A stretch of 64,000 nt of DNA, taken from NCBI RefSeq assembly GCF_009882945.1, contig NZ_WTUY01000005.1, forward strand, positions 537,863 to 601,862. Direction: 5' to 3'. A model generated the notes under the pieces. That model was not told the DNA's origin. It did not search any database and saw only the letters and a list, made by a program, of their open reading frames with translations. This stretch comes from Alcanivorax sp. DP30. Its GTDB lineage: Bacteria; Pseudomonadota; Gammaproteobacteria; Pseudomonadales; Alcanivoracaceae. Below are positions 1 through 64,000 of the stretch, one piece after another. The position numbers and the translations under genes are program-made. Each line of letters begins with the position of its first letter. Positions within the stretch are counted from its first letter, which is position 1.

Positions 1-438
1 GACATCCTCCCGGTGCTGGTGCCCCATGATGCCCGTGAGCCGTGCCAGTACCGTTTTGCCTGGCAGGGCCGCACAGCGGGTGTGCTCACTGACCTGGGCT
101 CGGTAACCCCCCACGTGGTGGATGCCTACAGCGAATGCGATGCCCTGGTGCTGGAGTGCAATCATGACCGCCAGATGCTGGAAGGCGGCCCCTATCCTGT
201 TTCGTTGAAGCGCCGGGTGGGTGGTATGTTAGGGCATCTGAGCAACGACCAGGCGGCGGCGCTGTTGCGCCAGACCAATGTGGACCGCCTGCAACATCTT
301 GTGCTCTCTCACCTGAGTGAGCAGAACAATACGGCCATGCTGGCGCTGGATGCCATCGAGCGGGTAATGACCTGCGGCCGGGAACGAATTGGCGTGGCCA
401 GTCAGACCGAAGGGTTCGACTGGCTGCAGATACATTGA
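1..438 (+). CDS. MBL-fold metallo-hydrolase, C-terminal part (5' end outside window)
   Basis: The reading frame is open from base 1, so only about the last 145 residues are visible. They fit the C-terminal half of a YycJ-type metallo-beta-lactamase-fold hydrolase: a segment LTDLGSVTP, then LECNHD, then the His-containing LSHLSEQNN, which in this family supply metal-binding and fold residues. The reaction cannot be read from the sequence. purC follows after 18 bases on the same strand, an arrangement also found in Pseudomonas, so the two are probably co-transcribed. Family assignment is good; the substrate is unknown. Confidence 0.75.
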   Translation, partial: DILPVLVPHDAREPCQYRFAWQGRTAGVLTDLGSVTPHVVDAYSECDALVLECNHDRQMLEGGPYPVSLKRRVGGMLGHLSNDQAAALLRQTNVDRLQHLVLSHLSEQNNTAMLALDAIERVMTCGRERIGVASQTEGFDWLQIH

Positions 439-456
439 CGGGTGATAGGCCTTTTC

Positions 457-1173
457 ATGGAAAAACGCGACGAGTTGTATGCCGGCAAAGCCAAGTCTGT
501 ATACACCACTGATGATGCAGACCAGCTGGTAATGGTGTTTCGTGATGACACTTCTGCCTTTGACGGCAAGAAGAAAGAAGCCCTGGCGCGCAAGGGTGCC
601 GTGAACAACCAGTTCAACGCTGCCATTATGGAAAAGCTGAAGGCCGCCGGCATTCCCTGTCACTTCGAGAAAATGCTGTCTCCCACCGAGTCGCTGGTGA
701 AGAAGCTGGACATGATTCCGGTGGAATGTGTGGTGCGAAATGTCTCCGCCGGTTCCATTTGCCGTCGTCTTGGCGTGGAAGAGGGGCTGGAGCTGAATCC
801 GCCGACCTTTGAGTTCTTCCTCAAAAACGATGATCTGGGTGATCCCATGGTCAACGATTACCACATCCGCAGCTTTGGTTGGGCTACCGATGAGCAGGTT
901 GCTGAAATGAAGGAACTGACCTTCAAGGTGAACGATGTGCTCAAGCAGCTGTTCCTGGATGGCGGCATGCTGCTGGTGGATTACAAACTGGAATTTGGCG
1001 TGTTTAATGGGGAAGTGCTGCTGGGTGATGAATTCAGCCCGGACGGCTGTCGCCTGTGGGACAAGGATACCCGCGAAAAGCTGGACAAGGACCGCTTCCG
1101 CCAGGGGCTGGGTGGCGTAGTTGAAGCCTACGAAGAAGTCGGGCGTCGCCTGGGTATGACCTTCGATTATTGA
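457..1173 (+). CDS. purC: Phosphoribosylaminoimidazole-succinocarboxamide synthase (SAICAR synthetase)
   Basis: PurC joins aspartate to CAIR with ATP hydrolysis in de novo purine synthesis in the cytoplasm. The 238-residue product has the usual length for the bacterial short form and shows family motifs [20 protein letters not shown] and LVDYKLEFG. The ATG at 457 gives the normal family N-terminus [13 protein letters not shown]; an upstream in-frame GTG at 442 would add five unconserved residues. It lies 18 bases after the MBL-fold gene, and purL, another purine gene, lies about 6 kb downstream. Confidence 0.97.
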
Positions 1174-1229
1174 GGGTCTACTGCCGGCGCGGAAAGCGCC
1201 GGCACACAAATAATAAGAAGGAGAAGAAG

Positions 1230-1463
1230 ATGAAAAGCGTAATTCGTCTGGCCGCCGTGGCCATGTTGTCGGTAGTGTTGAGTGGTTGCTTCCTTACCAA
1301 GATTGTAACTACCCCCATGCGCCTGGTTGGCGCGGCAGGCTCGGTGGTGGGCGCAGCTTTGTCTATCATTCCTGTGGCGGGTAATGCTGCGGATGAAGCG
1401 CTTGAGAAAGTGGATGGCGCTATCGACACCACCGCGGACAGCATCGACAAGATCCCGCTGTAA
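1230..1463 (+). CDS. Small predicted lipoprotein
   Basis: A 77-residue protein with a hydrophobic signal segment ending in the lipobox LSGC (Cys20), so it is probably lipidated and held in the envelope. After the Cys comes a glycine/alanine-rich stretch (GAAGSVVGAALSIIP) and an acidic C-terminus. A good ribosome-binding site (AAGGAG) lies just upstream of the ATG. It resembles a family of very short gammaproteobacterial lipoproteins of unknown role. It lies 56 bases after purC. No function can be assigned. Confidence 0.75.
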   Translation: MKSVIRLAAVAMLSVVLSGCFLTKIVTTPMRLVGAAGSVVGAALSIIPVAGNAADEALEKVDGAIDTTADSIDKIPL

Positions 1464-1577
1464 CCGGTTGGACATTCGGGTTGGCGCCGGAGCGCTTGTA
1501 ATCCACGGGGGGCTGTGAAGAATAAGGTTTGCGCCCTCCCGGGACGCCCGACATAACAACAAGAACTGGAGTTCGCC

Positions 1578-2084
1578 ATGCGTCGCTGGCTTGTGTCTCT
1601 CATTGCCTTATTGCCATTTTCCGCTCAAGCGGACGATGCCCTGATCGGTCTGGGTTACCTGAATGGCCTGGTGGGCATCAATCTGGAGTGGGCCACCACC
1701 CAGAACAGTTTCTTTGCTCTTCCTGCCTACTATGTTGATTCCTCCGGTCTGGATACGGACGAATTTCGCTGGGTGGTTGGCTGGCGCCATAAAATGGAGC
1801 GCGGCATGATGGATGAGAGCGGTTTCTATACCGGTCTGATGGCCGGCGATCTGGGCGGTGAGCGTCATTATGAGCGTCTGGGTGCCGGGTTTGAAATCGG
1901 CCATCAGTGGGTAAAGCCCTATTCACGCTGGACTGTCAGCGCTGCCATTGGTGCCCTTGAGGCGCTGGAGTGCGCCGACTACAAGGCTGCCATCCGCTGT
2001 GACAGTGAAGAAGAGCAGGAGCAAAACGACCTGGATATCGAGCCAGTTGTGGTTCTGGGTATCAGTTACAGCTTCCGCCGCTAA
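1578..2084 (+). CDS. Hypothetical exported protein, possibly a small outer-membrane beta-barrel
   Basis: 168 residues with a clear type I signal peptide (about residues 1-18, ending SAQA before DD). The mature part alternates hydrophobic and polar residues with many glycines and aromatics, and the last strand is VVLGISYSFRR, which resembles the closing strand of a small beta-barrel. A GGAG ribosome-binding site precedes the ATG. An acidic patch (DSEEEQEQNDLD) near the C-terminus would be a loop. I do not recognise the family, and the barrel idea is inference. Confidence 0.6.
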   Translation: MRRWLVSLIALLPFSAQADDALIGLGYLNGLVGINLEWATTQNSFFALPAYYVDSSGLDTDEFRWVVGWRHKMERGMMDESGFYTGLMAGDLGGERHYERLGAGFEIGHQWVKPYSRWTVSAAIGALEALECADYKAAIRCDSEEEQEQNDLDIEPVVVLGISYSFRR

Positions 2085-2511
2085 AAAGGCGTATTCCCCT
2101 GTTTGAGCGGCGCTCGCGCCGCGAAAACTGCCCTCTCTGCTGTCGCCGCAACGGTGCGGCCAATCTGCGTGCCGTGTTTTCCCGCCAAGGCACCGTTTCT
2201 TTATTTACACGGGCAACAGATTTCGCCTGCATGTCTACCTGTGCCCTGTGATTGCGCATCACTTTTGCACAGTCTGGCGACGTTATTTCACTTGTATTCT
2301 AGCGATCCCGCCTAACTCATTGATTTGTGGGTTTAAGGTCTTAACTTCATGATTTTAAAGGGTTTTAACCGCATGGACATTTTTTCATCACTTTAGTGCC
2401 ATCATAGGTATTGTCTGTGCTGGCGCCAGTTCCTGACAGTCTATGCACAGAGTTATCCACAGATATTGTGAGTAACTTTTCCATGCACAAAAAAGCATCA
2501 AGAAGAGGCGA
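2085..2511. other. Intergenic region of about 430 bases
   Basis: No convincing gene is visible between the exported-protein gene and the HD-domain gene, which converge on it. The second half (about 2300-2500) is AT-richer than its surroundings and contains a perfect DnaA-box sequence. No T-tract terminator hairpin stands out. Confidence 0.5.
2453..2461 (+). promoter_or_regulatory. Single consensus DnaA box (TTATCCACA)
   Basis: The nine bases match the high-affinity Escherichia coli DnaA box exactly. Only one copy is seen in this gap, so this is not evidence for an origin. It may titrate DnaA or be a chance match. Confidence 0.35.
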
Positions 2512-3057
2512 TTAGCGACGCAGCATGGGCAGTGGTCGCCACGGTTGGCTGAGCAGTTGCTGGCCACTGAGCTTGAGTAGCAGGGTATGAAAGCCGGCGT
2601 TGGGAAAGGTCTCACGGATATGTCGAATGCGTGCCGAGGGGAGGCCAAAGCGAAGCAGTCCCAGGCTCACGTCAATCCAGTCTGCGCGCCGGAACATCTC
2701 GCCCAGCGCCAGGGTGTCCCGACTGAAGCGACTGATCTTGTGGTGGTTGAGAATCATGGCCTCAACGGCAGGTATCCAGGCATGCAGACCCTGCTCTTCC
2801 AGATAGTGGCAGGCAAGGCGGGATGAGGGCTCCAGGTAGTCAAAGGTACCTGCCAGCCAAATCCCTGCATCGTGGAAAAAACCGGCAATGGCGACCTGGT
2901 CCAGCTCCTCTTCACTGAGCAAACGCTGGGAGGCGACCAGATTGACCACCCGGTAAATATGGTTGCGGTAGGGGGTCTGGTCCTTGCCAAACCGGTCCGA
3001 GTAGGTGTCAAAAAGGGCTTCGATGCGAGGGTGCCGTTGTATCAGGTCTGGTGTCAT
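2512..3057 (-). CDS. HD-domain phosphohydrolase-like protein
   Basis: A 181-residue protein with the HD-superfamily metal-binding pattern: His33 in RNHIYRV, His62-Asp63 in FFHDAGIW, further histidines at 105-106 (NHHK) and Asp126 (RADWID). HD proteins hydrolyse phosphate esters of nucleotides or related small molecules, but the substrate is not evident. No partner domain is attached. The gene stands alone, divergent from the GntR regulator (228-base gap), and could be controlled by it; that is only a positional inference. Confidence 0.8.
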   Translation of the reverse strand: MTPDLIQRHPRIEALFDTYSDRFGKDQTPYRNHIYRVVNLVASQRLLSEEELDQVAIAGFFHDAGIWLAGTFDYLEPSSRLACHYLEEQGLHAWIPAVEAMILNHHKISRFSRDTLALGEMFRRADWIDVSLGLLRFGLPSARIRHIRETFPNAGFHTLLLKLSGQQLLSQPWRPLPMLRR

Positions 3058-3213
3058 TGTGTGTCCATACAGGTGAGCCCTACATAGTGACTGCCGGTCT
3101 GGGTGAAATCCAGTATTGGCGCGCAGTTATTCCATCCGGTTGGCAATTCTGGCGTGTCATGTATCCCGATGCGTTGTGCTTTGCGGGAATTTGTCATGTC
3201 TTGTTGGTGGGGC

Positions 3214-3242
3214 TTGGTGCGGAAAAGCTCCTGTACTATAGT
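3214..3242 (+). promoter_or_regulatory. Candidate sigma-70 promoter of the GntR-family gene
   Basis: TTGGTG (3214-3219) and TATAGT (3237-3242) are separated by 17 bases and lie about 45 bases before the GTG start. Spacing and the -10 match are good; the -35 is moderate. Confidence 0.45.
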
Positions 3243-3254
3243 CGGACAATAATT

Positions 3255-3268
3255 TTGAAATTGTTCAA
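3255..3268. promoter_or_regulatory. Inverted repeat TTGAA-4-TTCAA, candidate GntR operator
   Basis: A perfect 5-base inverted repeat with a 4-base spacer lies just after the candidate -10 and before the start codon of the GntR-family regulator. The position suits autorepression. The motif was found by eye only. Confidence 0.35.
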
Positions 3269-3285
3269 CAAGGACCGGGGGTCAG

Positions 3286-3984
3286 GTGAGCTTCAAGGCA
3301 AAGGAAAGTCTTTCTGAACAGATCGCCCAGCATCTTGCGGATCAGATTATTCGCGGTGACGTACTGGCGGGAGATCGCATTCAGGAACTGCGTGTTGCCG
3401 GTGAGCTGGAGGTCAGCCGGGGCTCTGTGCGAGAGGCATTGTTGATCCTGCAGCGGCGGCAGCTCATTGATATCCTGCCGCGACGCGGTGCCGTGGTGAA
3501 GGAAATGTCCGAGGCCCACGTGCGCAGCCTTTACGAAGTCATGCAGATCCTGCTTGGGTTGGTCATACGAAAGGCCATCAAGGTGGTGCAGGAAGACGAT
3601 CTGGATGCCTTTATCGAGCTGGTCCATGGCCTCCAGGTGGCCGCAGAAGAGCGCAACCTGGATGAGTTCTTTAAGCTCAGTTTCCGCTTCCTTGAGCACG
3701 CTTATCCCTTCGCCCGCAACCCGTTCGTGGAAGATATCCTGATCAACATGCAGCCGGCCATGCAGCGCGCCTACTTTATGGCGCTCCACCTGGAAGCGGA
3801 TGAAGTGAAGGAATGTCTGTCGTTCTTCAAGGCACTGGTGGAAACCATTTTCCGCCGTGATGTGCGTTCTGCCCTGGAAATCATCCGCGAATTTGCGGAG
3901 CACCAGTCCGAGCTGGTGGAAGAGTCCATCACCCGGGCACGGCAAATCGAGACCGCCTGGGGCTCACGACGGAAAAAGTCATAA
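3286..3984 (+). CDS. GntR-family transcriptional regulator (FadR/FCD type)
   Basis: 232 residues. The N-terminal winged helix (about 10-75) contains the GntR pattern QIAQHLADQII...GSVREAL, and the all-helical C-terminal part fits an FCD ligand-binding domain. Such proteins sense small acids or acyl-type ligands and repress nearby genes. The start is the GTG at 3286, preceded by a purine-rich stretch. The gene is followed by tRNA-Val and is not in an obvious operon. Target genes and ligand are unknown. Confidence 0.88.
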   Translation: MSFKAKESLSEQIAQHLADQIIRGDVLAGDRIQELRVAGELEVSRGSVREALLILQRRQLIDILPRRGAVVKEMSEAHVRSLYEVMQILLGLVIRKAIKVVQEDDLDAFIELVHGLQVAAEERNLDEFFKLSFRFLEHAYPFARNPFVEDILINMQPAMQRAYFMALHLEADEVKECLSFFKALVETIFRRDVRSALEIIREFAEHQSELVEESITRARQIETAWGSRRKKS

Positions 3985-4000
3985 AGCACGGGGCAGGGGG

Positions 4001-4029
4001 TTGCCCTGATCCGGCAAGCTGCATAGAAT
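4001..4029 (+). promoter_or_regulatory. Candidate promoter of tRNA-Val
   Basis: TTGCCC (4001-4006) and TAGAAT (4024-4029) with a 17-base spacer lie 35 bases before the mature tRNA 5' end, followed by a GC-rich discriminator, as is common for stable RNA promoters. Confidence 0.5.
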
Positions 4030-4064
4030 TGCCACCCTCTTCAGGCGGTTAGCCTGTTAGACAT

Positions 4065-4141
4065 ACAACCGTAGCTCAGTTGGTTAGAGCACCACCTTGA
4101 CATGGTGGGGGTCGGTGGTTCGAATCCACTCGGTTGTACCA
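4065..4141 (+). tRNA. tRNA-Val (anticodon GAC)
   Basis: The cloverleaf can be folded by eye. The acceptor arm is ACAACCG paired with CGGTTGT, followed by discriminator A and an encoded CCA at 4139-4141. The D arm contains AGCTCAGTTGGTTAGAGC. The anticodon stem CCACC/GGTGG encloses the loop TTGACAT with anticodon GAC, and the T arm contains GGTTCGAATCC. A promoter-like sequence precedes it and a terminator hairpin follows directly, so it appears to be a single-gene unit. Confidence 0.96.
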
Positions 4142-4148
4142 AATTGCG

Positions 4149-4184
4149 AAAGGCCCCGTCGTACTGCGATGGGGCCTTTTTGTT
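4149..4184 (+). terminator. Rho-independent terminator after tRNA-Val
   Basis: The stem AAAGGCCCC pairs with GGGGCCTTT across a short loop and is followed by T residues (GGGGCCTTTTTGTTT). It begins eight bases after the tRNA CCA end. Confidence 0.85.
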
Positions 4185-4231
4185 TCTGGATGCCCTGCTA
4201 GAATCCGGGTTTTGCTGACATCCATTTCGTG

Positions 4232-4711
4232 ATGACCTCTATCGATTTCCTGGGTAATCCTGATGCCCGTCTTGTTTTGTATCTTCCGCATCGGCCGGCG
4301 GGGCTGGATAGCTTTGCGCATGCTCCCTCTGCTGAGGTGATTGTGGCTGCCAACAGCAATCACTGGCGCAAAATCATTAACCTGCTGGCGAAGGTGGTGA
4401 GTCCGGTGGCGGATGACTGGCGGGCTTTTCGCGATAGTCGCCTGTTCAATGAAGCGGCCCTGTGTTTTGCTCCAGAGGTTGGGGGACAGGAGGGCTGGCA
4501 CTGGATTGCGGGACAGGCCAATCGGGAGCGTTTTGCGGGGTTTGAGTGTCAGGCGCGGACGCTCCCGGACGATACCGGGATCGCAGTAGATTGGCCACGA
4601 AAGCTGTTGCTGTCTCCGTATCCGGATTATCGGCAACTGAGTAACCAGCGCGTAGAGCGTATCCGTGCGCTGCTGGGGCAGGCCGGGTTTTATGCCGGGA
4701 TGGGCTCATGA
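4232..4711 (+). CDS. Conserved-looking hypothetical protein
   Basis: 159 residues from ATG 4232; a GTG one codon upstream is less likely. No signal peptide or membrane segment is seen. The segment VIVAANSNHWRKIINLLAKV in the N-terminal half looks like the most constrained part. The stop overlaps the start of the DUF72 gene (ATGA), so translation of the two is probably coupled and they may work together. I do not recognise the family with confidence. Confidence 0.6.
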   Translation: MTSIDFLGNPDARLVLYLPHRPAGLDSFAHAPSAEVIVAANSNHWRKIINLLAKVVSPVADDWRAFRDSRLFNEAALCFAPEVGGQEGWHWIAGQANRERFAGFECQARTLPDDTGIAVDWPRKLLLSPYPDYRQLSNQRVERIRALLGQAGFYAGMGS

Positions 4712-5553
4712 TGCGGCCATATCGGCTGGGCTGTCCGCAGTGGCAGCACCCCAGCTGGCAAGCACGATTGCCGGCAGGCGCGGGTCCCCTGGGGCGTTAC
4801 AGTGAAGTGTTTGATTGCGTGGAGGGAAACACTACCTTCTACGCCACCCCCACCCGGAATCAGTGCGAACAATGGCGCTCACAGGTGAGGGATGACTTCC
4901 GTTTTCAATTCAAATTTCCCCGTGCGGTGACTCACGATCGACTTCTGAGCGGCACGGCAGGCCTGGTGCAGGAATTCCTGGACACTCTGGCACCCTTGCA
5001 GGATGTGATGGGGCCTTTTTTGCTGCAGTTGCCTGCGGCGTTTGGACCTGGGCACTTGGATGCATTGTGGGGTTTTCTGGATGCCTTGCCAGACCCGCTG
5101 CGCTGTGCTGTAGAGGTGCGTCATCTGGCGTTCTTTGCCAAGGGGGAGGGCGAGCGTGTGTTGAATCAGGGGCTGCGCGAACGCAATACGGCGCGGGTCT
5201 GTTTCGACAGTCGGGCGCTGTTCAGTCAAGTGGCCTCGGATGCCGCTACTGCGGATGCCCAGAGGAAGAAGCCGCAGGTGCCTGTGCATGTATTGCCGGT
5301 GGAGGCAGATCCGGTGATCCGCTTTATTGGCCATCCCCAGTTGGCGCTCAATGAGGCGTTCCTGAAGCCGTGGGTGACTCGAGTATCGGAATGGATCGCA
5401 GCAGGCCTTCGGCCCTATATGTACATCCACATGCCGGATAACGGCGATGCGCTGGAGCTGGCGGAGCTGTGGCACGGGATGATGCGGGAAGTGTGGCCGG
5501 ATATGACCCCGTTGCCGCTGGTGAGGCAGGTGGATCAGCCGGGGTTGTTTTGA
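4708..5553 (+). CDS. DUF72 (YecE-like) family protein
   Basis: 281 residues with a DUF72 TIM-barrel pattern: N-terminal LGCPQWQHPSW, then YSEVFDCVEGNTTFY, FQFKFPRAVTHD, LLQLPAAFGP, CAVEVRHLAF and C-terminal MYIHMPDNGDALELA. This family is widespread but biochemically undefined; conserved acidic and aromatic residues line a central pocket. The start overlaps the preceding hypothetical gene by four bases. Family assignment is firm; function is not known. Confidence 0.88.
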   Translation: MMRPYRLGCPQWQHPSWQARLPAGAGPLGRYSEVFDCVEGNTTFYATPTRNQCEQWRSQVRDDFRFQFKFPRAVTHDRLLSGTAGLVQEFLDTLAPLQDVMGPFLLQLPAAFGPGHLDALWGFLDALPDPLRCAVEVRHLAFFAKGEGERVLNQGLRERNTARVCFDSRALFSQVASDAATADAQRKKPQVPVHVLPVEADPVIRFIGHPQLALNEAFLKPWVTRVSEWIAAGLRPYMYIHMPDNGDALELAELWHGMMREVWPDMTPLPLVRQVDQPGLF

Positions 5554-5565
5554 TACCCCAGTGGC

Positions 5566-5706
5566 GAGTTACGAGGAGCGAGTTTCGAAAGTCTAAACCT
5601 GAGGAAGGCGATGGCGATACAGGGATGGCAAAGCGGAGATAGTACTGAGGGAGCGCGAAGCGAATCCTGGAACGGTCTTCGCTTCTCGCTTCTCGAAACC
5701 CGTTAC
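5566..5706. repeat. Intergenic inverted repeat with CTTTCGAAACTCGCT core
   Basis: The left arm near 5579-5593 (AGCGAGTTTCGAAAG) and the right arm near 5682-5700 (CGCTTCTCGAAACCC) are imperfect inverted copies. The left arm, read in reverse complement, matches CTTTCGAAACTCGCT near 13388, so this is a dispersed family. It fills the gap between the convergent DUF72 and mltF genes. Confidence 0.5.
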
Positions 5707-5712
5707 TGATTT

Positions 5713-7116
5713 TCAGTTCAGGGCGATGCGGGTGCCGTCACGACGCTGGCTGTTTTCAGCCCACACCAGAAGATCGTAGTAGCGGCGGATGTGGCGAACG
5801 TAGACCACCGCCTGACCGCCACGGGCATTGCCGTATTTCAGCTGGCTGGCGTAACCCGGCTTGGCGAGCATGGGCAGGCGCTGTTTCACATCCTGCCAGT
5901 TGTCCGGGTTGCCGCCCTGACGCTGGGTCAGGATGCGGGCATCTTCCAGGTGGCCATAGCCCACGTTGTAGGCGGCCAGCGCCATCCAGGTGCGGCTCGG
6001 CTCGGGAATCCGATCCGGGATGCGGGCATGGGTGCGACGCAGGTAACCGGCACCGGCGAGGATGCTCTGGGCGGGATCAGTGCGGTCACTGATACCCATT
6101 TGGCGGGCCGTATCGTTGGTCAGCATCATCAGGCCCTTCACCCCGGTAGGGGAGATGGCGCCCGGATCCCACAGGGATTCCTGGTAGGCTACCGCCGCCA
6201 GCAGACGCCAGTCGAAACCGCTTTCGTCACCGGCCTGACGGAACAGTTCTTCATAACGGGGCAGGCGTTGCTCCAGGTGACGCATGAAGCTGCGTGCGGC
6301 ATACAGGTTGAAGTGTTCAACATGCCCGTAGAAGCGGTCTTCCAGTTTGGCCGTGGTGCCGTCCGCCTTGACCTGTGTCAGGTAACGTTGCGCGGCCAGG
6401 TACAGACTCTGATCATCCTTGGGGTTCAGTGCCCATGCCAGCGGCATATCAGCGGCCATGGTGTAGTCGGCAATCAGATCAGGCCACAGGGCGCGCTGCA
6501 GGGCATAGCTGTTGGAATTGATCAGGGTGTAGTCCACCTCGCCATCTTCCACCAGGGCCAGCAGCTGCTCCGGGGAGGCTTCTTCCACTTCAATGAATTC
6601 CAGCTCCGGATTTTCCAGCTGTGCCTTGATCAGCAGCTCGGCATGGCTGGAACCCGCCGGCACAGCCACAGTATGGCCTGCCAGTTCATTGACGTCGGTA
6701 ACCCGCGGGCTGTCCAGGCGACGCACCACCAGGGAATCCACATTCTGATAGGGGGTGGTGAATTGCAGCCCTTCGCTGCGCTCCGGGGTGTTCACCAGAC
6801 CGGCGGCGGCAATGTCGGCGGTACCCTTGCGGATAACGTAGCGAATATAGGAAAGGTCGTCGGACTCGAGGATACGCAGCTCTACACCCAGACTGTCAGC
6901 GAACCCTTTGGCCAGCTCGTACTCCATGCCGGTGAAGCCGTGCTGGTCTTCATAATAGGTCGTGTTGGATGGACGAGTAATCACCACCAGCTCACCACGA
7001 GCCATGACCCGCTCCATGGCGGTAGGCGTGGGGCTCATGGCCAGCATCAAGCCCAATACGCTGAACAATGCCAGCGAGGCGAGGAGATGCTTACTGTGTC
7101 GGAAGAACACCGTCAT
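5713..7116 (-). CDS. mltF: Membrane-bound lytic murein transglycosylase F
   Basis: 467 residues. An N-terminal hydrophobic signal segment (about 9-30) is followed by a periplasmic solute-binding-like domain (about 37-265) and an SLT lysozyme-like domain (about 280-440). The catalytic glutamate is probably Glu313 in AVAYQESLW, with further family motifs PTGVKGLMML and YNVGYGH. MltF cleaves peptidoglycan glycan strands to anhydromuropeptides at the outer membrane. The gene is divergent from purL, as in Pseudomonas and its relatives. The solute-binding module is thought to regulate lytic activity in this family. Confidence 0.95.
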   Translation of the reverse strand: MTVFFRHSKHLLASLALFSVLGLMLAMSPTPTAMERVMARGELVVITRPSNTTYYEDQHGFTGMEYELAKGFADSLGVELRILESDDLSYIRYVIRKGTADIAAAGLVNTPERSEGLQFTTPYQNVDSLVVRRLDSPRVTDVNELAGHTVAVPAGSSHAELLIKAQLENPELEFIEVEEASPEQLLALVEDGEVDYTLINSNSYALQRALWPDLIADYTMAADMPLAWALNPKDDQSLYLAAQRYLTQVKADGTTAKLEDRFYGHVEHFNLYAARSFMRHLEQRLPRYEELFRQAGDESGFDWRLLAAVAYQESLWDPGAISPTGVKGLMMLTNDTARQMGISDRTDPAQSILAGAGYLRRTHARIPDRIPEPSRTWMALAAYNVGYGHLEDARILTQRQGGNPDNWQDVKQRLPMLAKPGYASQLKYGNARGGQAVVYVRHIRRYYDLLVWAENSQRRDGTRIALN

Positions 7117-7537
7117 CCTTGGGGCTACCTCTGTCAGGTTATCCAGACAGGCCGATACTGCCTTACGTCGACCGGGTTACTAATCTTGTGCCTTGCTCGT
7201 ATCCTGTTTCCTTTTACGTCCCATATGTGATCTATATCACGAAAGACGGGCTGCACTCTATCATTGGCAACCCTCTGATATGTAACCATTTGTCGGACAA
7301 TTGATCCTTTTTTGCACAAATTTAATAACTCAAGAAGAGAGTATGAATTTGCTTATCAGGCATCCGGCGTAGGAGATTGTCCTGATTCTGAGGGCTGTCG
7401 TATTACCATAAGGTGGCCGCCCGGAAGTGGCCAAATATCCCCTTTAGAAGGCTGCGATGGCCGGTCAAATCCCGTATCATTGCGGCCCTGAATTGGGCAG
7501 CCCCCAACCCCAACTGGTTAATCATATAAGGCGCACT
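7117..7537. other. Divergent intergenic region between mltF and purL
   Basis: About 420 bases with no convincing gene. It must hold promoters for mltF (minus) and purL (plus). An AT-rich stretch lies around 7290-7350. A nine-codon frame at 7343 preceded by GAAGAGAG is too short to call. Confidence 0.5.
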
Positions 7538-10500
7538 ATGCTGATCCTCTCCGGAAGCCCGGCCCTGTCCGCATTTCGTAAGGAAAAACTGCTGGAATCC
7601 CTGCCCGGGATTTCCGCCATTTCAGCCCGTTATGTTCACTTTGTGGCACTTCATGAGACTTTGACTGCGCCTCAGCAGCAGGTGCTTGAAGGGCTGCTCG
7701 AATATGGCCCGTCGCTGGATGAGGAAGATGTGGAGGGGCTGCGCTTTGTGGTGGTGCCGCGCCCGGGCACCATTTCTCCCTGGTCGTCCAAGGCCACGGA
7801 CATTTGCCATAACGCCGGCCTGACCCAGGTTGAGCGGGTGGAGCGGGGCATCGAGTACCGTCTGGCCGGTGATGGCGACCGGGCTGAACTGGCTGCGGCA
7901 CTGCATGACCGTATGGTGGAGGTGGTGCTGGCCGAGCTGGACGAAGCTGAGGCCCTGTTCGCCCATCACTCGCCCCGTGAGCTGTCCACGGTGGACGTGA
8001 TCGGTGGTGGTCGCGCTGCGCTGGAAGCGGCGAATGGTGAGCTGGGCCTGGCGCTGGCCGATGATGAAATTGATTACCTGGTGGAGCAGTTCTCTGCCCT
8101 GGGGCGTAACCCGGCGGATGCCGAGTTGATGATGTTTGCCCAGGCGAACTCCGAACATTGCCGCCACAAGATCTTCAATGCGGACTGGACTATCGATGGT
8201 GAAGCCCAGGATCTGAGCCTGTTTGGCATGATTCGCAACACCTACAAGCATGCCCCGGAAGGTGTATTGAGCGCCTACAAGGACAATGCGTCCGTGGTCG
8301 CAGGCCCGGTGGCTGATCGTTTCTTCCCGGCACCAGGGTCCGCCAAGTACCAGTTCGTCAACGAGCCGGTACATTTGTTGATGAAGGTGGAAACCCACAA
8401 CCATCCCACTGCCATTGCGCCGCACCCGGGTGCGGCCACCGGTTCCGGTGGGGAGATTCGCGATGAAGGCGCCACCGGCCGCGGGTCCAAGCCCAAGGCG
8501 GGCATGACCGGTTTCTCCGTGTCGGACCTGAACATCCCTGGTTATCAGCAGCCCTGGGAAACCGGATACGGCAAACCCGGGCGTATCGCGTCGGCGCTGG
8601 ACATCATGATCGAGGGGCCACTGGGCGGCGCTGCGTTCAATAATGAATTTGGTCGTCCCAATCTGTGTGGCTACTTCCGTACCCTGGAAATCGAAGCCCC
8701 GGGTGTGAATGGCGATGAAATGCGCGGTTACCACAAGCCGATCATGATTGCCGGTGGCATGGGCAATATCCGTGACGGTCACGTTGAGAAAGACCCCATC
8801 AAGGAAGGGGCGAAAATTATCGTGCTGGGTGGACCAGCCATGCTGATCGGTCTGGGGGGCGGCGCAGCCAGTTCCATGGCATCCGGTCAGTCCGACGAGG
8901 CGCTGGACTTTGCCTCGGTACAACGGGACAACCCCGAAATCGAACGCCGGGTGCAGGAAGTGATTGACCGCTGCTGGGCCATGGGTGAGGACAACCCCAT
9001 TGTCTCCATCCACGATGTGGGTGCGGGTGGTCTGTCCAATGCGCTGCCTGAGCTGGTGCACGACCATGACATGGGTGCGAAGCTGGAACTGCGCCGTATC
9101 CCCAGTTCCGAGCCCGGCATGAGCCCGGTGGAAATCTGGTGTAATGAAGCCCAGGAACGTTATGTGCTGGCCGTGATGCCGAAGGACCTGGATTGCTTCG
9201 ATGCCATCTGCAAGCGCGAACGTACTCCTTACGCCGTGCTGGGTGATGCCACCAATGAAGAACACCTGACGGTCAGCGATGAGCACTTCGGCAAGCCGCC
9301 GGTGGATCTGCCCATGGATCTGCTGTTCGGCAAGCCGCCGAAGATGCTGCGCAGCTTTGACCGTGAAGACTTCCAACGCCAGACATTTACCACTGAAGGC
9401 ATTGATCTCAAGGAAGCGGGTGAGCGCGTACTTCGCCTGCCCACCGTAGCCTCAAAGAGTTTCCTGATCACTATCGGCGACCGCTCCATTACCGGTCTGG
9501 TGCATCGCGACCAGATGGTGGGCCCCTGGCAGGTGCCGGTGGCCGATTGCGCGGTTACTGCCACCGGCTTTAATCAGCGCCTGGGTGAAGCCATGGCCAT
9601 GGGCGAGCGTACCCCGGTGGCCATGGTGGATGCGCCGGCGTCTGGTCGTATGGCCGTGGCGGAATCCATTACCAATATTGCCGGTGCCCACATCGGCGAT
9701 CTTGGCCAGATCCGCCTGTCGGCCAACTGGATGGCCGCTGCCGGCCACCCCGGTGAAGACCAGGCCCTCTATGACACGGTGAAGACGGTGGGTATGGAGC
9801 TGTGTCCGCAACTGGGCATTGCCATTCCGGTGGGCAAGGATTCGCTGTCCATGCGCACCGTGTGGAACGAAAAAGGCATCGACAAGAGCGTGACGGCGCC
9901 GCTGTCGCTGATTATCTCTGCCTTCGCTACCGTTACCGACATCGATCTGACCATTACGCCTGAGCTGAAGACCGATGTGGCCAGTGAGTTGTTATTGCTG
10001 GATCTGGGACGGGGTCAGAATCGTCTGGCCGGTTCTGCGTTGGCGCAGGTGTATGGCAAGGTTGGCGATGTGGCGCCGGATCTGGATGACGCCAAGGACC
10101 TGATTGCGTTCTTTGAAGTGACCCAGCAACTGTTGGCCGAACGCAAGCTGCTGGCGTATCACGATCGCTCCGACGGCGGTCTGTTTGCCACCCTCACCGA
10201 GATGGCCTTCGCTGGCCGTACGGGTCTGGATATCAGCCTGGATCATATTGCCGGGGATGGCCCGGAAGCCGTGGCGGCTCTGTTCGCGGAAGAGCTGGGT
10301 GCGGTTATCCAGGTTGCCGATGAGCATGTGGCTGAAGTGGTCAAGCGTTATGGCGATGCGGGTCTCCATCAGTGTGTCACCCGTCTGGGACGTCCGGATG
10401 GTGATGATGTGATCCGTGTTCGTCTCGGTGGTGGCATTCTGCTGGAAACACCGCGCCGCGACCTGCAGCGCATCTGGGCGGAAACCAGTTACCAGATTCA

Positions 10501-11413
10501 GGCCCTGCGTGATAATCCGGATTGTGCCCGTCAGGAATTTGATGCCATTCCAGTGAGCAATGCGCCCGGGCTCAATGTCCGTCTGACCTTCGACATGACC
10601 GACAATCCGGCGGCTCCGATGATCAACACCGGCGTGCGCCCGCAGATGGCGATCCTGCGCGAGCAGGGCGTCAACGGCCAGACGGAAATGGCCGCTGCCT
10701 TCGACCGGGTCGGATTCGATGCCATCGATGTGCACATGAGCGATCTTCTGGAAGGTCGGGTGAAGCTGGAAGACTTCAAGGGCCTGGTGGCCTGCGGTGG
10801 CTTCTCCTACGGGGATGTACTCGGTGCTGGCGGTGGCTGGGCCAAGACCGTGTTGTACAACGAATCCCTGCGTGACGATTTCAACCGCTTCTTCTTCCGG
10901 GAAGATACCTTCGCGCTGGGTGTATGTAACGGTTGCCAGATGCTGTCTCACCTGAAGGACCTGATCCCCGGCGCCGAGCATTGGCCGCGTTTCGTGCGCA
11001 ACCTCTCCGAGCAGTTCGAGGCGCGCACCTCCCTGGTGGAAATCCAGAGTTCGCCGTCCATCCTGCTGCAGGATATGGCCGGCACCCGCATTCCCATCGC
11101 CGTGGCTCACGGTGAAGGCCGCGTGGAGCTGGCGGACGACACGCTGAATCGCAATCTTGAGCAGCGTCTGGTGGCTTTGCGTTATGTGGATGGCCTGGGG
11201 AATCCCACCGAGCAGTACCCGGCCAACCCCAACGGCTCGCCCCAGGGCGTGACCGGGTTCACCACTACGGACGGTCGCGTCACCATCATGATGCCGCACC
11301 CGGAGCGGGTGTTCCGCGTGCTCCAGAACAGCTGGATTCCAGATGACTGGCGCGGCCACGAGAATGGCCCCTGGTTGCGCATGTTTGCCAATGCGCGCAA
11401 GTGGGTGGGCTGA
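7538..11413 (+). CDS. purL: Phosphoribosylformylglycinamidine synthase (FGAM synthetase)
   Basis: A 1291-residue single-chain enzyme that converts FGAR, glutamine and ATP to FGAM in purine synthesis. The ATG at 7538 gives the family N-terminus [13 protein letters not shown]; an in-frame ATG at 7457 would add unconserved residues. Visible parts are an N-terminal PurS-like region, two AIR-synthase-like halves ([11 protein letters not shown], then SDGGLF and similar) and a C-terminal class I glutamine amidotransferase with Cys1133 in GVCNGCQM and the late MPHPERVFR motif. A strong terminator follows. Confidence 0.98.
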
Positions 11414-11414
11414 A

Positions 11415-11600
11415 CAGCAATAAATAATTGATAGTGAATAATTAATAACGAAAGAACAAAGGCGGAAATGGCTTGGCTATTTCCGCCTTTTTTGTGGCAC
11501 TTATTGATCTTGTGGACAAGCGAGCAAGGGATCAGAATCAAACGAGCGTTTGATAGCGGGAAGTTATCAATTTTCAATTATCCATTATCAATTGGTGTTT
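11415..11600. repeat. AT-rich inverted repeat arms around the purL terminator
   Basis: The left arm (AATAATTGATAGTGAATAAT and following bases, about 11420-11455) and right arm (GTTATCAATTTTCAATTATC and following, about 11562-11596) are AT-only, roughly inverted copies flanking the purL terminator. Similar arms occur near 24670 and 26146. Confidence 0.5.
11461..11493 (+). terminator. Rho-independent terminator of purL
   Basis: GGCGGAAATGGC pairs closely with the following GCTATTTCCGCC and is followed by TTTTTT. Confidence 0.88.
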
Positions 11601-11602
11601 CA

Positions 11603-12268
11603 GTGTCCGAAAAAACCTATGGTCCCTTCGAGCTTCGTACTGCCTACGCTTGCGAACCTGTGCCGGATGATTTTGTTCAGCGTCGTCGTATCGGTGAGGC
11701 CATTCGTACCCTCTCCGAGCGCCTGATCCGGGTGGAAGCTGATGAGGCCACGTTGACGGGCTGGGCAGACCAGCTGGAGGAGCTGGTGGCTACGGTGGGT
11801 CAGCCGGAGCGGCGTGACAGCCGTCAGGCGAATCGCAAGCTGTTCACGGGGGCGGCAACCATCGGTGATCTTTACCACATGATGGATTACGACCCCGTGG
11901 GTGGTGGCGCTAACCCCATTGCTCCACAGATCGACTGGACCCGTGAGGATCAGGATGGGGTGGAAGGTGCCTTGTGGCTCGGGCAGCAGTACCAGGGGCC
12001 GCCGGGCCGGGTTCATGGCGGGGTTATCTCCTGGATTCTGGACGCGGTGTTGTCTCGCGCCCTGCATGCGTCTTTCAAGCTGGGCGTCACCGGGACCTTG
12101 AATATTCGCTACATGGCAGGCTCTCCCATTGAGCAACCCCTGCGCTGCAGCGCCAGGATTACCGCTCACGAAGGACGGAAGATTTTTATTGAAGGGGGCA
12201 TCTGGCATGGCGAGACCCAGACAGTGCATGCCGAGGGTGTGTGGCTGACGCCAAAGAGTCTGGGGTAA
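11603..12268 (+). CDS. Hot-dog fold (PaaI-type) thioesterase family protein, first of a tandem pair
   Basis: 221 residues from GTG 11603; the start is uncertain because the ribosome-binding site is weak. The C-terminal half has the hot-dog thioesterase core: YQGPPGRVHGGVISWILDA, then TGTLNIRYMAGSPI. PaaI-type enzymes hydrolyse acyl- or aryl-CoA. The roughly 110-residue N-terminal extension is unusual for a family of about 140 residues. It is followed after six bases by a paralog with the same layout, and the two probably act together. The substrate is unknown. Confidence 0.75.
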   Translation: MSEKTYGPFELRTAYACEPVPDDFVQRRRIGEAIRTLSERLIRVEADEATLTGWADQLEELVATVGQPERRDSRQANRKLFTGAATIGDLYHMMDYDPVGGGANPIAPQIDWTREDQDGVEGALWLGQQYQGPPGRVHGGVISWILDAVLSRALHASFKLGVTGTLNIRYMAGSPIEQPLRCSARITAHEGRKIFIEGGIWHGETQTVHAEGVWLTPKSLG

Positions 12269-12274
12269 TTGACC

Positions 12275-13009
12275 ATGAAACCTGCATACCATTTTCGCGA
12301 TATTCGTGTGGCTGAAACGCCACCCCCATCAAGACGGGCGCTGTTACACCGTCAATTGGGGCAGGCGCTTGCCGGTCTTAATGAGCAGGTGTTACGACTG
12401 GATGCGCCGGAAGACGTGCTGGAAGAACTGGTTGGCCGTGTCGAGACACTGCGCGCGGAGCTGGCAGGCTACGGCCAGCGGGACTATGGCTCAGCGTTGA
12501 CACGTTTGCTTGGCGGTCAGGGCTCTGTGGATGATGTGACGGACCTGGTCGATTTCGAGATCCTTTCCGGCAAGGCTTCGCCATTATCGCCACCTCTGGA
12601 ATTGTGGCTGGACGGCGACCGGGTTCGTGGCAAGGCGCACTTTGGGCTCGCCTACCAGGGGCCGCCTGGCAGAGTGCATGGTGGGGTGCTGGCGCTGGCA
12701 CTGGATATGCTGATGGCGAAGTCCCAGGATTTTGTGGAACAGATAGGCATGACAGGGACGCTGAATATCCGCTATCTGGCCGGTACTCCGATTCAGCATG
12801 ATGTGGACTTTGAAGCAAAACTGGTTCGCCTGGAGCGCCGCAAGCTGGTGTGCGAGGGTGCGGTATGGGTCAATGGAGTGCAAACGGTCGCGGCGGAAGG
12901 GGTCTGGATCTCGGCCCATGGTGACTACCGGCTCAAGACCGAGTACCAGAATCTGGAAAATGCCATCAGAACCCGAGAGGCCGTGCAGGATGAACGAACA
13001 GACGTATAA
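12275..13009 (+). CDS. Hot-dog fold (PaaI-type) thioesterase family protein, second of a tandem pair
   Basis: 244 residues from ATG 12275. It shares with its upstream neighbour an N-terminal helical extension and the core YQGPPGRVHGGVLALALD followed by TGTLNIRYLAGTPI, so the two arose by duplication. The C-terminal tail (after about residue 215) is longer and polar. The last 20 bases overlap the start of the NIF3-like gene, which suggests translational coupling. Acyl-CoA hydrolysis is expected from the family; no substrate can be read. Confidence 0.75.
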   Translation: MKPAYHFRDIRVAETPPPSRRALLHRQLGQALAGLNEQVLRLDAPEDVLEELVGRVETLRAELAGYGQRDYGSALTRLLGGQGSVDDVTDLVDFEILSGKASPLSPPLELWLDGDRVRGKAHFGLAYQGPPGRVHGGVLALALDMLMAKSQDFVEQIGMTGTLNIRYLAGTPIQHDVDFEAKLVRLERRKLVCEGAVWVNGVQTVAAEGVWISAHGDYRLKTEYQNLENAIRTREAVQDERTDV

Positions 13010-13319
13010 ACTGTGTTTCTATGTGCCGGAGAGCCATGTTGAACTGGTCAAGCGTGCGGTCTTTGCCGCCGAGGCCGGCCACATCGGCAACTATGATAGC
13101 TGTGCCTTTCAGGTGCGGGGCGAAGGACAGTTTCGCCCGCTGGATGGCAGTCAGCCGTTTCTCGGTCAGCAGGGTGAGGTGGAGAAGGTGGCCGAGTACC
13201 GGGTAGAAACCATCGTGACTGCTGCTAACCTGCAAGCGGCAATCAGCGCCTTGCGCCTGGCTCATCCCTATGAAGAACCCGCCATTGATCTCTGGAAGCT
13301 CGAACCCTTGCCGGCGTGA
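12990..13319 (+). CDS. NIF3/YqfO-like small protein
   Basis: 109 residues from the ATG at 12990, inside the end of the preceding thioesterase gene. The sequence KLCFYVPESHVELVKRAVF, GHIGNYDSCAFQ, GQFRPLDGSQPF and AHPYEEPAIDLW is characteristic of the CutA-like insert domain of NIF3-family proteins, which also exists as a stand-alone protein in proteobacteria. The metal-binding NIF3 core itself is absent, so it is not a complete NIF3 enzyme. Function unknown. Confidence 0.82.
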   Translation: MNEQTYKLCFYVPESHVELVKRAVFAAEAGHIGNYDSCAFQVRGEGQFRPLDGSQPFLGQQGEVEKVAEYRVETIVTAANLQAAISALRLAHPYEEPAIDLWKLEPLPA

Positions 13320-13400
13320 GCTGTGAAGAGCGAGCTTTGAGTTTTGAGTTGCGAAAACCGAACATCGCGGGCGTAAATGTTTTGCCTTTCGAAACTCGCT
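13320..13400. repeat. Dispersed intergenic repeat (second copy of the 5.6-kb family)
   Basis: Contains GAGCGAGCTTTGAGTTTTG near 13328 and CTTTCGAAACTCGCT near 13388, the latter the reverse complement of a segment near 5579. It fills most of the gap between the NIF3-like gene and the convergent Nudix gene. Confidence 0.45.
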
Positions 13401-13435
13401 TCTGGTAACCCGAAACTCATCCCTCTCTCTGGCCC

Positions 13436-13470
13436 GGATCGCTTACAGGCAAGCTCCTGCAGCTACTGCA
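13436..13470. repeat. REP-like element
   Basis: The segment GGATCGCTTACAGGCAAGCT, continuing CCTGCAGC, matches related segments near 38725-38790 and, in reverse complement, near 53217-53251. It resembles Pseudomonas REP sequences (GGCAAGC...TCCTACA type) and is extragenic, as REPs are. Confidence 0.55.
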
Positions 13471-13487
13471 GTACAGATCAGCGGCAG

Positions 13488-14045
13488 TCAATCGTCACTG
13501 GGGCGTCGCTGCAGGGGGGCAATGTCCTGACAGCGTACCGGGAATTTGCCGCTTTCCAGATCTTCGATATAGAAACGCAGGGTACGGCCAATGGTGGGGA
13601 AAGCCAGTTCGTCCCAGGGAATCTCGTCCAGCGAAAACAGCGCGGCATCACTGCTTTCCTCACCAACGCCATATTTGCCATCCTCGATACGTCCTAGGAA
13701 AAACACATACACCTGATTGATATGTGGCAGATTAAAAACAGTGTAGAGGTCGTCGATGGCGACGGTGGCGCAAGCCTCTTCCCAGGTTTCCCGCGCAGCC
13801 CCTTCCTGCAGTGTCTCACCATTTTCCATAAAGCCGGCAGGAAGGGTCCAATACCCTTTTCGCGGCTCGATGTCTCGCTTGCACAGCAGGACCTTGCCTT
13901 GCCAGATTGGCACGGCCCCCACCACAATTTTGGGGTTTTGATAATGAATAGTCTGACATTTTTCGCACCAATAGCGCGGACGGTTATCCCCCTCCGGGAT
14001 ACTGAAATACAGGTCAGGGTTGCCACATTGGCTACAAAAACGCAT
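13488..14045 (-). CDS. Nudix hydrolase with N-terminal zinc ribbon
   Basis: 185 residues. Four cysteines form a zinc ribbon (Cys4, Cys7, Cys27, Cys30). A Nudix box follows at about 71-93 ([16 protein letters not shown] then TWEEAC), with the Gly, Glu and REx2EE positions in place. Such zinc-ribbon Nudix proteins hydrolyse nucleotide sugars or dinucleotides such as ADP-ribose or NADH; the exact substrate is not evident. The gene is divergent from csgD but unlikely to belong to curli biogenesis. Confidence 0.88.
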
Positions 14046-14097
14046 GGCCTCTCGCTCGGTCAGATTGGAAATCGGTGAAGACTGTTCATCGGTTATA

Positions 14098-14109
14098 CCC
14101 CATATGGGG
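14098..14109. promoter_or_regulatory. 12-base perfect palindrome upstream of csgD
   Basis: CCCCATATGGGG lies in the divergent gap between the Nudix gene and csgD, 53 bases from the Nudix start. It could be a regulator-binding site for either gene. Confidence 0.35.
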
Positions 14110-14250
14110 GGTGTTTATTTTCAGGGCTAAGTATAAATATCGTCCTTGAAACTGTGACAGGGTGCACACTTCTTGGATATTTTCCATAATTTTAAAAATA
14201 GCCATAAGAACTAGTGCTCACTCTGATGGCTAGACCTAGACTAACCCCCT

Positions 14251-14270
14251 CGACTAGCGGTAGCTAGTCG
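14251..14270. promoter_or_regulatory. Perfect 8-base inverted repeat upstream of csgD
   Basis: CGACTAGC-GGTA-GCTAGTCG lies 72 bases before the csgD start codon. It may be an operator or a 5' leader stem-loop. It lacks a T-tract, so it is not a standard terminator. Confidence 0.45.
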
Positions 14271-14342
14271 GCTGGCCAACGAGTCAGCTGGGAAGGGAAC
14301 GACACCTAACCGCATTAGGCGGCGGGGAAAGGGGAAGAGACT

Positions 14343-15017
14343 ATGGATGTTTCAATGGCGCATGGAACGCGTGACGAAAGCAAGGCGTATTTGGTGGTAT
14401 CGCACTGTAATAATCTTGCCATCCGGCTTCTGGCCAGATCCATCGAAAACCAGCGTGGGGTGGCCTGCACAGCGATTACCCGGGAAGACCTTTTCTGTGA
14501 CCAGATTCAGGATGACCTGGTTCTGATTAATGTTCTGGATTTCTCTGCCTCGGAGATAGAGCGATTGCTCGGGCGGGTCCAGGAAAAGATGCCGATGTGC
14601 CGGGTGATTCTGGTCAACGCTGATCGCGGCGATAATATCTTTTTCTTGTTGAACTGGCCGATCGTGAAAGGTGTTATCTATCAGCAGGACAGCGATGCCC
14701 TTATCTCAAAAGCCATAGATGTGGTCTGCAAGGGCCGTAGCTGGTTTCCGCGTAACTACATGGATTACCTGGTACGTCATCGCAAGACGCCGACGCGTTG
14801 CGGCCATGTTTTCGAGAGTCTTACCGGTCGTGAGCGACAGGTGCTGGACCATGTGGTGCGAGGGATGAGTAATCATGAAATCGCCGATGCCCTCTGTTTG
14901 AGCACGCATACCATCAAGGCTCATCTTCAAAGCCTGTATCGCAAGGTCGGGGTAAAGAACCGCGTAGGAGTAATGCGCTGGGTTCACGAAAACCACCTGG
15001 AAGAAGAAGGGGGTTGA
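14343..15017 (+). CDS. csgD: CsgD-type LuxR-family master regulator of curli
   Basis: 224 residues. The N-terminal half is a receiver-like domain; the segment NWPIVKGVIY corresponds to NWPHINGVFY of Escherichia coli CsgD. The C-terminal LuxR helix-turn-helix (about 158-215) includes LTGRERQVLDHVVRGMS, then NHEIADALCLSTHTIKAHL, and ends KVGVKNRVGVMRW, close to the CsgD end. CsgD activates curlin genes and is linked to c-di-GMP control in enterics. A ribosome-binding site (GGGGAAGAG) precedes the ATG. It heads csgDEFG; csgE follows within six bases. The regulatory DNA upstream holds two palindromes. Confidence 0.93.
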   Translation: MDVSMAHGTRDESKAYLVVSHCNNLAIRLLARSIENQRGVACTAITREDLFCDQIQDDLVLINVLDFSASEIERLLGRVQEKMPMCRVILVNADRGDNIFFLLNWPIVKGVIYQQDSDALISKAIDVVCKGRSWFPRNYMDYLVRHRKTPTRCGHVFESLTGRERQVLDHVVRGMSNHEIADALCLSTHTIKAHLQSLYRKVGVKNRVGVMRWVHENHLEEEGG

Positions 15018-15022
15018 GACCC

Positions 15023-15427
15023 ATGTTGCGGCGCGTCCTGCTTGGGGTTGTGTTGCTGGTATTCTCAGGGGCAATCACTACCGCGCTGGCATCGGATCAG
15101 GAAGGTGAAATGGGGGTCGTTGTAGACCAGACCATAACGCCTATAGGTAAACGATTTCATCAGCAGTTTTCCTATCAGAGACATTATCTCTACCCGGATA
15201 CCCCCTACTCGGTGAGTATCCATGAGCAGCCATCCGCAAGGAGTGGCAGCATTATTACCATCAGGGGAGCAGACACCCAGATTGCCCGGTTCGTGCTGTC
15301 ATTTGCGTCGAACTGGGAGGACGCACGCGTTCAGAGTCTGGTTCAGTCCGTTGAGAGTCAGGTCAGGCGTCTCAAACTGCTGAATGCTCTTGTCGATAAC
15401 CCGGACCTGGCCAAGGATGGCTACTAA
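15023..15427 (+). CDS. csgE: Curli secretion adaptor CsgE
   Basis: 134 residues from ATG 15023, with a signal peptide (about 1-23, ending ALA). The mature protein contains HEQPSARSGSIITI, matching NERPSARWGSWITI of Escherichia coli CsgE, and ends in DNPDLAKDGY, matching the family end. CsgE is a periplasmic factor that forms a ring capping the CsgG pore and delivers subunits. It is five bases after csgD, and its stop overlaps the csgF start by one base. Confidence 0.95.
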   Translation: MLRRVLLGVVLLVFSGAITTALASDQEGEMGVVVDQTITPIGKRFHQQFSYQRHYLYPDTPYSVSIHEQPSARSGSIITIRGADTQIARFVLSFASNWEDARVQSLVQSVESQVRRLKLLNALVDNPDLAKDGY

Positions 15428-15834
15428 TGAAAACCCTGTTGAGTATTGTCACTGGCTGTCTGCTTGCCTGTGGAGTGACGGCAAGCGAGTTGGTGTATCA
15501 GCCTGTGAATCCCAATTTCGGGGGAAACCCCCTGAACGGTTCTTATTTGCTGGGTAACGCCCAGGCGCAGAATGATTACAAGGACCCTGAAGCCCGGTCT
15601 TCAACTTTCGAGCGCCCCTCCGAGCTGGAGCGACTGACGTCATCTCTGCAGTCGCGGCTGTTGAGCCAGCTGCTTGCGGATGTAGGGGAGGGGAACGAGG
15701 GGAGTATCGTGACGGATGATTTTGCGATCAACATCGTTGACGATCAGGGCGTTCTTTCCATTCTGATTGAGGATATTAACACCGGGGAAGTGACGCAGAT
15801 TGAAGTCGACGGACTGGTCCCGGACACATTTTAA
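15427..15834 (+). CDS. csgF: Curli assembly factor CsgF
   Basis: 135 residues with a signal peptide (about 1-19). The mature N-terminus has the hallmark NPNFGGNPLNGSYLL followed by AQAQNDYKDP, which in CsgF inserts into the CsgG channel, and the C-terminal part VTDDFAINIVDDQG matches the family. CsgF sits at the cell surface and couples secretion through CsgG to nucleation on CsgB. It overlaps csgE by one base and is 21 bases from csgG. Confidence 0.96.
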   Translation: MKTLLSIVTGCLLACGVTASELVYQPVNPNFGGNPLNGSYLLGNAQAQNDYKDPEARSSTFERPSELERLTSSLQSRLLSQLLADVGEGNEGSIVTDDFAINIVDDQGVLSILIEDINTGEVTQIEVDGLVPDTF

Positions 15835-15855
15835 GCATTATTCAGGGATGAGAAT

Positions 15856-16692
15856 ATGCAACCGTATCTATGTCGTCTGGCGACAGTGGGGATTTTGGGC
15901 CTGTCGTTGGCCGCTTGCGTAACACCACCGCTGGATCCTGAAGCTCCGACGCTGCTTGAGAAGTCAGAGGTTGCCGAGGATCTTGAAATGCTTCCGGCGC
16001 CAAAAGGCAGAATCATGGCATCGGTCTACAGCTTTCGCGATTTGACGGGGCAATACCGCCCTGCGCCATCTTCATCGTTTTCCACGGCGGTCACACAGGG
16101 TGCGGCGGCCTTTCTGATCGATGCTCTAAACCGTTCGGGCTGGTTTCTGACTCTGGAGAGGGAAGGGCTTCAGGATCTTCTGACCGAACGCAAGATCGCA
16201 CGGGCTGTGGTGGAAAAGCGACAAAAAACCGGGCAGGCAGTGCCGGATGTACCGGATCTGTTTTCCTCCGACATTCTTTTTCAGGGCGGCATTGTCGCCT
16301 ATGAAACCAACCTTAAAACCGGCGGCCTGGGAGCGCGTTATCTGGGAGTGGGGGCTTCCGAGCAGTACAGAACCGACCAGGTTACGGTGAATCTGAGGGC
16401 AGTTGATGTACGAACCGGGCGTATCATCAATACTGTCTCTACTCGCAAGACCATTTACAGCAAGGAGCTCCAGGTCGGGGTTTATCGATACATCGACTTC
16501 AAGGAGCTGCTGGAAAGTGAAGCTGGGGTGACCACCAATGAGCCTGTCCAGCAGTGTGTGAAGCTGGCCATTGAGGCTGCAGTGGCGCACCTGATCGTCA
16601 AGGGCGTAATGGATGGCAACTGGCAGCTTCAAAATCCCGATGACATGGGCGCAGAGGTCATTCAGCAGTACAGCGCGGCATTTGGCAACTGA
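15856..16692 (+). CDS. csgG: Curli secretion channel lipoprotein CsgG
   Basis: 278 residues, the normal CsgG length. The lipobox LAAC places the lipidated Cys at 21. The family segments SVYSFRDLTGQYRPAPSSSF, FLIDALNRSGWF, ERKIARA and GGLGARYLGVGASEQYRTDQ are all present. CsgG forms a nonameric beta-barrel in the outer membrane through which unfolded curlin subunits diffuse. It is the last gene of csgDEFG and ends facing the curlin block on the other strand. Confidence 0.97.
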   Translation: MQPYLCRLATVGILGLSLAACVTPPLDPEAPTLLEKSEVAEDLEMLPAPKGRIMASVYSFRDLTGQYRPAPSSSFSTAVTQGAAAFLIDALNRSGWFLTLEREGLQDLLTERKIARAVVEKRQKTGQAVPDVPDLFSSDILFQGGIVAYETNLKTGGLGARYLGVGASEQYRTDQVTVNLRAVDVRTGRIINTVSTRKTIYSKELQVGVYRYIDFKELLESEAGVTTNEPVQQCVKLAIEAAVAHLIVKGVMDGNWQLQNPDDMGAEVIQQYSAAFGN

Positions 16693-16938
16693 TCTGACGG
16701 GATGGTGGCTAAGCGGCGCTTAGACTCCAGGTTATCACGCTGCGGGAGAGGGTAACGCTCCTGCGACGCATCAGACAGCAAGAGGGAGGCAGGGCTTGAG
16801 CGATGAGACCGGCTGCTTCCTTTGATGGGGTCCAGACTGATACGGAACGTGGCGACCCCTGCTCAACTATCGATTTAACCATGGGCGAAGCCTGGCAATG
16901 CCACGGGTTGCGCCAGTATGTAATGAAGATGGGCGGCG

Positions 16939-17361
16939 TTATCTTGTAGGCGGATACTCCCTGTTCACCTGGGAAACCACTACGTTCTCGCTGTTACTTA
17001 GCGAGGCATTGACTCTCACCGTATCAGTGGGGGTGACATTGATTTTTACGTTACCTACCACGAGCCGTTTGGAATCGATGGTTATTCTTCCCGACTGGCT
17101 GGTCTTGCTGGTGCCGCTTTTTCCCAGTTTCTCTACTTCAATCCGGTAGGTGAATATGCTCCCGGTATCCTGACATTCCAGTTCAAGCTGAAACTGGTGA
17201 AGATCCGCAGAGGGTTGGTTTAGGATGTGAAGAGTGCATGGCTCCCCTTGAGGTACGGCTGGCATGGCGTACGCTCCTCCGTAAGAAAAGACGAGTGAAA
17301 GCGCCATAAACAGGCGAAGAAAGCCGGGAAATGGCGAATCAAAATTGATGGACCGTGGCAT
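16939..17361 (-). CDS. csgH: CsgC/CsgH-type curli chaperone (amyloid inhibitor)
   Basis: 140 residues from ATG 17361, with a signal-peptide-like N-terminus ending near GGAYA. The C-terminal part (KTSQSGRITIDSKRL, then VKINVTPTDTVRVNASLS and VSQVNREYPP) aligns by eye with Escherichia coli CsgC, whose end is LSLNISPDDRVKIVVTVSD and LSQQWPP. CsgC and CsgH are periplasmic beta-sandwich proteins that stop premature curlin aggregation. Two cysteines (in EPCTLH and LECQDTG) could pair. The start lies inside the last codons of the upstream curlin gene, so translation is probably coupled. The choice between the csgC and csgH names is uncertain. Confidence 0.85.
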   Translation of the reverse strand: MPRSINFDSPFPGFLRLFMALSLVFSYGGAYAMPAVPQGEPCTLHILNQPSADLHQFQLELECQDTGSIFTYRIEVEKLGKSGTSKTSQSGRITIDSKRLVVGNVKINVTPTDTVRVNASLSNSENVVVSQVNREYPPTR

Positions 17362-18013
17362 TGTTTCCTGCTCCGTACTGAATGACTCTGCCCATATTGT
17401 TGAAGCCTGATGGCTGAATAATGATGGCGCTATTGCCATGACTGATATCAGCTGATGATTGTTGATGAATATGAGCTGAATTGTCTGAACCACCTTGGAT
17501 AATGTCTGCTTCATTGCCGGTACCGAATTGTTCTGTCTCGGCAAGAAGATTATTCCCACCGATTTGTACGGTTTCAGCACGGGAAAGAGGCGCCATTTCC
17601 TGCGCTGTCTGCGCCAGGCTGCCTGTAGTGTTGGTTTGTGTAATCCCCGCCATGCTATTGGCAGTCTGCTCCTGGTCTACATGGGCTTCGGCAAGGTAGG
17701 TACTGGATTGATCGATGACTGCCCGGGAATCCTGCCCATTGGACTGATCAATCCTGCCGCTACTCTCAACGCTGTCATGCTGATGGATGCTGGCCCTGAA
17801 TCCTTTGGTGTTTTTTTGCATTATCACTGCCGCGTTAGCGGCGCTTCGGGTCTGGGTAATAAGGACCAGACTTTCCTGGCTATTTTCCTGGTGGGAATCT
17901 GCAGAATCATGTGAGCCTTCCTGAACAAGGATGGCGGCATCATTGTCTGCCAGTACTGGGCTGGAAACGGACAGCAGCAGGACAGCAATAATCGCAATGC
18001 TTTTCGCTTTCAT
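17339..18013 (-). CDS. Curlin-repeat protein, 224 aa (additional subunit or nucleator)
   Basis: A signal peptide (about 1-22, ending VLA) is followed by roughly 17 strand units of the curlin type, each with a Val/Ile-x-Gln core (VDQ, IDQ, ITQ, IIQ, VIQ). Spacing is mostly 12 residues rather than the classical 11, and the Gly/Asn turn residues are less regular than in CsgB. The end, GRVIQYGAGNNATVHQF, resembles a curlin C-terminal unit. It could be a minor subunit, a second nucleator or a fibre cap. It is the penultimate gene of the minus-strand block and overlaps csgH by 23 bases. Confidence 0.8.
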   Translation of the reverse strand: MKAKSIAIIAVLLLSVSSPVLADNDAAILVQEGSHDSADSHQENSQESLVLITQTRSAANAAVIMQKNTKGFRASIHQHDSVESSGRIDQSNGQDSRAVIDQSSTYLAEAHVDQEQTANSMAGITQTNTTGSLAQTAQEMAPLSRAETVQIGGNNLLAETEQFGTGNEADIIQGGSDNSAHIHQQSSADISHGNSAIIIQPSGFNNMGRVIQYGAGNNATVHQF

Positions 18014-18187
18014 GCTGATCCCTCCGTCAAGTTGCCGACCTTTATTTCATCCAGTGAATAAAATCTTTTTGGGATTATCCAATCAATAGTTTGGCAACAC
18101 CGGGGTGATTGCGATAGTAGCCAAAGTTACCGAATATTCAGTGGGAAACCTTCATATTGAGGTGTTGTGCCGCCCTCAAATCAAGAA

Positions 18188-18227
18188 ATTGAGAAAAAGA
18201 GAAAGGCCGGGTATTGCGCCCGGCCCT
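18188..18227 (-). terminator. Rho-independent terminator after the 472-aa curlin gene
   Basis: Read on the minus strand, GGCCGGG-7-CCCGGCC is followed by TTTCTCTTTTTCTC. It separates the large curlin gene from the downstream 224-aa curlin and csgH. Confidence 0.8.
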
Positions 18228-18253
18228 GAGACTTTCTTTTCTCGTTTTGGTGC

Positions 18254-19672
18254 TTAGTTCTGATTGATCAGCGCGTTGTTGCCGCCACCGCCAGCCTGGA
18301 AGATGGATGCTGTATCCATGGTTGAGGACTGGAGAATGGTTGCAACGTTTTCGTTGCCGGAAGCGCCAATGCCGCTCTGCTCGATGTAAGCCCAGTTGTC
18401 CGGACCGCTCTGATCGATAGTGGCGATGCCATATTCGGCGGATGCGGTCTGTTCAACTTCTGCATAGTTATCGACATCAGTCTGATCAATATCGATTACA
18501 CCATTGCCGCCATGGGAGTGCGCCTGAGCGTAGTTTCCGGATGCGGACTGATCAACCATGGCCACGTTGTCGGAGCCGGACTGATCCACTTCAGCTTCGT
18601 TGCCATTGCCGGTCTGGGTGACGGTGGCGTCGTTGCGATCGCCAAGGCCCTGATCCACATTTGCAATGTGGTCATCACCACTCTGGTCAACACTGGCGCT
18701 ACTTTCCCAGGAGCCTTGCTGATCAATGTCAGCCATGTTGCCGCTGTCCGTCTGTGTGATCATTGCGGAAGAGAGCCCGGAGAAGTTCTGGGTGACGGTG
18801 GCAGTGTTGCCCAGACCGCTTTGATCAACGGTGGCATCTGATGCGAATGAGATATTGGTCTGGCTCACGCTGGCGGTGTGACCGAAACCAGTCTGATCCA
18901 CATCAGCGGTGGCAAAGCTGGACAGGGACTGGTCAACAGTGGCTGTTAGGCCGCCACCAGCCACTTGATCCACTGTTGCAACATTGCCGGCACCAAAGGA
19001 CTGGGTCACAGTTGCGGTTGAGAAGGAATCAACCAACTGGTTGATGGTGGCGGAAGATCCCGCTGTGGCTGTCTGGGTAATGCTGGCATCGGCTACCGCA
19101 GCCAGGCCCTGATTGATGGTTGCATCTGAACCGATGGAATCGGTCTGGGTGATGGTGGCATCAACGAAGGCATCCAGATTCTGGTTCACGGTCGCCGTAT
19201 TAAAGGCCCCCCCGTCCTGGGTGATGGTGGCATCAGCATCAAGGGTGCCGGTTTGGGTTACAGAGGCGTCGGAACCAAATGATCCCCCTACCTGGTTAAT
19301 GGAAGCAGAAGAACTGGCAAGATTCCCTTCCGCATCATCTTGATCGATGGACGCGCTGTTGGCGTTACCAACCTGCACAACTGAACCTTCAACAGAGGCG
19401 CTGGAGTTTTGGTTGATGACGGCACTATTGTCGTTGCCGGTAGTATCAACAGAAGCAGTCTGAGTATCGCTGCTGTTGGTCTGCAATACATCGGCGCTAT
19501 TGTTGTCCCCAACCTGGGAGACTGTAGCGTCATTGAAATCCGTGTTGGATTGAGTGGTCGTTGCAGTGTTGCCACTGCCCGTCTGGCTGGTTGTTGCGGT
19601 GTTGCCTGCGGCGTAGGCGCCGGAGGCAAGAGCCAGGGTGACGGCGGCTGCGATAGGCTTGATTATGTTCAT
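18254..19672 (-). CDS. csgA: Very large CsgA-like curlin, 472 aa
   Basis: After a signal peptide (about 1-21, ending AYA) the whole mature chain is curlin-type repeats: about 38 strand units by eye, each with Ser/Thr/Asp-Val/Ile-x-Gln and spaced 11-13 residues, for example TVTQTGNGNEAEVDQSGSDN. Escherichia coli CsgA has only ten such strands. Unit 5 has SVDTTG and unit 31 has HSHGG in place of the Gln core. The C-terminal region (AEYGIATIDQ, ATILQSS, NNALINQN) matches the 399-aa paralog upstream, so they are duplicates that differ in repeat number. It should be secreted through CsgG and form amyloid fibre. The gene has its own AT-rich upstream region and a terminator on each side. Confidence 0.92.
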   Translation of the reverse strand: MNIIKPIAAAVTLALASGAYAAGNTATTSQTGSGNTATTTQSNTDFNDATVSQVGDNNSADVLQTNSSDTQTASVDTTGNDNSAVINQNSSASVEGSVVQVGNANSASIDQDDAEGNLASSSASINQVGGSFGSDASVTQTGTLDADATITQDGGAFNTATVNQNLDAFVDATITQTDSIGSDATINQGLAAVADASITQTATAGSSATINQLVDSFSTATVTQSFGAGNVATVDQVAGGGLTATVDQSLSSFATADVDQTGFGHTASVSQTNISFASDATVDQSGLGNTATVTQNFSGLSSAMITQTDSGNMADIDQQGSWESSASVDQSGDDHIANVDQGLGDRNDATVTQTGNGNEAEVDQSGSDNVAMVDQSASGNYAQAHSHGGNGVIDIDQTDVDNYAEVEQTASAEYGIATIDQSGPDNWAYIEQSGIGASGNENVATILQSSTMDTASIFQAGGGGNNALINQN

Positions 19673-20200
19673 TTTCCCTTCTCCTCATATTTGGCATGCA
19701 TCCTGCGACCCGAGGTCTTACTTCTTGTCTTGAATCGCACAAGATTAATTGTGATAGAGATCAAGAAAATTAAGTATTGCTCCGCGAGACCAATTTATTT
19801 TTTTAAAAATAGGTCTGCGAGTTAGGCAAAAATATACAAGGGACCAGGAGTGTGCTTCTTCATCAAAAGCGGAGATGAGAATTATTTTAAGACGCTAATG
19901 GATGACGTTGTTGTCAAGGTGTTAATGAGTGGGATGAGTTAGCGCATGTCGATAATGAGAGTGGGGTATTTAATATGGTTTCTTTTCTGTAAGTGCTTGA
20001 GATGTGGAGCGTAAAGGGTTGTTGTTTAAACATTAAAATTTCTTTGTGCTTGGCATTGTTTTGGATGTGAAGTTTATTGTTAATAAACTGTCGCCAATGG
20101 GAGCTTGAATGGTGGGCTGAAAGATAAATGATTCAGGACTGAACATTCACAAAAAAACCGGGCCACCAAAGGGCAGCCCGGTTTTCTGGAAACGCTGAAA
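19673..20200. other. AT-rich 528-base gap between the two large curlin genes
   Basis: No gene is visible. Except for the terminator of the upstream curlin gene at its right edge, the stretch is markedly AT-rich (for example 19740-20100) compared with the surrounding DNA. It must contain the promoter and leader of the 472-aa curlin gene. AT-rich DNA of this kind is typical of sites bound by H-NS-like proteins or IHF; that is inference. Confidence 0.5.
20151..20185 (-). terminator. Rho-independent terminator after the 399-aa curlin gene
   Basis: Read on the minus strand, AACCGGGC pairs with GCCCGGTT and is followed by TTTTT. It lies 15 bases beyond the curlin stop codon. Confidence 0.85.
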
Positions 20201-21400
20201 TTACATTTGTGTAATGGAAGCGTTGTTCCCTGCGCCGCCGTACTGGCTGATGCTTGCGGTGTTGGCATCAGAGCTTTGCAGGATGGTGGCAGTATTCGGA
20301 TCAATGCTGGTGCCCAGGCCGGTCTGCAGGATATCGGCTGTATTCCCTGCGCCAGTCTGTTCGATGGAAGCGATCCCATATTCAGCCGGGGCTGTCTGGT
20401 TGATATAGGCAGAGTTGCCAGTGTTACTTTGCAGAATGGTAGCTTCACCATTGCCGCCCCACTGATCGATATCGCCGCTGTTGTTATCGCCGGACTGGGT
20501 GACGGTGCCCACGTTATCAGAGCCTGACTGCTCAATTCGACCGTAGTTCATGTCACCGGTCTGAGTGAGGGTGGCCAGGTTGCGGTCGCCAAGACCCTGA
20601 TCCACTTCACCAATCAGGTTGGTGCCATTCTGGTCAACGTAGGCTTCCGAATGATGGGATTCATCCTGAATCACGTCGGCCATGTTGTTGGTGCCCTGTT
20701 GCATGACGTCAGCGAAGGCATAATCAGACACGTTTTGCTGGCTCACGCTGGCAGTGTTGCTGTCGCCGGTTTGCTCTACATAGGCTTCTGAAAAGTCACT
20801 GTCGCTCTGGTTGACCGTGGCAGTCAGGAAGTCGCCATCATGCTGGTTAACGTTGGCAATGCTCCCTTCACCATTGGTCTGGGTGATGGTGGCAGAAGAA
20901 TCATCAGCGAATGTCTGGTCGATGTTGGCGTTGGCATTCAGGGTGGCATCCTGAACAATCACTGCGTTGTTATTGTCCGCCCCGAGCTGAGTAATTGTCG
21001 CCACGGAGGAATCGCTGCCGCCCACCTGGGAGATGGAGGCAGAGGTGTTGTCAGAGGTGAGGGTCTGGCTGATATCGCCGCTGTTGTTGTTGCCATCCTG
21101 TTCAATAGTGGCAGAGGCGAACCAGCTGTCGTCCTGCACGATGCCGGCATGGTTGTCATTACCAACGGTATCAATGTCCGCCATCATGGGGTTGACGCTG
21201 TTGGACTGGCTTACATCGGCGTTGTTGTTGTCGCCGGTCTGGTCAACGGTGGCAACGGCACCATCGACCGCACTTTGGGTGGTGCTGGCCGTGTTGTTGT
21301 TGCCCGTCTGGTTGGTGGTAGCGGTGCTGCCTGCAGCAAAGGCGCTACCGGTTGCAGCGGCCAGAATCGCGATTGCCAAAGGCTTCATTACAACTTTCAT
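20201..21400 (-). CDS. csgA: Large CsgA-like curlin, 399 aa
   Basis: A signal peptide (about 1-22, ending AFA) is followed by about 32 curlin strand units with Val/Ile-x-Gln cores at 11-13-residue pitch, for example TVTQSGDNNSGDIDQWGGNG. As in its 472-aa paralog, unit 5 has DIDTVGNDN instead of a Gln core, and both contain QGLGDRN, AEYGIA and ATILQSS in the same order near the C-terminus. AGGAAGAG precedes the ATG at 21400. The gene lies 49 bases downstream of csgB, so csgB-csgA is probably one transcript, closed by the terminator at 20151-20185. Confidence 0.93.
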   Translation of the reverse strand: MKVVMKPLAIAILAAATGSAFAAGSTATTNQTGNNNTASTTQSAVDGAVATVDQTGDNNNADVSQSNSVNPMMADIDTVGNDNHAGIVQDDSWFASATIEQDGNNNSGDISQTLTSDNTSASISQVGGSDSSVATITQLGADNNNAVIVQDATLNANANIDQTFADDSSATITQTNGEGSIANVNQHDGDFLTATVNQSDSDFSEAYVEQTGDSNTASVSQQNVSDYAFADVMQQGTNNMADVIQDESHHSEAYVDQNGTNLIGEVDQGLGDRNLATLTQTGDMNYGRIEQSGSDNVGTVTQSGDNNSGDIDQWGGNGEATILQSNTGNSAYINQTAPAEYGIASIEQTGAGNTADILQTGLGTSIDPNTATILQSSDANTASISQYGGAGNNASITQM

Positions 21401-21449
21401 GGTCTCTTCCTCATCATTGTCTAGGCAAAAGTGTTAAGTCGTACAAAAG

Positions 21450-21983
21450 TCAGTCCCATTGTTTAATGGAGACATACATTCCGGCCCCGTACTGGGTTAC
21501 CGAAATACTGTTGGCCGTGCCGTTTTGCGAGATCGCGGCATGGTTTCCAATTCCGTCCTGGTTTACGCGAGCGAAGTTGTCCTCTCCGATCTGCTCGATG
21601 GTGGCGGTGTTGTAATGGCCTTTCTGGTCGATAGCAGCGGAGTTGCCGATTCCGTATTGGGACACTACGGCAAGGTTTTCCCAGCCGAGCTGGGTGATAT
21701 CGGCATCCTGATTGGTGCCGTATTGAATGACGTCGGCCTGGTTGCCGTAGCCCTTCTGCATGATGCGGGCATTGTGGTCATAGCCCGTCTGAGAGACTGA
21801 GGCGGCATTGTTGCCTGTCTGGTGAATGTAGGCTGTCAGGTCTGCCCCTGTCTGGGAAATGTCTGCTTCGTTATGAAGCGGTATCTCATCGAATAATGAT
21901 AGGTCGCCGGCCTTGCTCTGCATTGTAATGAGCAATAGCAGAGTGACGATGATTCCGGGGCCTATTCCTAGCCCGATATGCAT
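21450..21983 (-). CDS. csgB: Curlin nucleator CsgB
   Basis: 177 residues with a signal peptide (about 1-25, ending SKAG). The mature chain has 13 strand units with a very regular 11-residue period (ISQ, IHQ, VSQ, IMQ, VIQ, ITQ, VSQ, IDQ, IEQ, VNQ, ISQ, VTQ, IKQ); the second unit is one residue short and the last is truncated. The end VTQYGAGMYVSIKQWD resembles the C-terminal unit of Escherichia coli CsgB, where charged and hydrophobic residues replace the turn. CsgB anchors to the surface and templates CsgA polymerisation. It is the first gene of the minus-strand curlin block. Confidence 0.87.
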   Translation of the reverse strand: MHIGLGIGPGIIVTLLLLITMQSKAGDLSLFDEIPLHNEADISQTGADLTAYIHQTGNNAASVSQTGYDHNARIMQKGYGNQADVIQYGTNQDADITQLGWENLAVVSQYGIGNSAAIDQKGHYNTATIEQIGEDNFARVNQDGIGNHAAISQNGTANSISVTQYGAGMYVSIKQWD

Positions 21984-22347
21984 GATCTCGTCCCTGATAA
22001 TTTTCGTTCCTCGCGATTTAGTCTTGCGCTATTCCCCTGTGGTTGTAATTCGCCATGAGTGCCGAATTTAAAAGCGGCAACCTAGCTCCGAGGTGTAAGA
22101 AAAAACATGGCGCGGCCAGCGTCGCTACGTTGTTTGAAAATCCTGAGTCCATCTGGGACGGTAAAACACGGTTGTTGTTGCAAGAGGAGGGTGTAGCCGC
22201 AAGGTGTAGGAGATATGCCATGGCCATTGTAGCCAGCGTGTAACAGCGCTAAGTGAATCGGTGAAGGCTTGTCGATGATCGACAGACTTGCCGACAGGGC
22301 GGCAGCTGTTCAAACTGTCGTTTGAATCGTCGGTTCTGGAGAGTGTT
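21984..22347. other. Intergenic region between csgB and nudL
   Basis: About 360 bases in the gap between the divergent csgB and nudL genes. No convincing gene is present; the short frames here lack coding character. It should carry the promoter of the csgB-csgA unit on the minus strand. Confidence 0.45.
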
Positions 22348-22944
22348 GTGCTCGACTTGCTCAGGCAGCGGTTGCCTGATTATCAACGCACGGAGTTGCC
22401 CCTGGCGCTGCCAGAGGCTGCGGTACTGATGCCGCTGGTGGACAGCCCAGAGCCTCGGGTTATCCTTACCGTGCGCTCCAGTTCCATGCCGACCCACGCG
22501 GGTGAGGTGGCCTTCCCCGGCGGCAAGCGGGATCCGGGGGACAAGAACCTGTTGATGACGGCCCTCAGGGAAAGTGAAGAAGAAGTGGGGCTGGACAGGG
22601 CCTACGTGGATGTCCTGGGTCAGTTGTCGCCGCTGGCTTCCCGCTATGGCATGAAGGTCACGCCCTTTGTCGGCATTGTGCATCCCGATGCCCAGCTACA
22701 GGCTGAACCCGGTGAAATCGAGACCATCTTTCAGGTGCCGCTGGGCTTTTTCCTGGATGAGAAGCCGGAGCTGTCCAGCCCCATTGATTTCTTCGGGCGC
22801 CGTTTCCGGATACCCAGTTATTACTATGAAGACAAGCGAATCTGGGGGCTGACGGCCTTCATGATTCTGGATTTGATCAACCACGTATACGATGCCGGTA
22901 TCGAGTTTGATGTAAGCCACTGGCCGGCAGACAGGGAACAATAA
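22348..22944 (+). CDS. nudL: CoA pyrophosphatase (NudL-type Nudix hydrolase)
   Basis: 198 residues from GTG 22348, chosen because GGAGAG lies seven bases before it and because family members begin with a short helix at this point; an in-frame TTG at 22288 would add 20 unconserved residues. The family signature LTVRSSSMPTHAGEVAFPGG leads directly into the Nudix box (GGKRDPGD then RESEEEVGL). NudL-type enzymes cleave CoA to phosphopantetheine and 3',5'-ADP. It is two bases upstream of the gamma-carbonic anhydrase gene. Confidence 0.9.
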   Translation: MLDLLRQRLPDYQRTELPLALPEAAVLMPLVDSPEPRVILTVRSSSMPTHAGEVAFPGGKRDPGDKNLLMTALRESEEEVGLDRAYVDVLGQLSPLASRYGMKVTPFVGIVHPDAQLQAEPGEIETIFQVPLGFFLDEKPELSSPIDFFGRRFRIPSYYYEDKRIWGLTAFMILDLINHVYDAGIEFDVSHWPADREQ

Positions 22945-22946
22945 GC

Positions 22947-23486
22947 ATGATTTACAAGATAGGCAGTCGTCGCCTCGAACAGCGGGGCACCGGTCACTGG
23001 ATTGCAGATAACGCAACGGTAATCGGTTCGGTGATCATGGAGAGCAACAGCAGTATCTGGTTCAACGCGGTGCTGCGGGCAGACAACGACGTTATCGAGA
23101 TTGGCGAGAATACCAATATTCAGGATGGTTCCGTCCTGCACGTGGACCCGGGTGTGCCGATGAAGATTGGCCGGGACGTGACCGTGGGCCACAAGGTAAT
23201 GCTGCATGGCTGTACCATCGGGGATAACAGCCTGATTGGCATTAACGCTGTGGTGCTCAACAAGGCAGTGATTGGCAAGAACTGTATCGTTGGCGCGAAT
23301 TCACTGGTGCCTGAAGGCATGAAGATTCCTGACAATTCCCTGGTGATGGGGTCACCGGCCAAGGTGGTGAAGGAAATCACGGATGGCCACAAGGCCATGC
23401 TGACCATGAGCAGCATGCATTATGTGGCCCATGCCAAGGAGTTCAGCGAGCACCTGGAAGTGGACGAACGCTACCACCATGACTGA
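22947..23486 (+). CDS. Gamma-class carbonic anhydrase family protein (YrdA-like)
   Basis: 179 residues built of left-handed beta-helix hexapeptide repeats (for example IGENTNIQDGSVLHV, VTVGHKVMLHGC, IGDNSLIGINAVVLNKA). Three histidines at 65, 82 and 87 match the metal ligands of the gamma-carbonic anhydrase superfamily. YrdA-like members bind zinc, though carbonic anhydrase activity is not always shown. The gene is in a tight unit between nudL and the DUF1289 gene; its last eight bases overlap the next start. Confidence 0.92.
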   Translation: MIYKIGSRRLEQRGTGHWIADNATVIGSVIMESNSSIWFNAVLRADNDVIEIGENTNIQDGSVLHVDPGVPMKIGRDVTVGHKVMLHGCTIGDNSLIGINAVVLNKAVIGKNCIVGANSLVPEGMKIPDNSLVMGSPAKVVKEITDGHKAMLTMSSMHYVAHAKEFSEHLEVDERYHHD

Positions 23487-23691
23487 TCGGCAACGTGTCT
23501 CACCCTGTGTGTCCATCTGCGCACTGGATGAAGATGATATCTGTGTAGGCTGCTTCCGCTCCGGTGGCGAGATCTCCATCTGGGGACTGCTCACTGATGA
23601 GGAGAAAGACGAAGTCTTTCGTCGCATTGAACAGCGAATGAACGGGGAGCGGGCCCCTTGTGTGGTAAGAAGCAGGAACGCACAGCCTTGA
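23479..23691 (+). CDS. DUF1289 domain protein
   Basis: 70 residues. Four cysteines in SPCVSICALDEDDICVGCFR (positions 10, 14, 22, 25) form the DUF1289 motif, likely a small zinc or iron-sulfur site. The following GGEISIWGLLTDEEK is also typical. The start overlaps the end of the carbonic anhydrase gene by eight bases, so translation is coupled. The role is unknown in all members. Confidence 0.87.
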   Translation: MTDRQRVSPCVSICALDEDDICVGCFRSGGEISIWGLLTDEEKDEVFRRIEQRMNGERAPCVVRSRNAQP

Positions 23692-23726
23692 GCTGAGACG
23701 CGGCTGAAAAAAAGCCGAAGGGATAG

Positions 23727-24665
23727 ATGGAAATGAGCGAAAAGAACACCCTCACTCAGGCGGGGGGCAAACCGGTGGTCGGGTTGGCGCTGGGAAGTGG
23801 TTCTGCCAGGGGCTGGGCACACATCGGCGTGATCCAGGCGCTGGAAGAGATCGGGGTCGAGCCAGATGTGGTGGCAGGAACCTCTATTGGTTCTCTGGTA
23901 GGCGGGGCTTATGTCACCGGTACGCTCAATGAGTTTGCCGACTGGGTTCAGAGTCTCACCGTGAAAGACGTGGTCGGCCTGTTGGATATCAGTTTTTCCG
24001 GTGGGGTGGTGAAGGGGGAGAAGTTGTTTTCCTTCTTTCGCGAGCACCATGAAAATCCGGATATCGAGACCCTGGACAAGAAGCTGGTGACGGTGGCCAC
24101 GGACATGAAAAGTGGCCGTGAGATCTGGATCACCAAGGGACCGATGCTGGATGCCGCCCGTGCCTCCTGTGCGCTACCGGGTCTTTTTTCGCCGTTTAGC
24201 CGGCAAGGCCGCTGGATGCTGGATGGAGGGCTGGTGAATCCTGTCCCGGTGTCTGCGGCGCGAGCCATGGGGGCCGATGTGGTGATTGCGGTCAATCTGA
24301 ATGCGCAGCTGGTGGGCGCCCATCTGGCCCGGGACACCCGCAGGCAAGTTGAAGACGAGGATGCCTCCGATGAAGAGCGCAGCATCTGGCAGAAGGTGAT
24401 GGATTATTTTGCCTCTGGCGATGACGAGGACCCGGGTTTCTTCGATGTGGTTGCTTCCAGCATCAATATCATGCAGGACCGAATTACCCGCTCCCGCATG
24501 GCCGGCGATCCGCCGGAAATCACCCTGGTGCCTTTATTGGAAGATTTCGCGCTGATGGACTTTCATCGCGCCAAAGAGGCCATCGAAGAGGGGCGTGCGC
24601 TGGTAAAGCGCCACGAAGCGGACATTCGTGCGTGGGTGGGTTCGCCGGTGGCGGACAGGGTTTGA
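23727..24665 (+). CDS. rssA: Patatin-like phospholipase, RssA family
   Basis: 312 residues with the patatin catalytic dyad: Ser53 in GTSIGS and Asp166 in LDGGLVNPVP; an oxyanion-hole glycine run is in GLALGSGSARGWAHIG. Bacterial RssA-like proteins are cytoplasmic serine esterases or phospholipases of uncertain substrate. The ATG at 23733 is an alternative start two codons in. It follows the DUF1289 gene after 35 bases and ends facing corB. Confidence 0.87.
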   Translation: MEMSEKNTLTQAGGKPVVGLALGSGSARGWAHIGVIQALEEIGVEPDVVAGTSIGSLVGGAYVTGTLNEFADWVQSLTVKDVVGLLDISFSGGVVKGEKLFSFFREHHENPDIETLDKKLVTVATDMKSGREIWITKGPMLDAARASCALPGLFSPFSRQGRWMLDGGLVNPVPVSAARAMGADVVIAVNLNAQLVGAHLARDTRRQVEDEDASDEERSIWQKVMDYFASGDDEDPGFFDVVASSINIMQDRITRSRMAGDPPEITLVPLLEDFALMDFHRAKEAIEEGRALVKRHEADIRAWVGSPVADRV

Positions 24666-24669
24666 AAGG

Positions 24670-24701
24670 CAATTGATAATTGGGAATGGATAATTGATAA
24701 C
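24670..24701. repeat. AT-rich intergenic repeat
   Basis: Repeated AATTGATAAT units (AATTGATAATTGGGAATGG, then ATAATTGATAACTGG) with an opposing GTTATCAATTGC near 24803-24814. Similar arms occur near 11420, 11562, 26146 and 26277. Confidence 0.5.
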
Positions 24702-24731
24702 TGGCGCGAGCCAGCTTTTCAGGTTTCTCAA

Positions 24732-24774
24732 ACGCAAGAGGCCGCGTCCAGACTTTGGGCGCGGCCTCTTGCGT
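24732..24774. repeat. Perfect 15-bp intergenic hairpin between rssA and corB
   Basis: ACGCAAGAGGCCGCG pairs exactly with CGCGGCCTCTTGCGT across a 13-base loop. No clear T-tract follows on either strand, yet it lies between convergent genes and may stop transcription in both directions. A sister hairpin lies at 26203-26249. Confidence 0.6.
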
Positions 24775-24806
24775 CTCAATGACATGAAAGTTGATACGCG
24801 TCGTTA

Positions 24807-26069
24807 TCAATTGCCTGCTGCTCTTCTCATCCTTGCCGCTTTCACCATGTTGTCCTTCACCTGAAGGATTTCGATCTGGTAGTCCAGAATCTTCACCGAG
24901 ATGTTGGCGTCGGGGATGTCCTGTAGGTATTCCAGGATCAGGCCATTGAGGGTTTTCGGGCCGTCGGTGGGGAGGTCCCATTGCAGGGCGCGGTTGATGT
25001 CGCGCAGGGTGCTGGAGCCGTCGATAACGTAGGTGCCGTCTTCCTGGGGATGAATATCCTGGCTGGTGGCGGCAAGGTCGGTGGTGAATTCGCCCACGAT
25101 CTCCTCGAGAATATCCTCCAGCGTTACCAAGCCCAGCACATCGCCATATTCATCCACCACGATACCGATGCGACGCTTGGCATTCTGGAAGTTGATCAGC
25201 TGCTGGTGAAGGGAGGTGGCTTCCGGCACAAAGTAGGGTTCCACGGTGTACTGCATCAGCTCGGCCTTGTTGATGTCTTCCTTGAGTAACAGGCGGCTGA
25301 GTTTGCGCAGGTGCAACAGGCCGATCATGTTGTTTGGGTCGCCGTTGTACACCGGGAGACGGGTGTGTTGGCTGGACCGCAGGGTGGTGAGGATGTCGTG
25401 CATGTCATCCTCCAGATCGATGCCCACCATTTCATTGCGTGGCACCATGATGTCTTCCACGGTGACGGTTTCCAGATCCAGGATGTTGAGCAGCATCTTT
25501 TGGTGGTTTTCGGGAATCAGGCCGCCGGCCTCATTCACCACGGTGCGCAATTCTTCCGGGCTGAGGTGGTCGTCATCCTGCTCGTTGGCATTAATGCCAG
25601 CCAGGCGCAGCAGGATATTGCTGACGCCATTCACCAGCCAAACCAGTGGCGCGAGAATCGTTTGCAGCGGTTTCAGGGCCAGGCTGGCAGGAAAGGCCAC
25701 CCGTTCCGGGCGCATGGCGGCAAACGTCTTGGGGGTGATCTCCGCGAACACCAGCATGATGATGGTAATCACGACAGGCGCGACAGCAGCCCCCGTGTCG
25801 CCCAGCCAGCGGATGGCGAGTATGGCGGCCACGGTGGCGGCGAAATTGTTGACGAAGTTGTTGCCGATCAGGATTACCGACAACAAGCGGTCAGTGCGTT
25901 TTAGCAGGCCTTCCACACGGGAGGCCGCCTTGTGTCCCTGTCGGGCCAGGTGGCGCAGGCGGTATCGGTTGATGGCCACCATGCCGGTTTCACTGCTGGA
26001 GAAGAAGGCTGAGCCAAGAATCAGGAAGATCAGGGCGCCTATCAGCCACCCATCAGAGAAGGTATCCAA
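24807..26069 (-). CDS. HlyC/CorC (CNNM/CorB-type) membrane protein with CBS domains
   Basis: 420 residues. The N-terminal DUF21/CNNM domain (about 1-190) has four hydrophobic segments, the first being LIGALIFLILGSAFFSSSETG. Two CBS domains follow (about 205-330, including MVPRNEMVGID and VVDEYGDVLGLVT), then a CorC_HlyC C-terminal domain (about 335-410). Members are linked to magnesium or cobalt efflux, but transport is not proven for most. ypjD lies upstream, as in related genomes. A repeat and hairpin module flanks it on both sides. Confidence 0.9.
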   Translation of the reverse strand: MDTFSDGWLIGALIFLILGSAFFSSSETGMVAINRYRLRHLARQGHKAASRVEGLLKRTDRLLSVILIGNNFVNNFAATVAAILAIRWLGDTGAAVAPVVITIIMLVFAEITPKTFAAMRPERVAFPASLALKPLQTILAPLVWLVNGVSNILLRLAGINANEQDDDHLSPEELRTVVNEAGGLIPENHQKMLLNILDLETVTVEDIMVPRNEMVGIDLEDDMHDILTTLRSSQHTRLPVYNGDPNNMIGLLHLRKLSRLLLKEDINKAELMQYTVEPYFVPEATSLHQQLINFQNAKRRIGIVVDEYGDVLGLVTLEDILEEIVGEFTTDLAATSQDIHPQEDGTYVIDGSSTLRDINRALQWDLPTDGPKTLNGLILEYLQDIPDANISVKILDYQIEILQVKDNMVKAARMRRAAGN

Positions 26070-26145
26070 GGGAAAAGTCGTTTATCCGCCAGTTGGGTAG
26101 GTATTGTTCGGGGTAGGGGAGAGGGGTGTCAAGGAGGCGGTGATC

Positions 26146-26174
26146 AGTTAATAGTTAATAATGAATAATTAATA
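26146..26174. repeat. AT-rich intergenic repeat between corB and ypjD
   Basis: GTTAATAGTTAATAATGAAT and the following ATTAATAG, with an opposing GTTATTAATTGC near 26276-26287. Together with the hairpin at 26203-26249 it forms the same composite module as at 24670-24814. Confidence 0.5.
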
Positions 26175-26202
26175 GCTCGCGAGCCGGGGTTGCCTTGTTC
26201 TG

Positions 26203-26249
26203 CAAGCGTTGAGGCCGCGTCCGGAATCTGGGCGCGGCCTCAACGCTTG
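26203..26249. repeat. Perfect 17-bp intergenic hairpin downstream of ypjD
   Basis: CAAGCGTTGAGGCCGCG pairs exactly with CGCGGCCTCAACGCTTG across a 13-base loop that resembles the one at 24747-24759. There is no obvious T-tract. Confidence 0.6.
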
Positions 26250-26279
26250 AAACTGATAACGACGCTGAACGCGTCGTTA

Positions 26280-27083
26280 TTAATTGCGGTGCAGGATGAA
26301 CTCCAGCACCAGCTGACTACCGAAGAACCCCACCAGCAACACCGCAAACCCTCCCAGGGTAAAACGGATGGCGGTGCGGCCGCGCCAGCCGCGCAGGTGG
26401 CGTCCGGCGAGGAGCGTGGCGAAGACCACCCAGGCGATCAGGGTGAGCACGGTCTTGTGGACCAGATGCTGGGCAAACAGGTTATCCACGTAGAAAAAAC
26501 CGGAGGCAATGGCGATGGTGAGCAGGATCTCACCGACCCAGATGGCCTCGAACAACATGGTTTCCATCACCTGCACCGGCGGGAAAAGCCGCATGATGCC
26601 GCGAATGTGACCTTCTTTGAGCTGATGATCCTGTATGCGGACCAGAATGGCCTGGGCGGCTGCAATGCCGAGTACTGCGTAGGCAAGAATGGAAAACAGT
26701 ACATGGGTGCCCAGTCCGTGGGCCAGCGGTTGGGCTGTGTCGCCGTTACTGACCCAGAGCATGCCGGGAATCGTCAGCGCTGCAAACGGATAGACAATGG
26801 CGTTAATCCACTGAAACGGGCGCCACAAACAGGAAAGCAGCACCGCGATCACGCAGGTGGCAGCGGCCGCGGACGCGACCGGGAAAAGTCCCAGGCGAAG
26901 CCCTGCCGGCGTCAACATGGTGCCCCACAGGCTGATCATATGAGCGGCGACAGCAAGTCCGCCAAGGGTCAGGATGGAGCGACGGGACGGTGTGCTTTGC
27001 CCGCGAAACTGCGAGAACACCGTCAAGCTGGCCAGGATGTAAAGCGCAAAAGCGGCAAGTCCGCTGATCACGGAAAGGTTCAT
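26280..27083 (-). CDS. ypjD: YpjD/CcsA-family inner-membrane protein
   Basis: 267 residues with about eight hydrophobic segments and the CcsA-type cytochrome c assembly signature: the HVLFSILAYAVLGIAAAQA segment and conserved histidines including AHGLGTHVLF and HKTVLTLIAWVVF. True CcsA/CcmC proteins handle heme; YpjD members next to ffh and corB are of uncertain function. It is divergent from ffh, as in Pseudomonas. Confidence 0.85.
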   Translation of the reverse strand: MNLSVISGLAAFALYILASLTVFSQFRGQSTPSRRSILTLGGLAVAAHMISLWGTMLTPAGLRLGLFPVASAAAATCVIAVLLSCLWRPFQWINAIVYPFAALTIPGMLWVSNGDTAQPLAHGLGTHVLFSILAYAVLGIAAAQAILVRIQDHQLKEGHIRGIMRLFPPVQVMETMLFEAIWVGEILLTIAIASGFFYVDNLFAQHLVHKTVLTLIAWVVFATLLAGRHLRGWRGRTAIRFTLGGFAVLLVGFFGSQLVLEFILHRN

Positions 27084-27233
27084 AGGTGTTGTAATCCGTT
27101 TTTAGCCAGCCCGGTCATGGTTTGAGGGCCAGCCCGCTGAAGTCTGGCATAGGCATAACTCTTCTATCAACAATCATTCTCATTTTGCGGGACCGTTTGG
27201 CGCAGGCCCATGACGTTGGCCCTGAATGAAGGC

Positions 27234-27239
27234 TATAAT
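27234..27239 (+). promoter_or_regulatory. Candidate -10 box (TATAAT) of ffh
   Basis: A perfect TATAAT lies 62 bases before the ffh start. No convincing -35 hexamer is visible at standard spacing. Confidence 0.4.
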
Positions 27240-27301
27240 CGCGCCCCTGTCACTGCCATGGCGTCAGCCGTGGGCAGACAAGAGGATTTGGAGGTAGCAC
27301 C

Positions 27302-28732
27302 ATGTTCGAGAATCTCACCGACCGGTTGGGATCGTCGCTTAAAAACCTGGCAGGTCAGGGATCCCTGACCGAAGACAATATCCGCGACACCCTGCGTGAA
27401 GTACGCAAGGCGCTGCTGGAGGCCGATGTGGCCCTGCCGGTGGTAAAAGAGTTTGTCGAGCAGGTAAAGGAAAAGGCCCTGGGGCAGGATGTGCTGCAGA
27501 GCCTGAATCCGGGCCAGGCGTTCGTGAAGATCGTCAACGACGAGCTGGTTCATACCATGGGCGATGCCAACGACGCCCTGGATCTGGCCACCAAGCCGCC
27601 GGCCATCATTCTGATGGCGGGCCTGCAGGGGGCGGGTAAAACCACCTCCGTGGCCAAGCTTGCCCGCTTCCTGCAGGAGCGCGAGAAGAAGAAGGTCATG
27701 GTGGTATCCGCCGACGTTTATCGTCCGGCGGCGATTGAGCAGCTGAAGACCCTGGCCGGTGAAGTGGAGACCAACTTCTTCCCGTCCACCGGGGATCAGG
27801 ATCCTGTCGACATCGCCAATGCAGCCCTGGACGAAGCCCGTCGCCGTTATATGGACGTGCTGATCGTCGATACCGCCGGTCGTCTCCATGTCGATGAAGA
27901 CATGATGAGCGAGATCAAACGCCTGCATGGGGCCATCAACCCGGTGGAAACCCTGTTCGTGGTGGATGCCATGACCGGTCAGGATGCGGCGAATACGGCC
28001 CAGGCCTTTAATGAAGCGCTGCCGCTGACCGGCGTGATCCTGACCAAGGCCGACGGTGATTCCCGCGGTGGTGCGGCCCTGTCTGTGCGCCAGCTCACCG
28101 GCAAGCCGATCAAGTTTATCGGTATGGGCGAGAAGACGGATGCGCTGGAGCCGTTCCACCCTGATCGTATCGCCAGCCGGATCCTCGGCATGGGCGACGT
28201 GCTCTCCCTGGTGGAAGAAGCCGAACGCAAGCTGGACAAAAAGAAAGCCGAAAAAATCGCCAAGAAGTTCAAGAAAGGCAAGGCGATGGACTTCGAGGAT
28301 CTCAAGGACCAGTTCCAGCAAATGCGTAACATGGGGGGCATGGCCGGCCTGCTCGACAAGTTGCCCGGTATGGGGGGCATGATGCAGGCCGCCCAGGATC
28401 CTGCGGCCATGAAGCAGATGAAGCACATGGAGGCGCTGATCGACTCCATGACCATCAAGGAGCGCCGTAATCCCGACCTCATCAAGGGCTCCCGCAAAAA
28501 GCGTATTGCCATGGGGGCCGGGCTGGAGATTCAGGATCTCAACCGCCTGATGAAGCAGCAGAAAATGATGGCCAAGATGATGAAGAAAATGCGCACCAAA
28601 GGCGGCATGAAAAACATGATGCGCGGCCTGGAAGGCATGATGGGGGGCAATGGCGGCCCCGGTGGCGGTATGGGTGGACCTGGCGGCATGGGCGGTATGG
28701 GTGGTCCAGGCGGTGGCATGCCGCCAATGTGA
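27302..28732 (+). CDS. ffh: Signal recognition particle protein Ffh (SRP54)
   Basis: 476 residues. The N domain is followed by the GTPase G domain with P-loop GLQGAGKTT (107-115), DTAGRLH and TKADGDSRGG, then the methionine-rich M domain (about 300-435) that binds SRP RNA and signal sequences. Ffh targets membrane proteins to FtsY and the translocon. The C-terminus carries an extended Gly/Met tail (GGNGGPGGGMGGPGGMGG and more). A GGAGG-type ribosome-binding site precedes the ATG. It is divergent from ypjD and upstream of the rpsP operon. Confidence 0.98.
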   Translation: MFENLTDRLGSSLKNLAGQGSLTEDNIRDTLREVRKALLEADVALPVVKEFVEQVKEKALGQDVLQSLNPGQAFVKIVNDELVHTMGDANDALDLATKPPAIILMAGLQGAGKTTSVAKLARFLQEREKKKVMVVSADVYRPAAIEQLKTLAGEVETNFFPSTGDQDPVDIANAALDEARRRYMDVLIVDTAGRLHVDEDMMSEIKRLHGAINPVETLFVVDAMTGQDAANTAQAFNEALPLTGVILTKADGDSRGGAALSVRQLTGKPIKFIGMGEKTDALEPFHPDRIASRILGMGDVLSLVEEAERKLDKKKAEKIAKKFKKGKAMDFEDLKDQFQQMRNMGGMAGLLDKLPGMGGMMQAAQDPAAMKQMKHMEALIDSMTIKERRNPDLIKGSRKKRIAMGAGLEIQDLNRLMKQQKMMAKMMKKMRTKGGMKNMMRGLEGMMGGNGGPGGGMGGPGGMGGMGGPGGGMPPM

Positions 28733-28853
28733 TTCGGCGCGTCACGCAACATGCAGCATGCGGGCCGGGCAGGTGAACACCTCTCTGCCCGCGCTGCGTC
28801 TGGGAGATGGGTTTTTTCGGGGCGTTCCGTCGCATTTAGCATTTGCGAAGTGC

Positions 28854-28882
28854 TTGTTGCCTGCCGCGACTCCCTGTATAAT
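28854..28882 (+). promoter_or_regulatory. Candidate sigma-70 promoter of the rpsP operon
   Basis: TTGTTG (28854-28859) and TATAAT (28877-28882) are separated by 17 bases and followed by a GC-rich discriminator, about 130 bases before rpsP. Confidence 0.55.
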
Positions 28883-29012
28883 CCGCGCCCTTCGCGGCCT
28901 GTTCCCTGTTTTCTATGGATCCGGGGGCTGGCTTTCAAGCGGATACGATGGCTCGCCATGCCCTCCTCGGCAGGTGGCCGGGAAACCGGATTGATAAAAA
29001 GGTAGATAAACC

Positions 29013-29261
29013 ATGGTAATTATTCGTCTCGCTCGCGGCGGTTCCAAGAAGCGCCCGTTCTACAGCATTGTTGTTGCCGACAGCCGTAACGCCCGTGATG
29101 GTCGTTTCATCGAGCAACTGGGTTTCTATAACCCCATCGCCCGTGGCGGTGAAATCCCTCTGAAGCTGAACCTGGAAAGCCTGGACGCCTGGGTTGGTAA
29201 AGGTGCGCAGCTGTCTGATCGCGTCAAGACCCTGGTTAAGCAGGCCCGTAAGGAAGCCTGA
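29013..29261 (+). CDS. rpsP: 30S ribosomal protein S16
   Basis: 82 residues, the normal S16 length, starting [20 protein letters not shown] and containing [19 protein letters not shown]16 is an early-binding small-subunit protein. It heads the classic rpsP-rimM-trmD-rplS operon; its stop overlaps the rimM start by one base. Confidence 0.98.
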
Positions 29262-29800
29262 TGACCACTGGAGGGCAGTTGTCCTCTGAGCTGGAGGTCG
29301 TCGGTCGCATCCTTGGGGTGCACGGCGTGCAGGGGTGGGTGAAGGTGTTTTCCCATACCGATCCCCGCGAAAATCTCCAGCACTACCAGCCCTGGCACCT
29401 GAAACAGGGCGGCCAGTGGAAGCCGGTAAAAGTTACCGGCTTCCGTCCCCAGGGCAAGGGCTTGATCGCACAACTGGAAGGTATTACTGACCGGAATATG
29501 GCGGCGGCTCTGGTAGGGCAGGATATCGGCATACCCCGTGACCTGTTGCCTCGCTCAGGTGGCGGTGAATATTACTGGCGCGACCTTATCGGTCTGCGGG
29601 TGTTCCACAAGGACGGCGCAGATTTTGGCAAGGTGGCCCGGATGCTGGAAACCGGAGCCAACGATGTGATCGAGGTTCGCGGTGACAGCAAAAGCCTGGA
29701 TCGTCGCGAGCGGCTGATTCCCTGGCTACCGGAAGACGTAGTCATTGACGTTGATCTGGCCGAAGGGCGGATGATCGTTGACTGGGATCCGGAATTCTAG
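29261..29800 (+). CDS. rimM: Ribosome maturation factor RimM
   Basis: 179 residues with an N-terminal RimM domain ([20 protein letters not shown]) and a C-terminal PRC-barrel ([12 protein letters not shown], ending [18 protein letters not shown]). RimM binds S19 and aids 16S rRNA processing of the 30S head. It overlaps rpsP by one base and is one base from trmD. Confidence 0.96.
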
Positions 29801-29801
29801 A

Positions 29802-30593
29802 ATGAGTGTGACGCCGTATCAGGTCACGCTGGTTACGCTGTTTCCAGAGATGGCCGGCGCAATCACCGATTTTGGCGTTACCCGGCGGGCCGTGGAAAAT
29901 GGCCAGCTGCAGGTGGATACCGTGAACCCGCGGGATTTCACCGAAGATCGTCATCGCACCGTGGACGATCGCCCCTTCGGCGGCGGTCCGGGTATGGTGA
30001 TGAAGGTGGACCCGCTGGCAAAAGCCTTGCTGTCCGCCCGTGCTGCCAACCCGGCGGCGAAAGTGATTTATCTGTCCCCCCAGGGGCAGTCGCTGACCCA
30101 GGCGAAAGCCGAGGCGTTGGCACAACAGCCCGGCCTGATCTTGCTGGCGGGGCGCTATGAAGGCGTAGACGAGCGGTTGCTCGAGAGCTGCGTGGATGAG
30201 CAGATATCCATCGGCGATTACGTCCTCAGCGGCGGCGAACTGCCGGCGCTGGTGCTGATCGATGCGGTCAGCCGACTGATTCCCGGAGTGCTGGGTCACC
30301 AGGATTCCGCCGAGCAGGATTCGTTTTCTGGTGAATTCGAAGACCTGCTGGATTGTCCACACTACACCCGCCCGGAGGTGTACGACGGACAGGCAGTGCC
30401 CCAGGTACTGCTGAGCGGCAATCACGAACTGATTCGCCGCTGGCGCCTGAAACAGGCGCTGGGACGGACCTGGCAACAGCGTCCTGACCTGCTGGAACGC
30501 CGCCGGGCGCGGGGTTTGAGCGTTGAAGAGCAGCAACTGCTGGACGAGTACATCGCCGAGCAGTCGTCGCATACAGCAAAAACGAACGAATAG
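29802..30593 (+). CDS. trmD: tRNA (guanine-N1-)-methyltransferase TrmD
   Basis: 263 residues from ATG 29802. The trefoil-knot (SPOUT) enzyme makes m1G37 in tRNAs. Visible motifs are [33 protein letters not shown] and [20 protein letters not shown]. It is third in the operon, one base after rimM. Confidence 0.98.
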
Positions 30594-30603
30594 GAGCATT
30601 GCC

Positions 30604-30960
30604 ATGAGCGGCAAGAACCTGATCATCCAGGGCATCGAAAACGCCCAGCTGAAAGCCGACCTGCCGGAATTCGGCGCCGGCGACACCGTTACCGTTCAGG
30701 TAAAGGTGAAAGAAGGTACCCGTGAGCGTCTGCAGGCGTTCCAGGGCGTTGTTATCGCCCGTCGTAACCGCGGTCTGAACTCTGCGTTCACCGTGCGCAA
30801 GATCTCCCACGGTGTGGGTGTTGAGCGTGTATTCCAGCTGCACAGCCCGCTGATCGACTCCATTGAAGTCGTTCGTCGTGGTGACGTGAGCCGCGCCAAG
30901 CTGTACTACCTGCGTGACCGCTCTGGTAAGTCCGCACGGATCAAAGAAAAGATTCGTTAA
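30604..30960 (+). CDS. rplS: 50S ribosomal protein L19
   Basis: 118 residues, with [32 protein letters not shown] and [16 protein letters not shown] as in all L19 proteins. AGGAG precedes the ATG. It ends the operon; a terminator follows about 100 bases downstream. Confidence 0.98.
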
Positions 30961-31057
30961 GACCGGCGGACTCCGGTCTGCCGAGGGCGAATGTTGGTTC
31001 AGCCTTTGCTGTAGGGCATGCGGAATCAACCTCTGGACGGGCAGACCAAAGCTCCAA

Positions 31058-31088
31058 TAAAAAAGCCGCCTCAAAGGCGGCTTTTTTG
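31058..31088. terminator. Bidirectional terminator between rplS and the GGDEF gene
   Basis: AAAAAAGCCGCC-loop-GGCGGCTTTTTT; the A-run and T-run on opposite sides allow termination of both convergent units. Confidence 0.88.
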
Positions 31089-31099
31089 TGCCTGATTGT

Positions 31100-32269
31100 C
31101 TAGGCAGTGGCCTCCATGCACGTTGCCAGGGTGACACGATCACGTCCTGCGTGTTTGGCTTGGTACATTGCTGCGTCGGCTTTTTCCACCATGGTCCGTG
31201 CCGATGCGCAGCCTCTTGCGACTTCACTGCACACGCCAAAACTGGCGGTTAACCGTATCTCAGGCAAGTTATTGATCCTGGGTAGTGTTATGTCACGCAA
31301 TGCTTTGGCGCAACGTTCTGCTACCAGTGAGGCGTTTTGTGCATCCGAGCCAGGCAGGATCAGGAGAAACTCTTCCCCTCCGTATCTTCCTACAAGGTCA
31401 TTGTCGCGCAGAGTGTCCTGCAAGCAGCGAGCCACCAACTGCAGTGCCAGGTCCCCCATTTGATGGCCATAACGGTCGTTGATTTCCTTGAAGTGATCCA
31501 GGTCGAGCACGACAACCGAGAGAGGTCTCCCGGTTATTTCGGAGTGCCTGAATGCCTGCTCCAGGGCCTCTGTGGCATGCCGTCTATTGGCGACGCCGGT
31601 TAAAGGATCGGTGCTGGCCTGATGGAGGGTCTGGGCTTCCCGATGGCGCCACGAGTCAGTGAGGGCGGCCACAGTGAATGAATCCTTGATAACAATAAGC
31701 GTGGCGGCCAGCAGGGCCATAAAGTCGTACCAGAACTGGGCGACTGGGGAGTAGACGCGTGCCAGTAGTGGCTGGTAAGTGGCACCACCAAGGCTGATAA
31801 CCACAGAATAGGCCAAAATAACGGTAATAGAGACCGCAAAAATGGTGGTGATTTGCCTGGCTGGGAAGAGTAATAGTCCGATCAATACACAGCCGGTTAG
31901 CACAATGCCCGTGACAAGATTGAAGGGGCCTACCAGCAGTAGAGAGATGATTCCGCTCAAACTGAAAAGGGCAATCACTTGCTGCGAAAATCTATGCTCC
32001 TGCGCTTCGGTCATTTCACGTTTGTTTCCGTAGAGCGCCAGGGCTGTCCAGAAAATGGAAGCAGCACCCCCCCAAAGTACACCGGCCCACAACAAGGGGT
32101 TGTAAATCTCTGTCATCCACTGAGACAGAAGCAGCCCCGCTACGCTTCCAAGGCCAATCAGTATGTGTACTGGTTGAGAAAGCCAGCAGATAAACACGCT
32201 CTTTTGCCTTGGTGAGCCATTAATCTGTTGGCCGATATACTGATAGAGCCGGGCTATTGTTGTATTCAT
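31100..32269 (-). CDS. Membrane-bound diguanylate cyclase (GGDEF)
   Basis: 389 residues. About six hydrophobic segments occupy residues 25-205 and form a membrane sensor of no recognised family. The GGDEF domain (about 213-380) has an intact GGEEF signature (297-301) and an upstream RDND (288-291) that fits the RxxD inhibitory I-site five residues before it. It should make c-di-GMP from two GTP and be feedback-inhibited. It stands alone. The c-di-GMP output could influence csgD, but nothing in the sequence shows this. Confidence 0.92.
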   Translation of the reverse strand: MNTTIARLYQYIGQQINGSPRQKSVFICWLSQPVHILIGLGSVAGLLLSQWMTEIYNPLLWAGVLWGGAASIFWTALALYGNKREMTEAQEHRFSQQVIALFSLSGIISLLLVGPFNLVTGIVLTGCVLIGLLLFPARQITTIFAVSITVILAYSVVISLGGATYQPLLARVYSPVAQFWYDFMALLAATLIVIKDSFTVAALTDSWRHREAQTLHQASTDPLTGVANRRHATEALEQAFRHSEITGRPLSVVVLDLDHFKEINDRYGHQMGDLALQLVARCLQDTLRDNDLVGRYGGEEFLLILPGSDAQNASLVAERCAKALRDITLPRINNLPEIRLTASFGVCSEVARGCASARTMVEKADAAMYQAKHAGRDRVTLATCMEATA

Positions 32270-32293
32270 TAAGGCGTTACCAGTTTCAAATTG

Positions 32294-32545
32294 TCATTTA
32301 CGAACTGCCCGGTACAGTGCCAAAAGCACCAGGGCACCGACAATGGCAGTGACAAAGCTGCCGAGGCTGAAACTGCCCACCGATCCGCCGATACCAGTGA
32401 TGGAACCCAGCCAGCCGCCAACAAACGCGCCGGCAATGCCGATCAGGATAGTGACGATAAAGCCGCCGGGATCTTTACCCGGCATAATCCACTTGGCCAC
32501 GATGCCTGCAATCAGGCCGAAAACAATCCAGGACAAAATGCCCAT
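32294..32545 (-). CDS. GlsB/YeaQ/YmgE family small membrane protein
   Basis: 83 residues forming three hydrophobic segments with the family pattern ILSWIVFGLIAGIVAKWIMP, IGIAGAFVGGWLG and VGALVLLALYRAV. Members are linked to general stress responses, with no known molecular activity. It is 24 bases upstream of the GGDEF gene on the same strand. Confidence 0.9.
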   Translation of the reverse strand: MGILSWIVFGLIAGIVAKWIMPGKDPGGFIVTILIGIAGAFVGGWLGSITGIGGSVGSFSLGSFVTAIVGALVLLALYRAVRK

Positions 32546-32683
32546 TTTCCTCTCCTTGGTGGTTGAATGACTGTCGATACGTCATAGATGCCAGAATTGT
32601 CGTCGTTTGTCGTTCGTTTGTGTCGGTATGACGGTAATATTTGGTAAAAGGAGCGTATGGCACTTTGGATCACTGGATAATGA

Positions 32684-33592
32684 ATGACGGCAGTTACTGA
32701 TGAACATGCCCGCTTGATTGATGCCTGGCTGGATCAGCAATGGCTGGAGAAGGGGTTGAGCGAGCATAGCCTGAGCAATTACCGCCGCGATCTGGTGCAG
32801 CTGGCGGTATGGCTGCAGGCACAGGGTGGGGCAATGCTGCAGTGCCAGCGTTATCAGCTGCTGGAGTTTCTGGCGGCGCGCCATCAACTGGGCATCAGTG
32901 CGCGCTCTGTGGCCCGCCAGCTATCCGCGGTGAAAGGGTTTTATCGCTGGCTCAAGCGGGAGGGTCGGATCGACGAGGATCCGGCGTTGCTGATTGAGCG
33001 TCCTAAAACGGGGCGGCCTTTGCCGAAGACGCTAACCGAAGCGGATGTGGAGGCCCTGCTCAGGGCACCGGATCTGGGTACGCCGTTGGGCCTGCGTGAC
33101 CGGGCCATGCTGGAAGTGCTGTATGCCACCGGGCTGCGGGTAACCGAACTGGTGACGCTCACACAAAGCCAGATCAACCCGCGACAGGGCCTGGTGAGAG
33201 TGATCGGCAAGGGCGACAAGGAACGCCTGGTGCCGCTGGGGGAGGAGGCGCTGCATTGGCTGGTGCGCTACCTGCGCGAAGGGCGGCCAGTGTTACTGGG
33301 CAATGATCAGGAGCTGCTGTTCCCCAGCCAGCGAGGGACCTGCATGACCCGGCAGACCTTCTGGCACCGGATCAAGCAGATGGCGACGGTGGCAGGGGTG
33401 CAAAAAAGCCTGTCTCCCCATACACTTCGCCATGCCTTTGCCACACATCTGCTTAATCATGGCGCGGACTTGCGGGTGGTACAGCTTCTACTCGGTCACA
33501 GCGATCTGTCTACCACGCAGATATACACCCATGTAGCCCAGCAGCGGTTACAGGACTTATACCAGAAACATCACCCCCGTTCGGGAACCTGA
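32684..33592 (+). CDS. xerD: Site-specific tyrosine recombinase XerD
   Basis: 302 residues. The catalytic residues are all visible: Arg152 (TGLRVTEL), Lys176 (GKGDKER), His246 and Arg249 (HTLRHAF), His272 (LLGHSDL) and nucleophile Tyr281 (TQIYTHV). XerD works with XerC to resolve chromosome dimers at dif. It lies beside dsbC as in Pseudomonas, and there are no other mobile-element genes near, so it is the housekeeping recombinase and not a phage or integron integrase. Confidence 0.94.
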   Translation: MTAVTDEHARLIDAWLDQQWLEKGLSEHSLSNYRRDLVQLAVWLQAQGGAMLQCQRYQLLEFLAARHQLGISARSVARQLSAVKGFYRWLKREGRIDEDPALLIERPKTGRPLPKTLTEADVEALLRAPDLGTPLGLRDRAMLEVLYATGLRVTELVTLTQSQINPRQGLVRVIGKGDKERLVPLGEEALHWLVRYLREGRPVLLGNDQELLFPSQRGTCMTRQTFWHRIKQMATVAGVQKSLSPHTLRHAFATHLLNHGADLRVVQLLLGHSDLSTTQIYTHVAQQRLQDLYQKHHPRSGT

Positions 33593-33638
33593 CAGGGCTT
33601 GCGGGCTCCAACCAGGGGACAAAAGGAGTAATAACAGA

Positions 33639-34397
33639 ATGAAAAAATGGTTTGTATTCGCCCTGATGGGCCTTGTGACCGCCTGTGGGGCAGAAACCGG
33701 TGCCGATGCGGCAGCGACTCAGGATGGCGAACAGGCCATCAATGGGGACAGGATTCGCGCGGTGATGGAAGAAGCCTTCGATGGCATCGAAATTTCTGCG
33801 GTACGACCATCGCCGATTGCCGGAGTGGCAGAGGTGGAGGTGGAAGGCAGGGATACCGTCTATGTGAGCAACGATGCGGGATACATCCTGGTGGGCAACC
33901 TGCTGCAGATCAAGGACGGTGAAGTCGTTGATCCGTCTGAACAGCGCTTTGAAAAGGTGCGCAAGGAAGGCATTGCCAAGCTGGACATGAGCCAGATGAT
34001 TACCTATCCGGCAGAAGACCAGAAACACGAGGTCTATGTCTTTACCGATATTTCCTGTGGGTATTGCCGCAAGCTGCATCGCCACATCGAGGAGTACAAC
34101 GAGGAGGGCGTGACAGTGCATTACCTGGCTTTCCCGCGAGGCGGCCCGACGGCGAAATCTGCCGCGGCCATGCGTCATATCTGGTGTGCCGAGGATCCGC
34201 AGGCGGCGCTGACCGATGCAAAACTCAATGATCAGATCAGTGAAGCCGAGCTGGGCGAATGTGCCAAGCCGGTGGATTCACAGTATGCTCTGGGTCTGAC
34301 ATTCGGCGTACGCGGGACCCCGGCAATCTATACCCCTGAAGGCAAGCAGCTGGGTGGCTATGTGGCGCCGGCTGAACTGCTCAAGCGCCTTGACTAG
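33639..34397 (+). CDS. dsbC: Thiol:disulfide isomerase DsbC, predicted lipoprotein form
   Basis: 252 residues. The N-terminal dimerisation domain is followed by a thioredoxin-fold domain with active site CGYC (Cys140-Cys143) and cis-Pro GTP (Thr227-Pro228). Cys183 and Cys208 could form a second structural disulfide. DsbC shuffles incorrect disulfides in the periplasm. The N-terminus LMGLVTACGA ends in a lipobox-like VTAC (Cys16), so the protein may be lipidated and membrane-tethered, unlike the soluble Escherichia coli DsbC. It is 46 bases after xerD. Confidence 0.93.
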   Translation: MKKWFVFALMGLVTACGAETGADAAATQDGEQAINGDRIRAVMEEAFDGIEISAVRPSPIAGVAEVEVEGRDTVYVSNDAGYILVGNLLQIKDGEVVDPSEQRFEKVRKEGIAKLDMSQMITYPAEDQKHEVYVFTDISCGYCRKLHRHIEEYNEEGVTVHYLAFPRGGPTAKSAAAMRHIWCAEDPQAALTDAKLNDQISEAELGECAKPVDSQYALGLTFGVRGTPAIYTPEGKQLGGYVAPAELLKRLD

Positions 34398-34419
34398 AAT
34401 CGGTTAGTTCCCTCCTCAA

Positions 34420-34458
34420 GCCCCGCCAGCTGGCGTTTTCGCGCCAGTTCGACGGGGC
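34420..34458. other. GC-rich hairpin between dsbC and alaC
   Basis: CTGGCG-6-CGCCAG with an outer GCCCCG/CGGGGC stem. It has no T-tract, so it may slow or protect transcripts rather than terminate them. Confidence 0.4.
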
Positions 34459-34530
34459 GTATACATTGACTGTGACCCGCCGCACCGTTAATGTGTCCGC
34501 CTCATTTTGCCTCCCACCCAAGGTGCTGTC

Positions 34531-35721
34531 GTGGAAACCGATTTCCAGCGAATCCGTCGTTTGCCGCCCTATGTCTTCAACATTGTTGGAGAACTGAAGA
34601 AGGCTGCGCGGGCACGGGGAGAGGACATCATCGATTTCGGCATGGGTAACCCGGATCAGCCCACCCCGAAACACATCGTCGACAAGCTCACCGAGACCGT
34701 GCAGCGGGGTGATACTCACCGCTATTCCCAGTCCCGCGGCATTCCTCGGCTGCGCAAGGCCATCACCGACTGGTACCAGCGCCGCTACAACGTGGAGCTG
34801 GACCCGGAATCCGAGGCCATTGTGACCATCGGTTCCAAGGAAGGCCTGGCGCATCTTGCGCTGGCCACCATGGGGCCGGGGGATACCGTGCTGGTGCCCA
34901 ACCCCAGTTATCCGATTCACCCTTACGGTTTTGTGATTTCCAACGCGGATATTCGTCATGTGCCGATGGTGAAAGGGGTGGATTTCTTTGTGGAGCTGGA
35001 GCGTGCCATCAAGGAATCCTGGCCCAAGCCGAAGATGCTGGTGCTGAATTTTCCGGGTAACCCCACCGGCCAGTGCGTGGAGCGGGAGTTCTTCGAGAAG
35101 GTGGTGGCCATTGCCCGTGAGCACCAGATCTGGGTGGTTCACGATATTGCCTATGCAGACATCGTGTTTGACGGCTATAAGGCGCCCTCCATTCTCGAAG
35201 TGGAAGGGGCCAAGGATGTGGCAGTGGAATTCTTTTCCCTGTCAAAGAGTTACAATATGCCCGGCTGGCGGGTGGGGTTCTGTTGCGGCAACCCTGACCT
35301 GATCAACGCCCTGGCGCGGATCAAGTCCTATCTGGACTATGGCACTTTTACGCCAATTCAGGTGGCGGCCATTGCTGCCCTGGAAGGGGATCAAAGCTGC
35401 GTCAGCGAGATCTGCGAGATGTATCGCAAACGCCGCGATGTACTGGTGGATGGCCTTGCGGAGATCGGCTGGCAGGTGGAGCGTCCCCGTGCGACCATGT
35501 TCGTTTGGGCTGAAATTCCGGATGCCTACAAGGCGATGGGGTCGCTGGAATTTTCCAAGAAGCTGCTCACCGATGCCGGTGTGGCAGTTTCTCCTGGTGT
35601 TGGCTTTGGTGAATATGGCGATGACCATGTGCGCTTTGGCTTGATTGAAAATGAACAACGTACCCGGCAGGCCATCCGCGGCATCAAGAAGATGTTCCGC
35701 GAGGATGGCCTGCTGGATTGA
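34531..35721 (+). CDS. alaC: Alanine transaminase AlaC
   Basis: 396 residues from GTG 34531, with AAGGTG upstream. Class I/II PLP aminotransferase; Lys239 in [14 protein letters not shown] binds PLP, and [11 protein letters not shown] and NFPGNPTGQ are further motifs. AlaC makes alanine from pyruvate and glutamate. The position directly before hom and thrC matches alaC of Pseudomonas-type genomes, so the group is an amino-acid biosynthesis cluster. Confidence 0.92.
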
Positions 35722-35781
35722 TACGGTTGCCGCCAGCGGCGGGCAGCCAAACTGACTGATTATCTGGAACGAGGAAACGCT

Positions 35782-37083
35782 GTGGATCCGGTGAAGGTGG
35801 GTATTGCAGGTCTGGGCACGGTTGGCTCGGGCACCGTCAACGTGCTGAAACGCAACGCGCGGGATATTGCCCGTCGTGTGGGTCGGCCAATCGAGATTAC
35901 CCATATTGGTGCCCGTCGTGACCATCCTGACTGTGATATCAGTGGTATCCGCGTTTCCCGCGACATCTTCGCGGTGGCGTCTGATCCGGATATCGATATT
36001 CTGGTGGAGTTGATTGGTGGCATCGACACCGCCCGCGAGCTGGTGCTGACCGCGATCAAGAACGGCAAACACATTGTTACCGCCAACAAGGCCTTGATTG
36101 CCGAACACGGCAACGAGATCTTCCAGGCGGCAGAAGCCAACGGCGTGGATGTGGCCTTTGAAGCCTCCGTGGCTGGCGGTATTCCGATTCTCAAATCCCT
36201 GGGCGAGGGCCTGGCTGCCAACCACGTTAACTGGCTGGCGGGCATCATTAACGGTACCGGTAATTTCATCCTCACGGAGATGGAAGAGGGCGCGCGTGCC
36301 TTTTCGGATGTACTGGATGAAGCCCAGAAGCTGGGCTATGCCGAAGCGGATCCCACCTTTGATGTGGAAGGGATTGATGCAGCCCACAAGCTGACCATTC
36401 TGGCGTCCATTGCGTTTGGTATTCCGTTGCAATTTTCCAAGGTTTACACCGAAGGGATCAGCCGTATCACCATCGAGGATGTGGCCAGTGCTGCGCACTT
36501 TGGTTACCGCATCAAGCACCTGGGTATCGCCAAGGACACGGGCAATGGCATCGAGCTGCGCGTGCATCCGACCCTGATCCCCAAGGAAACCATGCTCTCC
36601 GCCGTAAACGGTGTGATGAATGCGGTAATGATCCACGGTGATGCCGTGGGCCCGACCATGTTCTACGGTGCCGGTGCCGGTGCCGAGCCCACCGCCTCGG
36701 CGGTGGTGGCCGACATCATCGAGCTCGGCCGTGCGCTCACTGTGGATCACGAAGAGCGTGTGCCTTACCTCGGTTTCCACACGGATCACATATCAGACGA
36801 CCCGATCCTGACCATTGATGATGTGGCCTGTAGCTTCTATCTGCGCCTGCATGTTCAGGACAAGGCCGGTGTGCTGGCGGATATCACCCGTATCCTCAGC
36901 GATAACAATGTCAGCATCGATGCCCTGGTGCAGCGTGAAGTCGACCAGGGGCTGGTGCCGATCGTGATGATGACCCACCAAGTTCGCGAAGGTGATATGA
37001 ACGCGGCCCTGGACAAGATCGCTGCCCTGGATACCGTGGATAGCGATATAATGCGCATTCGGGTGGAAATGCTGGACGCATGA
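35782..37083 (+). CDS. hom: Homoserine dehydrogenase
   Basis: 433 residues from GTG 35782, preceded by GAGGAAA. The Rossmann NAD(P) motif GIAGLGTVGSGTVNV, the catalytic-domain segments LAGIINGTGNFIL and GYAEADPTFDVEGIDAAHK, and a C-terminal ACT domain (about 350-433, beginning near FYLRLHVQDKAGVLADI) are clear. It reduces aspartate semialdehyde to homoserine; the ACT domain probably allows threonine feedback inhibition. thrC follows after 59 bases. Confidence 0.97.
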   Translation: MDPVKVGIAGLGTVGSGTVNVLKRNARDIARRVGRPIEITHIGARRDHPDCDISGIRVSRDIFAVASDPDIDILVELIGGIDTARELVLTAIKNGKHIVTANKALIAEHGNEIFQAAEANGVDVAFEASVAGGIPILKSLGEGLAANHVNWLAGIINGTGNFILTEMEEGARAFSDVLDEAQKLGYAEADPTFDVEGIDAAHKLTILASIAFGIPLQFSKVYTEGISRITIEDVASAAHFGYRIKHLGIAKDTGNGIELRVHPTLIPKETMLSAVNGVMNAVMIHGDAVGPTMFYGAGAGAEPTASAVVADIIELGRALTVDHEERVPYLGFHTDHISDDPILTIDDVACSFYLRLHVQDKAGVLADITRILSDNNVSIDALVQREVDQGLVPIVMMTHQVREGDMNAALDKIAALDTVDSDIMRIRVEMLDA

Positions 37084-37090
37084 TTTATTG

Positions 37091-37120
37091 TCGTCTGACG
37101 TCCGACGTCAGACGTCCGAT
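37091..37120. repeat. ACGTC-rich palindrome between hom and thrC
   Basis: CGTCTGACGT and ACGTCAGACG (37092-37101 and 37105-37114) form a perfect 10-bp inverted repeat with a CCG spacer, followed by another ACGTCCGA. It could be a dispersed extragenic repeat or a leader element of thrC. Confidence 0.5.
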
Positions 37121-37142
37121 GTTTTAAAAAGAGATTAAGACT

Positions 37143-38225
37143 ATGCCTTTTCGTGACCGTTACACTGGCCTGATCAACCGTTACCGTGACCACCTGCCGG
37201 TGAATGATGACACGCCGATCATCAGCCTGGGTGAAGGAAATACCCCGCTGATCCGCCTGAAGAACATCCCCAAGATGTTGGGCAAGGACGTGGATATCTA
37301 CGTCAAGTATGAAGGTCTGAATCCTACCGGGTCCTTCAAGGATCGTGGCATGACCATGGCGGTCACCAAGGCCGTGGAAGAGGGCAGCACCGCCATTATT
37401 TGTGCCTCCACTGGCAACACCTCTGCGGCCGCTGCTGCGTATGCCGCCCGTGCCGGTATCACCGCTTTCGTACTGATCCCGGAAGGCAAGATCGCCATGG
37501 GCAAGCTGGCCCAGGCGATGATGTATGGCGCCGTGATCATGCAGATCCGCGGCAACTTCGATCAGGGCATGGAACTGGTGAAGCAGGTCGCTGAAAAGGC
37601 ACCGGTAACCATCGTGAATTCGGTGAACCCGTATCGTCTGCAGGGCCAGAAATCTGCCGCTTTTGAAATTGTCGAAGAGCTGGGCCGCGCCCCGGACTTC
37701 CACTGTCTGCCGGTGGGTAACGCGGGCAACATTACCGCGCACTGGATGGGCTACAGCGAATACAAGAAGGCCGGTGTGGTGAACGCTGCGCCGAAAATGG
37801 TGGGTTACCAGGCTGAGGGCGCTGCACCCTTCATGCGTGGTGGTCCGGTGAGTGATCCGGAAACCGTGGCCACTGCCATCCGTATCGGTAACCCGCAGTC
37901 CTGGGACAAGGCCTGGGATCTGCAGAAGGAGTCTGGCGGTTGGTTCGATGAGCTGACTGACAACGAGATCCTTGCGGCCCAGAAACTGCTGGCCGAGAAG
38001 GAAGGTGTGTTCTGTGAGCCCGCGTCTGCGGCTTCCCTGGGCGGCGCCATGCGTGACATCAAGTCAGGCAAGATTCCGGAAGGTTCCACCATCGTTTGTA
38101 CCCTGACGGGTAATGGGCTCAAGGATCCGGATACCGCTATTGCCCAGTGCCAGGACAGCCGCATGGTTACCATCGATGCGGAACTGGATGCGGTGAAAGG
38201 CGCGATCCTCGCCAACATGGAATAA
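37143..38225 (+). CDS. thrC: Threonine synthase (short, Bacillus-type class)
   Basis: 360 residues. The PLP lysine is Lys66 in GSFKDRGMT, and CASTGNTSAAAAAYA is the phosphate-cup motif. It converts O-phosphohomoserine to threonine. The length matches the short class rather than the roughly 465-residue form common in Pseudomonas and enterics. The start has an AAGAGATTAAG leader. It ends the alaC-hom-thrC run and is followed by a terminator. Confidence 0.95.
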   Translation: MPFRDRYTGLINRYRDHLPVNDDTPIISLGEGNTPLIRLKNIPKMLGKDVDIYVKYEGLNPTGSFKDRGMTMAVTKAVEEGSTAIICASTGNTSAAAAAYAARAGITAFVLIPEGKIAMGKLAQAMMYGAVIMQIRGNFDQGMELVKQVAEKAPVTIVNSVNPYRLQGQKSAAFEIVEELGRAPDFHCLPVGNAGNITAHWMGYSEYKKAGVVNAAPKMVGYQAEGAAPFMRGGPVSDPETVATAIRIGNPQSWDKAWDLQKESGGWFDELTDNEILAAQKLLAEKEGVFCEPASAASLGGAMRDIKSGKIPEGSTIVCTLTGNGLKDPDTAIAQCQDSRMVTIDAELDAVKGAILANME

Positions 38226-38258
38226 AAGCGCAGTCCTTCGGGATAGGCGTTACCTCCA

Positions 38259-38294
38259 GAGAACGGGCCGGTATTTACCGGCCCGTTTTCTTTT
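38259..38294 (+). terminator. Rho-independent terminator of thrC
   Basis: GAACGGGCCGG-loop-CCGGCCCGTT followed by TTCTTTT. Confidence 0.85.
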
Positions 38295-38459
38295 CCGGGA
38301 GCGAAAGCGGGCAGAGGAAACGCTGGACGAGTATTTCGGGGATGCGACTTGTTGAATGAAGGTGGCCCAGCCAATCCTGCGACGCATAACTGTCAGGCGC
38401 TTTCCTCCCAAGGCGGTTCGGATCATCATGGATACCGGTGCGTTAGCAGGAGAAAAGCC

Positions 38460-38669
38460 ATGACCAATCAGGTAATCGTTAACGGCTTCCGGCAGGATGA
38501 AGTGGGCGACTGGGTAATGGAGCTGTCCTGCGGCCACCGTCAGCATGTCCGCCATCACCCCCCTTTTATCAATCGTCCCTGGGTGCAAACCGATGAGGGC
38601 CGTCGGCAACATCTGGACATGGTGGTGACGTGCACCCAATGCCAGCGTGGCATGCCGGTTCCTGAATGA
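38460..38669 (+). CDS. DUF3565 domain protein
   Basis: 69 residues from ATG 38460. VNGFRQDEVGDWVMELSCGH followed by RQHVRHHPPF and CTQCQRG is the DUF3565 pattern: two HxH-type segments and a CxxC pair suggest metal binding. Function is unknown. It stands alone between thrC and a REP doublet. Confidence 0.85.
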   Translation: MTNQVIVNGFRQDEVGDWVMELSCGHRQHVRHHPPFINRPWVQTDEGRRQHLDMVVTCTQCQRGMPVPE

Positions 38670-38724
38670 GCGGGGACGGTGGATGCCTGACGCGAAATGC
38701 CGGCTCTGTCGGTGTATTGATTTG

Positions 38725-38790
38725 TGGCAGCTGCCTGTAAGCGACAGGGGGTTATCAAGGCCCATTCGCTTGCAGGCAAGCTCCCACAGT
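38725..38790. repeat. REP-like doublet in inverted orientation
   Basis: GTGGCAGCTGCCTGTAAGCG (from 38725) is the imperfect reverse complement of CATTCGCTTGCAGGCAAGCT (38763-38782). Together they make a paired, inverted arrangement like the BIMEs of other bacteria. Related single copies lie at 13436 and 53217. Confidence 0.55.
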
Positions 38791-38806
38791 CAGCATTGGC
38801 TGAACG

Positions 38807-38840
38807 AAAAAAACGCCCGGGGATCGGGCGGTTTTTTTCG
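38807..38840. terminator. Bidirectional terminator upstream of the beta-lactamase-fold gene's end
   Basis: AAAAAACGCCCG-loop-CGGGCGGTTTTTTT lies eight bases beyond the stop codon of the minus-strand serine hydrolase. Confidence 0.85.
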
Positions 38841-38847
38841 TCAGGCG

Positions 38848-40080
38848 TCAGGCATTCCGTATCCGCGTATGCCGGTTAATGGTGTGCTGCAGCCCGAACA
38901 GGGAGGGCAGGTGGGGACCGATGACACCCTTGCCGGTGGTCAGCAGGGCGCCACTGAGATCGCGCTGCGGATCTGCCCAGCAATAGATGCTGATAAAACC
39001 CAGGTGACCGAAGGCTTTCGGGGCGCCAGGACCGAACATGCCCATGCCGCGGTTACCCAGCATGAAACCATTGGAAAAATTCAGCGGCAGCATCAGGCTG
39101 CGGTCAAAGCGCGGCCGGTGCCAGGCGGGTTCCAGCGCGCGGGCTACCGTCTCTGCCTTGAAGATCTGTTTGCCGTTGTACTCTCCCTTGTTCAGCAACA
39201 TCTGGAAGAAGCGGCTGGCTTCCTCGGCGGTGGCGTAGAGGTTGCCTGCAGGAACGATTACGTCCTGGAAGCGGTTGTCGTTGGACACCTCTACCACTTC
39301 ATCAATGCTGCCCCCCACGGCGTGGTTGAGGAACAGGTCCACGAGCTTGAAGGGAACCCCGGTGGAGACATCGGTCGCCCGCTCCGGACCGGTCTTGCCG
39401 AAGGTGAAATATTTCATGCCCATGGGCTGGCGTACCACCCGGTCCAGAGTGGCATTGAGGTCTTCGCCAGTGATGGCTTCCACCACCTTGCCAACGATAA
39501 AACCGGCGGTGACCGCATGGTAGGCTTGGGTATTTAGGGTAGTGGGTTTGGCGGCACACAGGATGTCGAAGATTTCCTGGGGCTGGAACAGGATGTCCGG
39601 CGATACCGGCTCCTGGGGACGGGGGATGCCCGCCTGGTGAGTCAGCAGCTGACGGATGGTGGTGCGGCCCTTGCCATTCTGACCGTACTTGGGCAGGTAG
39701 CGGGTTATCGGGTCGTCCAGGTCCAGCTGTCCGTTTTCCACCAGATGGTGAATCATCATGGCGGCCACCACCTTGGAGGCGGAGAACAGGCAGACCGGGG
39801 TATCCGGGGTCATGATGCGTTGGCTGTCAGGGTCGGCAAAACCGATGCTGCGGTTGATCATGATCTCGCCATGGCGGCGCAGGCACAGGCTCACGGCAGG
39901 GCTCATGCCTCCACGGTAAAGCTTGCGGGTGGCGCGCCAGATGGCCTCCACCTGTCCGGATGCCATGCCGGTGCTGGCCAGTGGGGCTTCTTCGCCCTGC
40001 CGGATCAGGCTGTCCAGACTGCGGGGAATAGGGTTGGCCTGTTTGCTGATCAGGCGATTAACGCGGGGACGTAAAGCCAT
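38848..40080 (-). CDS. Serine hydrolase of the beta-lactamase (class C) fold
   Basis: 410 residues from ATG 40080. The SxxK motif SASK (Ser100, Lys103) is followed by the YxN-like YHAVTAGF and a late GHLGF (HxG-type) motif. No signal peptide is seen, unlike AmpC enzymes. Members of this family (EstB-like) are esterases or peptidases, and beta-lactam resistance should not be assumed. Alkane degraders often carry several esterases of this type. Confidence 0.82.
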   Translation of the reverse strand: MALRPRVNRLISKQANPIPRSLDSLIRQGEEAPLASTGMASGQVEAIWRATRKLYRGGMSPAVSLCLRRHGEIMINRSIGFADPDSQRIMTPDTPVCLFSASKVVAAMMIHHLVENGQLDLDDPITRYLPKYGQNGKGRTTIRQLLTHQAGIPRPQEPVSPDILFQPQEIFDILCAAKPTTLNTQAYHAVTAGFIVGKVVEAITGEDLNATLDRVVRQPMGMKYFTFGKTGPERATDVSTGVPFKLVDLFLNHAVGGSIDEVVEVSNDNRFQDVIVPAGNLYATAEEASRFFQMLLNKGEYNGKQIFKAETVARALEPAWHRPRFDRSLMLPLNFSNGFMLGNRGMGMFGPGAPKAFGHLGFISIYCWADPQRDLSGALLTTGKGVIGPHLPSLFGLQHTINRHTRIRNA

Positions 40081-40360
40081 AAAGTCTCGGAATCCTTGCA
40101 GTAAAAGCACCGGCGTGAAAACGGGAAACGCCGTGTATGGGGGTGCGACAGGCCATTTTGCACGCCCCGGGTGGAGCTGCAATAGTCAGACGAGCCATCT
40201 GCGTGGCGTAATATCACAATTTTGATGGCCTGTCCTGCCCGGTGCCATGGGTTACAATCAGCCTGTGGCTACAAGTTTTGCCATTACGGAAGCGGGATAA
40301 TCCCGGAAAAGCAAGACTAACAACAACCGTAAGGCCGGGCCGTTCATGCAGGAGGTAACC

Positions 40361-40678
40361 GTGACGACCATCAAGCAATCCGATTTCCAGAGTTTCGCCG
40401 AGTTCTATCCCTACTATCTGCAGGAGCACGGCAATCCCACCTGCCGCCGTCTGCACTTTATCGGAACGCTGTGTGTGCTGGCGTTGCTGACCGGGGTGTT
40501 GTTTACGGGCAATCTCTGGGGGCTGGTGCTGTTGCCTTTCGTGGGCTACGGCTTTGCCTGGGTAGGCCATTTTTTCTTTGAGAAAAATCGTCCGGCCACC
40601 TTCAAGCATCCCTGGTACAGCCTTGCCGGTGACTTCGTGATGTTCAAGGATATCCTGATTGGCCGTATTGCCTGGTGA
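40361..40678 (+). CDS. DUF962/Mpo1-like membrane protein
   Basis: 105 residues from GTG 40361, chosen because a perfect AGGAGGT lies six bases before it; the upstream ATG at 40346 would place this site inside the gene. The pattern FYPYYLQEHGNPTCRRLHFIGT, then VGYGFAWVGHFFFEKNRP, is that of Mpo1/YGL010w-like proteins, with two hydrophobic segments. Yeast Mpo1 is a dioxygenase for 2-hydroxy fatty acids; the bacterial role is unknown. The histidines of HGN, HFIG and HFFFE would be metal ligands. The truncated hemoglobin gene follows closely. Confidence 0.85.
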   Translation: MTTIKQSDFQSFAEFYPYYLQEHGNPTCRRLHFIGTLCVLALLTGVLFTGNLWGLVLLPFVGYGFAWVGHFFFEKNRPATFKHPWYSLAGDFVMFKDILIGRIAW

Positions 40679-40715
40679 CAGGCGCCGGGGGCCAGACAGA
40701 TATGGAGAGAGCGGT

Positions 40716-41156
40716 ATGACGGCGGTGGAATATTACCGCCCCGGAGACCAGGAACAGGCCGATAGCGAACTGCCGGATCTGGATTGCCGGGAAAATATAG
40801 ATGCCATGGTGCACGGTTTCTATCAGCGCTTGCTCAATGATCCGGTGATGGCGCCGGTGTTCCTGGACGTGGCACAGATCGACCTGAACAAACACCTGCC
40901 GATTATTTGCCAGTACTGGCACAAGATGCTGTTGGGCGAGGGTGGGTACCAGCGGCACATGATGGCAAGGCACCGTGACCTGGATGATCAGATGCCGTTA
41001 ACCGGAGAGCACCACGAGCGTTGGCTTGGGCATTTCATGGCCAATCTGGAGGGCCGCTATGGCGGTCCCTGCACCGACAGGGCCCGCAGGCTGGCCGCGA
41101 CTATCATGGACAACCTTTACCTGCAGCTGCACAGACGAAGAGCTTCTGCGACCTGA
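40716..41156 (+). CDS. Truncated hemoglobin (group III-like)
   Basis: 146 residues. YxxL-type helices hold FYQRLL (Tyr36 as likely B10), CQYWHKML (Trp68), and MARHRDLD (His86 as likely proximal F8 ligand). Group III trHbs bind oxygen or nitric oxide and are often linked to microaerobic or NO stress. GGAGAG precedes the ATG at 40716. The start is 38 bases after the Mpo1-like gene, so both may be co-transcribed. Confidence 0.85.
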   Translation: MTAVEYYRPGDQEQADSELPDLDCRENIDAMVHGFYQRLLNDPVMAPVFLDVAQIDLNKHLPIICQYWHKMLLGEGGYQRHMMARHRDLDDQMPLTGEHHERWLGHFMANLEGRYGGPCTDRARRLAATIMDNLYLQLHRRRASAT

Positions 41157-41169
41157 AGGTCGTGTCAGT

Positions 41170-41343
41170 CTAGAGCATCGGCACCAGCCAGTTGCCCAGC
41201 AGCAGGGCGCCTCCTCCCAGATAGCAACTGCGAATCAGCACCGGGTCAGATTGCAGGGCCTGGCGGCGTAGCTGAAAATACAGGCCGGCGCCCAACAGGG
41301 CGATGGCAACAGTAATAACGGTAATCCACATCAAAAGCTGCAT
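41170..41343 (-). CDS. Small hydrophobic membrane protein (57 aa)
   Basis: A short frame read on the minus strand gives MQLLMWITVITVAIALLGAG, then a basic loop QLRRQA and a second hydrophobic segment GGGALLLGNWLVPML. Two transmembrane helices are likely. AAGGA lies 7 bases before the ATG. Coding potential is plausible from hydrophobic pattern and ribosome-binding site, not from homology. Function unknown. Confidence 0.55.
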   Translation of the reverse strand: MQLLMWITVITVAIALLGAGLYFQLRRQALQSDPVLIRSCYLGGGALLLGNWLVPML

Positions 41344-41523
41344 GTTGTTGTCCTTGTGGCTTCCCTTTTTCTCTGTCTTTTTTAACGCCAGCTGACTGAG
41401 TGGTCAATGGTCTGGCGGCTGTGCTGACAGACGGCTGAAGCCGGAGGGGTACGGCTGGAGAGTGGCTCACGGCTTCTGGGTCGCTCTTGCATGCAGCCGG
41501 TTTCAGCGTGGCGGCACCCCTGT

Positions 41524-42732
41524 CTAGCCAATGATTCCCTGGCGTTTTAGGGCGTTGAACTCGTCGTCACTGAGACCCAGCTCATCACACAGAATGGAGG
41601 CATTGTGGCTGCCAATTTCTCCGCCCGGCCAGCGGGTTTCACCGGGAGTGTCGGTGAGCCGCGGGGTAATCGCCGGAATCTTCAGGGGCTTGCCGTTAAT
41701 CTCCACCTGCTGGAACAGGCCACGGTCCTGGAAATGAGGGTCCTGCATCATGTCGGCCACGGAATAGATTGGGCCGGAGGGAACCCGTGCTTCTTCAAGG
41801 ATCCCCAGGATTTCGTCACTGGGCAGGCTGCGGCACCAGCTGTCCAGGGCTTCATCAATGGCATCTTCGTTTTCCACACGCCCTGCATTGGTGGCCATGG
41901 CGGGATCTTCAGCCATGTCCGGGCGACCGGCAGCTGTCATCAGCCGCTTGAAGATGGAATCACCATTGCCGCCAATGACCACGAACTTGCGGTCGGCACA
42001 GCGGTAGGTGTTGGTGGGCACGATACCGGTAACCGTAGAACCAGAGGGCTCGCGGATCACGCCGGCGCCATCAAATTCAGGAATGACCCCTTCCAGCAGG
42101 TTGAATACCGATTCATACAGGGCGACGTCGACTACCTGGCCTCTTTTACTGGCGTGGCGCTCCAGAAGGGCCAGCAGGATGCCGAGGGCCGCATGCAGGG
42201 CTGCAATAGTGTCACCCAGAGACAGGTTGGGGCGTACCGGGCGCTCGCCGGGAAAGCCGTTTACGTAGCGTAGCCCGCCGATCCCTTCGCACACGGAGGC
42301 ATAGCCAGGCTTGCTGGCGTAAGGGCCGGTCTGGCCGTAGCCGGAAATACGCGTGTAGATCAGGCCGGGATTGTCGTCGGCGAAGCTATCCGGGCCCAGG
42401 CCCCAGTTTTCCATGGTGCCGGGGCGAAAATTCTCGATCACCACATCCGCCTTGCTCATCAGTTTGCGCACCAGCGCCTTGCCTTCCTCGGTCTTGAGAT
42501 CCAGGGTCACGGATTTCTTGTTGCGTCCCAGGCTGCGCCACCAGAAGGAAGTGCCGTCCTCATCCAGTTTGCGCCAGCCGCGAATGGGATCGCCGCCGGG
42601 TGGCTCTACCTTCACGACATCGGCGCCAAAGTATGCCAACAGGGTGCCGGTGAAGGGGCCGGCCAGCAGTTGTCCGAGTTCAACGACACGGATGCCTTCC
42701 AGGGGAAGCCGGCGGGAAGGGGTATCGGTCAT
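41524..42732 (-). CDS. CaiB/BaiF family CoA transferase (class III)
   Basis: 402 residues. VVELGQLLAGPFTGTLLAYF and VVKVEPPGGDPIRGW form the N-terminal CoA-binding region; the catalytic Asp174 lies in SLGDTIAAL. Class III CoA transferases move CoA between organic acids without a ping-pong enzyme-CoA intermediate of class I. The specific acid is not evident. No pathway partner is adjacent. Confidence 0.92.
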   Translation of the reverse strand: MTDTPSRRLPLEGIRVVELGQLLAGPFTGTLLAYFGADVVKVEPPGGDPIRGWRKLDEDGTSFWWRSLGRNKKSVTLDLKTEEGKALVRKLMSKADVVIENFRPGTMENWGLGPDSFADDNPGLIYTRISGYGQTGPYASKPGYASVCEGIGGLRYVNGFPGERPVRPNLSLGDTIAALHAALGILLALLERHASKRGQVVDVALYESVFNLLEGVIPEFDGAGVIREPSGSTVTGIVPTNTYRCADRKFVVIGGNGDSIFKRLMTAAGRPDMAEDPAMATNAGRVENEDAIDEALDSWCRSLPSDEILGILEEARVPSGPIYSVADMMQDPHFQDRGLFQQVEINGKPLKIPAITPRLTDTPGETRWPGGEIGSHNASILCDELGLSDDEFNALKRQGIIG

Positions 42733-42921
42733 GCTGTCTCCGTTACTATCGGGTGCAAAATGTGTATGAGGATCATGAGCCTAGCGGATTACGCCGGACT
42801 GTGGCAGTGACGATTTCTGTCCAAAAAACCGGTGAGTTTTGTCATCTGAAGGTTGTCCGGGGCCGGTTGGCACTATTTTCATGGCCCCTATACAATCCGC
42901 CGCCAGCCATGAGGAATTGCC

Positions 42922-43605
42922 ATGACCCCGGAACGTTACCGCCGTATCTGTGAAACCCTGGATCGCCGTCAGCCCGATCTGACCGTGATCATGGATGGGG
43001 TCCACAAGCCCCATAACATTGCCGCCATCGTGCGTACCTGTGATGCGGTGGGGATTCTGGATGTGCATGCCATTCTCCCCAACAATCGCGCCCGTATGGC
43101 AGCTGGGACCGCCATGGGTTCCCAGCGCTGGGTCAAGGTTCACAAGCATGAGGAAAGCACCTCGGTGATTCGTGAACTGCAGGGGCAGGGCGTGCAGGTG
43201 CTGGCGGCCCATTTATCCGATACCGCCGTTCCCTACCGGGAGGTGGACTACAGCAAGCCCACCGCGCTGTTGCTGGGCACGGAAAAGTTTGGTGTCAGCG
43301 ATGAAGCCGCGGCAGCGGTGGATCAGCATGTGATTATCCCGATGATGGGCATGGTGGAATCGTTCAACGTGAGTGTGGCGGCGGCCATAGTGCTTTCCGA
43401 AGCCTGCGAGCAGCGCCGGGCCAAGGGCTTATACGACCAGCCTCGTCTGGATGCCCAGCGCTATCAGCAGCTTCTGTTTCGCTGGGGCCATGCCAGGATT
43501 GCCCGTCTGTGTGATGCCCACGGCGTTCCCTACCCAGAGCTGGATGAGGAAGGTCAGGTCAAAGACAGCGCCGCGCTTACGGCGCTGCTGCAGAAGAGCG
43601 AGTAG
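42922..43605 (+). CDS. trmH: tRNA (guanosine(18)-2'-O)-methyltransferase TrmH
   Basis: 227 residues of the SpoU/SPOUT family. Motif 1 is HNIAAIVRTCDAVG, motif 2 LLGTEKFGVSDEA and motif 3 IIPMMGMVESFNVSVAAA. It makes Gm18 in tRNA. The C-terminal extension after about residue 165 fits TrmH rather than TrmL. Its last 29 bases overlap the end of the convergent gene. Confidence 0.93.
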   Translation: MTPERYRRICETLDRRQPDLTVIMDGVHKPHNIAAIVRTCDAVGILDVHAILPNNRARMAAGTAMGSQRWVKVHKHEESTSVIRELQGQGVQVLAAHLSDTAVPYREVDYSKPTALLLGTEKFGVSDEAAAAVDQHVIIPMMGMVESFNVSVAAAIVLSEACEQRRAKGLYDQPRLDAQRYQQLLFRWGHARIARLCDAHGVPYPELDEEGQVKDSAALTALLQKSE

Positions 43606-45466
43606 GCGATCCCTTCAGACTTGCCGAAGGCGCGTGACTGACCTGCCAGTGGAAATCACTGGCACCGCCTTCACCCACCCAGGCGGGGAACCACAGCGTG
43701 TTATCCATGGTGGCGTAACGTAGCCGGGAAATATCCAGGTCTTGCTCCTCGGCCAGGGCAATCATGCGTTGCAGCACCTTGCCGTGATGAAGCTGGTCCG
43801 GGCGGGTGGTCGTGTCGATGATGGCCTGATGTACAAGGCGATTGAACGTATCGCGCGGAATGCCGGAGAAGTTCATCCGGTCCAGGTCGGCGATAAAGGC
43901 ATCGGCCAGTGACTCCACTGTGGTAAAGCGTCCCTGCGCATTCAATTCTGCGAGTCGTTCGCTGACGACCGCATCGTACTTTTTGAAGGCTCCGTCATTC
44001 TCCGCCTCTGCCAGCGCTACGATGGCTTCGCCCAGACTGTTCATGTTGGCGTAATCCAGCTTGGGGATGGCGCCCATCAGGTTGATGACGGTGCGCGGTA
44101 GCCCGCTGCTTTGAAAACCCAGTCGCGGTGTGGCGCCGGGGAAGCGTTCGTAATCGGTGAGGCTGTCTGCATCATCCTCGTAGAACATGTTCATGTTGAC
44201 GCCATTCAGGAAGGCATCAAACAGGCCGTTGGGCACCACCGGCATGTGATTACTGAAGAACATTTCCCAGCCCTGGTTGGAATCCATGTGCAACCAGTCG
44301 CCGGGCAGCCGGGTGGCATTCATGGTGTTCTCGAAGAGACTCATCTCGCCATCCACCAGGCCATACTCCTGCCGGCCATACACGGACTGGAAAGTCACCC
44401 GGGCGCCATCCAGGTTATGGAAATCGATGGCAAAGTGGATGCGCGGATCGCGCAGGAACATGAGGAAAAACTTCAGCACCTTTACGCTGCCAATGGCAAA
44501 GCGGGAAGGGATGGTGACCGACTGCTCGTAGAAATCCACCTGGAATTTCTGGCTGAAAAAGGTGGGCAGATAGGCATACCAGATGCGGGCTTTTACCAGC
44601 ATGGAAACCCGCACCGGGCCATCGCGGACAGCGATTGGAGTGGCCTTGATGTTCTTGCGGGTATCCAGATCTACGCGCAGCTTCTGGTTGAGGATGCCGG
44701 TACTGATGTTGACATAAATATTGTCGAAAACACTCTTGTCCTGATGCGGGCCCAGACGCGGCGCCATGGACTGAATCTGGGTAAAGTCATCCGGCTCATA
44801 GTCAAGATGCATCAGGGTGCTTTGAATCTGTCCGGCCTTCAGGTCGGCACTGACATAGTCGGCGGTGGAGCGCTCGGGATTGTTGCGCACCAGATAGATA
44901 TAGCGTGGCTGGTTGCGGGGAGAATCCAGGCGAATTTCCTCCAGGATCTCCCCGGCTTCTAGCGCATGCTCTGTGGGGGAATAGCGGCTGTTGCCTCCAT
45001 CACGGAACATGAAAACCAGTTCGTCAAAGTCATCAAAGGTGCCGGGCTTGCCTTCCGCAGGATGGTCGTTTTCGCCATCGATCCAGATAAGACCGGTCTT
45101 GTCGAATTCATCAATCTGGAACGGGATGGGGATGAATTTTCCGGCCCGCACGGCCATCACCGAAAGCTCCTCAATGGGGATGCCCATATGGCCAGGCAGC
45201 TCGAAGCCTTTCATCTCCATGGGGTAGAGGTAGGTAAACTGGGTGGTATCCAGAGCCTTGATGGTGGCGTCCAGTTGTGCGCTGGATATCTTGCGCATAC
45301 CCGGGGCCCAACGTCCCAGTGCACTGGGGTCGGCTTTGTAGAAATCGATAAAGTGCTGAAAATAGGCGTCTGGAACTCCGTCGGTCCAGATTTCCCGCGC
45401 CTGTAGCGGGCTGCCGAGGCTGATCAACAGGGCAATCAGCCCAATCCATGCCTGTCTGGCGGTCAT
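43577..45466 (-). CDS. Large secreted protein of unknown function (629 aa)
   Basis: ATG 45466 starts a signal peptide (about 1-22, ending LQA before REI). The mature protein contains IPFQIDEFDKTGLIWIDG, a segment that suggests a carbohydrate- or calcium-binding beta fold (acidic DFDELVFMFRDGG follows), and long stretches of alternating hydrophobic residues. I see no catalytic motif, lipobox or membrane anchor. It ends in overlap with trmH and faces away from a methyltransferase gene. Function unknown; an extracellular or periplasmic binding role is only a guess. Confidence 0.7.
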   Translation of the reverse strand: MTARQAWIGLIALLISLGSPLQAREIWTDGVPDAYFQHFIDFYKADPSALGRWAPGMRKISSAQLDATIKALDTTQFTYLYPMEMKGFELPGHMGIPIEELSVMAVRAGKFIPIPFQIDEFDKTGLIWIDGENDHPAEGKPGTFDDFDELVFMFRDGGNSRYSPTEHALEAGEILEEIRLDSPRNQPRYIYLVRNNPERSTADYVSADLKAGQIQSTLMHLDYEPDDFTQIQSMAPRLGPHQDKSVFDNIYVNISTGILNQKLRVDLDTRKNIKATPIAVRDGPVRVSMLVKARIWYAYLPTFFSQKFQVDFYEQSVTIPSRFAIGSVKVLKFFLMFLRDPRIHFAIDFHNLDGARVTFQSVYGRQEYGLVDGEMSLFENTMNATRLPGDWLHMDSNQGWEMFFSNHMPVVPNGLFDAFLNGVNMNMFYEDDADSLTDYERFPGATPRLGFQSSGLPRTVINLMGAIPKLDYANMNSLGEAIVALAEAENDGAFKKYDAVVSERLAELNAQGRFTTVESLADAFIADLDRMNFSGIPRDTFNRLVHQAIIDTTTRPDQLHHGKVLQRMIALAEEQDLDISRLRYATMDNTLWFPAWVGEGGASDFHWQVSHAPSASLKGSPTRSSAAAP

Positions 45467-45513
45467 TTTGTTATTCTCTGCGACGATTTTGGATAGGCGA
45501 CGGAGCCTAGAGT

Positions 45514-46185
45514 ATGACAAGCGACCCGAAAAGAGTAGGCCTGAACGCCCTCCACGAGCGGCTCCACCGCGTATTGCCGAATGTGAATCTGACCTGCCAG
45601 CCGTTACCCCAGACCCCCTCCCTGAAATTGTGGCTGCTTGACGAGCTGTTTCCGGAAAAGGCGCTGGAACCCGGTATCGTCAATGCCATCATGGAAGAGC
45701 CGCCTTACTGGTCTTTTTGCTGGGCGTCGGGACAAGTGTTGGCAGAATATCTGATCCGCCATCCAGAATGGGTGAAGGGGCGCTGTGTTGTGGACGTGGG
45801 GCCAGGCTCCGGGGTGGTGGCCATTGCTGCAGCGATGGCCGGCGCCCGCAAGGTCATCGCCTGCGACCTGGATGAGGATGCGCTGACTGCCACCCAGGTG
45901 AACGCGGCAGAAAATGGCGTCCACATCGAACTCAGTCAGGATCTGGACAGTGCGCTGGCCGACGCGGATCTGGTTACTGCGGCAGATATCCTCTATGACC
46001 GCGAAAACCTGCCGCTGCTGTCGCGCTTCAATGCCGCAGGGGCGGTGTTGCTGGCAGACTCCCGGGTACCGGATCTGGACCCGCCGGGTTACCGGTTGCT
46101 GGGGCAATGGCAATCCTGTACCTGGCCGGATCTTGGGGAATCCAGTGAATATAACGGGGTGCGGTTGTTTGCTTCGGAACCGTAG
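45514..46185 (+). CDS. SAM-dependent methyltransferase, ETFB-lysine-methyltransferase-like
   Basis: 223 residues of class I methyltransferase fold: motif I VVDVGPGSGVVAIAAAMAGA and the Asp of motif II in IACDLDEDAL. The segment PPYWSFCWASGQVLAEYL before motif I is that of the ETFB-lysine methyltransferase/PrmA-like group. The substrate is probably a protein lysine, perhaps of electron transfer flavoprotein, by homology with the mitochondrial enzyme; this is inference. Next is the DegP-type protease. Confidence 0.78.
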   Translation: MTSDPKRVGLNALHERLHRVLPNVNLTCQPLPQTPSLKLWLLDELFPEKALEPGIVNAIMEEPPYWSFCWASGQVLAEYLIRHPEWVKGRCVVDVGPGSGVVAIAAAMAGARKVIACDLDEDALTATQVNAAENGVHIELSQDLDSALADADLVTAADILYDRENLPLLSRFNAAGAVLLADSRVPDLDPPGYRLLGQWQSCTWPDLGESSEYNGVRLFASEP

Positions 46186-46316
46186 TGAAAAATGCCGGTC
46201 AGAGAATGCACGTGACGGAAGTTATCAGCCTGATGCTGCCACTACTTCCGTTGTGGGGGACAACAGGGATATGAATCCCGGTGTGCTTATTCCTTGAGGA
46301 ACAGGAGGAACAAACT

Positions 46317-47699
46317 TTGTTGAAGGCTAAACCATCCATCTATTCTGTTGCAGGATTGCTGGCAATCCTGATGGTTGTTCTGTCACCGGCACAGGCGGCC
46401 TTGCCCTCTGCCACTGGTGATGGTCAGGCACTACCTTCGCTGGCGCCAATGCTGGAGGCGGCTTCTCCGGCGGTGGTCAATATTGCGGTGGAAACCCGGG
46501 TGCGGGCAGCTCGCAATCCGTTAATGGAGGATCCCTTCTTTCGCCGCTTTTTCAATATCCCTGAACAACAACGCGAGCGTCGCGCCGCCAGTGCCGGCTC
46601 CGGCGTCATTGTGGATGCCGACAATGGCTATGTGCTGACCAATGCGCATGTGGTCAAGAATGCAGATACGATCGAGGTGACGCTCACCGATGGCCGGGAA
46701 CTGACGGCTGAGCTGGTGGGGACGGACGAAGAAGTGGATCTGGCGGTGCTGAAACTGGAAGACGCCAGTGACCTTACCCAGATCGCCATTGCGGATTCCA
46801 CCACCTTGCGGGTAGGGGATTTTGTGGTGGCCATCGGTAATCCCTTCGGACTCGGGCAGACGGTGACCAGCGGGATTGTCTCTGCGCTGGGACGAACGGG
46901 TCTGGGGATCGAGGGCTACGAGAGCTTTATCCAGACCGATGCGTCCATCAATCCGGGTAACTCCGGGGGCGCCCTGGTCAACCTGCGCGGCGAACTGGTG
47001 GGCATCAATACTGCCATTCTTGCCCCGGCGGGTGGCAACGTGGGGATCGGTTTTGCCATTCCTACGGAAATGACGGAAAACGTGATGCACCAGCTGATAG
47101 AGCATGGCGAGGTGCGTCGCGGCATGCTGGGCGTCACCATTCAGGACCTGACCCCGGAGTTGGCGGACGCCTTTGGCGTAGAGCGTCAGCGCGGTGTGGT
47201 TATCACCCAGGTAGTGGAAGACAGTGCCGCCGAGAAGGCCGGTGTCAAGAGTGGTGATGTGGTGGTGGCCGTGGATGGCCGTCCTGTGAACCGAGCCAAT
47301 GACCTGCGAAACAAGGTGGGTATGTCACCGGTGGGCGAAAAGGTCCAGCTGAGCATTTTGCGTGACGGCAAGAAGAAGTCTGTCACGGCGGTGATCAGCG
47401 AAACCTCCCAGGAGACGGCCGGTGGAGAGGCGGTTTCCAGTTATCTGGAAGGTGCCAGCCTGCGCGACCTGCGCAAGGGCGAGCTGCAGCACGCCGATCA
47501 GGGTGTCTTTGTGGACAAGGTAGAGCAGGGGTCCCCTGCGTGGCGTGCCGGGCTCCGGCAGGGTGATGTGATCATCAACGCCAATCGCAAGGATGTCGTA
47601 AACATGGATGAACTGAAGGGTGCCATTCAGGACAAGGATGCCGCCCTGTTGTTGCGGGTGAACCGAAATGGCGGTGTTTTCTTCGTAGTGGTACGTTAA
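46317..47699 (+). CDS. mucD: Do-family periplasmic serine protease (MucD/DegP)
   Basis: 460 residues from TTG 46317, the first in-frame start after a perfect AGGAGG at 46303-46308. A signal peptide (about 1-27, ending AQA) precedes a trypsin-like domain with triad His111 (NAHVV), Asp141 (VDLAVLK) and Ser216 (GNSGGAL), then two PDZ domains. Such proteases degrade misfolded envelope proteins. In Pseudomonas mucD lies beside algU-mucAB; those genes are not upstream here, so only the family assignment is firm. Confidence 0.92.
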   Translation: MLKAKPSIYSVAGLLAILMVVLSPAQAALPSATGDGQALPSLAPMLEAASPAVVNIAVETRVRAARNPLMEDPFFRRFFNIPEQQRERRAASAGSGVIVDADNGYVLTNAHVVKNADTIEVTLTDGRELTAELVGTDEEVDLAVLKLEDASDLTQIAIADSTTLRVGDFVVAIGNPFGLGQTVTSGIVSALGRTGLGIEGYESFIQTDASINPGNSGGALVNLRGELVGINTAILAPAGGNVGIGFAIPTEMTENVMHQLIEHGEVRRGMLGVTIQDLTPELADAFGVERQRGVVITQVVEDSAAEKAGVKSGDVVVAVDGRPVNRANDLRNKVGMSPVGEKVQLSILRDGKKKSVTAVISETSQETAGGEAVSSYLEGASLRDLRKGELQHADQGVFVDKVEQGSPAWRAGLRQGDVIINANRKDVVNMDELKGAIQDKDAALLLRVNRNGGVFFVVVR

Positions 47700-47713
47700 T
47701 CAGACGATGCAGG

Positions 47714-47734
47714 CAGGCCCGCCGAGCGGGCCTG
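47714..47734. other. 9-bp perfect hairpin after the protease gene
   Basis: CAGGCCCGC-CGA-GCGGGCCTG lies between the protease and the DUF5666 gene. No T-tract follows, so termination would be weak and some read-through is expected. Confidence 0.4.
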
Positions 47735-47763
47735 TGACAAGGACGGAGTCTTGGAGAGTGATC

Positions 47764-48042
47764 ATGAAGGGTTCATGGAAAGCATTGCCGTTCGCAGCGT
47801 TGTTCGCTGCCAGTACACCGGTTATTGCCAATGATCTGGAAGGCTTGATTGAATCGGTAGATACGGAGGCCGGCACTTTTGTCGTTCAAGGCATTACGTT
47901 TGTTACCAGCGCAACCACCTTCTATGAGGATGGTCTGAAAGAATTCAGCGATCTCCATGAGGGGCAGCGTGTGGAAGTGGACTTTCAGTTTCAGGATGGC
48001 AAGCATGTGGCCACCCTGATTGAGCTGGAGAGCCACGACTGA
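47764..48042 (+). CDS. DUF5666 domain exported protein
   Basis: 92 residues with a signal peptide (about 1-22, ending VIA). The mature region LEGLIESVDTEAGTFVVQG and GQRVEVDFQFQDG is a small beta-barrel of the DUF5666 type. Members are often periplasmic and of unknown role. It lies 64 bases after the protease gene, possibly co-transcribed. Confidence 0.75.
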   Translation: MKGSWKALPFAALFAASTPVIANDLEGLIESVDTEAGTFVVQGITFVTSATTFYEDGLKEFSDLHEGQRVEVDFQFQDGKHVATLIELESHD

Positions 48043-48062
48043 GTTGTTTCAAGGCGTGGCCT

Positions 48063-48848
48063 TCACGACTCGTCAAACTGGCCATGACGGCCACTGCCGG
48101 CCCTGAAACGGCCGGCACCTTCCAGGGCTTCCTCGAATACCACCGGGTAACCACCGGCGCCCTCCGTCTGCAGCGCGTCGGCCTCGGACTGTTGCCATTG
48201 CTCCAGCGCGGAGAGCCGGTCTGCACGCAGGCAGCGTTGCGGGAAGGCGGCAATTTGCTGCGCCATTTCCAGTGCCGCACCCAGAGCCCGGCCCTTTTCC
48301 ACCACGCGATTGGCCAATCCGAAAAGTAGTGCTTCGTCGGCAGCCACAGGGCGCCCTGTCAGGATCATGTCCATGGCACGGCTATGGCCAATCAGACGGG
48401 GCAGCCGAACGGTGCCGCCATCAATAAGGGGTACGCCCCAGCGGCGGCAGAAGACGCCGAACACGGCATTTGCCTCCATCACTCGAATGTCGCACCAGAG
48501 CGCCAGCTCCAGCCCACCGGCAACGGCATAACCGCTGACGGCAGCGATAACCGGTTTCGTCAATGACAGCCGCGTTGGGCCCATGGGTCCGGGGCCGCTG
48601 CCTGCTGCATCAATCTCGTTACGACGCTGTGGATCTGACATGGCGCCAAGGTCTGCGCCCGCACAGAAGTTTCCGCCCAGGCCCTGCAGCACCGCGACAC
48701 TCAAACTGTCGTCGGCATCAAACTGTTCGAAGGCTTGTCGCAAGGCGTCGGCAGTGGGGCGGTCGACCGCATTGCGGACTTCGGGCCGGTTCAGACTGAC
48801 CACGAGAATGTTATCGTGGCGCTCGGTGAGTACGGTGGTCTGGGTCAT
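48063..48848 (-). CDS. Enoyl-CoA hydratase/isomerase (crotonase) family protein
   Basis: 261 residues from ATG 48848, with AAGGA upstream. Crotonase motifs: LNRPEVRNAVDR, GGNFCAGADLGAM (oxyanion hole and CoA site) and AVSGYAVAGGLELALWCD. One active-site position expected to be Glu is not clearly placed, and the substrate is unknown. The gene ends near the DUF5666 gene and is divergent from the thioredoxin gene. Confidence 0.85.
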   Translation of the reverse strand: MTQTTVLTERHDNILVVSLNRPEVRNAVDRPTADALRQAFEQFDADDSLSVAVLQGLGGNFCAGADLGAMSDPQRRNEIDAAGSGPGPMGPTRLSLTKPVIAAVSGYAVAGGLELALWCDIRVMEANAVFGVFCRRWGVPLIDGGTVRLPRLIGHSRAMDMILTGRPVAADEALLFGLANRVVEKGRALGAALEMAQQIAAFPQRCLRADRLSALEQWQQSEADALQTEGAGGYPVVFEEALEGAGRFRAGSGRHGQFDES

Positions 48849-48912
48849 TACTGGTATCCTTGGAGCGGTGGCAGGGAGCAACGCAAGGCAGAGTGTAACA
48901 AGGTGAGCGGTG

Positions 48913-49233
48913 ATGCAGTATCAGGGTGTATATAAAGAGGAAACGCTGGGCCGGACGGAACTGGATAAAGTGGACGGTCTGGTCGTTGTGGAGTTTGGCA
49001 CCAACTGGTGTGGGCATTGCCTTGCCGCGCAGGCGGATATCGAGAACGCCCTGGAGGCGTTGCCGGATGGGCAACATATCAAGGTGGAGGATGGGCCGGG
49101 ACGGCGGCTTGGGCGAAGCTTTCGTGTAAAACTCTGGCCGACGCTGATCGTTATGAAAGACGGGCAGGAAGTCGCCAGGGCCGTGCGTCCGGATCGGGCC
49201 GCCCTGGACGCCCTGTTTTCGGGGATCAACTGA
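48913..49233 (+). CDS. Thioredoxin-fold protein
   Basis: 106 residues with the active site NWCGHC (Cys33, Cys36) and cis-Pro in LWPTLIV. It lacks the standard WCGPC, so redox tuning may differ from TrxA. The two ATG candidates are one codon apart. Its end overlaps the convergent oxidoreductase gene by a few bases. Partner unknown. Confidence 0.82.
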   Translation: MQYQGVYKEETLGRTELDKVDGLVVVEFGTNWCGHCLAAQADIENALEALPDGQHIKVEDGPGRRLGRSFRVKLWPTLIVMKDGQEVARAVRPDRAALDALFSGIN

Positions 49234-50236
49234 TCGTCAGAACCACCTTGCCAATGGTGCGGCCGGATTGCAGTAATGCCAGCGCCTCATGGGCCTGGGT
49301 AAAGTCAAACTGATGACCCACATGAGGTGGCGTGATGGTAACTTCTGCCAGCTCCTGAAGCAGCGTCTGCATTTCCTTTTTTTGTTCCCATAGCCAGATC
49401 AGATTGAAGGCCAGTACGGAACGGTTGCTGCTGATCATCTCCATGACGTCATAGCGTGGCCGTTTCAAATACCGCCATAGAGCCCGGAGGTAGTCAGGCC
49501 TTTGACCACTGGGGGTAAATTCGGCGGCGCCGAACACCACCAGTCTGCCCATGGGATTGAGGGCATCAAAACTCGCTTTTTGCACCGCTCCGCCGATGGC
49601 ATCCAGGACCAGATCAAAGTGCCTGTCTTCGCGTTGCAGTTGTTGCCGAAACGTTTTTTCGCGCACCAGAATCTGCGTGAATCCCTGTTGCTTCAACCAG
49701 TCTGCCTTGTCCAGACTGCTGACTGTTCCCACCGGTTTGGCCCCCAGGGTTTCGCATAATTTCATCGCCTGAAGTCCCACCCCTCCAGCGGCGCTGTGAA
49801 CCAGCACCTGGTGTCCGGGCTGCACGGCGCCAAGCCGGGTAAGCGCGTACCAGGCGGTGAGTGTTTGCACTGCCCAGGCAGCGCCCTGAGCGGGGCTCCA
49901 ATCGTGGGGTAGAGGCATCAGATAATCGGGATCGCTGTCGATCTGTGAGGTGTAGCCACCAAAGCGGGTAACCCCCATGACCCGATCGCCGACCTGATAT
50001 CGCTGACACTGCGCACCGCATTCAATGACCTCACCGGCGAATTCCAGTCCGGGAGTGAATGCGCCCTCTGGCGTGGCCGAGTACAGGCCGGTGAGGGCAA
50101 AGATATCGGCAAAGTTCAGACCGACCGCCTCCACGCGAATTCTCACTCGGGTTTGTTCAAGAGGCCCGGACGCTTTCTCTTGCAGGGAGAGTCGGGAGAG
50201 ACTGCCCGCTTTGGGAGTGTGCCAATAACGAATCAT
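49226..50236 (-). CDS. Medium-chain dehydrogenase/quinone oxidoreductase-like protein
   Basis: 336 residues. The GroES-like N-terminal half includes GLNFADIFALTGLYS and GLEFAGEVIECG, and the NAD(P)-binding half has VHSAAGGVGLQAMKLCETLGA. The catalytic zinc ligands of true alcohol dehydrogenases are not evident, so it fits the QOR/Zn-independent group. The substrate is unknown; no operon partner is adjacent. Confidence 0.87.
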   Translation of the reverse strand: MIRYWHTPKAGSLSRLSLQEKASGPLEQTRVRIRVEAVGLNFADIFALTGLYSATPEGAFTPGLEFAGEVIECGAQCQRYQVGDRVMGVTRFGGYTSQIDSDPDYLMPLPHDWSPAQGAAWAVQTLTAWYALTRLGAVQPGHQVLVHSAAGGVGLQAMKLCETLGAKPVGTVSSLDKADWLKQQGFTQILVREKTFRQQLQREDRHFDLVLDAIGGAVQKASFDALNPMGRLVVFGAAEFTPSGQRPDYLRALWRYLKRPRYDVMEMISSNRSVLAFNLIWLWEQKKEMQTLLQELAEVTITPPHVGHQFDFTQAHEALALLQSGRTIGKVVLTIS

Positions 50237-50524
50237 GTGTCGCTCGTGTTTGATGAAGGCACAAGCCTAGCAGAGAGATGGGCTGTCCGCAGGAAAGCTC
50301 AGGAGTGCAACGAAAAGCGCCTGCCCGCCCAGGCACTCCATGCTAGTGGACAACACAGCCATCCTATAACCCGACCAGCCCATTAACTACATCACCCTGA
50401 TTGATAAATGCGTCATATTGTCGCCTTCGCATCGGATAAGCTGATGCTCTGACTGTCGGCTGGTGGTAGGGTTCGGAATGAGTCGGGTTGGTCCCGGTTC
50501 CACATTCAATGGGGAGATAGTGTC

Positions 50525-50908
50525 TTGAATAATCCTGATCTGGCGAAATTGATCCTGCGTCTTACAGCTGGAATCCTGATGCTGCTGCACGGTATCGGCA
50601 AGCTGTATTCCGGGGTGGGCTGGATTGCCCATGAGCTGGCATCCCATAACCTGCCGGGGTTCCTCGCCTACGGGGTGTTTATCGGCGAGATCATTGCCCC
50701 CTTGATGGTGATTATTGGGCTGCATACCCGTGTGGGTGCGGTGCTGATGGCCGGCAACATGTTGGTGGCTATCGTGCTGGTACACATGGGCGAAGTTTTT
50801 GCGCTATCCAAGTCTGGCGGCTGGGCGTTGGAACTGCAGGGTTTTTTCCTGTTCACTTCGCTGGCGATTTTTTTCCTGGGCGCGGGCAGGTACGCAGTCA
50901 AGAATTAA
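50525..50908 (+). CDS. DoxX family membrane protein
   Basis: 127 residues from TTG 50525, with GGGGAGA upstream. Four hydrophobic segments and LRLTAGILMLLHGIGKL and GAVLMAGNMLVAIVLVH fit the DoxX family, small inner-membrane proteins with an uncertain redox role. It is followed by tandem heptamer repeats and a terminator. Confidence 0.85.
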   Translation: MNNPDLAKLILRLTAGILMLLHGIGKLYSGVGWIAHELASHNLPGFLAYGVFIGEIIAPLMVIIGLHTRVGAVLMAGNMLVAIVLVHMGEVFALSKSGGWALELQGFFLFTSLAIFFLGAGRYAVKN

Positions 50909-50910
50909 CC

Positions 50911-50938
50911 CTTCGAGCTTCGAGCTTCGAGCTTCGAG
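50911..50938. repeat. Tandem direct repeat of CTTCGAG
   Basis: The heptamer CTTCGAG is repeated four times in succession right after the DoxX stop codon, before a terminator. A related tandem repeat (GAGCTAC) lies at 53141. Confidence 0.6.
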
Positions 50939-50943
50939 AAAAG

Positions 50944-50980
50944 AAAAGGCCGAGCTCTGTCAGGAGCGCGGCCTTTTTTT
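50944..50980. terminator. Terminator between DoxX and TM2 genes
   Basis: AAAAGGCCGAGCTC-loop-GAGCGCGGCCTTTTTTT: a strong stem with one mismatch and a T-run. The A-run on the other side allows it to serve both strands. Confidence 0.85.
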
Positions 50981-51016
50981 AAGTTTGAAAAGTGGAGGGA
51001 GAGAGGCTGAACGTGT

Positions 51017-51415
51017 TCAGCCTGGCAGGCGGTTTTTCTCGGCGATTTGACCATTGAGAGTCAGGAAATCGTAGAGAATTCCCAGCCCGAACAGACCCAC
51101 CGTCAGCAGATAGAGAATGCCGGTGAAGACCTTGCCCATGTAAAACCGGTGGATGCCGAAGATGCCCAGAAAGGTGAGCAGGATCCAGGCCACGTTATAG
51201 TCGATGCTGCCGGCCTCGTATTTTGCATCCGCCGCTTCGTCCATACCGGGGATCAGGAACAGGTCGATGATCCAGCCGATAAAGAACAGCCCGAGGGTGA
51301 AAAACCAGATGGTGCCCGTTATCTGCTTGCCGTAATAGAAACGGTGCGCGCCCATGAAACCGAAGATCCAGAGCAGATAGCCGATAACCTTGCTGTGCGT
51401 GTCCTGATTTTGCAT
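51017..51415 (-). CDS. TM2 domain protein with duplicated repeat
   Basis: 132 residues. Two TM2-type units are seen: GAHRFYYGKQITGTIWFFTL and GIHRFYMGKVFTGILYLLTV, each with a hairpin of hydrophobic helices. The duplication is internal to one gene. TM2 proteins sit in membranes and their function in bacteria is unknown. Confidence 0.85.
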   Translation of the reverse strand: MQNQDTHSKVIGYLLWIFGFMGAHRFYYGKQITGTIWFFTLGLFFIGWIIDLFLIPGMDEAADAKYEAGSIDYNVAWILLTFLGIFGIHRFYMGKVFTGILYLLTVGLFGLGILYDFLTLNGQIAEKNRLPG

Positions 51416-51426
51416 GCATTGCGTCC

Positions 51427-52608
51427 TTATAATTTTACGGTGAGTGAGGCGATGGCGGCGTTGGCCTTGTCCCGGGCATTGGCAATGTCGCTGCCTAGCG
51501 CCAGCGCCACGCCGAGTCGGCGGCTGCCATGCACTTCTGGTTTGCCAAACAGACGCACTTCCGTGTTGGGTTGGCTCAAGGCCTGATCGAGGCCCTGATA
51601 CTGCATCTGTTCTGAATCACCCTGCACCAGCAGTACGGATGAGGCGGCAGGGCCGCGTTGTTCCAGCGCCGGGATCGGCAGGCCGAGGATGGCGCGGGCG
51701 TGTAATGCGAATTCGGAAAGGTTCTGCGACAGCAGGGTTACCAGACCCGTATCGTGGGGGCGTGGAGACACCTCACTGAAATACACCTGATCGCCCTTGA
51801 TAAACAGTTCAACGCCAAAGATACCGGTACCGCCCAGTGCTTCGGTAATGGCGCCTGCCACTTCCCGGGATGCATCCAGTGCTGCAGCGGACATGGGTTG
51901 TGGCTGCCAGGATTCCTGGTAATCGCCGTTGGCCTGACGGTGGCCGATGGGATCGCAGTACGTGGTGCCGTCGCGATGGCGAACGGTGAGCAGGGTAATT
52001 TCGTAGTCGAAGTCCACAAAGCCTTCAATGATGACCCGGCCTTCCCCGGCGCGGCCGCCGGACTGGGCATAGTCCCAGGCTTTCTGAATATCGGCTTCGG
52101 TCTTGATGGTGCTCTGGCCTTTGCCGGAGGAACTCATTACCGGCTTGATCACGCAGGGCATACCGATTTCGGCCACCGCTTGCTGGTAGTCTTCGAGGGT
52201 ATCAGCAAAGCGGAAAGGTGAGGTGGGCAAACCCAGTTCTTCGGCGGCCAGACGGCGGATGCCTTCCCGGTTCATGGTCAGGTTGGTGGCCCGTGCGGTG
52301 GGAACTACGGTGACCCCCTCAGCCTCCAGCTTGAGCAATTCATCCGTGGCAATGGCTTCAATTTCCGGCACGATCAGCGCGGGCTTTTCCTTTTCCACCA
52401 GGCTGCGCAATGCGGCGCCGTCGAGCATGTTGATCACATGGCTGCGTTGGGCCACCTGCATGGCCGGGGCGTTGGCATAACGGTCCACGGCAATGACTTC
52501 GCACCCGTAGCGGATCAGCTCAATGGCCACTTCACGACCCAGCTCGCCGGAGCCGAGCAACATCACACGGGTTGCGGTGTCTGTATGGGGGGTGCCAATG
52601 GTGGTCAT
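51427..52608 (-). CDS. purT: Formate-dependent phosphoribosylglycinamide formyltransferase
   Basis: 393 residues from ATG 52608. The ATP-grasp enzyme makes formyl-GAR from GAR, formate and ATP. Motifs: [63 protein letters not shown] and [10 protein letters not shown]. It is another purine synthesis gene in this window, apart from purC and purL. Its start region is divergent from tadA. Confidence 0.96.
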
Positions 52609-52691
52609 AAGATGTCTCATATCTGTTGTTAGGCCGATTGTAACGAAATGCCGGGCGGGTGCTACCATCTGCACAGCTGGGAGAATCTGCC

Positions 52692-53144
52692 ATGAATGAC
52701 GAAGACTGGATGCGCAGGGCATTGGCCCTGGCGGAACAAGCCGCTGAGGCCGGTGAAGTACCCGTGGGCGCCGTGTTGGTCCGCGATAACGTCTTGTTGG
52801 GGGAGGGCTTCAATCAGCCCATTGTCGCCCATGACCCCACTGCACATGCTGAAGTGATGGCGCTGCGTGATGCGGCCCGTAATGAACAGAATTATCGTCT
52901 GCCCGGTAGCACCCTGTATGTGACTTTGGAGCCTTGCACCATGTGCTTTGGTGCTTTGATCCATGCACGGGTGTCGCGGCTGGTCTATGCCGCCCCTGAA
53001 CCACGTGCAGGTGTCTGCGCCAGTCAGCTGCAGTTGCCGGAGGTATCGTTCTACAACCACAAGGTGCTGGTGGAAGGCGGGTTGCTGACGCAGGACAGTG
53101 CGGCGCTGTTGAAGGGTTTCTTTGCCAGTCGGCGGGGGCGCTGA
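52692..53144 (+). CDS. tadA: tRNA adenosine(34) deaminase TadA
   Basis: 150 residues from ATG 52692, preceded by GGGAGA. The zinc-binding deaminase motif has His52 and Glu54 (TAHAEVMAL) and Cys82 and Cys85 ([14 protein letters not shown]). It converts A34 to inosine in tRNA-Arg (ACG). It is divergent from purT. Confidence 0.95.
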
Positions 53145-53166
53145 GCTACGAGCTACGAGCTACGCT
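53141..53166. repeat. Tandem direct repeat of GAGCTAC
   Basis: Three consecutive copies of GAGCTAC, the first overlapping the tadA stop, ending in GCTCGA. It has the same style as the CTTCGAG repeat at 50911. Confidence 0.55.
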
Positions 53167-53216
53167 CGATTGGATAGGAAAAACCAACAGGTCCCCAAAT
53201 GCTCTGCTTTTCTACG

Positions 53217-53251
53217 CAGCAGCTGTAGGAGCGTGCCTGCACGCGATCCGA
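53217..53251. repeat. REP-like element (reverse orientation)
   Basis: CAGCAGCTGTAGGAGCGTGC and following CTGCACGCGATCC. Its reverse complement starts GGATCGCGTGCAGGCACGCT, matching the element at 13436. It resembles the Pseudomonas TGTAGGAGCG-type REP. Confidence 0.6.
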
Positions 53252-53401
53252 GCCTATCCGAGGTAAGGATTCCAGCGTCTCGACTGACGCCCCAGGCTTG
53301 CCTGGCGATCCGGATCCTGACATGGAAATGCATCAGCTTGAACAGCGTCCCCGATTTGTGTTCTGCAAGGGCCTGATCGCCCTGCGGTCGCGGAGCGGCA
53401 T

Positions 53402-53435
53402 AAAAAAAGGGCCGACAATGTCGGCCCTTTTTTTG
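53402..53435. terminator. Bidirectional terminator beyond the OmpA-like gene
   Basis: AAAAAAAGGGCCGACA-loop-TGTCGGCCCTTTTTTT, a long stem with A- and T-runs, 16 bases beyond the stop codon of the minus-strand OmpA-like gene. Confidence 0.9.
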
Positions 53436-53450
53436 TTCAGGAAGTGTTCC

Positions 53451-54623
53451 TTACTGGAACTGGGCTTCCTTGGTGGTGGCTTTCATTACCGCTTCAACAC
53501 GACGGTTCTGAGCGCGACCTTCGGCAGTGCCGTTGTCGGCAATCGGCTTTTCTTCGCCGTAGCCTTCAGTGCTGACACGTTCGGCGGCGATATCGTACTC
53601 GTCAACCAGAACACGCATCACAGCGTCTGCACGTTGCTTGGACAGCTTCTTGTTGAATGCTGCGGAACCGGTGCTGTCGGTGTGGCCTTCGAGTACCAGG
53701 TTGGCAGAAGGATACTGACGCATCTGCTCGGCAAGGTTACCCAGTTTCGGGTAGGAAGCCTTGGTCACTTCAGACTTGCCGTGCTCGAATTCAACGTAAA
53801 GGGTTTCCTTCACGTCCTTGTCGAGATACTGCTGGCAACCGGTTTCATCAACCAGAGCCCCAGCAGGAGTGTCAGCACACTGGTCTTTGCTGTTGGCAAC
53901 GCCGTCGCCATCATCGTCCAGCTCGCAACCGGTGGCATCTACCTGAGCGCCAGCGGGTGTGCCTGAACACTGGTCTTGCTCATCCGGCACGCCATCACCA
54001 TCGCTGTCGGAAACGATGTTATCCACTGGAGCAGGCTCTTCTTCCATTTCCTCGTCATTACCAGAGCTGCTGGCGCCGATCAGGAAGTTCAGGCCTGCGT
54101 AAATTTCCGCGTCCCAGCGCTCGCTGTCAAAGGCGTAGTAGGGGCGGGCGCCCACATCCAGAATGAAGTGCGGGTGCAGCAGGGTCTGGAAACCGGCTTC
54201 CAGGGTACCAATGGTTTCCTGGTAGTCGTTGCTGCTGTCGCTGTTCGGTTCTGCACGGAATTCACCGGCACCGATGCCCACATAGGGTTCGAAGGATGAG
54301 CTGCCGTAGAAGTGCTTGCGCAGGGCAGCACTGGCAATGTTCAGGTCCACATCGCCGAACAGTTCGGTATTGGAGTTGTTACGCTCCCACCAGCCCTGGA
54401 CGGACCAGTCACGGTTGAATCGGTAACCCAGTTGGGCGCCGGGCAAAGTCACCTCGTTCTCGCTGGTGCTTTCCAGATAATGGTCGCCCACGTCCAGCCA
54501 GTTTTCACTGATGTGGCCACCGAAGTAGAAATAACGCTCGGGCATACCCTCAGCCATTACGGCTGAAGTGGCAGTAACAGACGCGCAAGCAATACTGGCT
54601 GCCAAAAAACGTTTAGCGTTCAT
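53451..54623 (-). CDS. oprF: OprF/OmpA-like outer-membrane protein
   Basis: 390 residues. A signal peptide (about 1-24, ending VMA) is followed by an eight-strand-type beta-barrel domain (to about residue 190), two calcium-binding thrombospondin type 3 repeats (DSDGDGVPDEQDQCSGTPAG and DDDGDGVANSKDQCADTPAG), and a C-terminal OmpA domain that binds peptidoglycan (LVLEGHTDSTGSAAFNKKLS, RVSTEGYGEEKP). It links the outer membrane to the cell wall and may act as a slow porin. A long AT-rich upstream region suggests strong, regulated expression. Confidence 0.9.
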   Translation of the reverse strand: MNAKRFLAASIACASVTATSAVMAEGMPERYFYFGGHISENWLDVGDHYLESTSENEVTLPGAQLGYRFNRDWSVQGWWERNNSNTELFGDVDLNIASAALRKHFYGSSSFEPYVGIGAGEFRAEPNSDSSNDYQETIGTLEAGFQTLLHPHFILDVGARPYYAFDSERWDAEIYAGLNFLIGASSSGNDEEMEEEPAPVDNIVSDSDGDGVPDEQDQCSGTPAGAQVDATGCELDDDGDGVANSKDQCADTPAGALVDETGCQQYLDKDVKETLYVEFEHGKSEVTKASYPKLGNLAEQMRQYPSANLVLEGHTDSTGSAAFNKKLSKQRADAVMRVLVDEYDIAAERVSTEGYGEEKPIADNGTAEGRAQNRRVEAVMKATTKEAQFQ

Positions 54624-54955
54624 AGACTCCTTCCTTTTTTATATCGATAGGCAGAACAAACACCAGTACAGTGTTGGGTAGCCTTTGATCCATGTAAATC
54701 CTACTTCTAGAGATTAATAAGAAAATTTACAAAGGGAGAAACTATTTGTCGTTTTTATGGCAACTCCCATAGAAAATTAACAATAAAGCATTATGAATCG
54801 TTAATGATTTGGTATTACGTTGCAGGTTCTGCGCCTAATCTGACGATATATGGAAGATAGGGCCAGAGGCAGTTTGAGGAATCGCAAGGGAATAAAAATT
54901 GTCTTTCGTTGTGATCAGGCTAAAAAGCACTCACCATTTTGTTGCTTGTCTTGTG
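54624..54955. other. AT-rich upstream region of the OmpA-like gene
   Basis: About 330 bases. No gene is seen. The AT-rich part (54640-54830) should contain the promoter and leader of the OmpA-like gene on the minus strand. The other end faces the stop of the GGDEF-related gene. Confidence 0.5.
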
Positions 54956-55747
54956 TCAGTCGTCCGGCATGACAATTTTGTCTCGACGCTCGTTTCGGTT
55001 CTGATAGAGCGAGTAATCGGCTTCGTTGAGTAGCGAGTTCAGGTTTCGCCCACTGTTTTCTGTGCTGGCAGCACCAATTTTGGCACTGATACGAACAACA
55101 GGGCGGGTACCATCGTCCTGAATCCGGCCGTTGAGTTTCAGGTTGGCAGCGATGGCACGCAGGCCCTCTCCCATGCGGGTGGCATCTTCGAAACTGGTGT
55201 GTGGCAGAACCAACAGGAACTGGGCGCCATCAAAACGTCCGAACAGATCGCTTTCACGAATCTTTTCCGCGATACAGTCGGCGAATTGCTGCAGCGCCTG
55301 TTCTCCCACATGACGTCCCTGTTCATCCAGTAGCTGGCTGAAATCGCCAATTTCCAGCAACAGGACGGATACGTTGTAGTTGTGGCGCTGACTCAATGCC
55401 AGTTCTCTCTCCAGCATGCCCAGCAAGTGAGGCCTGTTGAACACACCGGTCAGATGGTCTTCCCGTGCGGCCTGCTGCAGTTCGCGATTGTGCCGGTCCA
55501 GGGCGATCAATCGGGTGGAAAAAAGAAACAGCAGCGGGGTGATGAGTATCAATGGGAGGGCGATGGCAAGGATCAGGGCAGATAACCAGTCTCGCTCCCC
55601 AACGATCAGCACGGCAATGCTGGTGAGGATGAGTGATACCAGTGTCGCGGCGGTCAGGAAGGCCGCCGTACCCTTGAGAGCAGAGGTGCGGTCTTTCTGG
55701 CTGATATGACGTGAGGCGGTAGCGATTACGTGAAACAGCGATGCCAT
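54956..55747 (-). CDS. Membrane protein with degenerate GGDEF domain
   Basis: 263 residues. Two hydrophobic segments (about 27-50 and 54-77) are followed by a GGDEF-fold domain (about 92-255). The catalytic signature is replaced by DGAQF (173-177), so cyclase activity is unlikely. RESD at 164-167 matches the RxxD inhibitory site, five residues before the signature. It may therefore bind c-di-GMP as an effector. It is not in an operon. Confidence 0.83.
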   Translation of the reverse strand: MASLFHVIATASRHISQKDRTSALKGTAAFLTAATLVSLILTSIAVLIVGERDWLSALILAIALPLILITPLLFLFSTRLIALDRHNRELQQAAREDHLTGVFNRPHLLGMLERELALSQRHNYNVSVLLLEIGDFSQLLDEQGRHVGEQALQQFADCIAEKIRESDLFGRFDGAQFLLVLPHTSFEDATRMGEGLRAIAANLKLNGRIQDDGTRPVVRISAKIGAASTENSGRNLNSLLNEADYSLYQNRNERRDKIVMPDD

Positions 55748-55827
55748 GCTGCAAATTCCCCGAATACTGACTGTGTTTGTTATGGGGTCAGTATCCCGGC
55801 TGGCAGGGCGTGGCGCAATAGGATGGC

Positions 55828-56364
55828 TTACCGCTGTCCCAGCAGGGATTCCTTCATGGCCGGGGAATAGGGATCCGGACCGAACCAGATGGTCAGGTAG
55901 GCATGGGCAAAGTCATCACCACTCTGCTTTGTTAGCGCCTTGCCATTGAGGGCCAGTGTCAGTGCGCCATCATCATAGGTCAGTGTGTATTGGTCACCGT
56001 CACCCACGTCCTGATAGTACTGATTGAAGGTCGCCAGTTCCGGTTCCAGTCTTTCGAAACGGGATTCATCCAGGTTTTTCTCCAGGAAATGCATGGCGGC
56101 TTTGCCAAATGCATCACCGGGTACGTCACGGAAATAGCGGAAGGCCAGTTTCAGCGGTGGAGCCAACAGGTCTGCTGCATTGCAGTTTTCGCGATACAGG
56201 GAGGCCTCGCCGACGGTGAATACTTTCAGCGCCTTCACATCTGCACGGTGGCAGCGTTGCCAGTCCTCTTCGGCACTTACCAGCACAGGGGAAATGCCGA
56301 TGAGCAGGGAAGTCACGGTCAGCGTGATACGAATCACGGTGTGTCTGAATGCTTGCGTAGCCAT
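55828..56364 (-). CDS. Chalcone isomerase-like exported protein
   Basis: 178 residues with a signal peptide (about 1-30, ending VSA). The pattern LKVFTVGEASLYRENC and LTIWFGPDPYSPAMKESLLG is that of the bacterial chalcone-isomerase-like fold, related to fatty-acid-binding proteins. It starts inside the end of the SnoaL-like lipoprotein gene (31-base overlap). It belongs to a cluster with SnoaL-like, DUF2878, DUF1295 and CFA-type genes, which suggests a lipid-modification role. Confidence 0.8.
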   Translation of the reverse strand: MATQAFRHTVIRITLTVTSLLIGISPVLVSAEEDWQRCHRADVKALKVFTVGEASLYRENCNAADLLAPPLKLAFRYFRDVPGDAFGKAAMHFLEKNLDESRFERLEPELATFNQYYQDVGDGDQYTLTYDDGALTLALNGKALTKQSGDDFAHAYLTIWFGPDPYSPAMKESLLGQR

Positions 56365-56939
56365 CGTGTTGGGGGTCCCAGTAGTGGTAGATGTTGATCA
56401 AGTCCCTGGCTGCTGTCCCAGAAATCCTGGTGAAAGGTGACCTGACCCTTGTCGTTGAAACATAGCTGGCTGATGCCCAGGGTGTGTGACAGCCGGTCCT
56501 TGCCCAGGAGGCTGAATTGCGCCTCCATTTCCCATACCAGAAAGGTGGCCTGGGCTTGATGACTGTCTCCCGGGTTACCCAGCGGAGAGGGCTGCAGGAC
56601 ATCCAGCAGCGTTACGGACATGCGGTCCAGCCTTTCGGCAGTACCCTGCAGATGCGATTGCAGCGCAGCGCGGTCATGCAAGGTAATCAGGGTGTCGTTG
56701 AAGTACAGCTCTTCCGCATAGATCAGTGGGATTTGCGAATCTATCTGGCCTTCTTTCAATTGATCGTAGAACCGGATAAAGCGCTGCACATGCTCGGTGT
56801 CAGGCATGCTGCTGCCGACGCAGCGGCTTCTTTCTTCCAGGTAGGCAGAGGTGTAGCCATAGGGTCCGGCAGGATTGCTGCTGCATCCCGCCAGCGCGGA
56901 GGCCAGAGCCAGTATTGTCAGTGCAAGGGCTGTTTTCAT
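56334..56939 (-). CDS. SnoaL-like (NTF2-fold) lipoprotein
   Basis: 201 residues from ATG 56939. The lipobox ALAGC places Cys19 as the lipidation site. The following domain (HVQRFIRFYDQLKEGQID and QVTFHQDFWDSSQGL) fits an NTF2/SnoaL-like fold. Its 3' end overlaps the chalcone-isomerase-like gene, so they are translationally coupled. It is divergent from the DUF2878 gene, with 84 bases between. An associated lipid or small-molecule binding role is inferred from the neighbours. Confidence 0.75.
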   Translation of the reverse strand: MKTALALTILALASALAGCSSNPAGPYGYTSAYLEERSRCVGSSMPDTEHVQRFIRFYDQLKEGQIDSQIPLIYAEELYFNDTLITLHDRAALQSHLQGTAERLDRMSVTLLDVLQPSPLGNPGDSHQAQATFLVWEMEAQFSLLGKDRLSHTLGISQLCFNDKGQVTFHQDFWDSSQGLDQHLPLLGPPTRWLRKHSDTP

Positions 56940-57023
56940 ACCCAAAGCATCGGACAGAGGCGGTGAGACCCTTGTGAAGATTGGTTCACAGCCTCTTGAC
57001 GAGGTTTGCCGCACTCTTCAAAT

Positions 57024-57584
57024 ATGAAATCCATTTCTCCCTCATTCCTGATTAACCTGATCGGCTTCCAGTTGCTCTGGCCCGCAGCCGTGCTGGGTGC
57101 CGCAAGGGGTAGCCCCCAGCTGGCCTGGTGGGTGCTGGGGATCATGGTTGTCCTGATGGTGGTTGCCGGGACGGCCTGGAAGCGCGATCTGAAAATGGTG
57201 GTGGTTGGCTTTGTGGCTTGCGCATTATTGGAGCCTGTCTGGCTCGGCAGCGGTCTGATCAAGTACACGGGCACATCATCCACATGGCTGGCCCCGGGAT
57301 GGATCTGGGCGCTGTGGGGTGGTTTTGCGTTGAGCTTTTTTTACTGCCTTGCCTGGTTGCAAAGACGGCCGCTATTAGCTGCACTGTTTGGCGGTTTTGG
57401 CGGTGGGTTTTCGGTGATGATGGGCGTGCACCTGGGGGCGGCGGAAGCGCCACTGGGGGAATGGCGGCTGATGCTGGTGTACGGCGCAGTCTGGGCCGGC
57501 ATCGTGCCACTGTTTGCTGCCCTGGCCACCTTGCTGGACAAATCCGGTGGGCCATTGAAGAGAGAGGTTGGCAATAATGGATAA
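57024..57584 (+). CDS. DUF2878 membrane protein
   Basis: 186 residues with about five hydrophobic segments, starting FLINLIGFQLLWPAAVLGAA. The DUF2878 assignment rests on this pattern and on GAPLGE-like GAAEAPLGEWRL. It overlaps the DUF1295 gene by eight bases. Members occur beside DUF1295 and CFA-type genes in many proteobacteria. Function unknown. Confidence 0.78.
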   Translation: MKSISPSFLINLIGFQLLWPAAVLGAARGSPQLAWWVLGIMVVLMVVAGTAWKRDLKMVVVGFVACALLEPVWLGSGLIKYTGTSSTWLAPGWIWALWGGFALSFFYCLAWLQRRPLLAALFGGFGGGFSVMMGVHLGAAEAPLGEWRLMLVYGAVWAGIVPLFAALATLLDKSGGPLKREVGNNG

Positions 57585-58347
57585 CATCTGGTTGTGGCTT
57601 GCAGGCTTGTTGCTGGTCGCGACCCTTATGTGGCTCAAACAGCGTAGTTCTGGCAATGCTGGCTGGGTTGATGTGTTTTGGGCATGGGGCACCGGGGGGA
57701 CCGGTAGTGCTTTTCTGCTGCTTGGAAACGGTGAGTTGCTGCCGCGCCTGGCGGCGTTAGTGCTGCTTGCATGCTGGTCGGTGCGTCTTGGTGGCCATAT
57801 CTTTAGACGGGTGAGTCAGGAGGATCATGAAGACGGTCGTTATGCGGCCATGCGTGCGGCGCTGGGAAAGAAGACTCAAACCGTGTTTCTGTTTTTCTTC
57901 TGGAGCCAGGCGCTGCTGGCCTGGGGCTTTGCGCTGACCTTCAAGGTGATCGGCGAGCAGGCACAGTGGTCAACCTGGTCGGTAGTGACTGGTGCGCTGA
58001 TTGGACTGCTGGCTATCGCAGGTGAAGGGCTTGCCGACACGCAGCTCAGCCGATTCAAGGCGAATCCGGCGAACAGGGGCAAGACATGTCGCGAAGGTCT
58101 ATGGCGATATTCCCGCCATCCGAATTATTTCTTTGAATGGTTGCACTGGCTCAGCTATCCGCTGATCGCCCTGGGCGCCAGCAATGCGGGCTGGTTATGG
58201 TTGTTGCCGCTCGCCATGTTTCTGTTTCTCTGGTTTGTTACGGGTATTCCCTACACGGAAAAACAAGCCATCAAGTCCCGGGGCGATGATTACCGGGAGT
58301 ACCAACGCACCACCAGTGCCTTCTTTCCCTGGAGACCAACATCATGA
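57577..58347 (+). CDS. DUF1295 (steroid 5-alpha-reductase-like) membrane protein
   Basis: 256 residues from ATG 57577, with GAGAGG upstream. About six hydrophobic segments; the signature GLWRYSRHPNYFFEWLHWLS and RGDDYREYQRTTSAFFPW is that of DUF1295 and relatives of steroid 5-alpha-reductase and isoprenylcysteine methyltransferase. It probably reduces a carbon-carbon double bond in a lipid with NADPH. It overlaps the DUF2878 gene by eight bases and the CFA-type gene by four bases. Confidence 0.88.
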   Translation: MDNIWLWLAGLLLVATLMWLKQRSSGNAGWVDVFWAWGTGGTGSAFLLLGNGELLPRLAALVLLACWSVRLGGHIFRRVSQEDHEDGRYAAMRAALGKKTQTVFLFFFWSQALLAWGFALTFKVIGEQAQWSTWSVVTGALIGLLAIAGEGLADTQLSRFKANPANRGKTCREGLWRYSRHPNYFFEWLHWLSYPLIALGASNAGWLWLLPLAMFLFLWFVTGIPYTEKQAIKSRGDDYREYQRTTSAFFPWRPTS

Positions 58348-59357
58348 TTATCCAAATGGCAGAATCCGGCTGGCTACCGGACCCGCTGGTTCGTTTCGGT
58401 ATCCGCCGCCTGCTTGGCCGTCGGCTGCAACAAGAGCACGAGCGCAAGCACGATGAGTTGACCGCGGCACTGAGCGCAGCGCCGGTGGCAGTGGATCAGG
58501 ATGCGGCCAATGAACAGCATTATGAAGTGGATGCCCGCTTCTATGAAAAAGTGCTGGGTCCGCATCTGAAGTATTCCAGCGGTTACTGGCCCAGCGATGA
58601 CAGCACCCTGGCTGAGGCTGAAGCGGCCATGCTGGCGCTCACCTGCGAGCGGGCAGAGCTGGCCAATGGGCAGAACATTCTGGAAATGGGGTGTGGCTGG
58701 GGGTCGCTGACTCTGTGGATGGCGGAGCATTACCCAGGCAGTCAGATTACGGCCATTTCCAACTCCTCTTCACAGCGCCAATTCATTCTTCAGCGTGCCA
58801 GTGAACGTGGTCTTGATAACGTCAATGTGATTACCGCCGATGCAGCAGCCTTTACGCCGGAGCAGCAGTTTGACCGGGTGGTGACGGTGGAGATGTTCGA
58901 ACACATGCGCAATCACCGCACCCTGATGGCGCGTATCCATGACTGGCTGGTGCCCGGGGGCAAGCTGTTCATTCATGTGTTCTGTCACCGTGAGCTGACG
59001 TATCTGTTCGAAGACAAGGGCAGCAGTGACTGGATGGCGCGCAACTTCTTTTCCGGTGGCATGATGCCGTCCTGGGACTGGTTGCCCGAGTGTGCCGGTG
59101 AACTTAAGGAGGAGCAGCGCTGGGCAGTTAACGGTACCCACTATGGACGGACGCTTGAAGCCTGGCTGGTGCTGGCGGACACCCATCAACAAACGCTGAT
59201 TGCGCTGCTGGATGAGCTGTATGGCTCCGGTGAAGGCAAGCGCTGGTTGCAGCGCTGGCGGATGTTTTTCATGGCATGCGCAGAGCTGTTTAACTATGGT
59301 GAGGGTGATGAGTGGTTTGTTGCGCACTATCGTTTTGTCCGGCCCATGACTGCATGA
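58344..59357 (+). CDS. Cyclopropane-fatty-acid synthase-like SAM methyltransferase
   Basis: 337 residues, shorter than Cfa (about 380). The SAM motif LEMGCGWGSLTLWMAEHY, then AISNSSSQRQFI and VTVEMFEHM, is that of the CFA family. It should transfer a methyl group to an unsaturated phospholipid chain, giving a cyclopropane, methyl-branched or methyl-unsaturated product. It lacks the long N-terminal region of Cfa. It overlaps the DUF1295 gene by four bases and closes the three-gene operon. Confidence 0.88.
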   Translation: MIIQMAESGWLPDPLVRFGIRRLLGRRLQQEHERKHDELTAALSAAPVAVDQDAANEQHYEVDARFYEKVLGPHLKYSSGYWPSDDSTLAEAEAAMLALTCERAELANGQNILEMGCGWGSLTLWMAEHYPGSQITAISNSSSQRQFILQRASERGLDNVNVITADAAAFTPEQQFDRVVTVEMFEHMRNHRTLMARIHDWLVPGGKLFIHVFCHRELTYLFEDKGSSDWMARNFFSGGMMPSWDWLPECAGELKEEQRWAVNGTHYGRTLEAWLVLADTHQQTLIALLDELYGSGEGKRWLQRWRMFFMACAELFNYGEGDEWFVAHYRFVRPMTA

Positions 59358-59382
59358 CGAGAGGGGCCCCAGAGGGGAATGC

Positions 59383-60642
59383 ATGAAGAAATCCGGGGTT
59401 CAGCATCGCATTACCCGCGTCTATCTGCTCCAGCTGTTGTTAATCAGCCTGGCGACAGTGCTGGGGGTATGGGCGACGGCCAATATCATTGAACAGGTGC
59501 TGGTGAAACAGGCACTGATCAAGGAGGCGGATCATTACTGGTCGTTGCTGGATAACAATCCCCGGCAGCCTCGGCCCAACACCCGTCACTTGCTTGGCCT
59601 TCTCAGTAGTGATGCCGTTAAGGATGAGATTCCCGCGGCTTTACAGGCCATGCCGGATGGTTACCACCGCGTGAGCCTCGGTGATGAGCGGCCCATTGTT
59701 TATATCGAAAAGCAGGGAAGCTCGAGGCTCTATCTGATTTTTGATGAACAGCGCGTGTCCGTGCTGGCGTTTCTGTTTGGTATCTTGCCGTTGACCGGCG
59801 TGCTGCTGGTGATCTATATCACCTCGTTTCTGGGCTGGAAAAAATCCCGGGAATTATTGTCCCCCCTGGTACAGCTGGCAGACCGTCTGCGGCAGGCGCC
59901 GGTGGACAACCCCGGTCTGGCACGCCCGGATCTGACTGATATCGAAGCGGACGCAGACAGTGAAGTGTCGGTGCTGCTGACAGCGTTGGACAGCTATGCG
60001 GATCGGCTGGTCAGTTTTGTGGAGCGTGAGCGGCAATTTACCCGCGATGCCAGCCATGAGCTGCGCACGCCGCTGGCCGTGTTTCGCACCAATCTGGAAC
60101 TGCTGGTGAGCCAGATCGGTGACCGTCCGTTAATCCGCCGGATGGAAGACACGGTCGATGATATGGAGGCAACACTGGAAACCTTGCTGATGCTGGCTCG
60201 TACTGAGCAGACCAGCCAGGACAGTGACGAGATTATCGTCAACGATCTGGCAGTGAATCTGATGGAGCGGTTGTCGCCGTTGGCAGAGCGCAAACAGATC
60301 CGTCTGCAGGTACGTCAGCGAGCCTTGATGAAGGTGATGGCGCCGGAAGCGGTGCTCACCATTCTACTGAATAACCTGGTACGGAACGCCATCAACTACA
60401 GTGGTTCCGGTGAAGTGACCATTGTTATTCAGGATGGTGCAGTTCAGGTGGTGGATGCCGGCGTGGGTATGGAGCAATCTGAACTGGATCGGATGATGAA
60501 GCCGTTCCAGCGCGGTGAAAGCAAGGAAAGCGGCCATGGCCTTGGTCTGGCTATCGTGCAGCGGCTTTGCGAGCGCTATCACTGGGATGTCATGGTAGCC
60601 AGCGAACCTGGCCAAGGTACCCAGGTGGAAGTGCGGTTCTGA
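59383..60642 (+). CDS. Sensor histidine kinase
   Basis: 419 residues. Two hydrophobic segments (about 13-35 and 127-150) enclose a periplasmic sensor loop. The H-box DASHELRTPLAVF holds His225. The ATPase domain has N box NNLVRNAINYS, G1 VDAGVGM and G2 GHGLGLAIV. The kinase likely phosphorylates the OmpR-type regulator encoded on the opposite strand at 61579-62277; a cyclic-nucleotide-type protein gene lies between them. Stimulus unknown. The start is 25 bases after the CFA-type gene, so it might share its transcript. Confidence 0.92.
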   Translation: MKKSGVQHRITRVYLLQLLLISLATVLGVWATANIIEQVLVKQALIKEADHYWSLLDNNPRQPRPNTRHLLGLLSSDAVKDEIPAALQAMPDGYHRVSLGDERPIVYIEKQGSSRLYLIFDEQRVSVLAFLFGILPLTGVLLVIYITSFLGWKKSRELLSPLVQLADRLRQAPVDNPGLARPDLTDIEADADSEVSVLLTALDSYADRLVSFVERERQFTRDASHELRTPLAVFRTNLELLVSQIGDRPLIRRMEDTVDDMEATLETLLMLARTEQTSQDSDEIIVNDLAVNLMERLSPLAERKQIRLQVRQRALMKVMAPEAVLTILLNNLVRNAINYSGSGEVTIVIQDGAVQVVDAGVGMEQSELDRMMKPFQRGESKESGHGLGLAIVQRLCERYHWDVMVASEPGQGTQVEVRF

Positions 60643-60666
60643 CTGAGGTTTGGTGTTTTTGCCGGC

Positions 60667-61509
60667 TCAGGAAGGTGGCAGGCTTTCCTGTTGCAGGTGC
60701 ACCAGCATCCGCTTGGCATTGAGCGCGTCCCGGATCCTGTCGGCCACCCGGTGGGCCTTGTGTTGATCCGTGTCTGTAAGCAGGATGCCGAAGTGGTTGT
60801 TACCAAGGTGTGCCACGCTATCCTGATCCCGCAGCAATGCAGCAAGCGAATCTGCAATCGCCAGACTGTCCGCCGATTCGGAGGCCTGCAGATACATGAC
60901 AGAGGATTCCATGCCGAGGTCGCGGCAATTTTTCTGTTCCTGCTGGTAGATGTCCTGCCATCCCTCTGCGCCGGGTAAACCGGTATCGTCACAGCGATCA
61001 GGATGTTCGATGAACGTGGTCAGGCGTTGTTGCTGGGCTTCACGCAGGGCGTGTTCAAGGGTGTAGCTGATCAGCGCGGCGTCATGTTCCAGATCGGCAA
61101 GTTGATCCTGCAATGTGGCCGGCTGGGCATTAGGATCCAGTGCGCACAATGTGCCAAAAAACTGGTCTCGGGAGTCGACCAGCGGCATTCCTACGTAGGC
61201 ACCAACGGCAAGATCATCATTGATTTGTGCTGAATGGTAGATGGGGTTTTTAGTGGTGTCTGTCACGATACGGGGCGCACCCTGTTCCACCATGCGGATA
61301 CAGTAACTGCGCTCCCATTCGATACGATCCCCCTGTTCCAGGCCGTAATGCCGATCGGAGACTCGCAGTAGCCACATGGCGTTGTCTCTTACCCGGGTAA
61401 TCATCCACAGGGCCATTCCGTAGCGTTGCTGGAGGCGCTGGAGGTGCGCGTCCAGCAATGCCTGGCTGGAGCGATAGCGAAGGGGTGGGTCAGAGCGGAG
61501 AACAGGCAT
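60667..61509 (-). CDS. GAF domain protein with degenerate GGDEF-like C-terminus
   Basis: 280 residues from ATG 61509; the start is uncertain (an upstream TTG at 61566 would add 19 residues, and neither has a clear ribosome-binding site). The GAF-type segment (about 25-160) includes YCIRMVEQGAPRIVTDTTKN and AYVGMPLVDSRDQFFGTLCA. The C-terminal part resembles a GGDEF domain, but its signature is GNNHF, so no cyclase activity is expected. It lies between the convergent kinase and the response regulator gene on the same strand. Confidence 0.7.
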   Translation of the reverse strand: MPVLRSDPPLRYRSSQALLDAHLQRLQQRYGMALWMITRVRDNAMWLLRVSDRHYGLEQGDRIEWERSYCIRMVEQGAPRIVTDTTKNPIYHSAQINDDLAVGAYVGMPLVDSRDQFFGTLCALDPNAQPATLQDQLADLEHDAALISYTLEHALREAQQQRLTTFIEHPDRCDDTGLPGAEGWQDIYQQEQKNCRDLGMESSVMYLQASESADSLAIADSLAALLRDQDSVAHLGNNHFGILLTDTDQHKAHRVADRIRDALNAKRMLVHLQQESLPPS

Positions 61510-61578
61510 AGAGAACAAGGGATGATGAGTTGCGTTATTGTCATCCCCAACAATATGCCAGTGCAAGGACGCTTTCTG

Positions 61579-62277
61579 TTAAGGGTTCGACGGTTCTGGT
61601 GATTGAATACAGAATCCGACGCCGGGTAACGTGTTGAGCAGGGCATTGGCAAAGGGTTTGTCGACCGCTTTGCGAAGATTGTAGAGATGGCTGCGCAAGG
61701 CATCAGAGTCGGGAACCAGATCTCCCCACAGCTCCTGCTCAAGTTGCTCGCGGCTGACAACCTTGGGGGATTCGCGCATCAGAATCCGCAGAATACGAAA
61801 GGCAGTAGGAGAAAGTTTCAGGGGCTGACCGGCGCGGCGAGCTTCCTGACGGGCAGGATCCAGTTCCAGATCGTCCACTTGAAGGGTGTTAGCGGTGACC
61901 TCTCGCCGCTGGCGTCGGATCTGGGCGTGCACCCGCGCTGCCAGTTCCGGCAGGGCAAACGGCTTGACGATGTAATCATCGCCACCATTTTTGAAGCCTT
62001 CCAGCTTGTCATCCAGCTGATCACGCGCAGTCATGAAAATGACCGGCATATCCAGGGTCAACTCTTCACGCAGAGAGCGGCAGAATTCAAATCCGCTTTC
62101 TCCCGGTAACATGACATCCAGCAGCATCAGATCATAGTGATGCTCTTTCACCAGTTCCCGCGCCAGATGCGTGTTGCCGGCGTAGTCTACGGTGGCGCCC
62201 TGTTGCTCCAGATATTCCAGCACCGTCTGGGCCAGTTGACGGTGATCTTCGACCAGCAAAATTGAGAGGTTGTCCAC
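61579..62277 (-). CDS. OmpR/PhoB-type response regulator
   Basis: 232 residues from GTG 62277, with AGGAGC nine bases upstream. The receiver has Asp10-Asp11 region LLVEDH, phospho-acceptor Asp54 in LLDVMLP and Lys103 in IVKPFALPE. The C-terminal winged helix contains LSPTAFRILRILMRESPKVV and ends LRKAVDKPFANALLNTLPG. It is probably the partner of the histidine kinase encoded at 59383-60642 by proximity. Targets unknown. Confidence 0.92.
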   Translation of the reverse strand: MDNLSILLVEDHRQLAQTVLEYLEQQGATVDYAGNTHLARELVKEHHYDLMLLDVMLPGESGFEFCRSLREELTLDMPVIFMTARDQLDDKLEGFKNGGDDYIVKPFALPELAARVHAQIRRQRREVTANTLQVDDLELDPARQEARRAGQPLKLSPTAFRILRILMRESPKVVSREQLEQELWGDLVPDSDALRSHLYNLRKAVDKPFANALLNTLPGVGFCIQSPEPSNP

Positions 62278-62414
62278 GGTGCTGCTCCTGTACAAATTTC
62301 CGGTTTTGTACAACCGAGATTGCCCTGACCATCGTCAACGGCGCGTCAACGTGCAGAAAGGTTAAGTGTCAGGCGGAATCAGGGTTATCGCAAGCTGGCC
62401 CGGATGAACCGCCT

Positions 62415-63407
62415 TCAGTCGTTCAATGTGCCGGTGCGGGCGAAGCGCTGTCGGTAGTGGCTGGGCGACAACCCGGTATGCCGCTTGAACAGCCGGGAAA
62501 AGCTGCTCACGTCCTGGTAGCCCACTTGTTCGGACAGTTTGGCCAGGTTTGATGAGCCGCGCTCCAGCATCTTGCGGGCGGCTTCAATTCGCACCCGCTG
62601 CAGGTACTGCAAGGGAGGTTCCCCAAGCGCACTGGTGAAGCGACGCTGAAGCTGGCGAGGGCTGATGTGCACCATTTCAGCCAGCTGCGTCAGCGAGGTG
62701 GCTTCATGAAAATGTTCGTGAATCCAGGCCTGCACGGTATGCACCTGGGCATCCTGGTGGTAGCTGTGTGCAGGCAGGCCGGCGTAGATACTTTGCAGGT
62801 CATTGCGCACATCAATCACAAAGGCCCTTGCCAGCTCCCGAGCCAGGTCGGGGCCGCAATAGCGTTCCACCAACAAAATGCTCAGATCTCGCCAGGCCGT
62901 ACCTCCTCCCGCGCAGAAGATATTGTCATCGCGAGTGATCAATTCTTTTTCGTTAAGTGCGACTTCGGGATAGCGGTGACGAAATTGCTGGCTGAAGCCC
63001 CAATGAGTCGTTGCGGTGCGCCCATCCAGTAGCCCGGCTTCGGCCAGCAGGAAGGCGCCAGTGCAATTACTGGCGAGATCTGCGCCATTGGCGTGCATCT
63101 GGCGCAGCCAGGGCAGCACATCCTTCTGTTGCTTGAGGACACTCTCAATCGGGGCGCCGATGGTTGGTACCACGACCAGATCCACTTTTTCGATCTGGTC
63201 GATGGAGGCGTCGACCGCAATCCGGATATTGGGCGTGCACCTGACCGGATTACCGTCGCGGGAAACGATTCGCACCCGAAACTGACGATTCAGCGGCTCG
63301 CCCTGGATGCGGTTCCAGGTGACACCGGTGAGGCCCAGTAAATCCACAATGCCGGTGAGAGCCGAGGCAAAGACGCCATCGTAGGCAAGAACAGCAACTT
63401 GATACAT
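62415..63407 (-). CDS. GlxA-type AraC-family regulator with DJ-1/PfpI domain
   Basis: 330 residues from ATG 63407; an in-frame ATG at 63425 is an alternative. The N-terminal DJ-1/PfpI-like domain (about 1-190, with ASNCTGAFLLAEAGLLDG around its nucleophilic-elbow Cys) is followed by an AraC DNA-binding domain (about 230-325; QLAEMVHISPRQLQRRF and QVGYQDVSSFSRLFKRHTG). Such regulators often activate an adjacent catabolic gene. It is divergent from an acyl-CoA dehydrogenase gene, so control of that gene is likely but inferred. Confidence 0.9.
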   Translation of the reverse strand: MYQVAVLAYDGVFASALTGIVDLLGLTGVTWNRIQGEPLNRQFRVRIVSRDGNPVRCTPNIRIAVDASIDQIEKVDLVVVPTIGAPIESVLKQQKDVLPWLRQMHANGADLASNCTGAFLLAEAGLLDGRTATTHWGFSQQFRHRYPEVALNEKELITRDDNIFCAGGGTAWRDLSILLVERYCGPDLARELARAFVIDVRNDLQSIYAGLPAHSYHQDAQVHTVQAWIHEHFHEATSLTQLAEMVHISPRQLQRRFTSALGEPPLQYLQRVRIEAARKMLERGSSNLAKLSEQVGYQDVSSFSRLFKRHTGLSPSHYRQRFARTGTLND

Positions 63408-63501
63408 ATTGACGCAATCAACCATAAATGAGTCATAGGCGACAATGCCAGAGACCCTTCCGTAATGGCAAGCTGATTGGAAAATAAAGTGGAGCCTTTC
63501 T

Positions 63502-64000
63502 GTGACCGTTACCATTCTTGATCGCCGGGATTTGCGTTTTCAGTTGTTTGACGTGCTGGATACTGACGCGTTGCTGAGCCGCCCGCGTTTTAGTGAGCAC
63601 AGCCGTGAAACCATAGAGGCGGCCCTGGATACCGCAGAAAAACTGGCTCACGAAAAATTTGCCAACCACAACACGCTTGCCGACAAGGATGAACCGGCTT
63701 TTGTCGACGGCAAGGTGGTCATGCGACCCGAGGTGCAGGAGGCTTTTGATGCCTACATTGAGGCCGGGTTTCTTGCGGCCAGAGCCAGCTTTGAAGAAGG
63801 CGGCATGCAGTTACCGGAAACAGCTGTGGCTGCCTGTACCGGCATGTTCACCTGCGTGAATCCCAGTTCCACGGTCTATCCTTTTCTGACCGGGGCGGCA
63901 GGCAACGTGATCCGCAACTTTGCCAGCGAGATGCTCAAGGAACAGTTCCTTGTGCCGATGATGGCTGGCCGTTTCACGGGCACCATGGCGCTCACAGAGC
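63502..64000 (+). CDS. Acyl-CoA dehydrogenase family protein, N-terminal part (3' end outside window)
   Basis: The frame from GTG 63502 (GGAG seven bases before it) is open to the window end, giving the first 166 residues. The stretch GFLAARASFEEGGMQLP, NPSSTVYPFLTGAAGNVI and MMAGRFTGTMALTE matches the N-terminal and middle domains of FadE-like acyl-CoA dehydrogenases that have a long N-terminal extension. It would oxidise acyl-CoA with FAD. The product is cut, so the chain-length class cannot be read. The divergent AraC regulator may control it. Confidence 0.87.
   Translation, partial: MTVTILDRRDLRFQLFDVLDTDALLSRPRFSEHSRETIEAALDTAEKLAHEKFANHNTLADKDEPAFVDGKVVMRPEVQEAFDAYIEAGFLAARASFEEGGMQLPETAVAACTGMFTCVNPSSTVYPFLTGAAGNVIRNFASEMLKEQFLVPMMAGRFTGTMALTE

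Follow-up and report, generated by a model that had tools for sequence, protein, structure and literature searches.

The window that we analysed, a 64,000-nt stretch of the Alcanivorax sp. DP30 genome, carries a complete curli cluster made up of csgDEFG, a CsgB-like curlin, two long curlins, a fourth curlin and a gene for a CsgH-type chaperone. The plus strand holds a csgD-like gene, csgE, csgF and csgG. The minus strand, read from right to left, encodes the 177-aa CsgB-like curlin, the 399-aa, 472-aa and 224-aa curlins and the 140-aa CsgH-type chaperone (Table 1). A whole-genome search showed that curlin matches are confined to this cluster. The gene for the 177-aa curlin lies 49 nt upstream of that for the 399-aa protein; its best NCBIfam match is the CsgB model, at a score below the cut-off of that model, and an orthologue is present in 8 of 8 related csg loci of the same genus. 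The 177-aa curlin is likely the nucleator. At the other end of the curlin genes, the position of the 224-aa curlin is also occupied by a curlin in four genomes of the genus (G006, G007, G008 and G016), and the end of its gene is overlapped by the start of the CsgH-type gene by about 20 nt.

The 140-aa protein passes the NCBIfam CsgH model (NF041112; 35.9 bits against a cut-off of 35), with Pfam scores for both CsgH and CsgC that fall under the cut-off. Searched against the PDB, a profile of its family matches CsgH (2n59, E 5e-5) and CsgC (2xsk, E 0.001). Two cysteines, C10 and C31, are invariant in the family and stand 21 residues apart; a widely spaced Cys pair is the CsgH pattern (PMC4838910). 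The CsgH-type chaperone here occurs alongside csgD, csgE and csgF in a gammaproteobacterium, and it is kept in all eight related clusters of the genus. A hairpin scan gave six matches, of which the one listed in Table 1 is the strongest, and their total was not above that of shuffled sequences. Since promoter and terminator scans returned the shuffle background, we claim no operon structure from them.

Table 1. Genes and other features of the curli cluster, in window coordinates
Feature	Position	Strand	Evidence
Nudix-type gene bounding the cluster on one side	13488..14045		
csgD-like LuxR-type regulator	14343..15017	+	NCBIfam CsgD best match 2.9e-29, below equivalog cut-off; GerE domain
csgE	15014..15427	+	Pfam CsgE 1.2e-16
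csgF	15427..15834	+	Pfam CsgF 9.6e-32
csgG, outer-membrane secretion channel	15856..16692	+	Pfam CsgG 1.5e-71
CsgH-type periplasmic amyloid-inhibitor chaperone, 140 aa	16939..17361	-	NCBIfam CsgH, PDB profile matches, Cys pair
Fourth curlin, 224 aa, ~16 strand units, more degenerate	17339..18013	-	Pfam Curlin_rpt 6e-12; segmentation
Terminator-like hairpin just 3' of the 472-aa curlin gene	18203..18227	-	9 pairs, 7 GC; weak evidence
Long CsgA-type curlin, 472 aa, 38 strand units = 19 full curlin repeats, AHSHGGNGVIDIDQ subtype	18254..19672	-	
Long CsgA-type curlin, 399 aa, 32 strand units = 16 full curlin repeats	20201..21400	-	
Short CsgB-like curlin, 177 aa, 13 recognised strand units	21450..21983	-	Pfam Curlin_rpt 4.7e-30
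Conserved gene bounding the cluster on the other side	22288..22944		

Repeats and predicted fold of the two long curlins

We segmented the long curlins by dynamic programming with a seven-residue motif (N-x-A-x-V/I-x-Q) trained on curlins from related loci. Counting by eye, the original prediction had given about 38 strand units to the 472-aa protein and about 32 to the 399-aa protein, and the segmentation returns exactly these numbers. A strict count of Val/Ile-x-Gln falls somewhat below them because the totals take in two N-terminal Thr-x-Gln units and one or two degenerate units that lack the Gln. The pattern A-x-hydrophobic-x-Q occurs 32 times in the 472-aa protein and 24 times in the 399-aa protein. 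Over 1000 shuffles the means are 1.0 and 0.7 and the count never exceeds 5, so the repeats lie far beyond chance. As one curlin repeat consists of two strands (PMC10192328), the right description of the two proteins is 19 and 16 repeats, respectively. In the segmentation the repeats fill the mature chain of both, from about residue 23 to a one-residue tail and with no other domain, and judged from the sequence each is predicted to begin with a signal peptide.

The proposed pitch of 11-13 residues holds for most steps but fails for one or two steps of 16 residues per protein, where the arc is longer. We rejected variable pitch as an unusual trait, since arcs of 4-6 residues are typical of the family. 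In 11 of 11 long curlins of the genus, unit 5 ends in D-T and lacks the terminal Gln, which interrupts the Gln ladder at a conserved place. An arc of 9 residues near the C-terminus, between units 35-36 of the 472-aa protein and units 29-30 of the 399-aa protein, stands at the same place in every long curlin and also in the 224-aa one. Units 31-32 of the 472-aa subtype include a conserved, degenerate, His-containing strand (AHSHGGNGVIDIDQ), whereas the unit at this place is regular in the 399-aa subtype; the strand is possibly a metal- or pH-sensitive spot.

Both proteins match Pfam Curlin_rpt (PF07012) at 1.2e-36 and 4.1e-36 (124.8 and 123.1 bits against a cut-off of 20.7), and both carry the motif of that family, a tandem N-x-psi-x-psi-x-Q found twice per ~23 residues. 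Their best PDB sequence match is 8c50 (E 2.8e-26 for the 399-aa protein and 4.9e-26 for the 472-aa protein), followed by E. coli CsgA (8enq). Pfam, the PDB sequence matches and the complete csg cluster agree that the proteins are CsgA-like, as had been proposed. Against the NCBIfam equivalogs CsgA (NF007470) and CsgB (NF007506), the curlins score 102-123 bits, where the cut-offs are 160-165. By these scores and the NCBI rule, the proteins in the window are curlins and not orthologues of enterobacterial CsgA or CsgB.

AlphaFold2 models, built from alignments of only six orthologues and paralogues, place strands over 38 of 38 units in the 472-aa protein (pLDDT 86.1, pTM 0.86) and over 32 of 32 units in the 399-aa protein (pLDDT 87.9, pTM 0.84). 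AlphaFold2 is over-confident for repeat sequences and invents confident beta-solenoids for perfect repeats (PMC11795689). Because of this bias, we sought independent support in core charge, conservation and PDB sequence matches. The motif positions predicted to face inward (1, 3, 5 and 7) hold 1 and 0 charged residues, compared with 18.2 and 12.5 expected from shuffles within the motif. Among orthologues, identity is 85-100% at core positions and 38-91% at surface positions. These results support a predicted two-sheet beta-solenoid with an uncharged steric-zipper core in both long curlins. The stacked beta-solenoid that had been expected for them is borne out by the modelled strands, the conservation of core positions and the sequence match to 8c50, and structure prediction showed no contrary fold.

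Foldseek searches of both sparse-alignment models against the PDB returned mostly right-handed beta-helices. Of the two models, one recovered 8c50 at E 5.9 and the other not at all. Curlins modelled from sparse alignments often come out right-handed, whereas the fibres are left-handed (PMC10192328), and the poor recovery of 8c50 is likely due to wrong handedness of models built from a six-row alignment. We left the Foldseek results out of the evidence, both for and against the curlin fold.

Long curlins in the genus and beyond

The original prediction expected a subunit far longer than the known curli protomer, which holds against E. coli CsgA with its five repeats but not against curlins already published. 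Dueholm et al. 2012 described curlins of up to 22 repeats and 529 aa outside Enterobacterales (PMC3521004). Sleutel et al. 2023, who modelled more than 2500 curlins, reported CsgA homologues whose repeat number runs from 4 to 62, with secondary peaks around 15 and 22, together with a 7.6 Å cryo-EM volume of a 15.5-repeat curlin (8C50) that has a 72 Å step (PMC10192328). In a sample of Pseudomonadota, curlin repeats are present in 45 of 398 genomes, and at least 16 of those 45 contain curlin frames of at least 400 aa, measured stop to stop, with up to 779 aa among the matches listed. A literature search on curli in Alcanivorax found nothing specific to the genus. The observation of long curlins is right and the novelty of their length is wrong: the two proteins are new members of a well-described curlin class. 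They carry little weight as a discovery, since long curlins are frequent and their structure has been characterised before; the only points worth passing on are the frozen pattern of the ends with a variable middle, and the two length classes in one cell. Separately, an 823-aa curlin-like protein of Ulvibacter antarcticus (L014:5291-7762) has around 63 strand units, of which many are weak.

Curlin repeats were found in 9 of the 17 genomes of the same genus that we searched, the source genome being one of the nine. The eight others show synteny across the csg cluster and the genes on either side of it, so the curli system as a whole was not recently imported. Together the nine genomes encode eleven long curlins, which range from 396 to 503 aa and have 32, 34 or 38 strands, an even number in every case. 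All eleven share one spacing pattern in the first 7 and the last 14 steps, and length differences sit in the middle, as whole two-strand repeats. We regard it as rather doubtful that the frozen ends define how a subunit docks onto CsgB/CsgF and onto the following subunit, and that the cell builds mixed fibres of 16- and 19-repeat subunits. Within the set, the source genome stands out only by carrying a long curlin of both C-terminal subtypes, one of each. The 399-aa protein groups with long curlins of four genomes (G012, G004, G014 and G016), and the 472-aa protein with two copies in G007. The long curlins of G014 and G016 (L049 and L050) combine a C-terminal half of the 399-aa subtype with a middle that resembles the curlins of other genomes, and this mosaic structure suggests recombination between curlin genes.

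Proposed role of the two subunits

Very probably, the 399-aa and 472-aa proteins are ordinary long-form CsgA-type major curli subunits of a complete, vertically kept curli system. The analysis shows the repeats, strand count, core conservation, gene cluster and homology; secretion, nucleation, fibre geometry and function we infer. By homology to curli, the long curlins would leave the cytoplasm unfolded by Sec, the CsgH-type chaperone would hold off their aggregation in the periplasm, and secretion would proceed through the CsgG channel with CsgE and CsgF, with the CsgB-like 177-aa curlin nucleating the fibre at the surface. Templated by the fibre end, each subunit would then take up the fold of a two-sheet beta-solenoid with 16 or 19 rungs. 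At 4.8 Å per repeat, the fibre would gain about 77 Å with each 399-aa subunit or about 91 Å with each 472-aa subunit; the longer step per subunit that had been proposed is therefore to be expected from the modelled fold. According to the published stacking rule, subunits with complete repeats stack head to tail by translation and the 15.5-repeat protein stacks with a 2-fold screw (PMC10192328). The even strand number of both long curlins therefore predicts plain head-to-tail stacking with no 2-fold screw.

We rejected as unsupported the accompanying idea that greater length makes fibres stiffer. A stiffer fibre is not implied because the cross-section of the fibre would be independent of repeat number. 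The 2023 structural paper contains no data on stiffness or persistence length (PMC10192328), and Dueholm et al. 2012 merely speculated about stability and rigidity (PMC3521004).

Alternatively, the two proteins could have specialised roles, one being the major fibre subunit and the other a second fibre type, a cap or a minor component of mixed fibres, such that length matters functionally. We consider this unlikely. It would suit the coexistence of divergent paralogues (51% identity) with different lengths and C-terminal subtypes; however, most curli-bearing genomes of the genus have one long curlin only, which means that two are unnecessary. Also in its favour, the two G007 copies share 81-83% identity with the 472-aa type, and searches of the other seven curli-bearing genomes gave no close match to this type, but two copies of the same subtype in one genome fit plain duplication. 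While the 528-nt intergenic gap between the 399-aa and 472-aa genes favours separate roles, the identical end spacing suggests that the two proteins can stack on one another.

It is highly improbable that the long curlins are surface adhesins whose repeats share the curlin motif and that they form no curli proper: some large adhesins do carry curlin-like repeats (Dueholm 2012, PMC3521004), but here the signal peptide is followed by repeats up to the last residue, with no other domain, and the genes lie within a full csg cluster with csgE, csgF, csgG and csgH. Least probable of all is that these are decaying repeat genes without function, to which the handful of degenerate units, among them strand 5 with its missing Gln, might point, because that strand is itself kept in every long curlin of the genus, the frames are open in all related genomes, and a low dN/dS among orthologues (~0.06-0.19, with dS partly near saturation) together with near-invariant core positions places both genes under selection. 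As ordinary major curli subunits, a 16- and 19-repeat pair with even strand numbers in one cell could serve to test the prediction of screw-free stacking and the co-polymerisation of subunits that differ in length.

Comparison with known curli systems

The chaperone resembles CsgH of R. palustris (PDB 2N59) in adjoining curlin genes, in its distant Cys pair and in sequence match, although the identity between the two is low. With the csgBAC/csgDEFG system of E. coli, including CsgA (PDB 8ENQ), the window shares the repeat motif, csgD, csgE, csgF, csgG and a nucleator-like curlin. It differs in having four curlin genes rather than two, subunits of 16 and 19 repeats rather than 5, and a chaperone of the CsgH type rather than the CsgC type. 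The long homologues of CsgA that Dueholm et al. 2012 described belong to the same size class outside Enterobacterales as the window proteins; the main text of that paper does not mention Alcanivorax (PMC3521004). R15.5, the CsgA of Pontibacter korlensis (A0A0E3UX01, PDB 8C50; Sleutel et al. 2023), for which there is a cryo-EM-based model, is like the window long curlins in being long (15.5 repeats, 31 strands) and acidic and in having similar cores in both motifs. It comes from Bacteroidota and has a pI of 2.98, whereas the window proteins come from Gammaproteobacteria and have a pI of ~4.05. R15.5 has an odd number of strands and ends in a half repeat; the strand numbers of the window proteins, 32 and 38, are even.

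Follow-up and report, generated by a model that had tools for sequence, protein, structure and literature searches.

A dispersed near-palindromic repeat of paired heptad arrays at gene ends in Alcanivorax

Results

Two copies of the element beside corB

The window analysed here, a stretch of 64,000 nucleotides from Alcanivorax sp. DP30, carries two copies of a composite repeat, one at each end of corB. Their features are the following (strand given where the feature has one):

24668-24815: element A, separating a patatin-like gene from corB, whose ends converge here
24663-24665, + strand: stop codon of the patatin-like gene beside element A (Pfam Patatin)
corB, - strand: convergent on element A (Pfam CNNM/CBS/CorC_HlyC)
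24673-24700, + strand: left heptad array of element A, G type (TTGATAA TTGGGAA TGGATAA TTGATAA; TRF period 7)
24732-24774: central GC palindrome of element A, 18 pairs, loop 5
24804-24810, - strand: right heptad of element A, one unit, including the corB stop codon TGA (24807-24809, - strand)
26145-26287: element B, flanked by the start of corB and by the end of a cytochrome c assembly gene (two - strand genes)
26148-26175, + strand: left heptad array of element B, A type (TTAATAG TTAATAA TGAATAA TTAATAG; TRF period 7)
26203-26249: central GC palindrome of element B, 19 pairs by scan, 22 by fold
26254-26282: second small hairpin of element B, made up of the right heptad and an inverted copy nearby
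26277-26283, - strand: right heptad of element B, one unit, providing the cytochrome c assembly gene with its stop codon (TAA, 26280-26282, - strand)

A sequence-only reading had reported the same hairpin and right flank at both ends of corB, and both hairpins and the common flank are indeed found: ACGCGTCGTTAT(C/T)AATTGC lies at 24796-24814 and 26269-26287, with 18 of 19 positions identical. This right-hand piece is an inverted heptad array, cut down to one heptad in both elements. The AT-rich repeat on the other side is equally real, and is in fact a period-7 array of four heptads. With their flanks, the palindromes of A and B have predicted folds of -40.2 and -45.5 kcal/mol, respectively. 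The dimensions first given for the hairpins, 15-17 bp with a 13-base loop, need correction: the stems are longer and just 3-7 nt of loop are unpaired, the figure of 13 having taken in inner stem pairs. An Rfam scan of the window returned one tRNA only, with no match to the element at the gathering score.

Period 7 stands out in the window, with five arrays against 0-1 for each other period from 4 to 12; at a looser setting the figures are five against 0-2 for periods 5-12. Features at the remaining arrays are:

11421-11448, + strand: heptad array 3' of the purL stop codon (11411-11413; a 1318-aa ORF, named purL by the sequence-only reading)
11458-11490, + strand: terminator hairpin with T-run inside the purL array pair
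11564-11591, - strand: inverted heptad array where the convergent ORF 11600-12292 (- strand) ends, covariance-model match G000:C23:549274-549462
50911-50938, + strand: CTTCGAG x4 array, an unrelated heptad sequence, 2 nt past a stop codon
53141-53167, + strand: GAGCTAC heptads, about three units that overlap the ORF 52659-53144 stop codon

The first three of these bear out the claim of a related AT-rich arm pair around the purL terminator, and the two arms of that pair are of different type. A hairpin with a T-run (50944-50977) lies 5 nt beyond the CTTCGAG x4 array.

Layout and copy number

The element is a dispersed repeat of Alcanivorax with a rigid layout and changeable letters. Blastn gave 69 matches in its own genome, and the genome-wide covariance search that had been proposed gave 124 strand-wise matches at E <= 0.01, which by eye amount to about 69 places, the near-palindrome being matched on both strands. 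It is also present in all 16 other Alcanivorax genomes searched. Among the species with copies are A. jadensis and A. hongdengensis. The further copies and homologues whose absence had been named as grounds for abandoning the module are thus clearly there, in its own genome and in the other genomes of the genus searched.

For anatomy we recounted 125 copies and 366 arrays, leaving out L001-L008 and L048-L057 (duplicates or top-hit picks) and L302-L321 (other genera). The full layout reads GGCA, four heptads TKRAYAR, CGCG, about 35 nt, GC hairpin, about 35 nt, CGCG and four inverted heptads; 84 of the 125 copies carry 4+4 heptads, spacer length peaks at 35 nt on both sides, and outer GGCA ends are frequent on the inverted arms. 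The hairpin is the middle part of this fixed plan of about 157 nt. What defines the element, and had been overlooked, are its outer pieces: inverted four-heptad arrays that belong to the 3' end of either flanking gene and that also stand singly before other terminators. The original observation is confirmed, the repeat being larger than first described. The single genome of this oil-degrading bacterium offers about 69 such natural cassettes at gene ends for study.

Near-invariance of heptad positions 1, 4 and 6 was built into the search pattern and we make no claim from it. Position 3, left free in that pattern, is the same across the four heptads: among 350 arrays (the other 16 of the 366 have a base besides A and G at this position) it is A throughout in 253 and G throughout in 81, with no 2:2 split. 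Many arrays are mixed at positions 2, 5 and 7. Neither the TKRAYAR nor the MAAGYTN consensus unit (the latter described below) has a run of three G; a stray GGG exists, for example within 24680-24686 of the window, but never four per array. Several heptad types occur side by side per species, which rules out the notion of an own type for every genome. The first and fourth heptads are identical in 46% of arrays (in an array set containing duplicates); a 21-bp superperiod was dropped, as by eye some longer arrays break this pattern. A natural-transformation uptake signal is disfavoured by the count of only two copies in the 64-kb window.

Position relative to genes

The arrays lie predominantly at the 3' end of a gene of the same sense (297 of 358, against 73 of 1790 random positions, arrays near a locus edge excluded), and they begin at the stop codon or include it. 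Almost half of these gene-end arrays (141/297) contain their own gene's stop codon, in frames represented 15, 74 and 52 times. Start-codon-proximal placement, as known for TAACTGA repeats (see Discussion), is not what we see; gene 3' ends dominate. From the own-genome match loci and our own gene calls we collected 39 GC hairpins, of which a few have different heptad arms or none. Convergent genes flank 30 of them and tandem gene pairs 8; none is between divergent genes. Arrays can also stand alone: in 14 of 16 readable genomes a single array sits between the glmS stop codon and a T-run terminator, and these single arrays switch type in place. Single arrays precede terminators at fabB too, in most species.

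The central hairpin

Copies were also picked by nothing but their arms: a 13-bp stem matching at 11 or more positions was then present in 113 of 117 cores and in 0 of 117 shuffled ones. The mean core fold was -27.8 kcal/mol (125 cores). The compensatory stem changes noted at corB hold more widely: across 28 copies, both partners have changed in 5 of the 13 stem pairs. A table of pair-keeping is circular for the inner 13 pairs, copies having been selected by that stem, and only the three outer pairs are informative; these, just beyond the selecting stem, show more pairing than any of 500 shuffles (125 copies).

The 8 nt past the stem hold on average 4.55 T, against a background of 1.66 with both strands counted, and at least 5 T of 8 on 137 of 250 sides, in a tail that is interrupted (TT-GCG-TTT). 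A terminator scan flagged neither of the two hairpins beside corB: the T-rich tail is split by GCG. A central hairpin with T-rich flanks on both strands would end transcription from both sides, as a bidirectional terminator, and each transcript would then end in stop codon, heptad array and hairpin. The scan result for the two corB hairpins and the 8 of 39 hairpins found in tandem gene pairs, where a bidirectional terminator would be superfluous, count against this reading. In the predicted RNA fold the arms pair over at least 70% of their length in 97 of 125 copies, and same-type arms of other copies would pair too. Within the cell such pairing might occur during read-through by RNA polymerase, or perhaps when the DNA is single-stranded.

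Matched arms and whole-copy replacement

Both arms of a copy share the heptad type in 122 of 125 cases, where about 51 mismatches would be expected by chance; in the own genome this holds for 21 of 21 copies. Within a type, no clear excess of likeness was seen between the arms of one copy over arms taken from separate copies (21 own-genome copies, permutation p = 0.09). We then compared orthologous sites, a comparison in which type and species kinship are partly confounded. Of same-type pairs, 21/45 had spacers above the 99th percentile of non-orthologous pairs; for different-type pairs the figure was 0/112, and the cores are unrelated. At cysZ, A-type copies of different sub-type retain some likeness (best score 13.0 against a cut of 13.36). 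Since the cores of different-type orthologous pairs are unrelated, whole copies have been exchanged, and compensatory co-evolution of paired arms in place is rejected. The arms would match, then, because inheritance, copying and replacement act on the copy as a whole, and perhaps also because the arms pair in the ways suggested above.

Near-identical cores were found by eye at unlinked gene ends (L018, L022 and L023), and the element is present in some species and absent from others at the cysZ-uvrB, secB-trmL and corB sites. No target-site duplication was seen by eye in the flanks examined, nor a recent empty site at the nucleotide level. Judged from these sequence comparisons, dispersal, presence/absence and same-site replacement support what may be a copying element. 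The proposal of a mobile or selected hairpin element is therefore supported in part: mobility is shown as dispersal and replacement, no target duplication having been seen. REP-like GTAGGAGCG repeats are separately present in these genomes and occupy its place at some sites.

The same plan with other heptads

In loci enriched for the element, close pairs of period-7 arrays are inverted in 120 cases, direct in 1 and neither in 29, and no inverted pairs were found for periods 5, 6 and 8-11. Within Alcanivorax the unrelated heptads MAAGYTN and CGAGTTT occur in the same layout (the layout comparison covered 18 of 22 other-heptad pairs). Two other families show a similar, less strict layout, with CAAGTTN heptads in genomes G093 and G161. 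A gene-end test, which is a weak one, gave 16/22 arrays against 126/900 random positions in G093, and 20/24 against 298/1100 in G161. AGTTRAA heptads occur in G018. Samples of G018 and G285 held 2 and 3 period-7 arrays, respectively; samples of G017, G020, G021, G026, G028, G029, G032 and G283 (20-80 kb each) held none, and a 200-kb sample of G015, of the same genus, held one, not above other periods. These sample counts speak against the plan being general.

Discussion

We hold with moderate confidence that the element is a dispersed near-palindromic gene-end cassette, likely serving as a common bidirectional 3'-end element or terminator. Its inverted arms with frequent outer GGCA, its many copies, the near-identical cores at unlinked sites and the presence/absence at cysZ, secB and corB would also suit a miniature transposable element, in which the arms are terminal inverted repeats made of iterated 7-bp transposase sites, the gene-end place reflects insertion tolerance, and the arms bring stop codons with them, as 141 of 297 gene-end arrays do. 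We regard this as unlikely: no target-site duplication was seen by eye at the ends, single arrays precede terminators at glmS and fabB in most species, and array starts are bound to the stop codon more tightly than tolerance implies.

The arrays could instead be a mutational product with no selected function, built by 7-nt slippage, copied from arm to arm by template switching across the palindrome and surviving only at gene tails. Polymerase slippage was suggested for heptamers in 2007, according to the passages on this subject in PMC4679880 and PMC4692102; the restriction of inverted pairs to period 7 (120 inverted, 1 direct, 29 neither) and the like behaviour of unrelated heptads in Alcanivorax, G093 and G161 agree with it. 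We nevertheless find this account rather improbable. It does not predict the usual four units, the 35-nt spacer and the CGCG motifs in unrelated copies, nor would copying of whole units yield a uniform position 3 beside mixed positions 2, 5 and 7; furthermore, the unrelated cores of different-type orthologous copies imply that paired arms were not rewritten around a retained core.

That same uniformity of position 3, which the search pattern left free, together with the single arrays standing alone at glmS, could point to a protein that binds four tandem heptads at gene 3' ends and acts on RNA fate or DNA topology. This seems quite improbable, as MAAGYTN and CGAGTTT fill the same place in the same layout and one protein is unlikely to read them all. 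Finally, there is very little to be said for the heptads being stops in all frames that end translation from either side: they contain TRA, often TAR, and in 141 of 297 gene-end arrays they supply the stop codon itself, with all three frames represented, but three-frame closure (0.75, against 0.83 +- 0.02 for heptads drawn randomly within type) is not above chance, which already disfavours such an array, and the CTTCGAG heptads at 50911-50938 lack a stop in that sense.

Comparison with known systems

The bidirectional terminator reading has familiar counterparts. Bidirectional intrinsic terminators between convergent, tail-to-tail genes have a GC stem with an A-rich left and a T-rich right flank. 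The Alcanivorax element shares the GC stem and the tail-to-tail place; it differs in its split T tail and in a hairpin framed by matched heptad arrays at a fixed distance. REP/BIME and ERIC-type intergenic palindromes are likewise dispersed, short, located at gene ends and present in many copies per genome; to our knowledge they have no heptad arms. REP is a RAYT-linked palindrome with a GTAG start, and GTAG is absent from the hairpin foot in 28 aligned copies of our element. A literature search found no paper on an Alcanivorax repeat, nor one on heptad-binding regulators, most subscription journals being outside the scope of both searches.

According to the passages on this point in PMC4692102, heptameric repeats were found over-represented in many bacterial genomes in 2007 and had no detailed literature by 2015. 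The TAACTGA direct repeats of Beggiatoaceae, cyanobacteria and Bacteroidetes (MacGregor 2015, PMC4679880), as far as the available text of that paper goes, have two to six units in the main genome, where they lie mostly just upstream of start codons and related heptamers are rare; they change in 7-nt steps, 8 of 22 mapped intergenic sets in Microcystis lie between stop codons, and 169 sets are direct and one indirect. The Alcanivorax arrays are likewise tandem heptamers of similar composition, set apart by their inverted pairs around a hairpin, none of which is described for TAACTGA repeats in that text.

Closer still are the GGGAATC heptad arrays of Xanthomonas (Rehm et al. 2015, PMC4692102), for which we draw on part of the published account. 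They mostly have four units, number 186 and 183 in two genomes, lie on average 28 nt from the upstream ORF against 160 nt from the downstream one, and include close inverted pairs (70 and 75). Within the heptad, positions 1-4 and 6 are conserved and the rest free, array length and sequence differ between related species at the same genes, and just 16% lie between convergent ORFs; the authors link the G-rich units to G-quadruplex formation. Shared with Alcanivorax, on that account, are the 7-nt units, the mode of four, the closeness to the end of the upstream ORF and the close inverted pairs. In contrast, the Alcanivorax heptads are AT-rich or AAGYT, so that no G-quadruplex is possible, and they frame a fixed core of 100 nt that holds CGCG motifs and a GC hairpin, no such core being described for the Xanthomonas arrays in the text available.

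What recurs from the Xanthomonas arrays is the number four and the gene-end place, with AT-rich units instead in Alcanivorax. The recurrence of both in AT-rich heptads suggests that four-unit arrays need not signify G-quadruplexes. We tentatively suggest, as a possibility short of an even call, that paired inverted heptad arrays where genes meet tail to tail are a general bacterial architecture that conserves its plan (units of exactly 7 nt, about four of them, matched arms, a start at the stop codon) rather than its letters. Unrelated lineages would fill this plan with unrelated heptads: TKRAYAR, MAAGYTN and CGAGTTT in Alcanivorax, CAAGTTN in G093 and G161, AGTTRAA in G018 and GGGAATC in Xanthomonas. 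This would imply a heptad-specific process that writes or rewrites both arms together, and would remove the G-quadruplex explanation for the number four. A fixed plan with changing letters makes two ideas testable, a 7-nt step in polymerase or repair and a 3'-end function that depends on the plan only.

A near-palindromic repeat family in Alcanivorax

The element found at either end of corB, which the sequence-only reading had suggested to be a mobile or selected hairpin module, almost certainly belongs to a repeat family. It consists of GGCA, four heptads, CGCG, about 35 nt and a GC hairpin, followed by the mirrored other half. The host genome gave 69 blastn matches. A covariance model built from 28 copies gave 124 strand-wise hits (E <= 0.01), which we counted by eye as 69 places because the near-palindrome was matched on both strands; this search scored 150 of 729 first-look candidates, and the count may be a lower bound. 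Across 37 genomes including the host, 19 were positive: the host, all 16 other Alcanivorax genomes and 2/7 from other genera of the family (one hit at 8e-4 in G018; two in G020, best 6e-8), while 0/13 genomes from other families of the order had a covariance-model match. One Alcanivorax genome, G015, was clearly poorer, with 19 hits versus at least 74 in most other genus members. An unselected 200-kb sample of the host held 9 arrays at period 7 versus 0–3 at other periods, and an equal sample of G015 held 1 period-7 array. The 80 listed exact hairpin matches in named genomes had mainly Alcanivorax titles; Alloalcanivorax venustensis and A. profundimaris contributed single loci, and further matches came from MAGs titled only Alcanivoracaceae or Pseudomonadales. 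The exact four-heptad pattern occurred 79 times in the host (overlapping windows counted) versus once for a reversed control. It was present in 9/273 other gammaproteobacterial genomes, with more than three matches only in G283 (24) and G285 (134), where those listed were nearly pure TGAATAG tandems.

The copies in the window, and related arrays, are as follows.

Heptad arrays and elements in the window
24668-24815: element A, between a patatin-like gene stop (24663-24665, plus strand) and the corB end (minus strand)
24673-24700: left period-7 array of element A
24732-24774: GC palindrome of element A
26145-26287: element B, between the corB start and the cytochrome c assembly gene end (both genes minus strand)
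26148-26175: left period-7 array of element B
26203-26249: GC palindrome of element B
11421-11448 and 11564-11591: full array pair around the terminator at 11458-11490 (purL in the sequence-only reading)
50911-50938: four copies of CTTCGAG, preceded by a stop codon and followed by a terminator

Scanned for tandem periods, the window showed five arrays at period 7 and none or one at each other period from 4 to 12. On the right of elements A and B the inverted array is of the same type as the left, shortened to one heptad; the gene to the right takes its stop codon from this heptad. The arms of the purL pair are discordant in type. About 8 nt past another stop codon, a heptad palindrome (CGTCTGA/CGTCCGA/CGTCAGA, 37090-37119) combines array and hairpin in one. 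Two minus-strand ORFs (20201-21400 and 21450-21983) rich in Q-/N-containing repeats resemble curlin subunits by eye.

Arms and central hairpin follow a fixed plan

Among 125 unique copies with at least three heptads in both arms, 84 carried 4+4 heptads, and the arm-to-hairpin spacer peaked at 35 nt on left and right alike; in 73/80 pairs from the hairpin pattern scan the inter-arm gap was 95–109 nt. The heptad consensus is TKRAYAR, often with GGCA ahead and CGCG a few bases behind. Position 3, which the search pattern left unconstrained, is uniform within arrays: of 350 arrays having only A or G there, 253 were all A (A type), 81 all G (G type) and 16 had one odd unit, while none was split 2:2 (74 expected). 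Positions 2, 5 and 7 were much more mixed, 5 and 7 still not fully randomly. Left and right arm types agreed in 122/125 copies (about 51 disagreements expected), despite several heptad types occurring side by side within one species. Some loci carry long tandems of 11, 16 or ~14 units in place of the usual four (L168, L159, L289:6459-6559, L358), that in L358 exceeding 300 nt. Four array pairs (L243–L246) have an inner gap of 70–74 nt and no common hairpin that we could see; they may form a second subfamily whose core is shorter.

Stems of 13 bp (11 or more matches) were found in 113/117 cores picked by their arms alone, versus 0/117 shuffled cores. Both-sided changes occurred at 5/13 stem pairs (28 copies), although copies lie in both orientations and part of the swapped pair types reflects this and not mutation. 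For the three base pairs immediately flanking the selected stem, pairing across the 125 copies (0.89, 0.89 and 0.57) exceeded all 500 shuffles, which ignore relatedness, and pairs beyond these did not rise above them. The hairpin flanks are T-rich on both strands. In the youngest-looking copies (L018, L022, L023, L013 and L059, the last at the G007 corB-B site), a small hairpin with a GCGA loop (CGTC-GCGA-GACG, GCTGC-GCGA-GCAGC) is seen by eye beside each arm, which makes three hairpins inside the arms.

Elements lie at gene 3' ends

By our own codon-based gene calls, 39 GC hairpins from host hit loci (a few of which had different heptad arms or none, e.g. at window position 50946) had convergent neighbors in 30 cases, tandem in 8, unresolved in 1 and divergent in none. 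After setting aside 8 of 366 arrays at locus edges, 297/358 lay at the 3' end of a same-sense gene, versus 73/1790 random positions; 34 lay on the start side of a gene transcribed away from the array, 6 inside a predicted gene and 21 elsewhere. The stop codon fell at most 20 nt before the array in 153/297 and within it in 141/297. Three-frame stop closure was below chance (0.75 versus 0.83 expected at random), showing that stop codons are used yet are not the selected property. The constant layout, the hairpin, the T-rich sequence beside it on each strand and the tail-to-tail position fit a 3'-end cassette shared by two genes. We give a predicted terminator role about an even chance.

Copies turn over at orthologous gene ends

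The secB-trmL junction held an element in 15/16 readable genomes (G009 being unreadable); in G004 the junction was short and plain. Several genomes lacked the element at cysZ-uvrB or had it displaced. One secB allele (A type, T-rich) is common to the host, G003, G012, G013 and G016, another (A type, C-rich) to G007, G008, G011 and G014; G014 and G016 differ here despite near-identical corB flanks. We compared spacers of 35 copies (five sites, four loci), of which one, secB in G010, had arms of differing type. Likeness exceeded the 99th percentile of non-orthologous pairs in 21/45 orthologous same-type pairs and in 0/112 of different type (mean -0.5 versus -0.9 for unrelated pairs), heptad type and species relatedness being partly confounded. 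As different-type orthologs lack spacer likeness, the sequences indicate that copies are replaced whole. By eye, the G013 cysZ-uvrB core is inverted relative to the host and G003, and the core at corB-A in G003 resembles that at corB-B in the host; such core exchanges and inversion would be expected from recombination between matched arms.

At some gene ends in relatives the element's place is taken by repeats of the form GTAGGAGCG...CGCGA, which we take to be REP-like; they occur at window 53228-53252 and at cysZ/corB sites of G002, G005, G006 and G010. In L083 (G012, cysZ-uvrB) the element seems by eye to be broken just past the left array by an apparent insertion-sequence end.

Single arrays and other heptads

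Fifteen host loci were flagged as arrays without a partner; visual inspection reveals a worn partner in two of them (L232, L247), and in three (L233, L236, L240) the array immediately precedes a T-run terminator. In 14/16 readable genomes, the glmS stop codon is followed by four heptads and then a GCCCGGC-type terminator (two units in G013, none in G015). These arrays are of G type in G001 and G004 and of A type in the others, with gene end and terminator stem retained. At fabB, 13/17 genomes have an array, some worn. Such single arrays, and the type switch beside a conserved terminator, show that the heptad array is an independent module, exchangeable in place.

Adjacent period-7 arrays 40–160 nt apart in Alcanivorax loci were inverted in 120 cases, direct in 1 and neither in 29; periods 5, 6 and 8–11 gave no inverted pairs in these loci. 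Twenty-two of the 120 are built from different heptads (among them MAAGYTN and CGAGTTT). Most of the 18 inspected by eye retain CGCG and a GC hairpin, identical (GGCCGCG) in L182, L132 and L208, although fetching these loci with the hairpin pattern biases its presence; gene ends were detected on both sides in 10/18. MAAGYTN arrays occurred in 5/143 gammaproteobacteria searched, the host included. Twenty stretches of G093 and G161, selected for holding such an array, contained 16 inverted pairs in 15, with gaps of 6–208 nt and no fixed core; 9 had gene ends on both sides, a test whose random rate is high there. In G018, which belongs to a different genus of the family, one AGTTRAA pair lies between gene ends.

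Since heptads of quite different letters occupy the same frame, one sequence-specific protein reading them all is unlikely. What the heptad families have in common is unit length, unit number, inversion and place, and a general heptad plan is a serious possibility. Xanthomonas GGGAATC arrays resemble the Alcanivorax arrays in unit number, place and inverted pairing; the authors there tie the number four to G-quadruplexes (PMC4692102). The Alcanivorax arrays point to a different reason.
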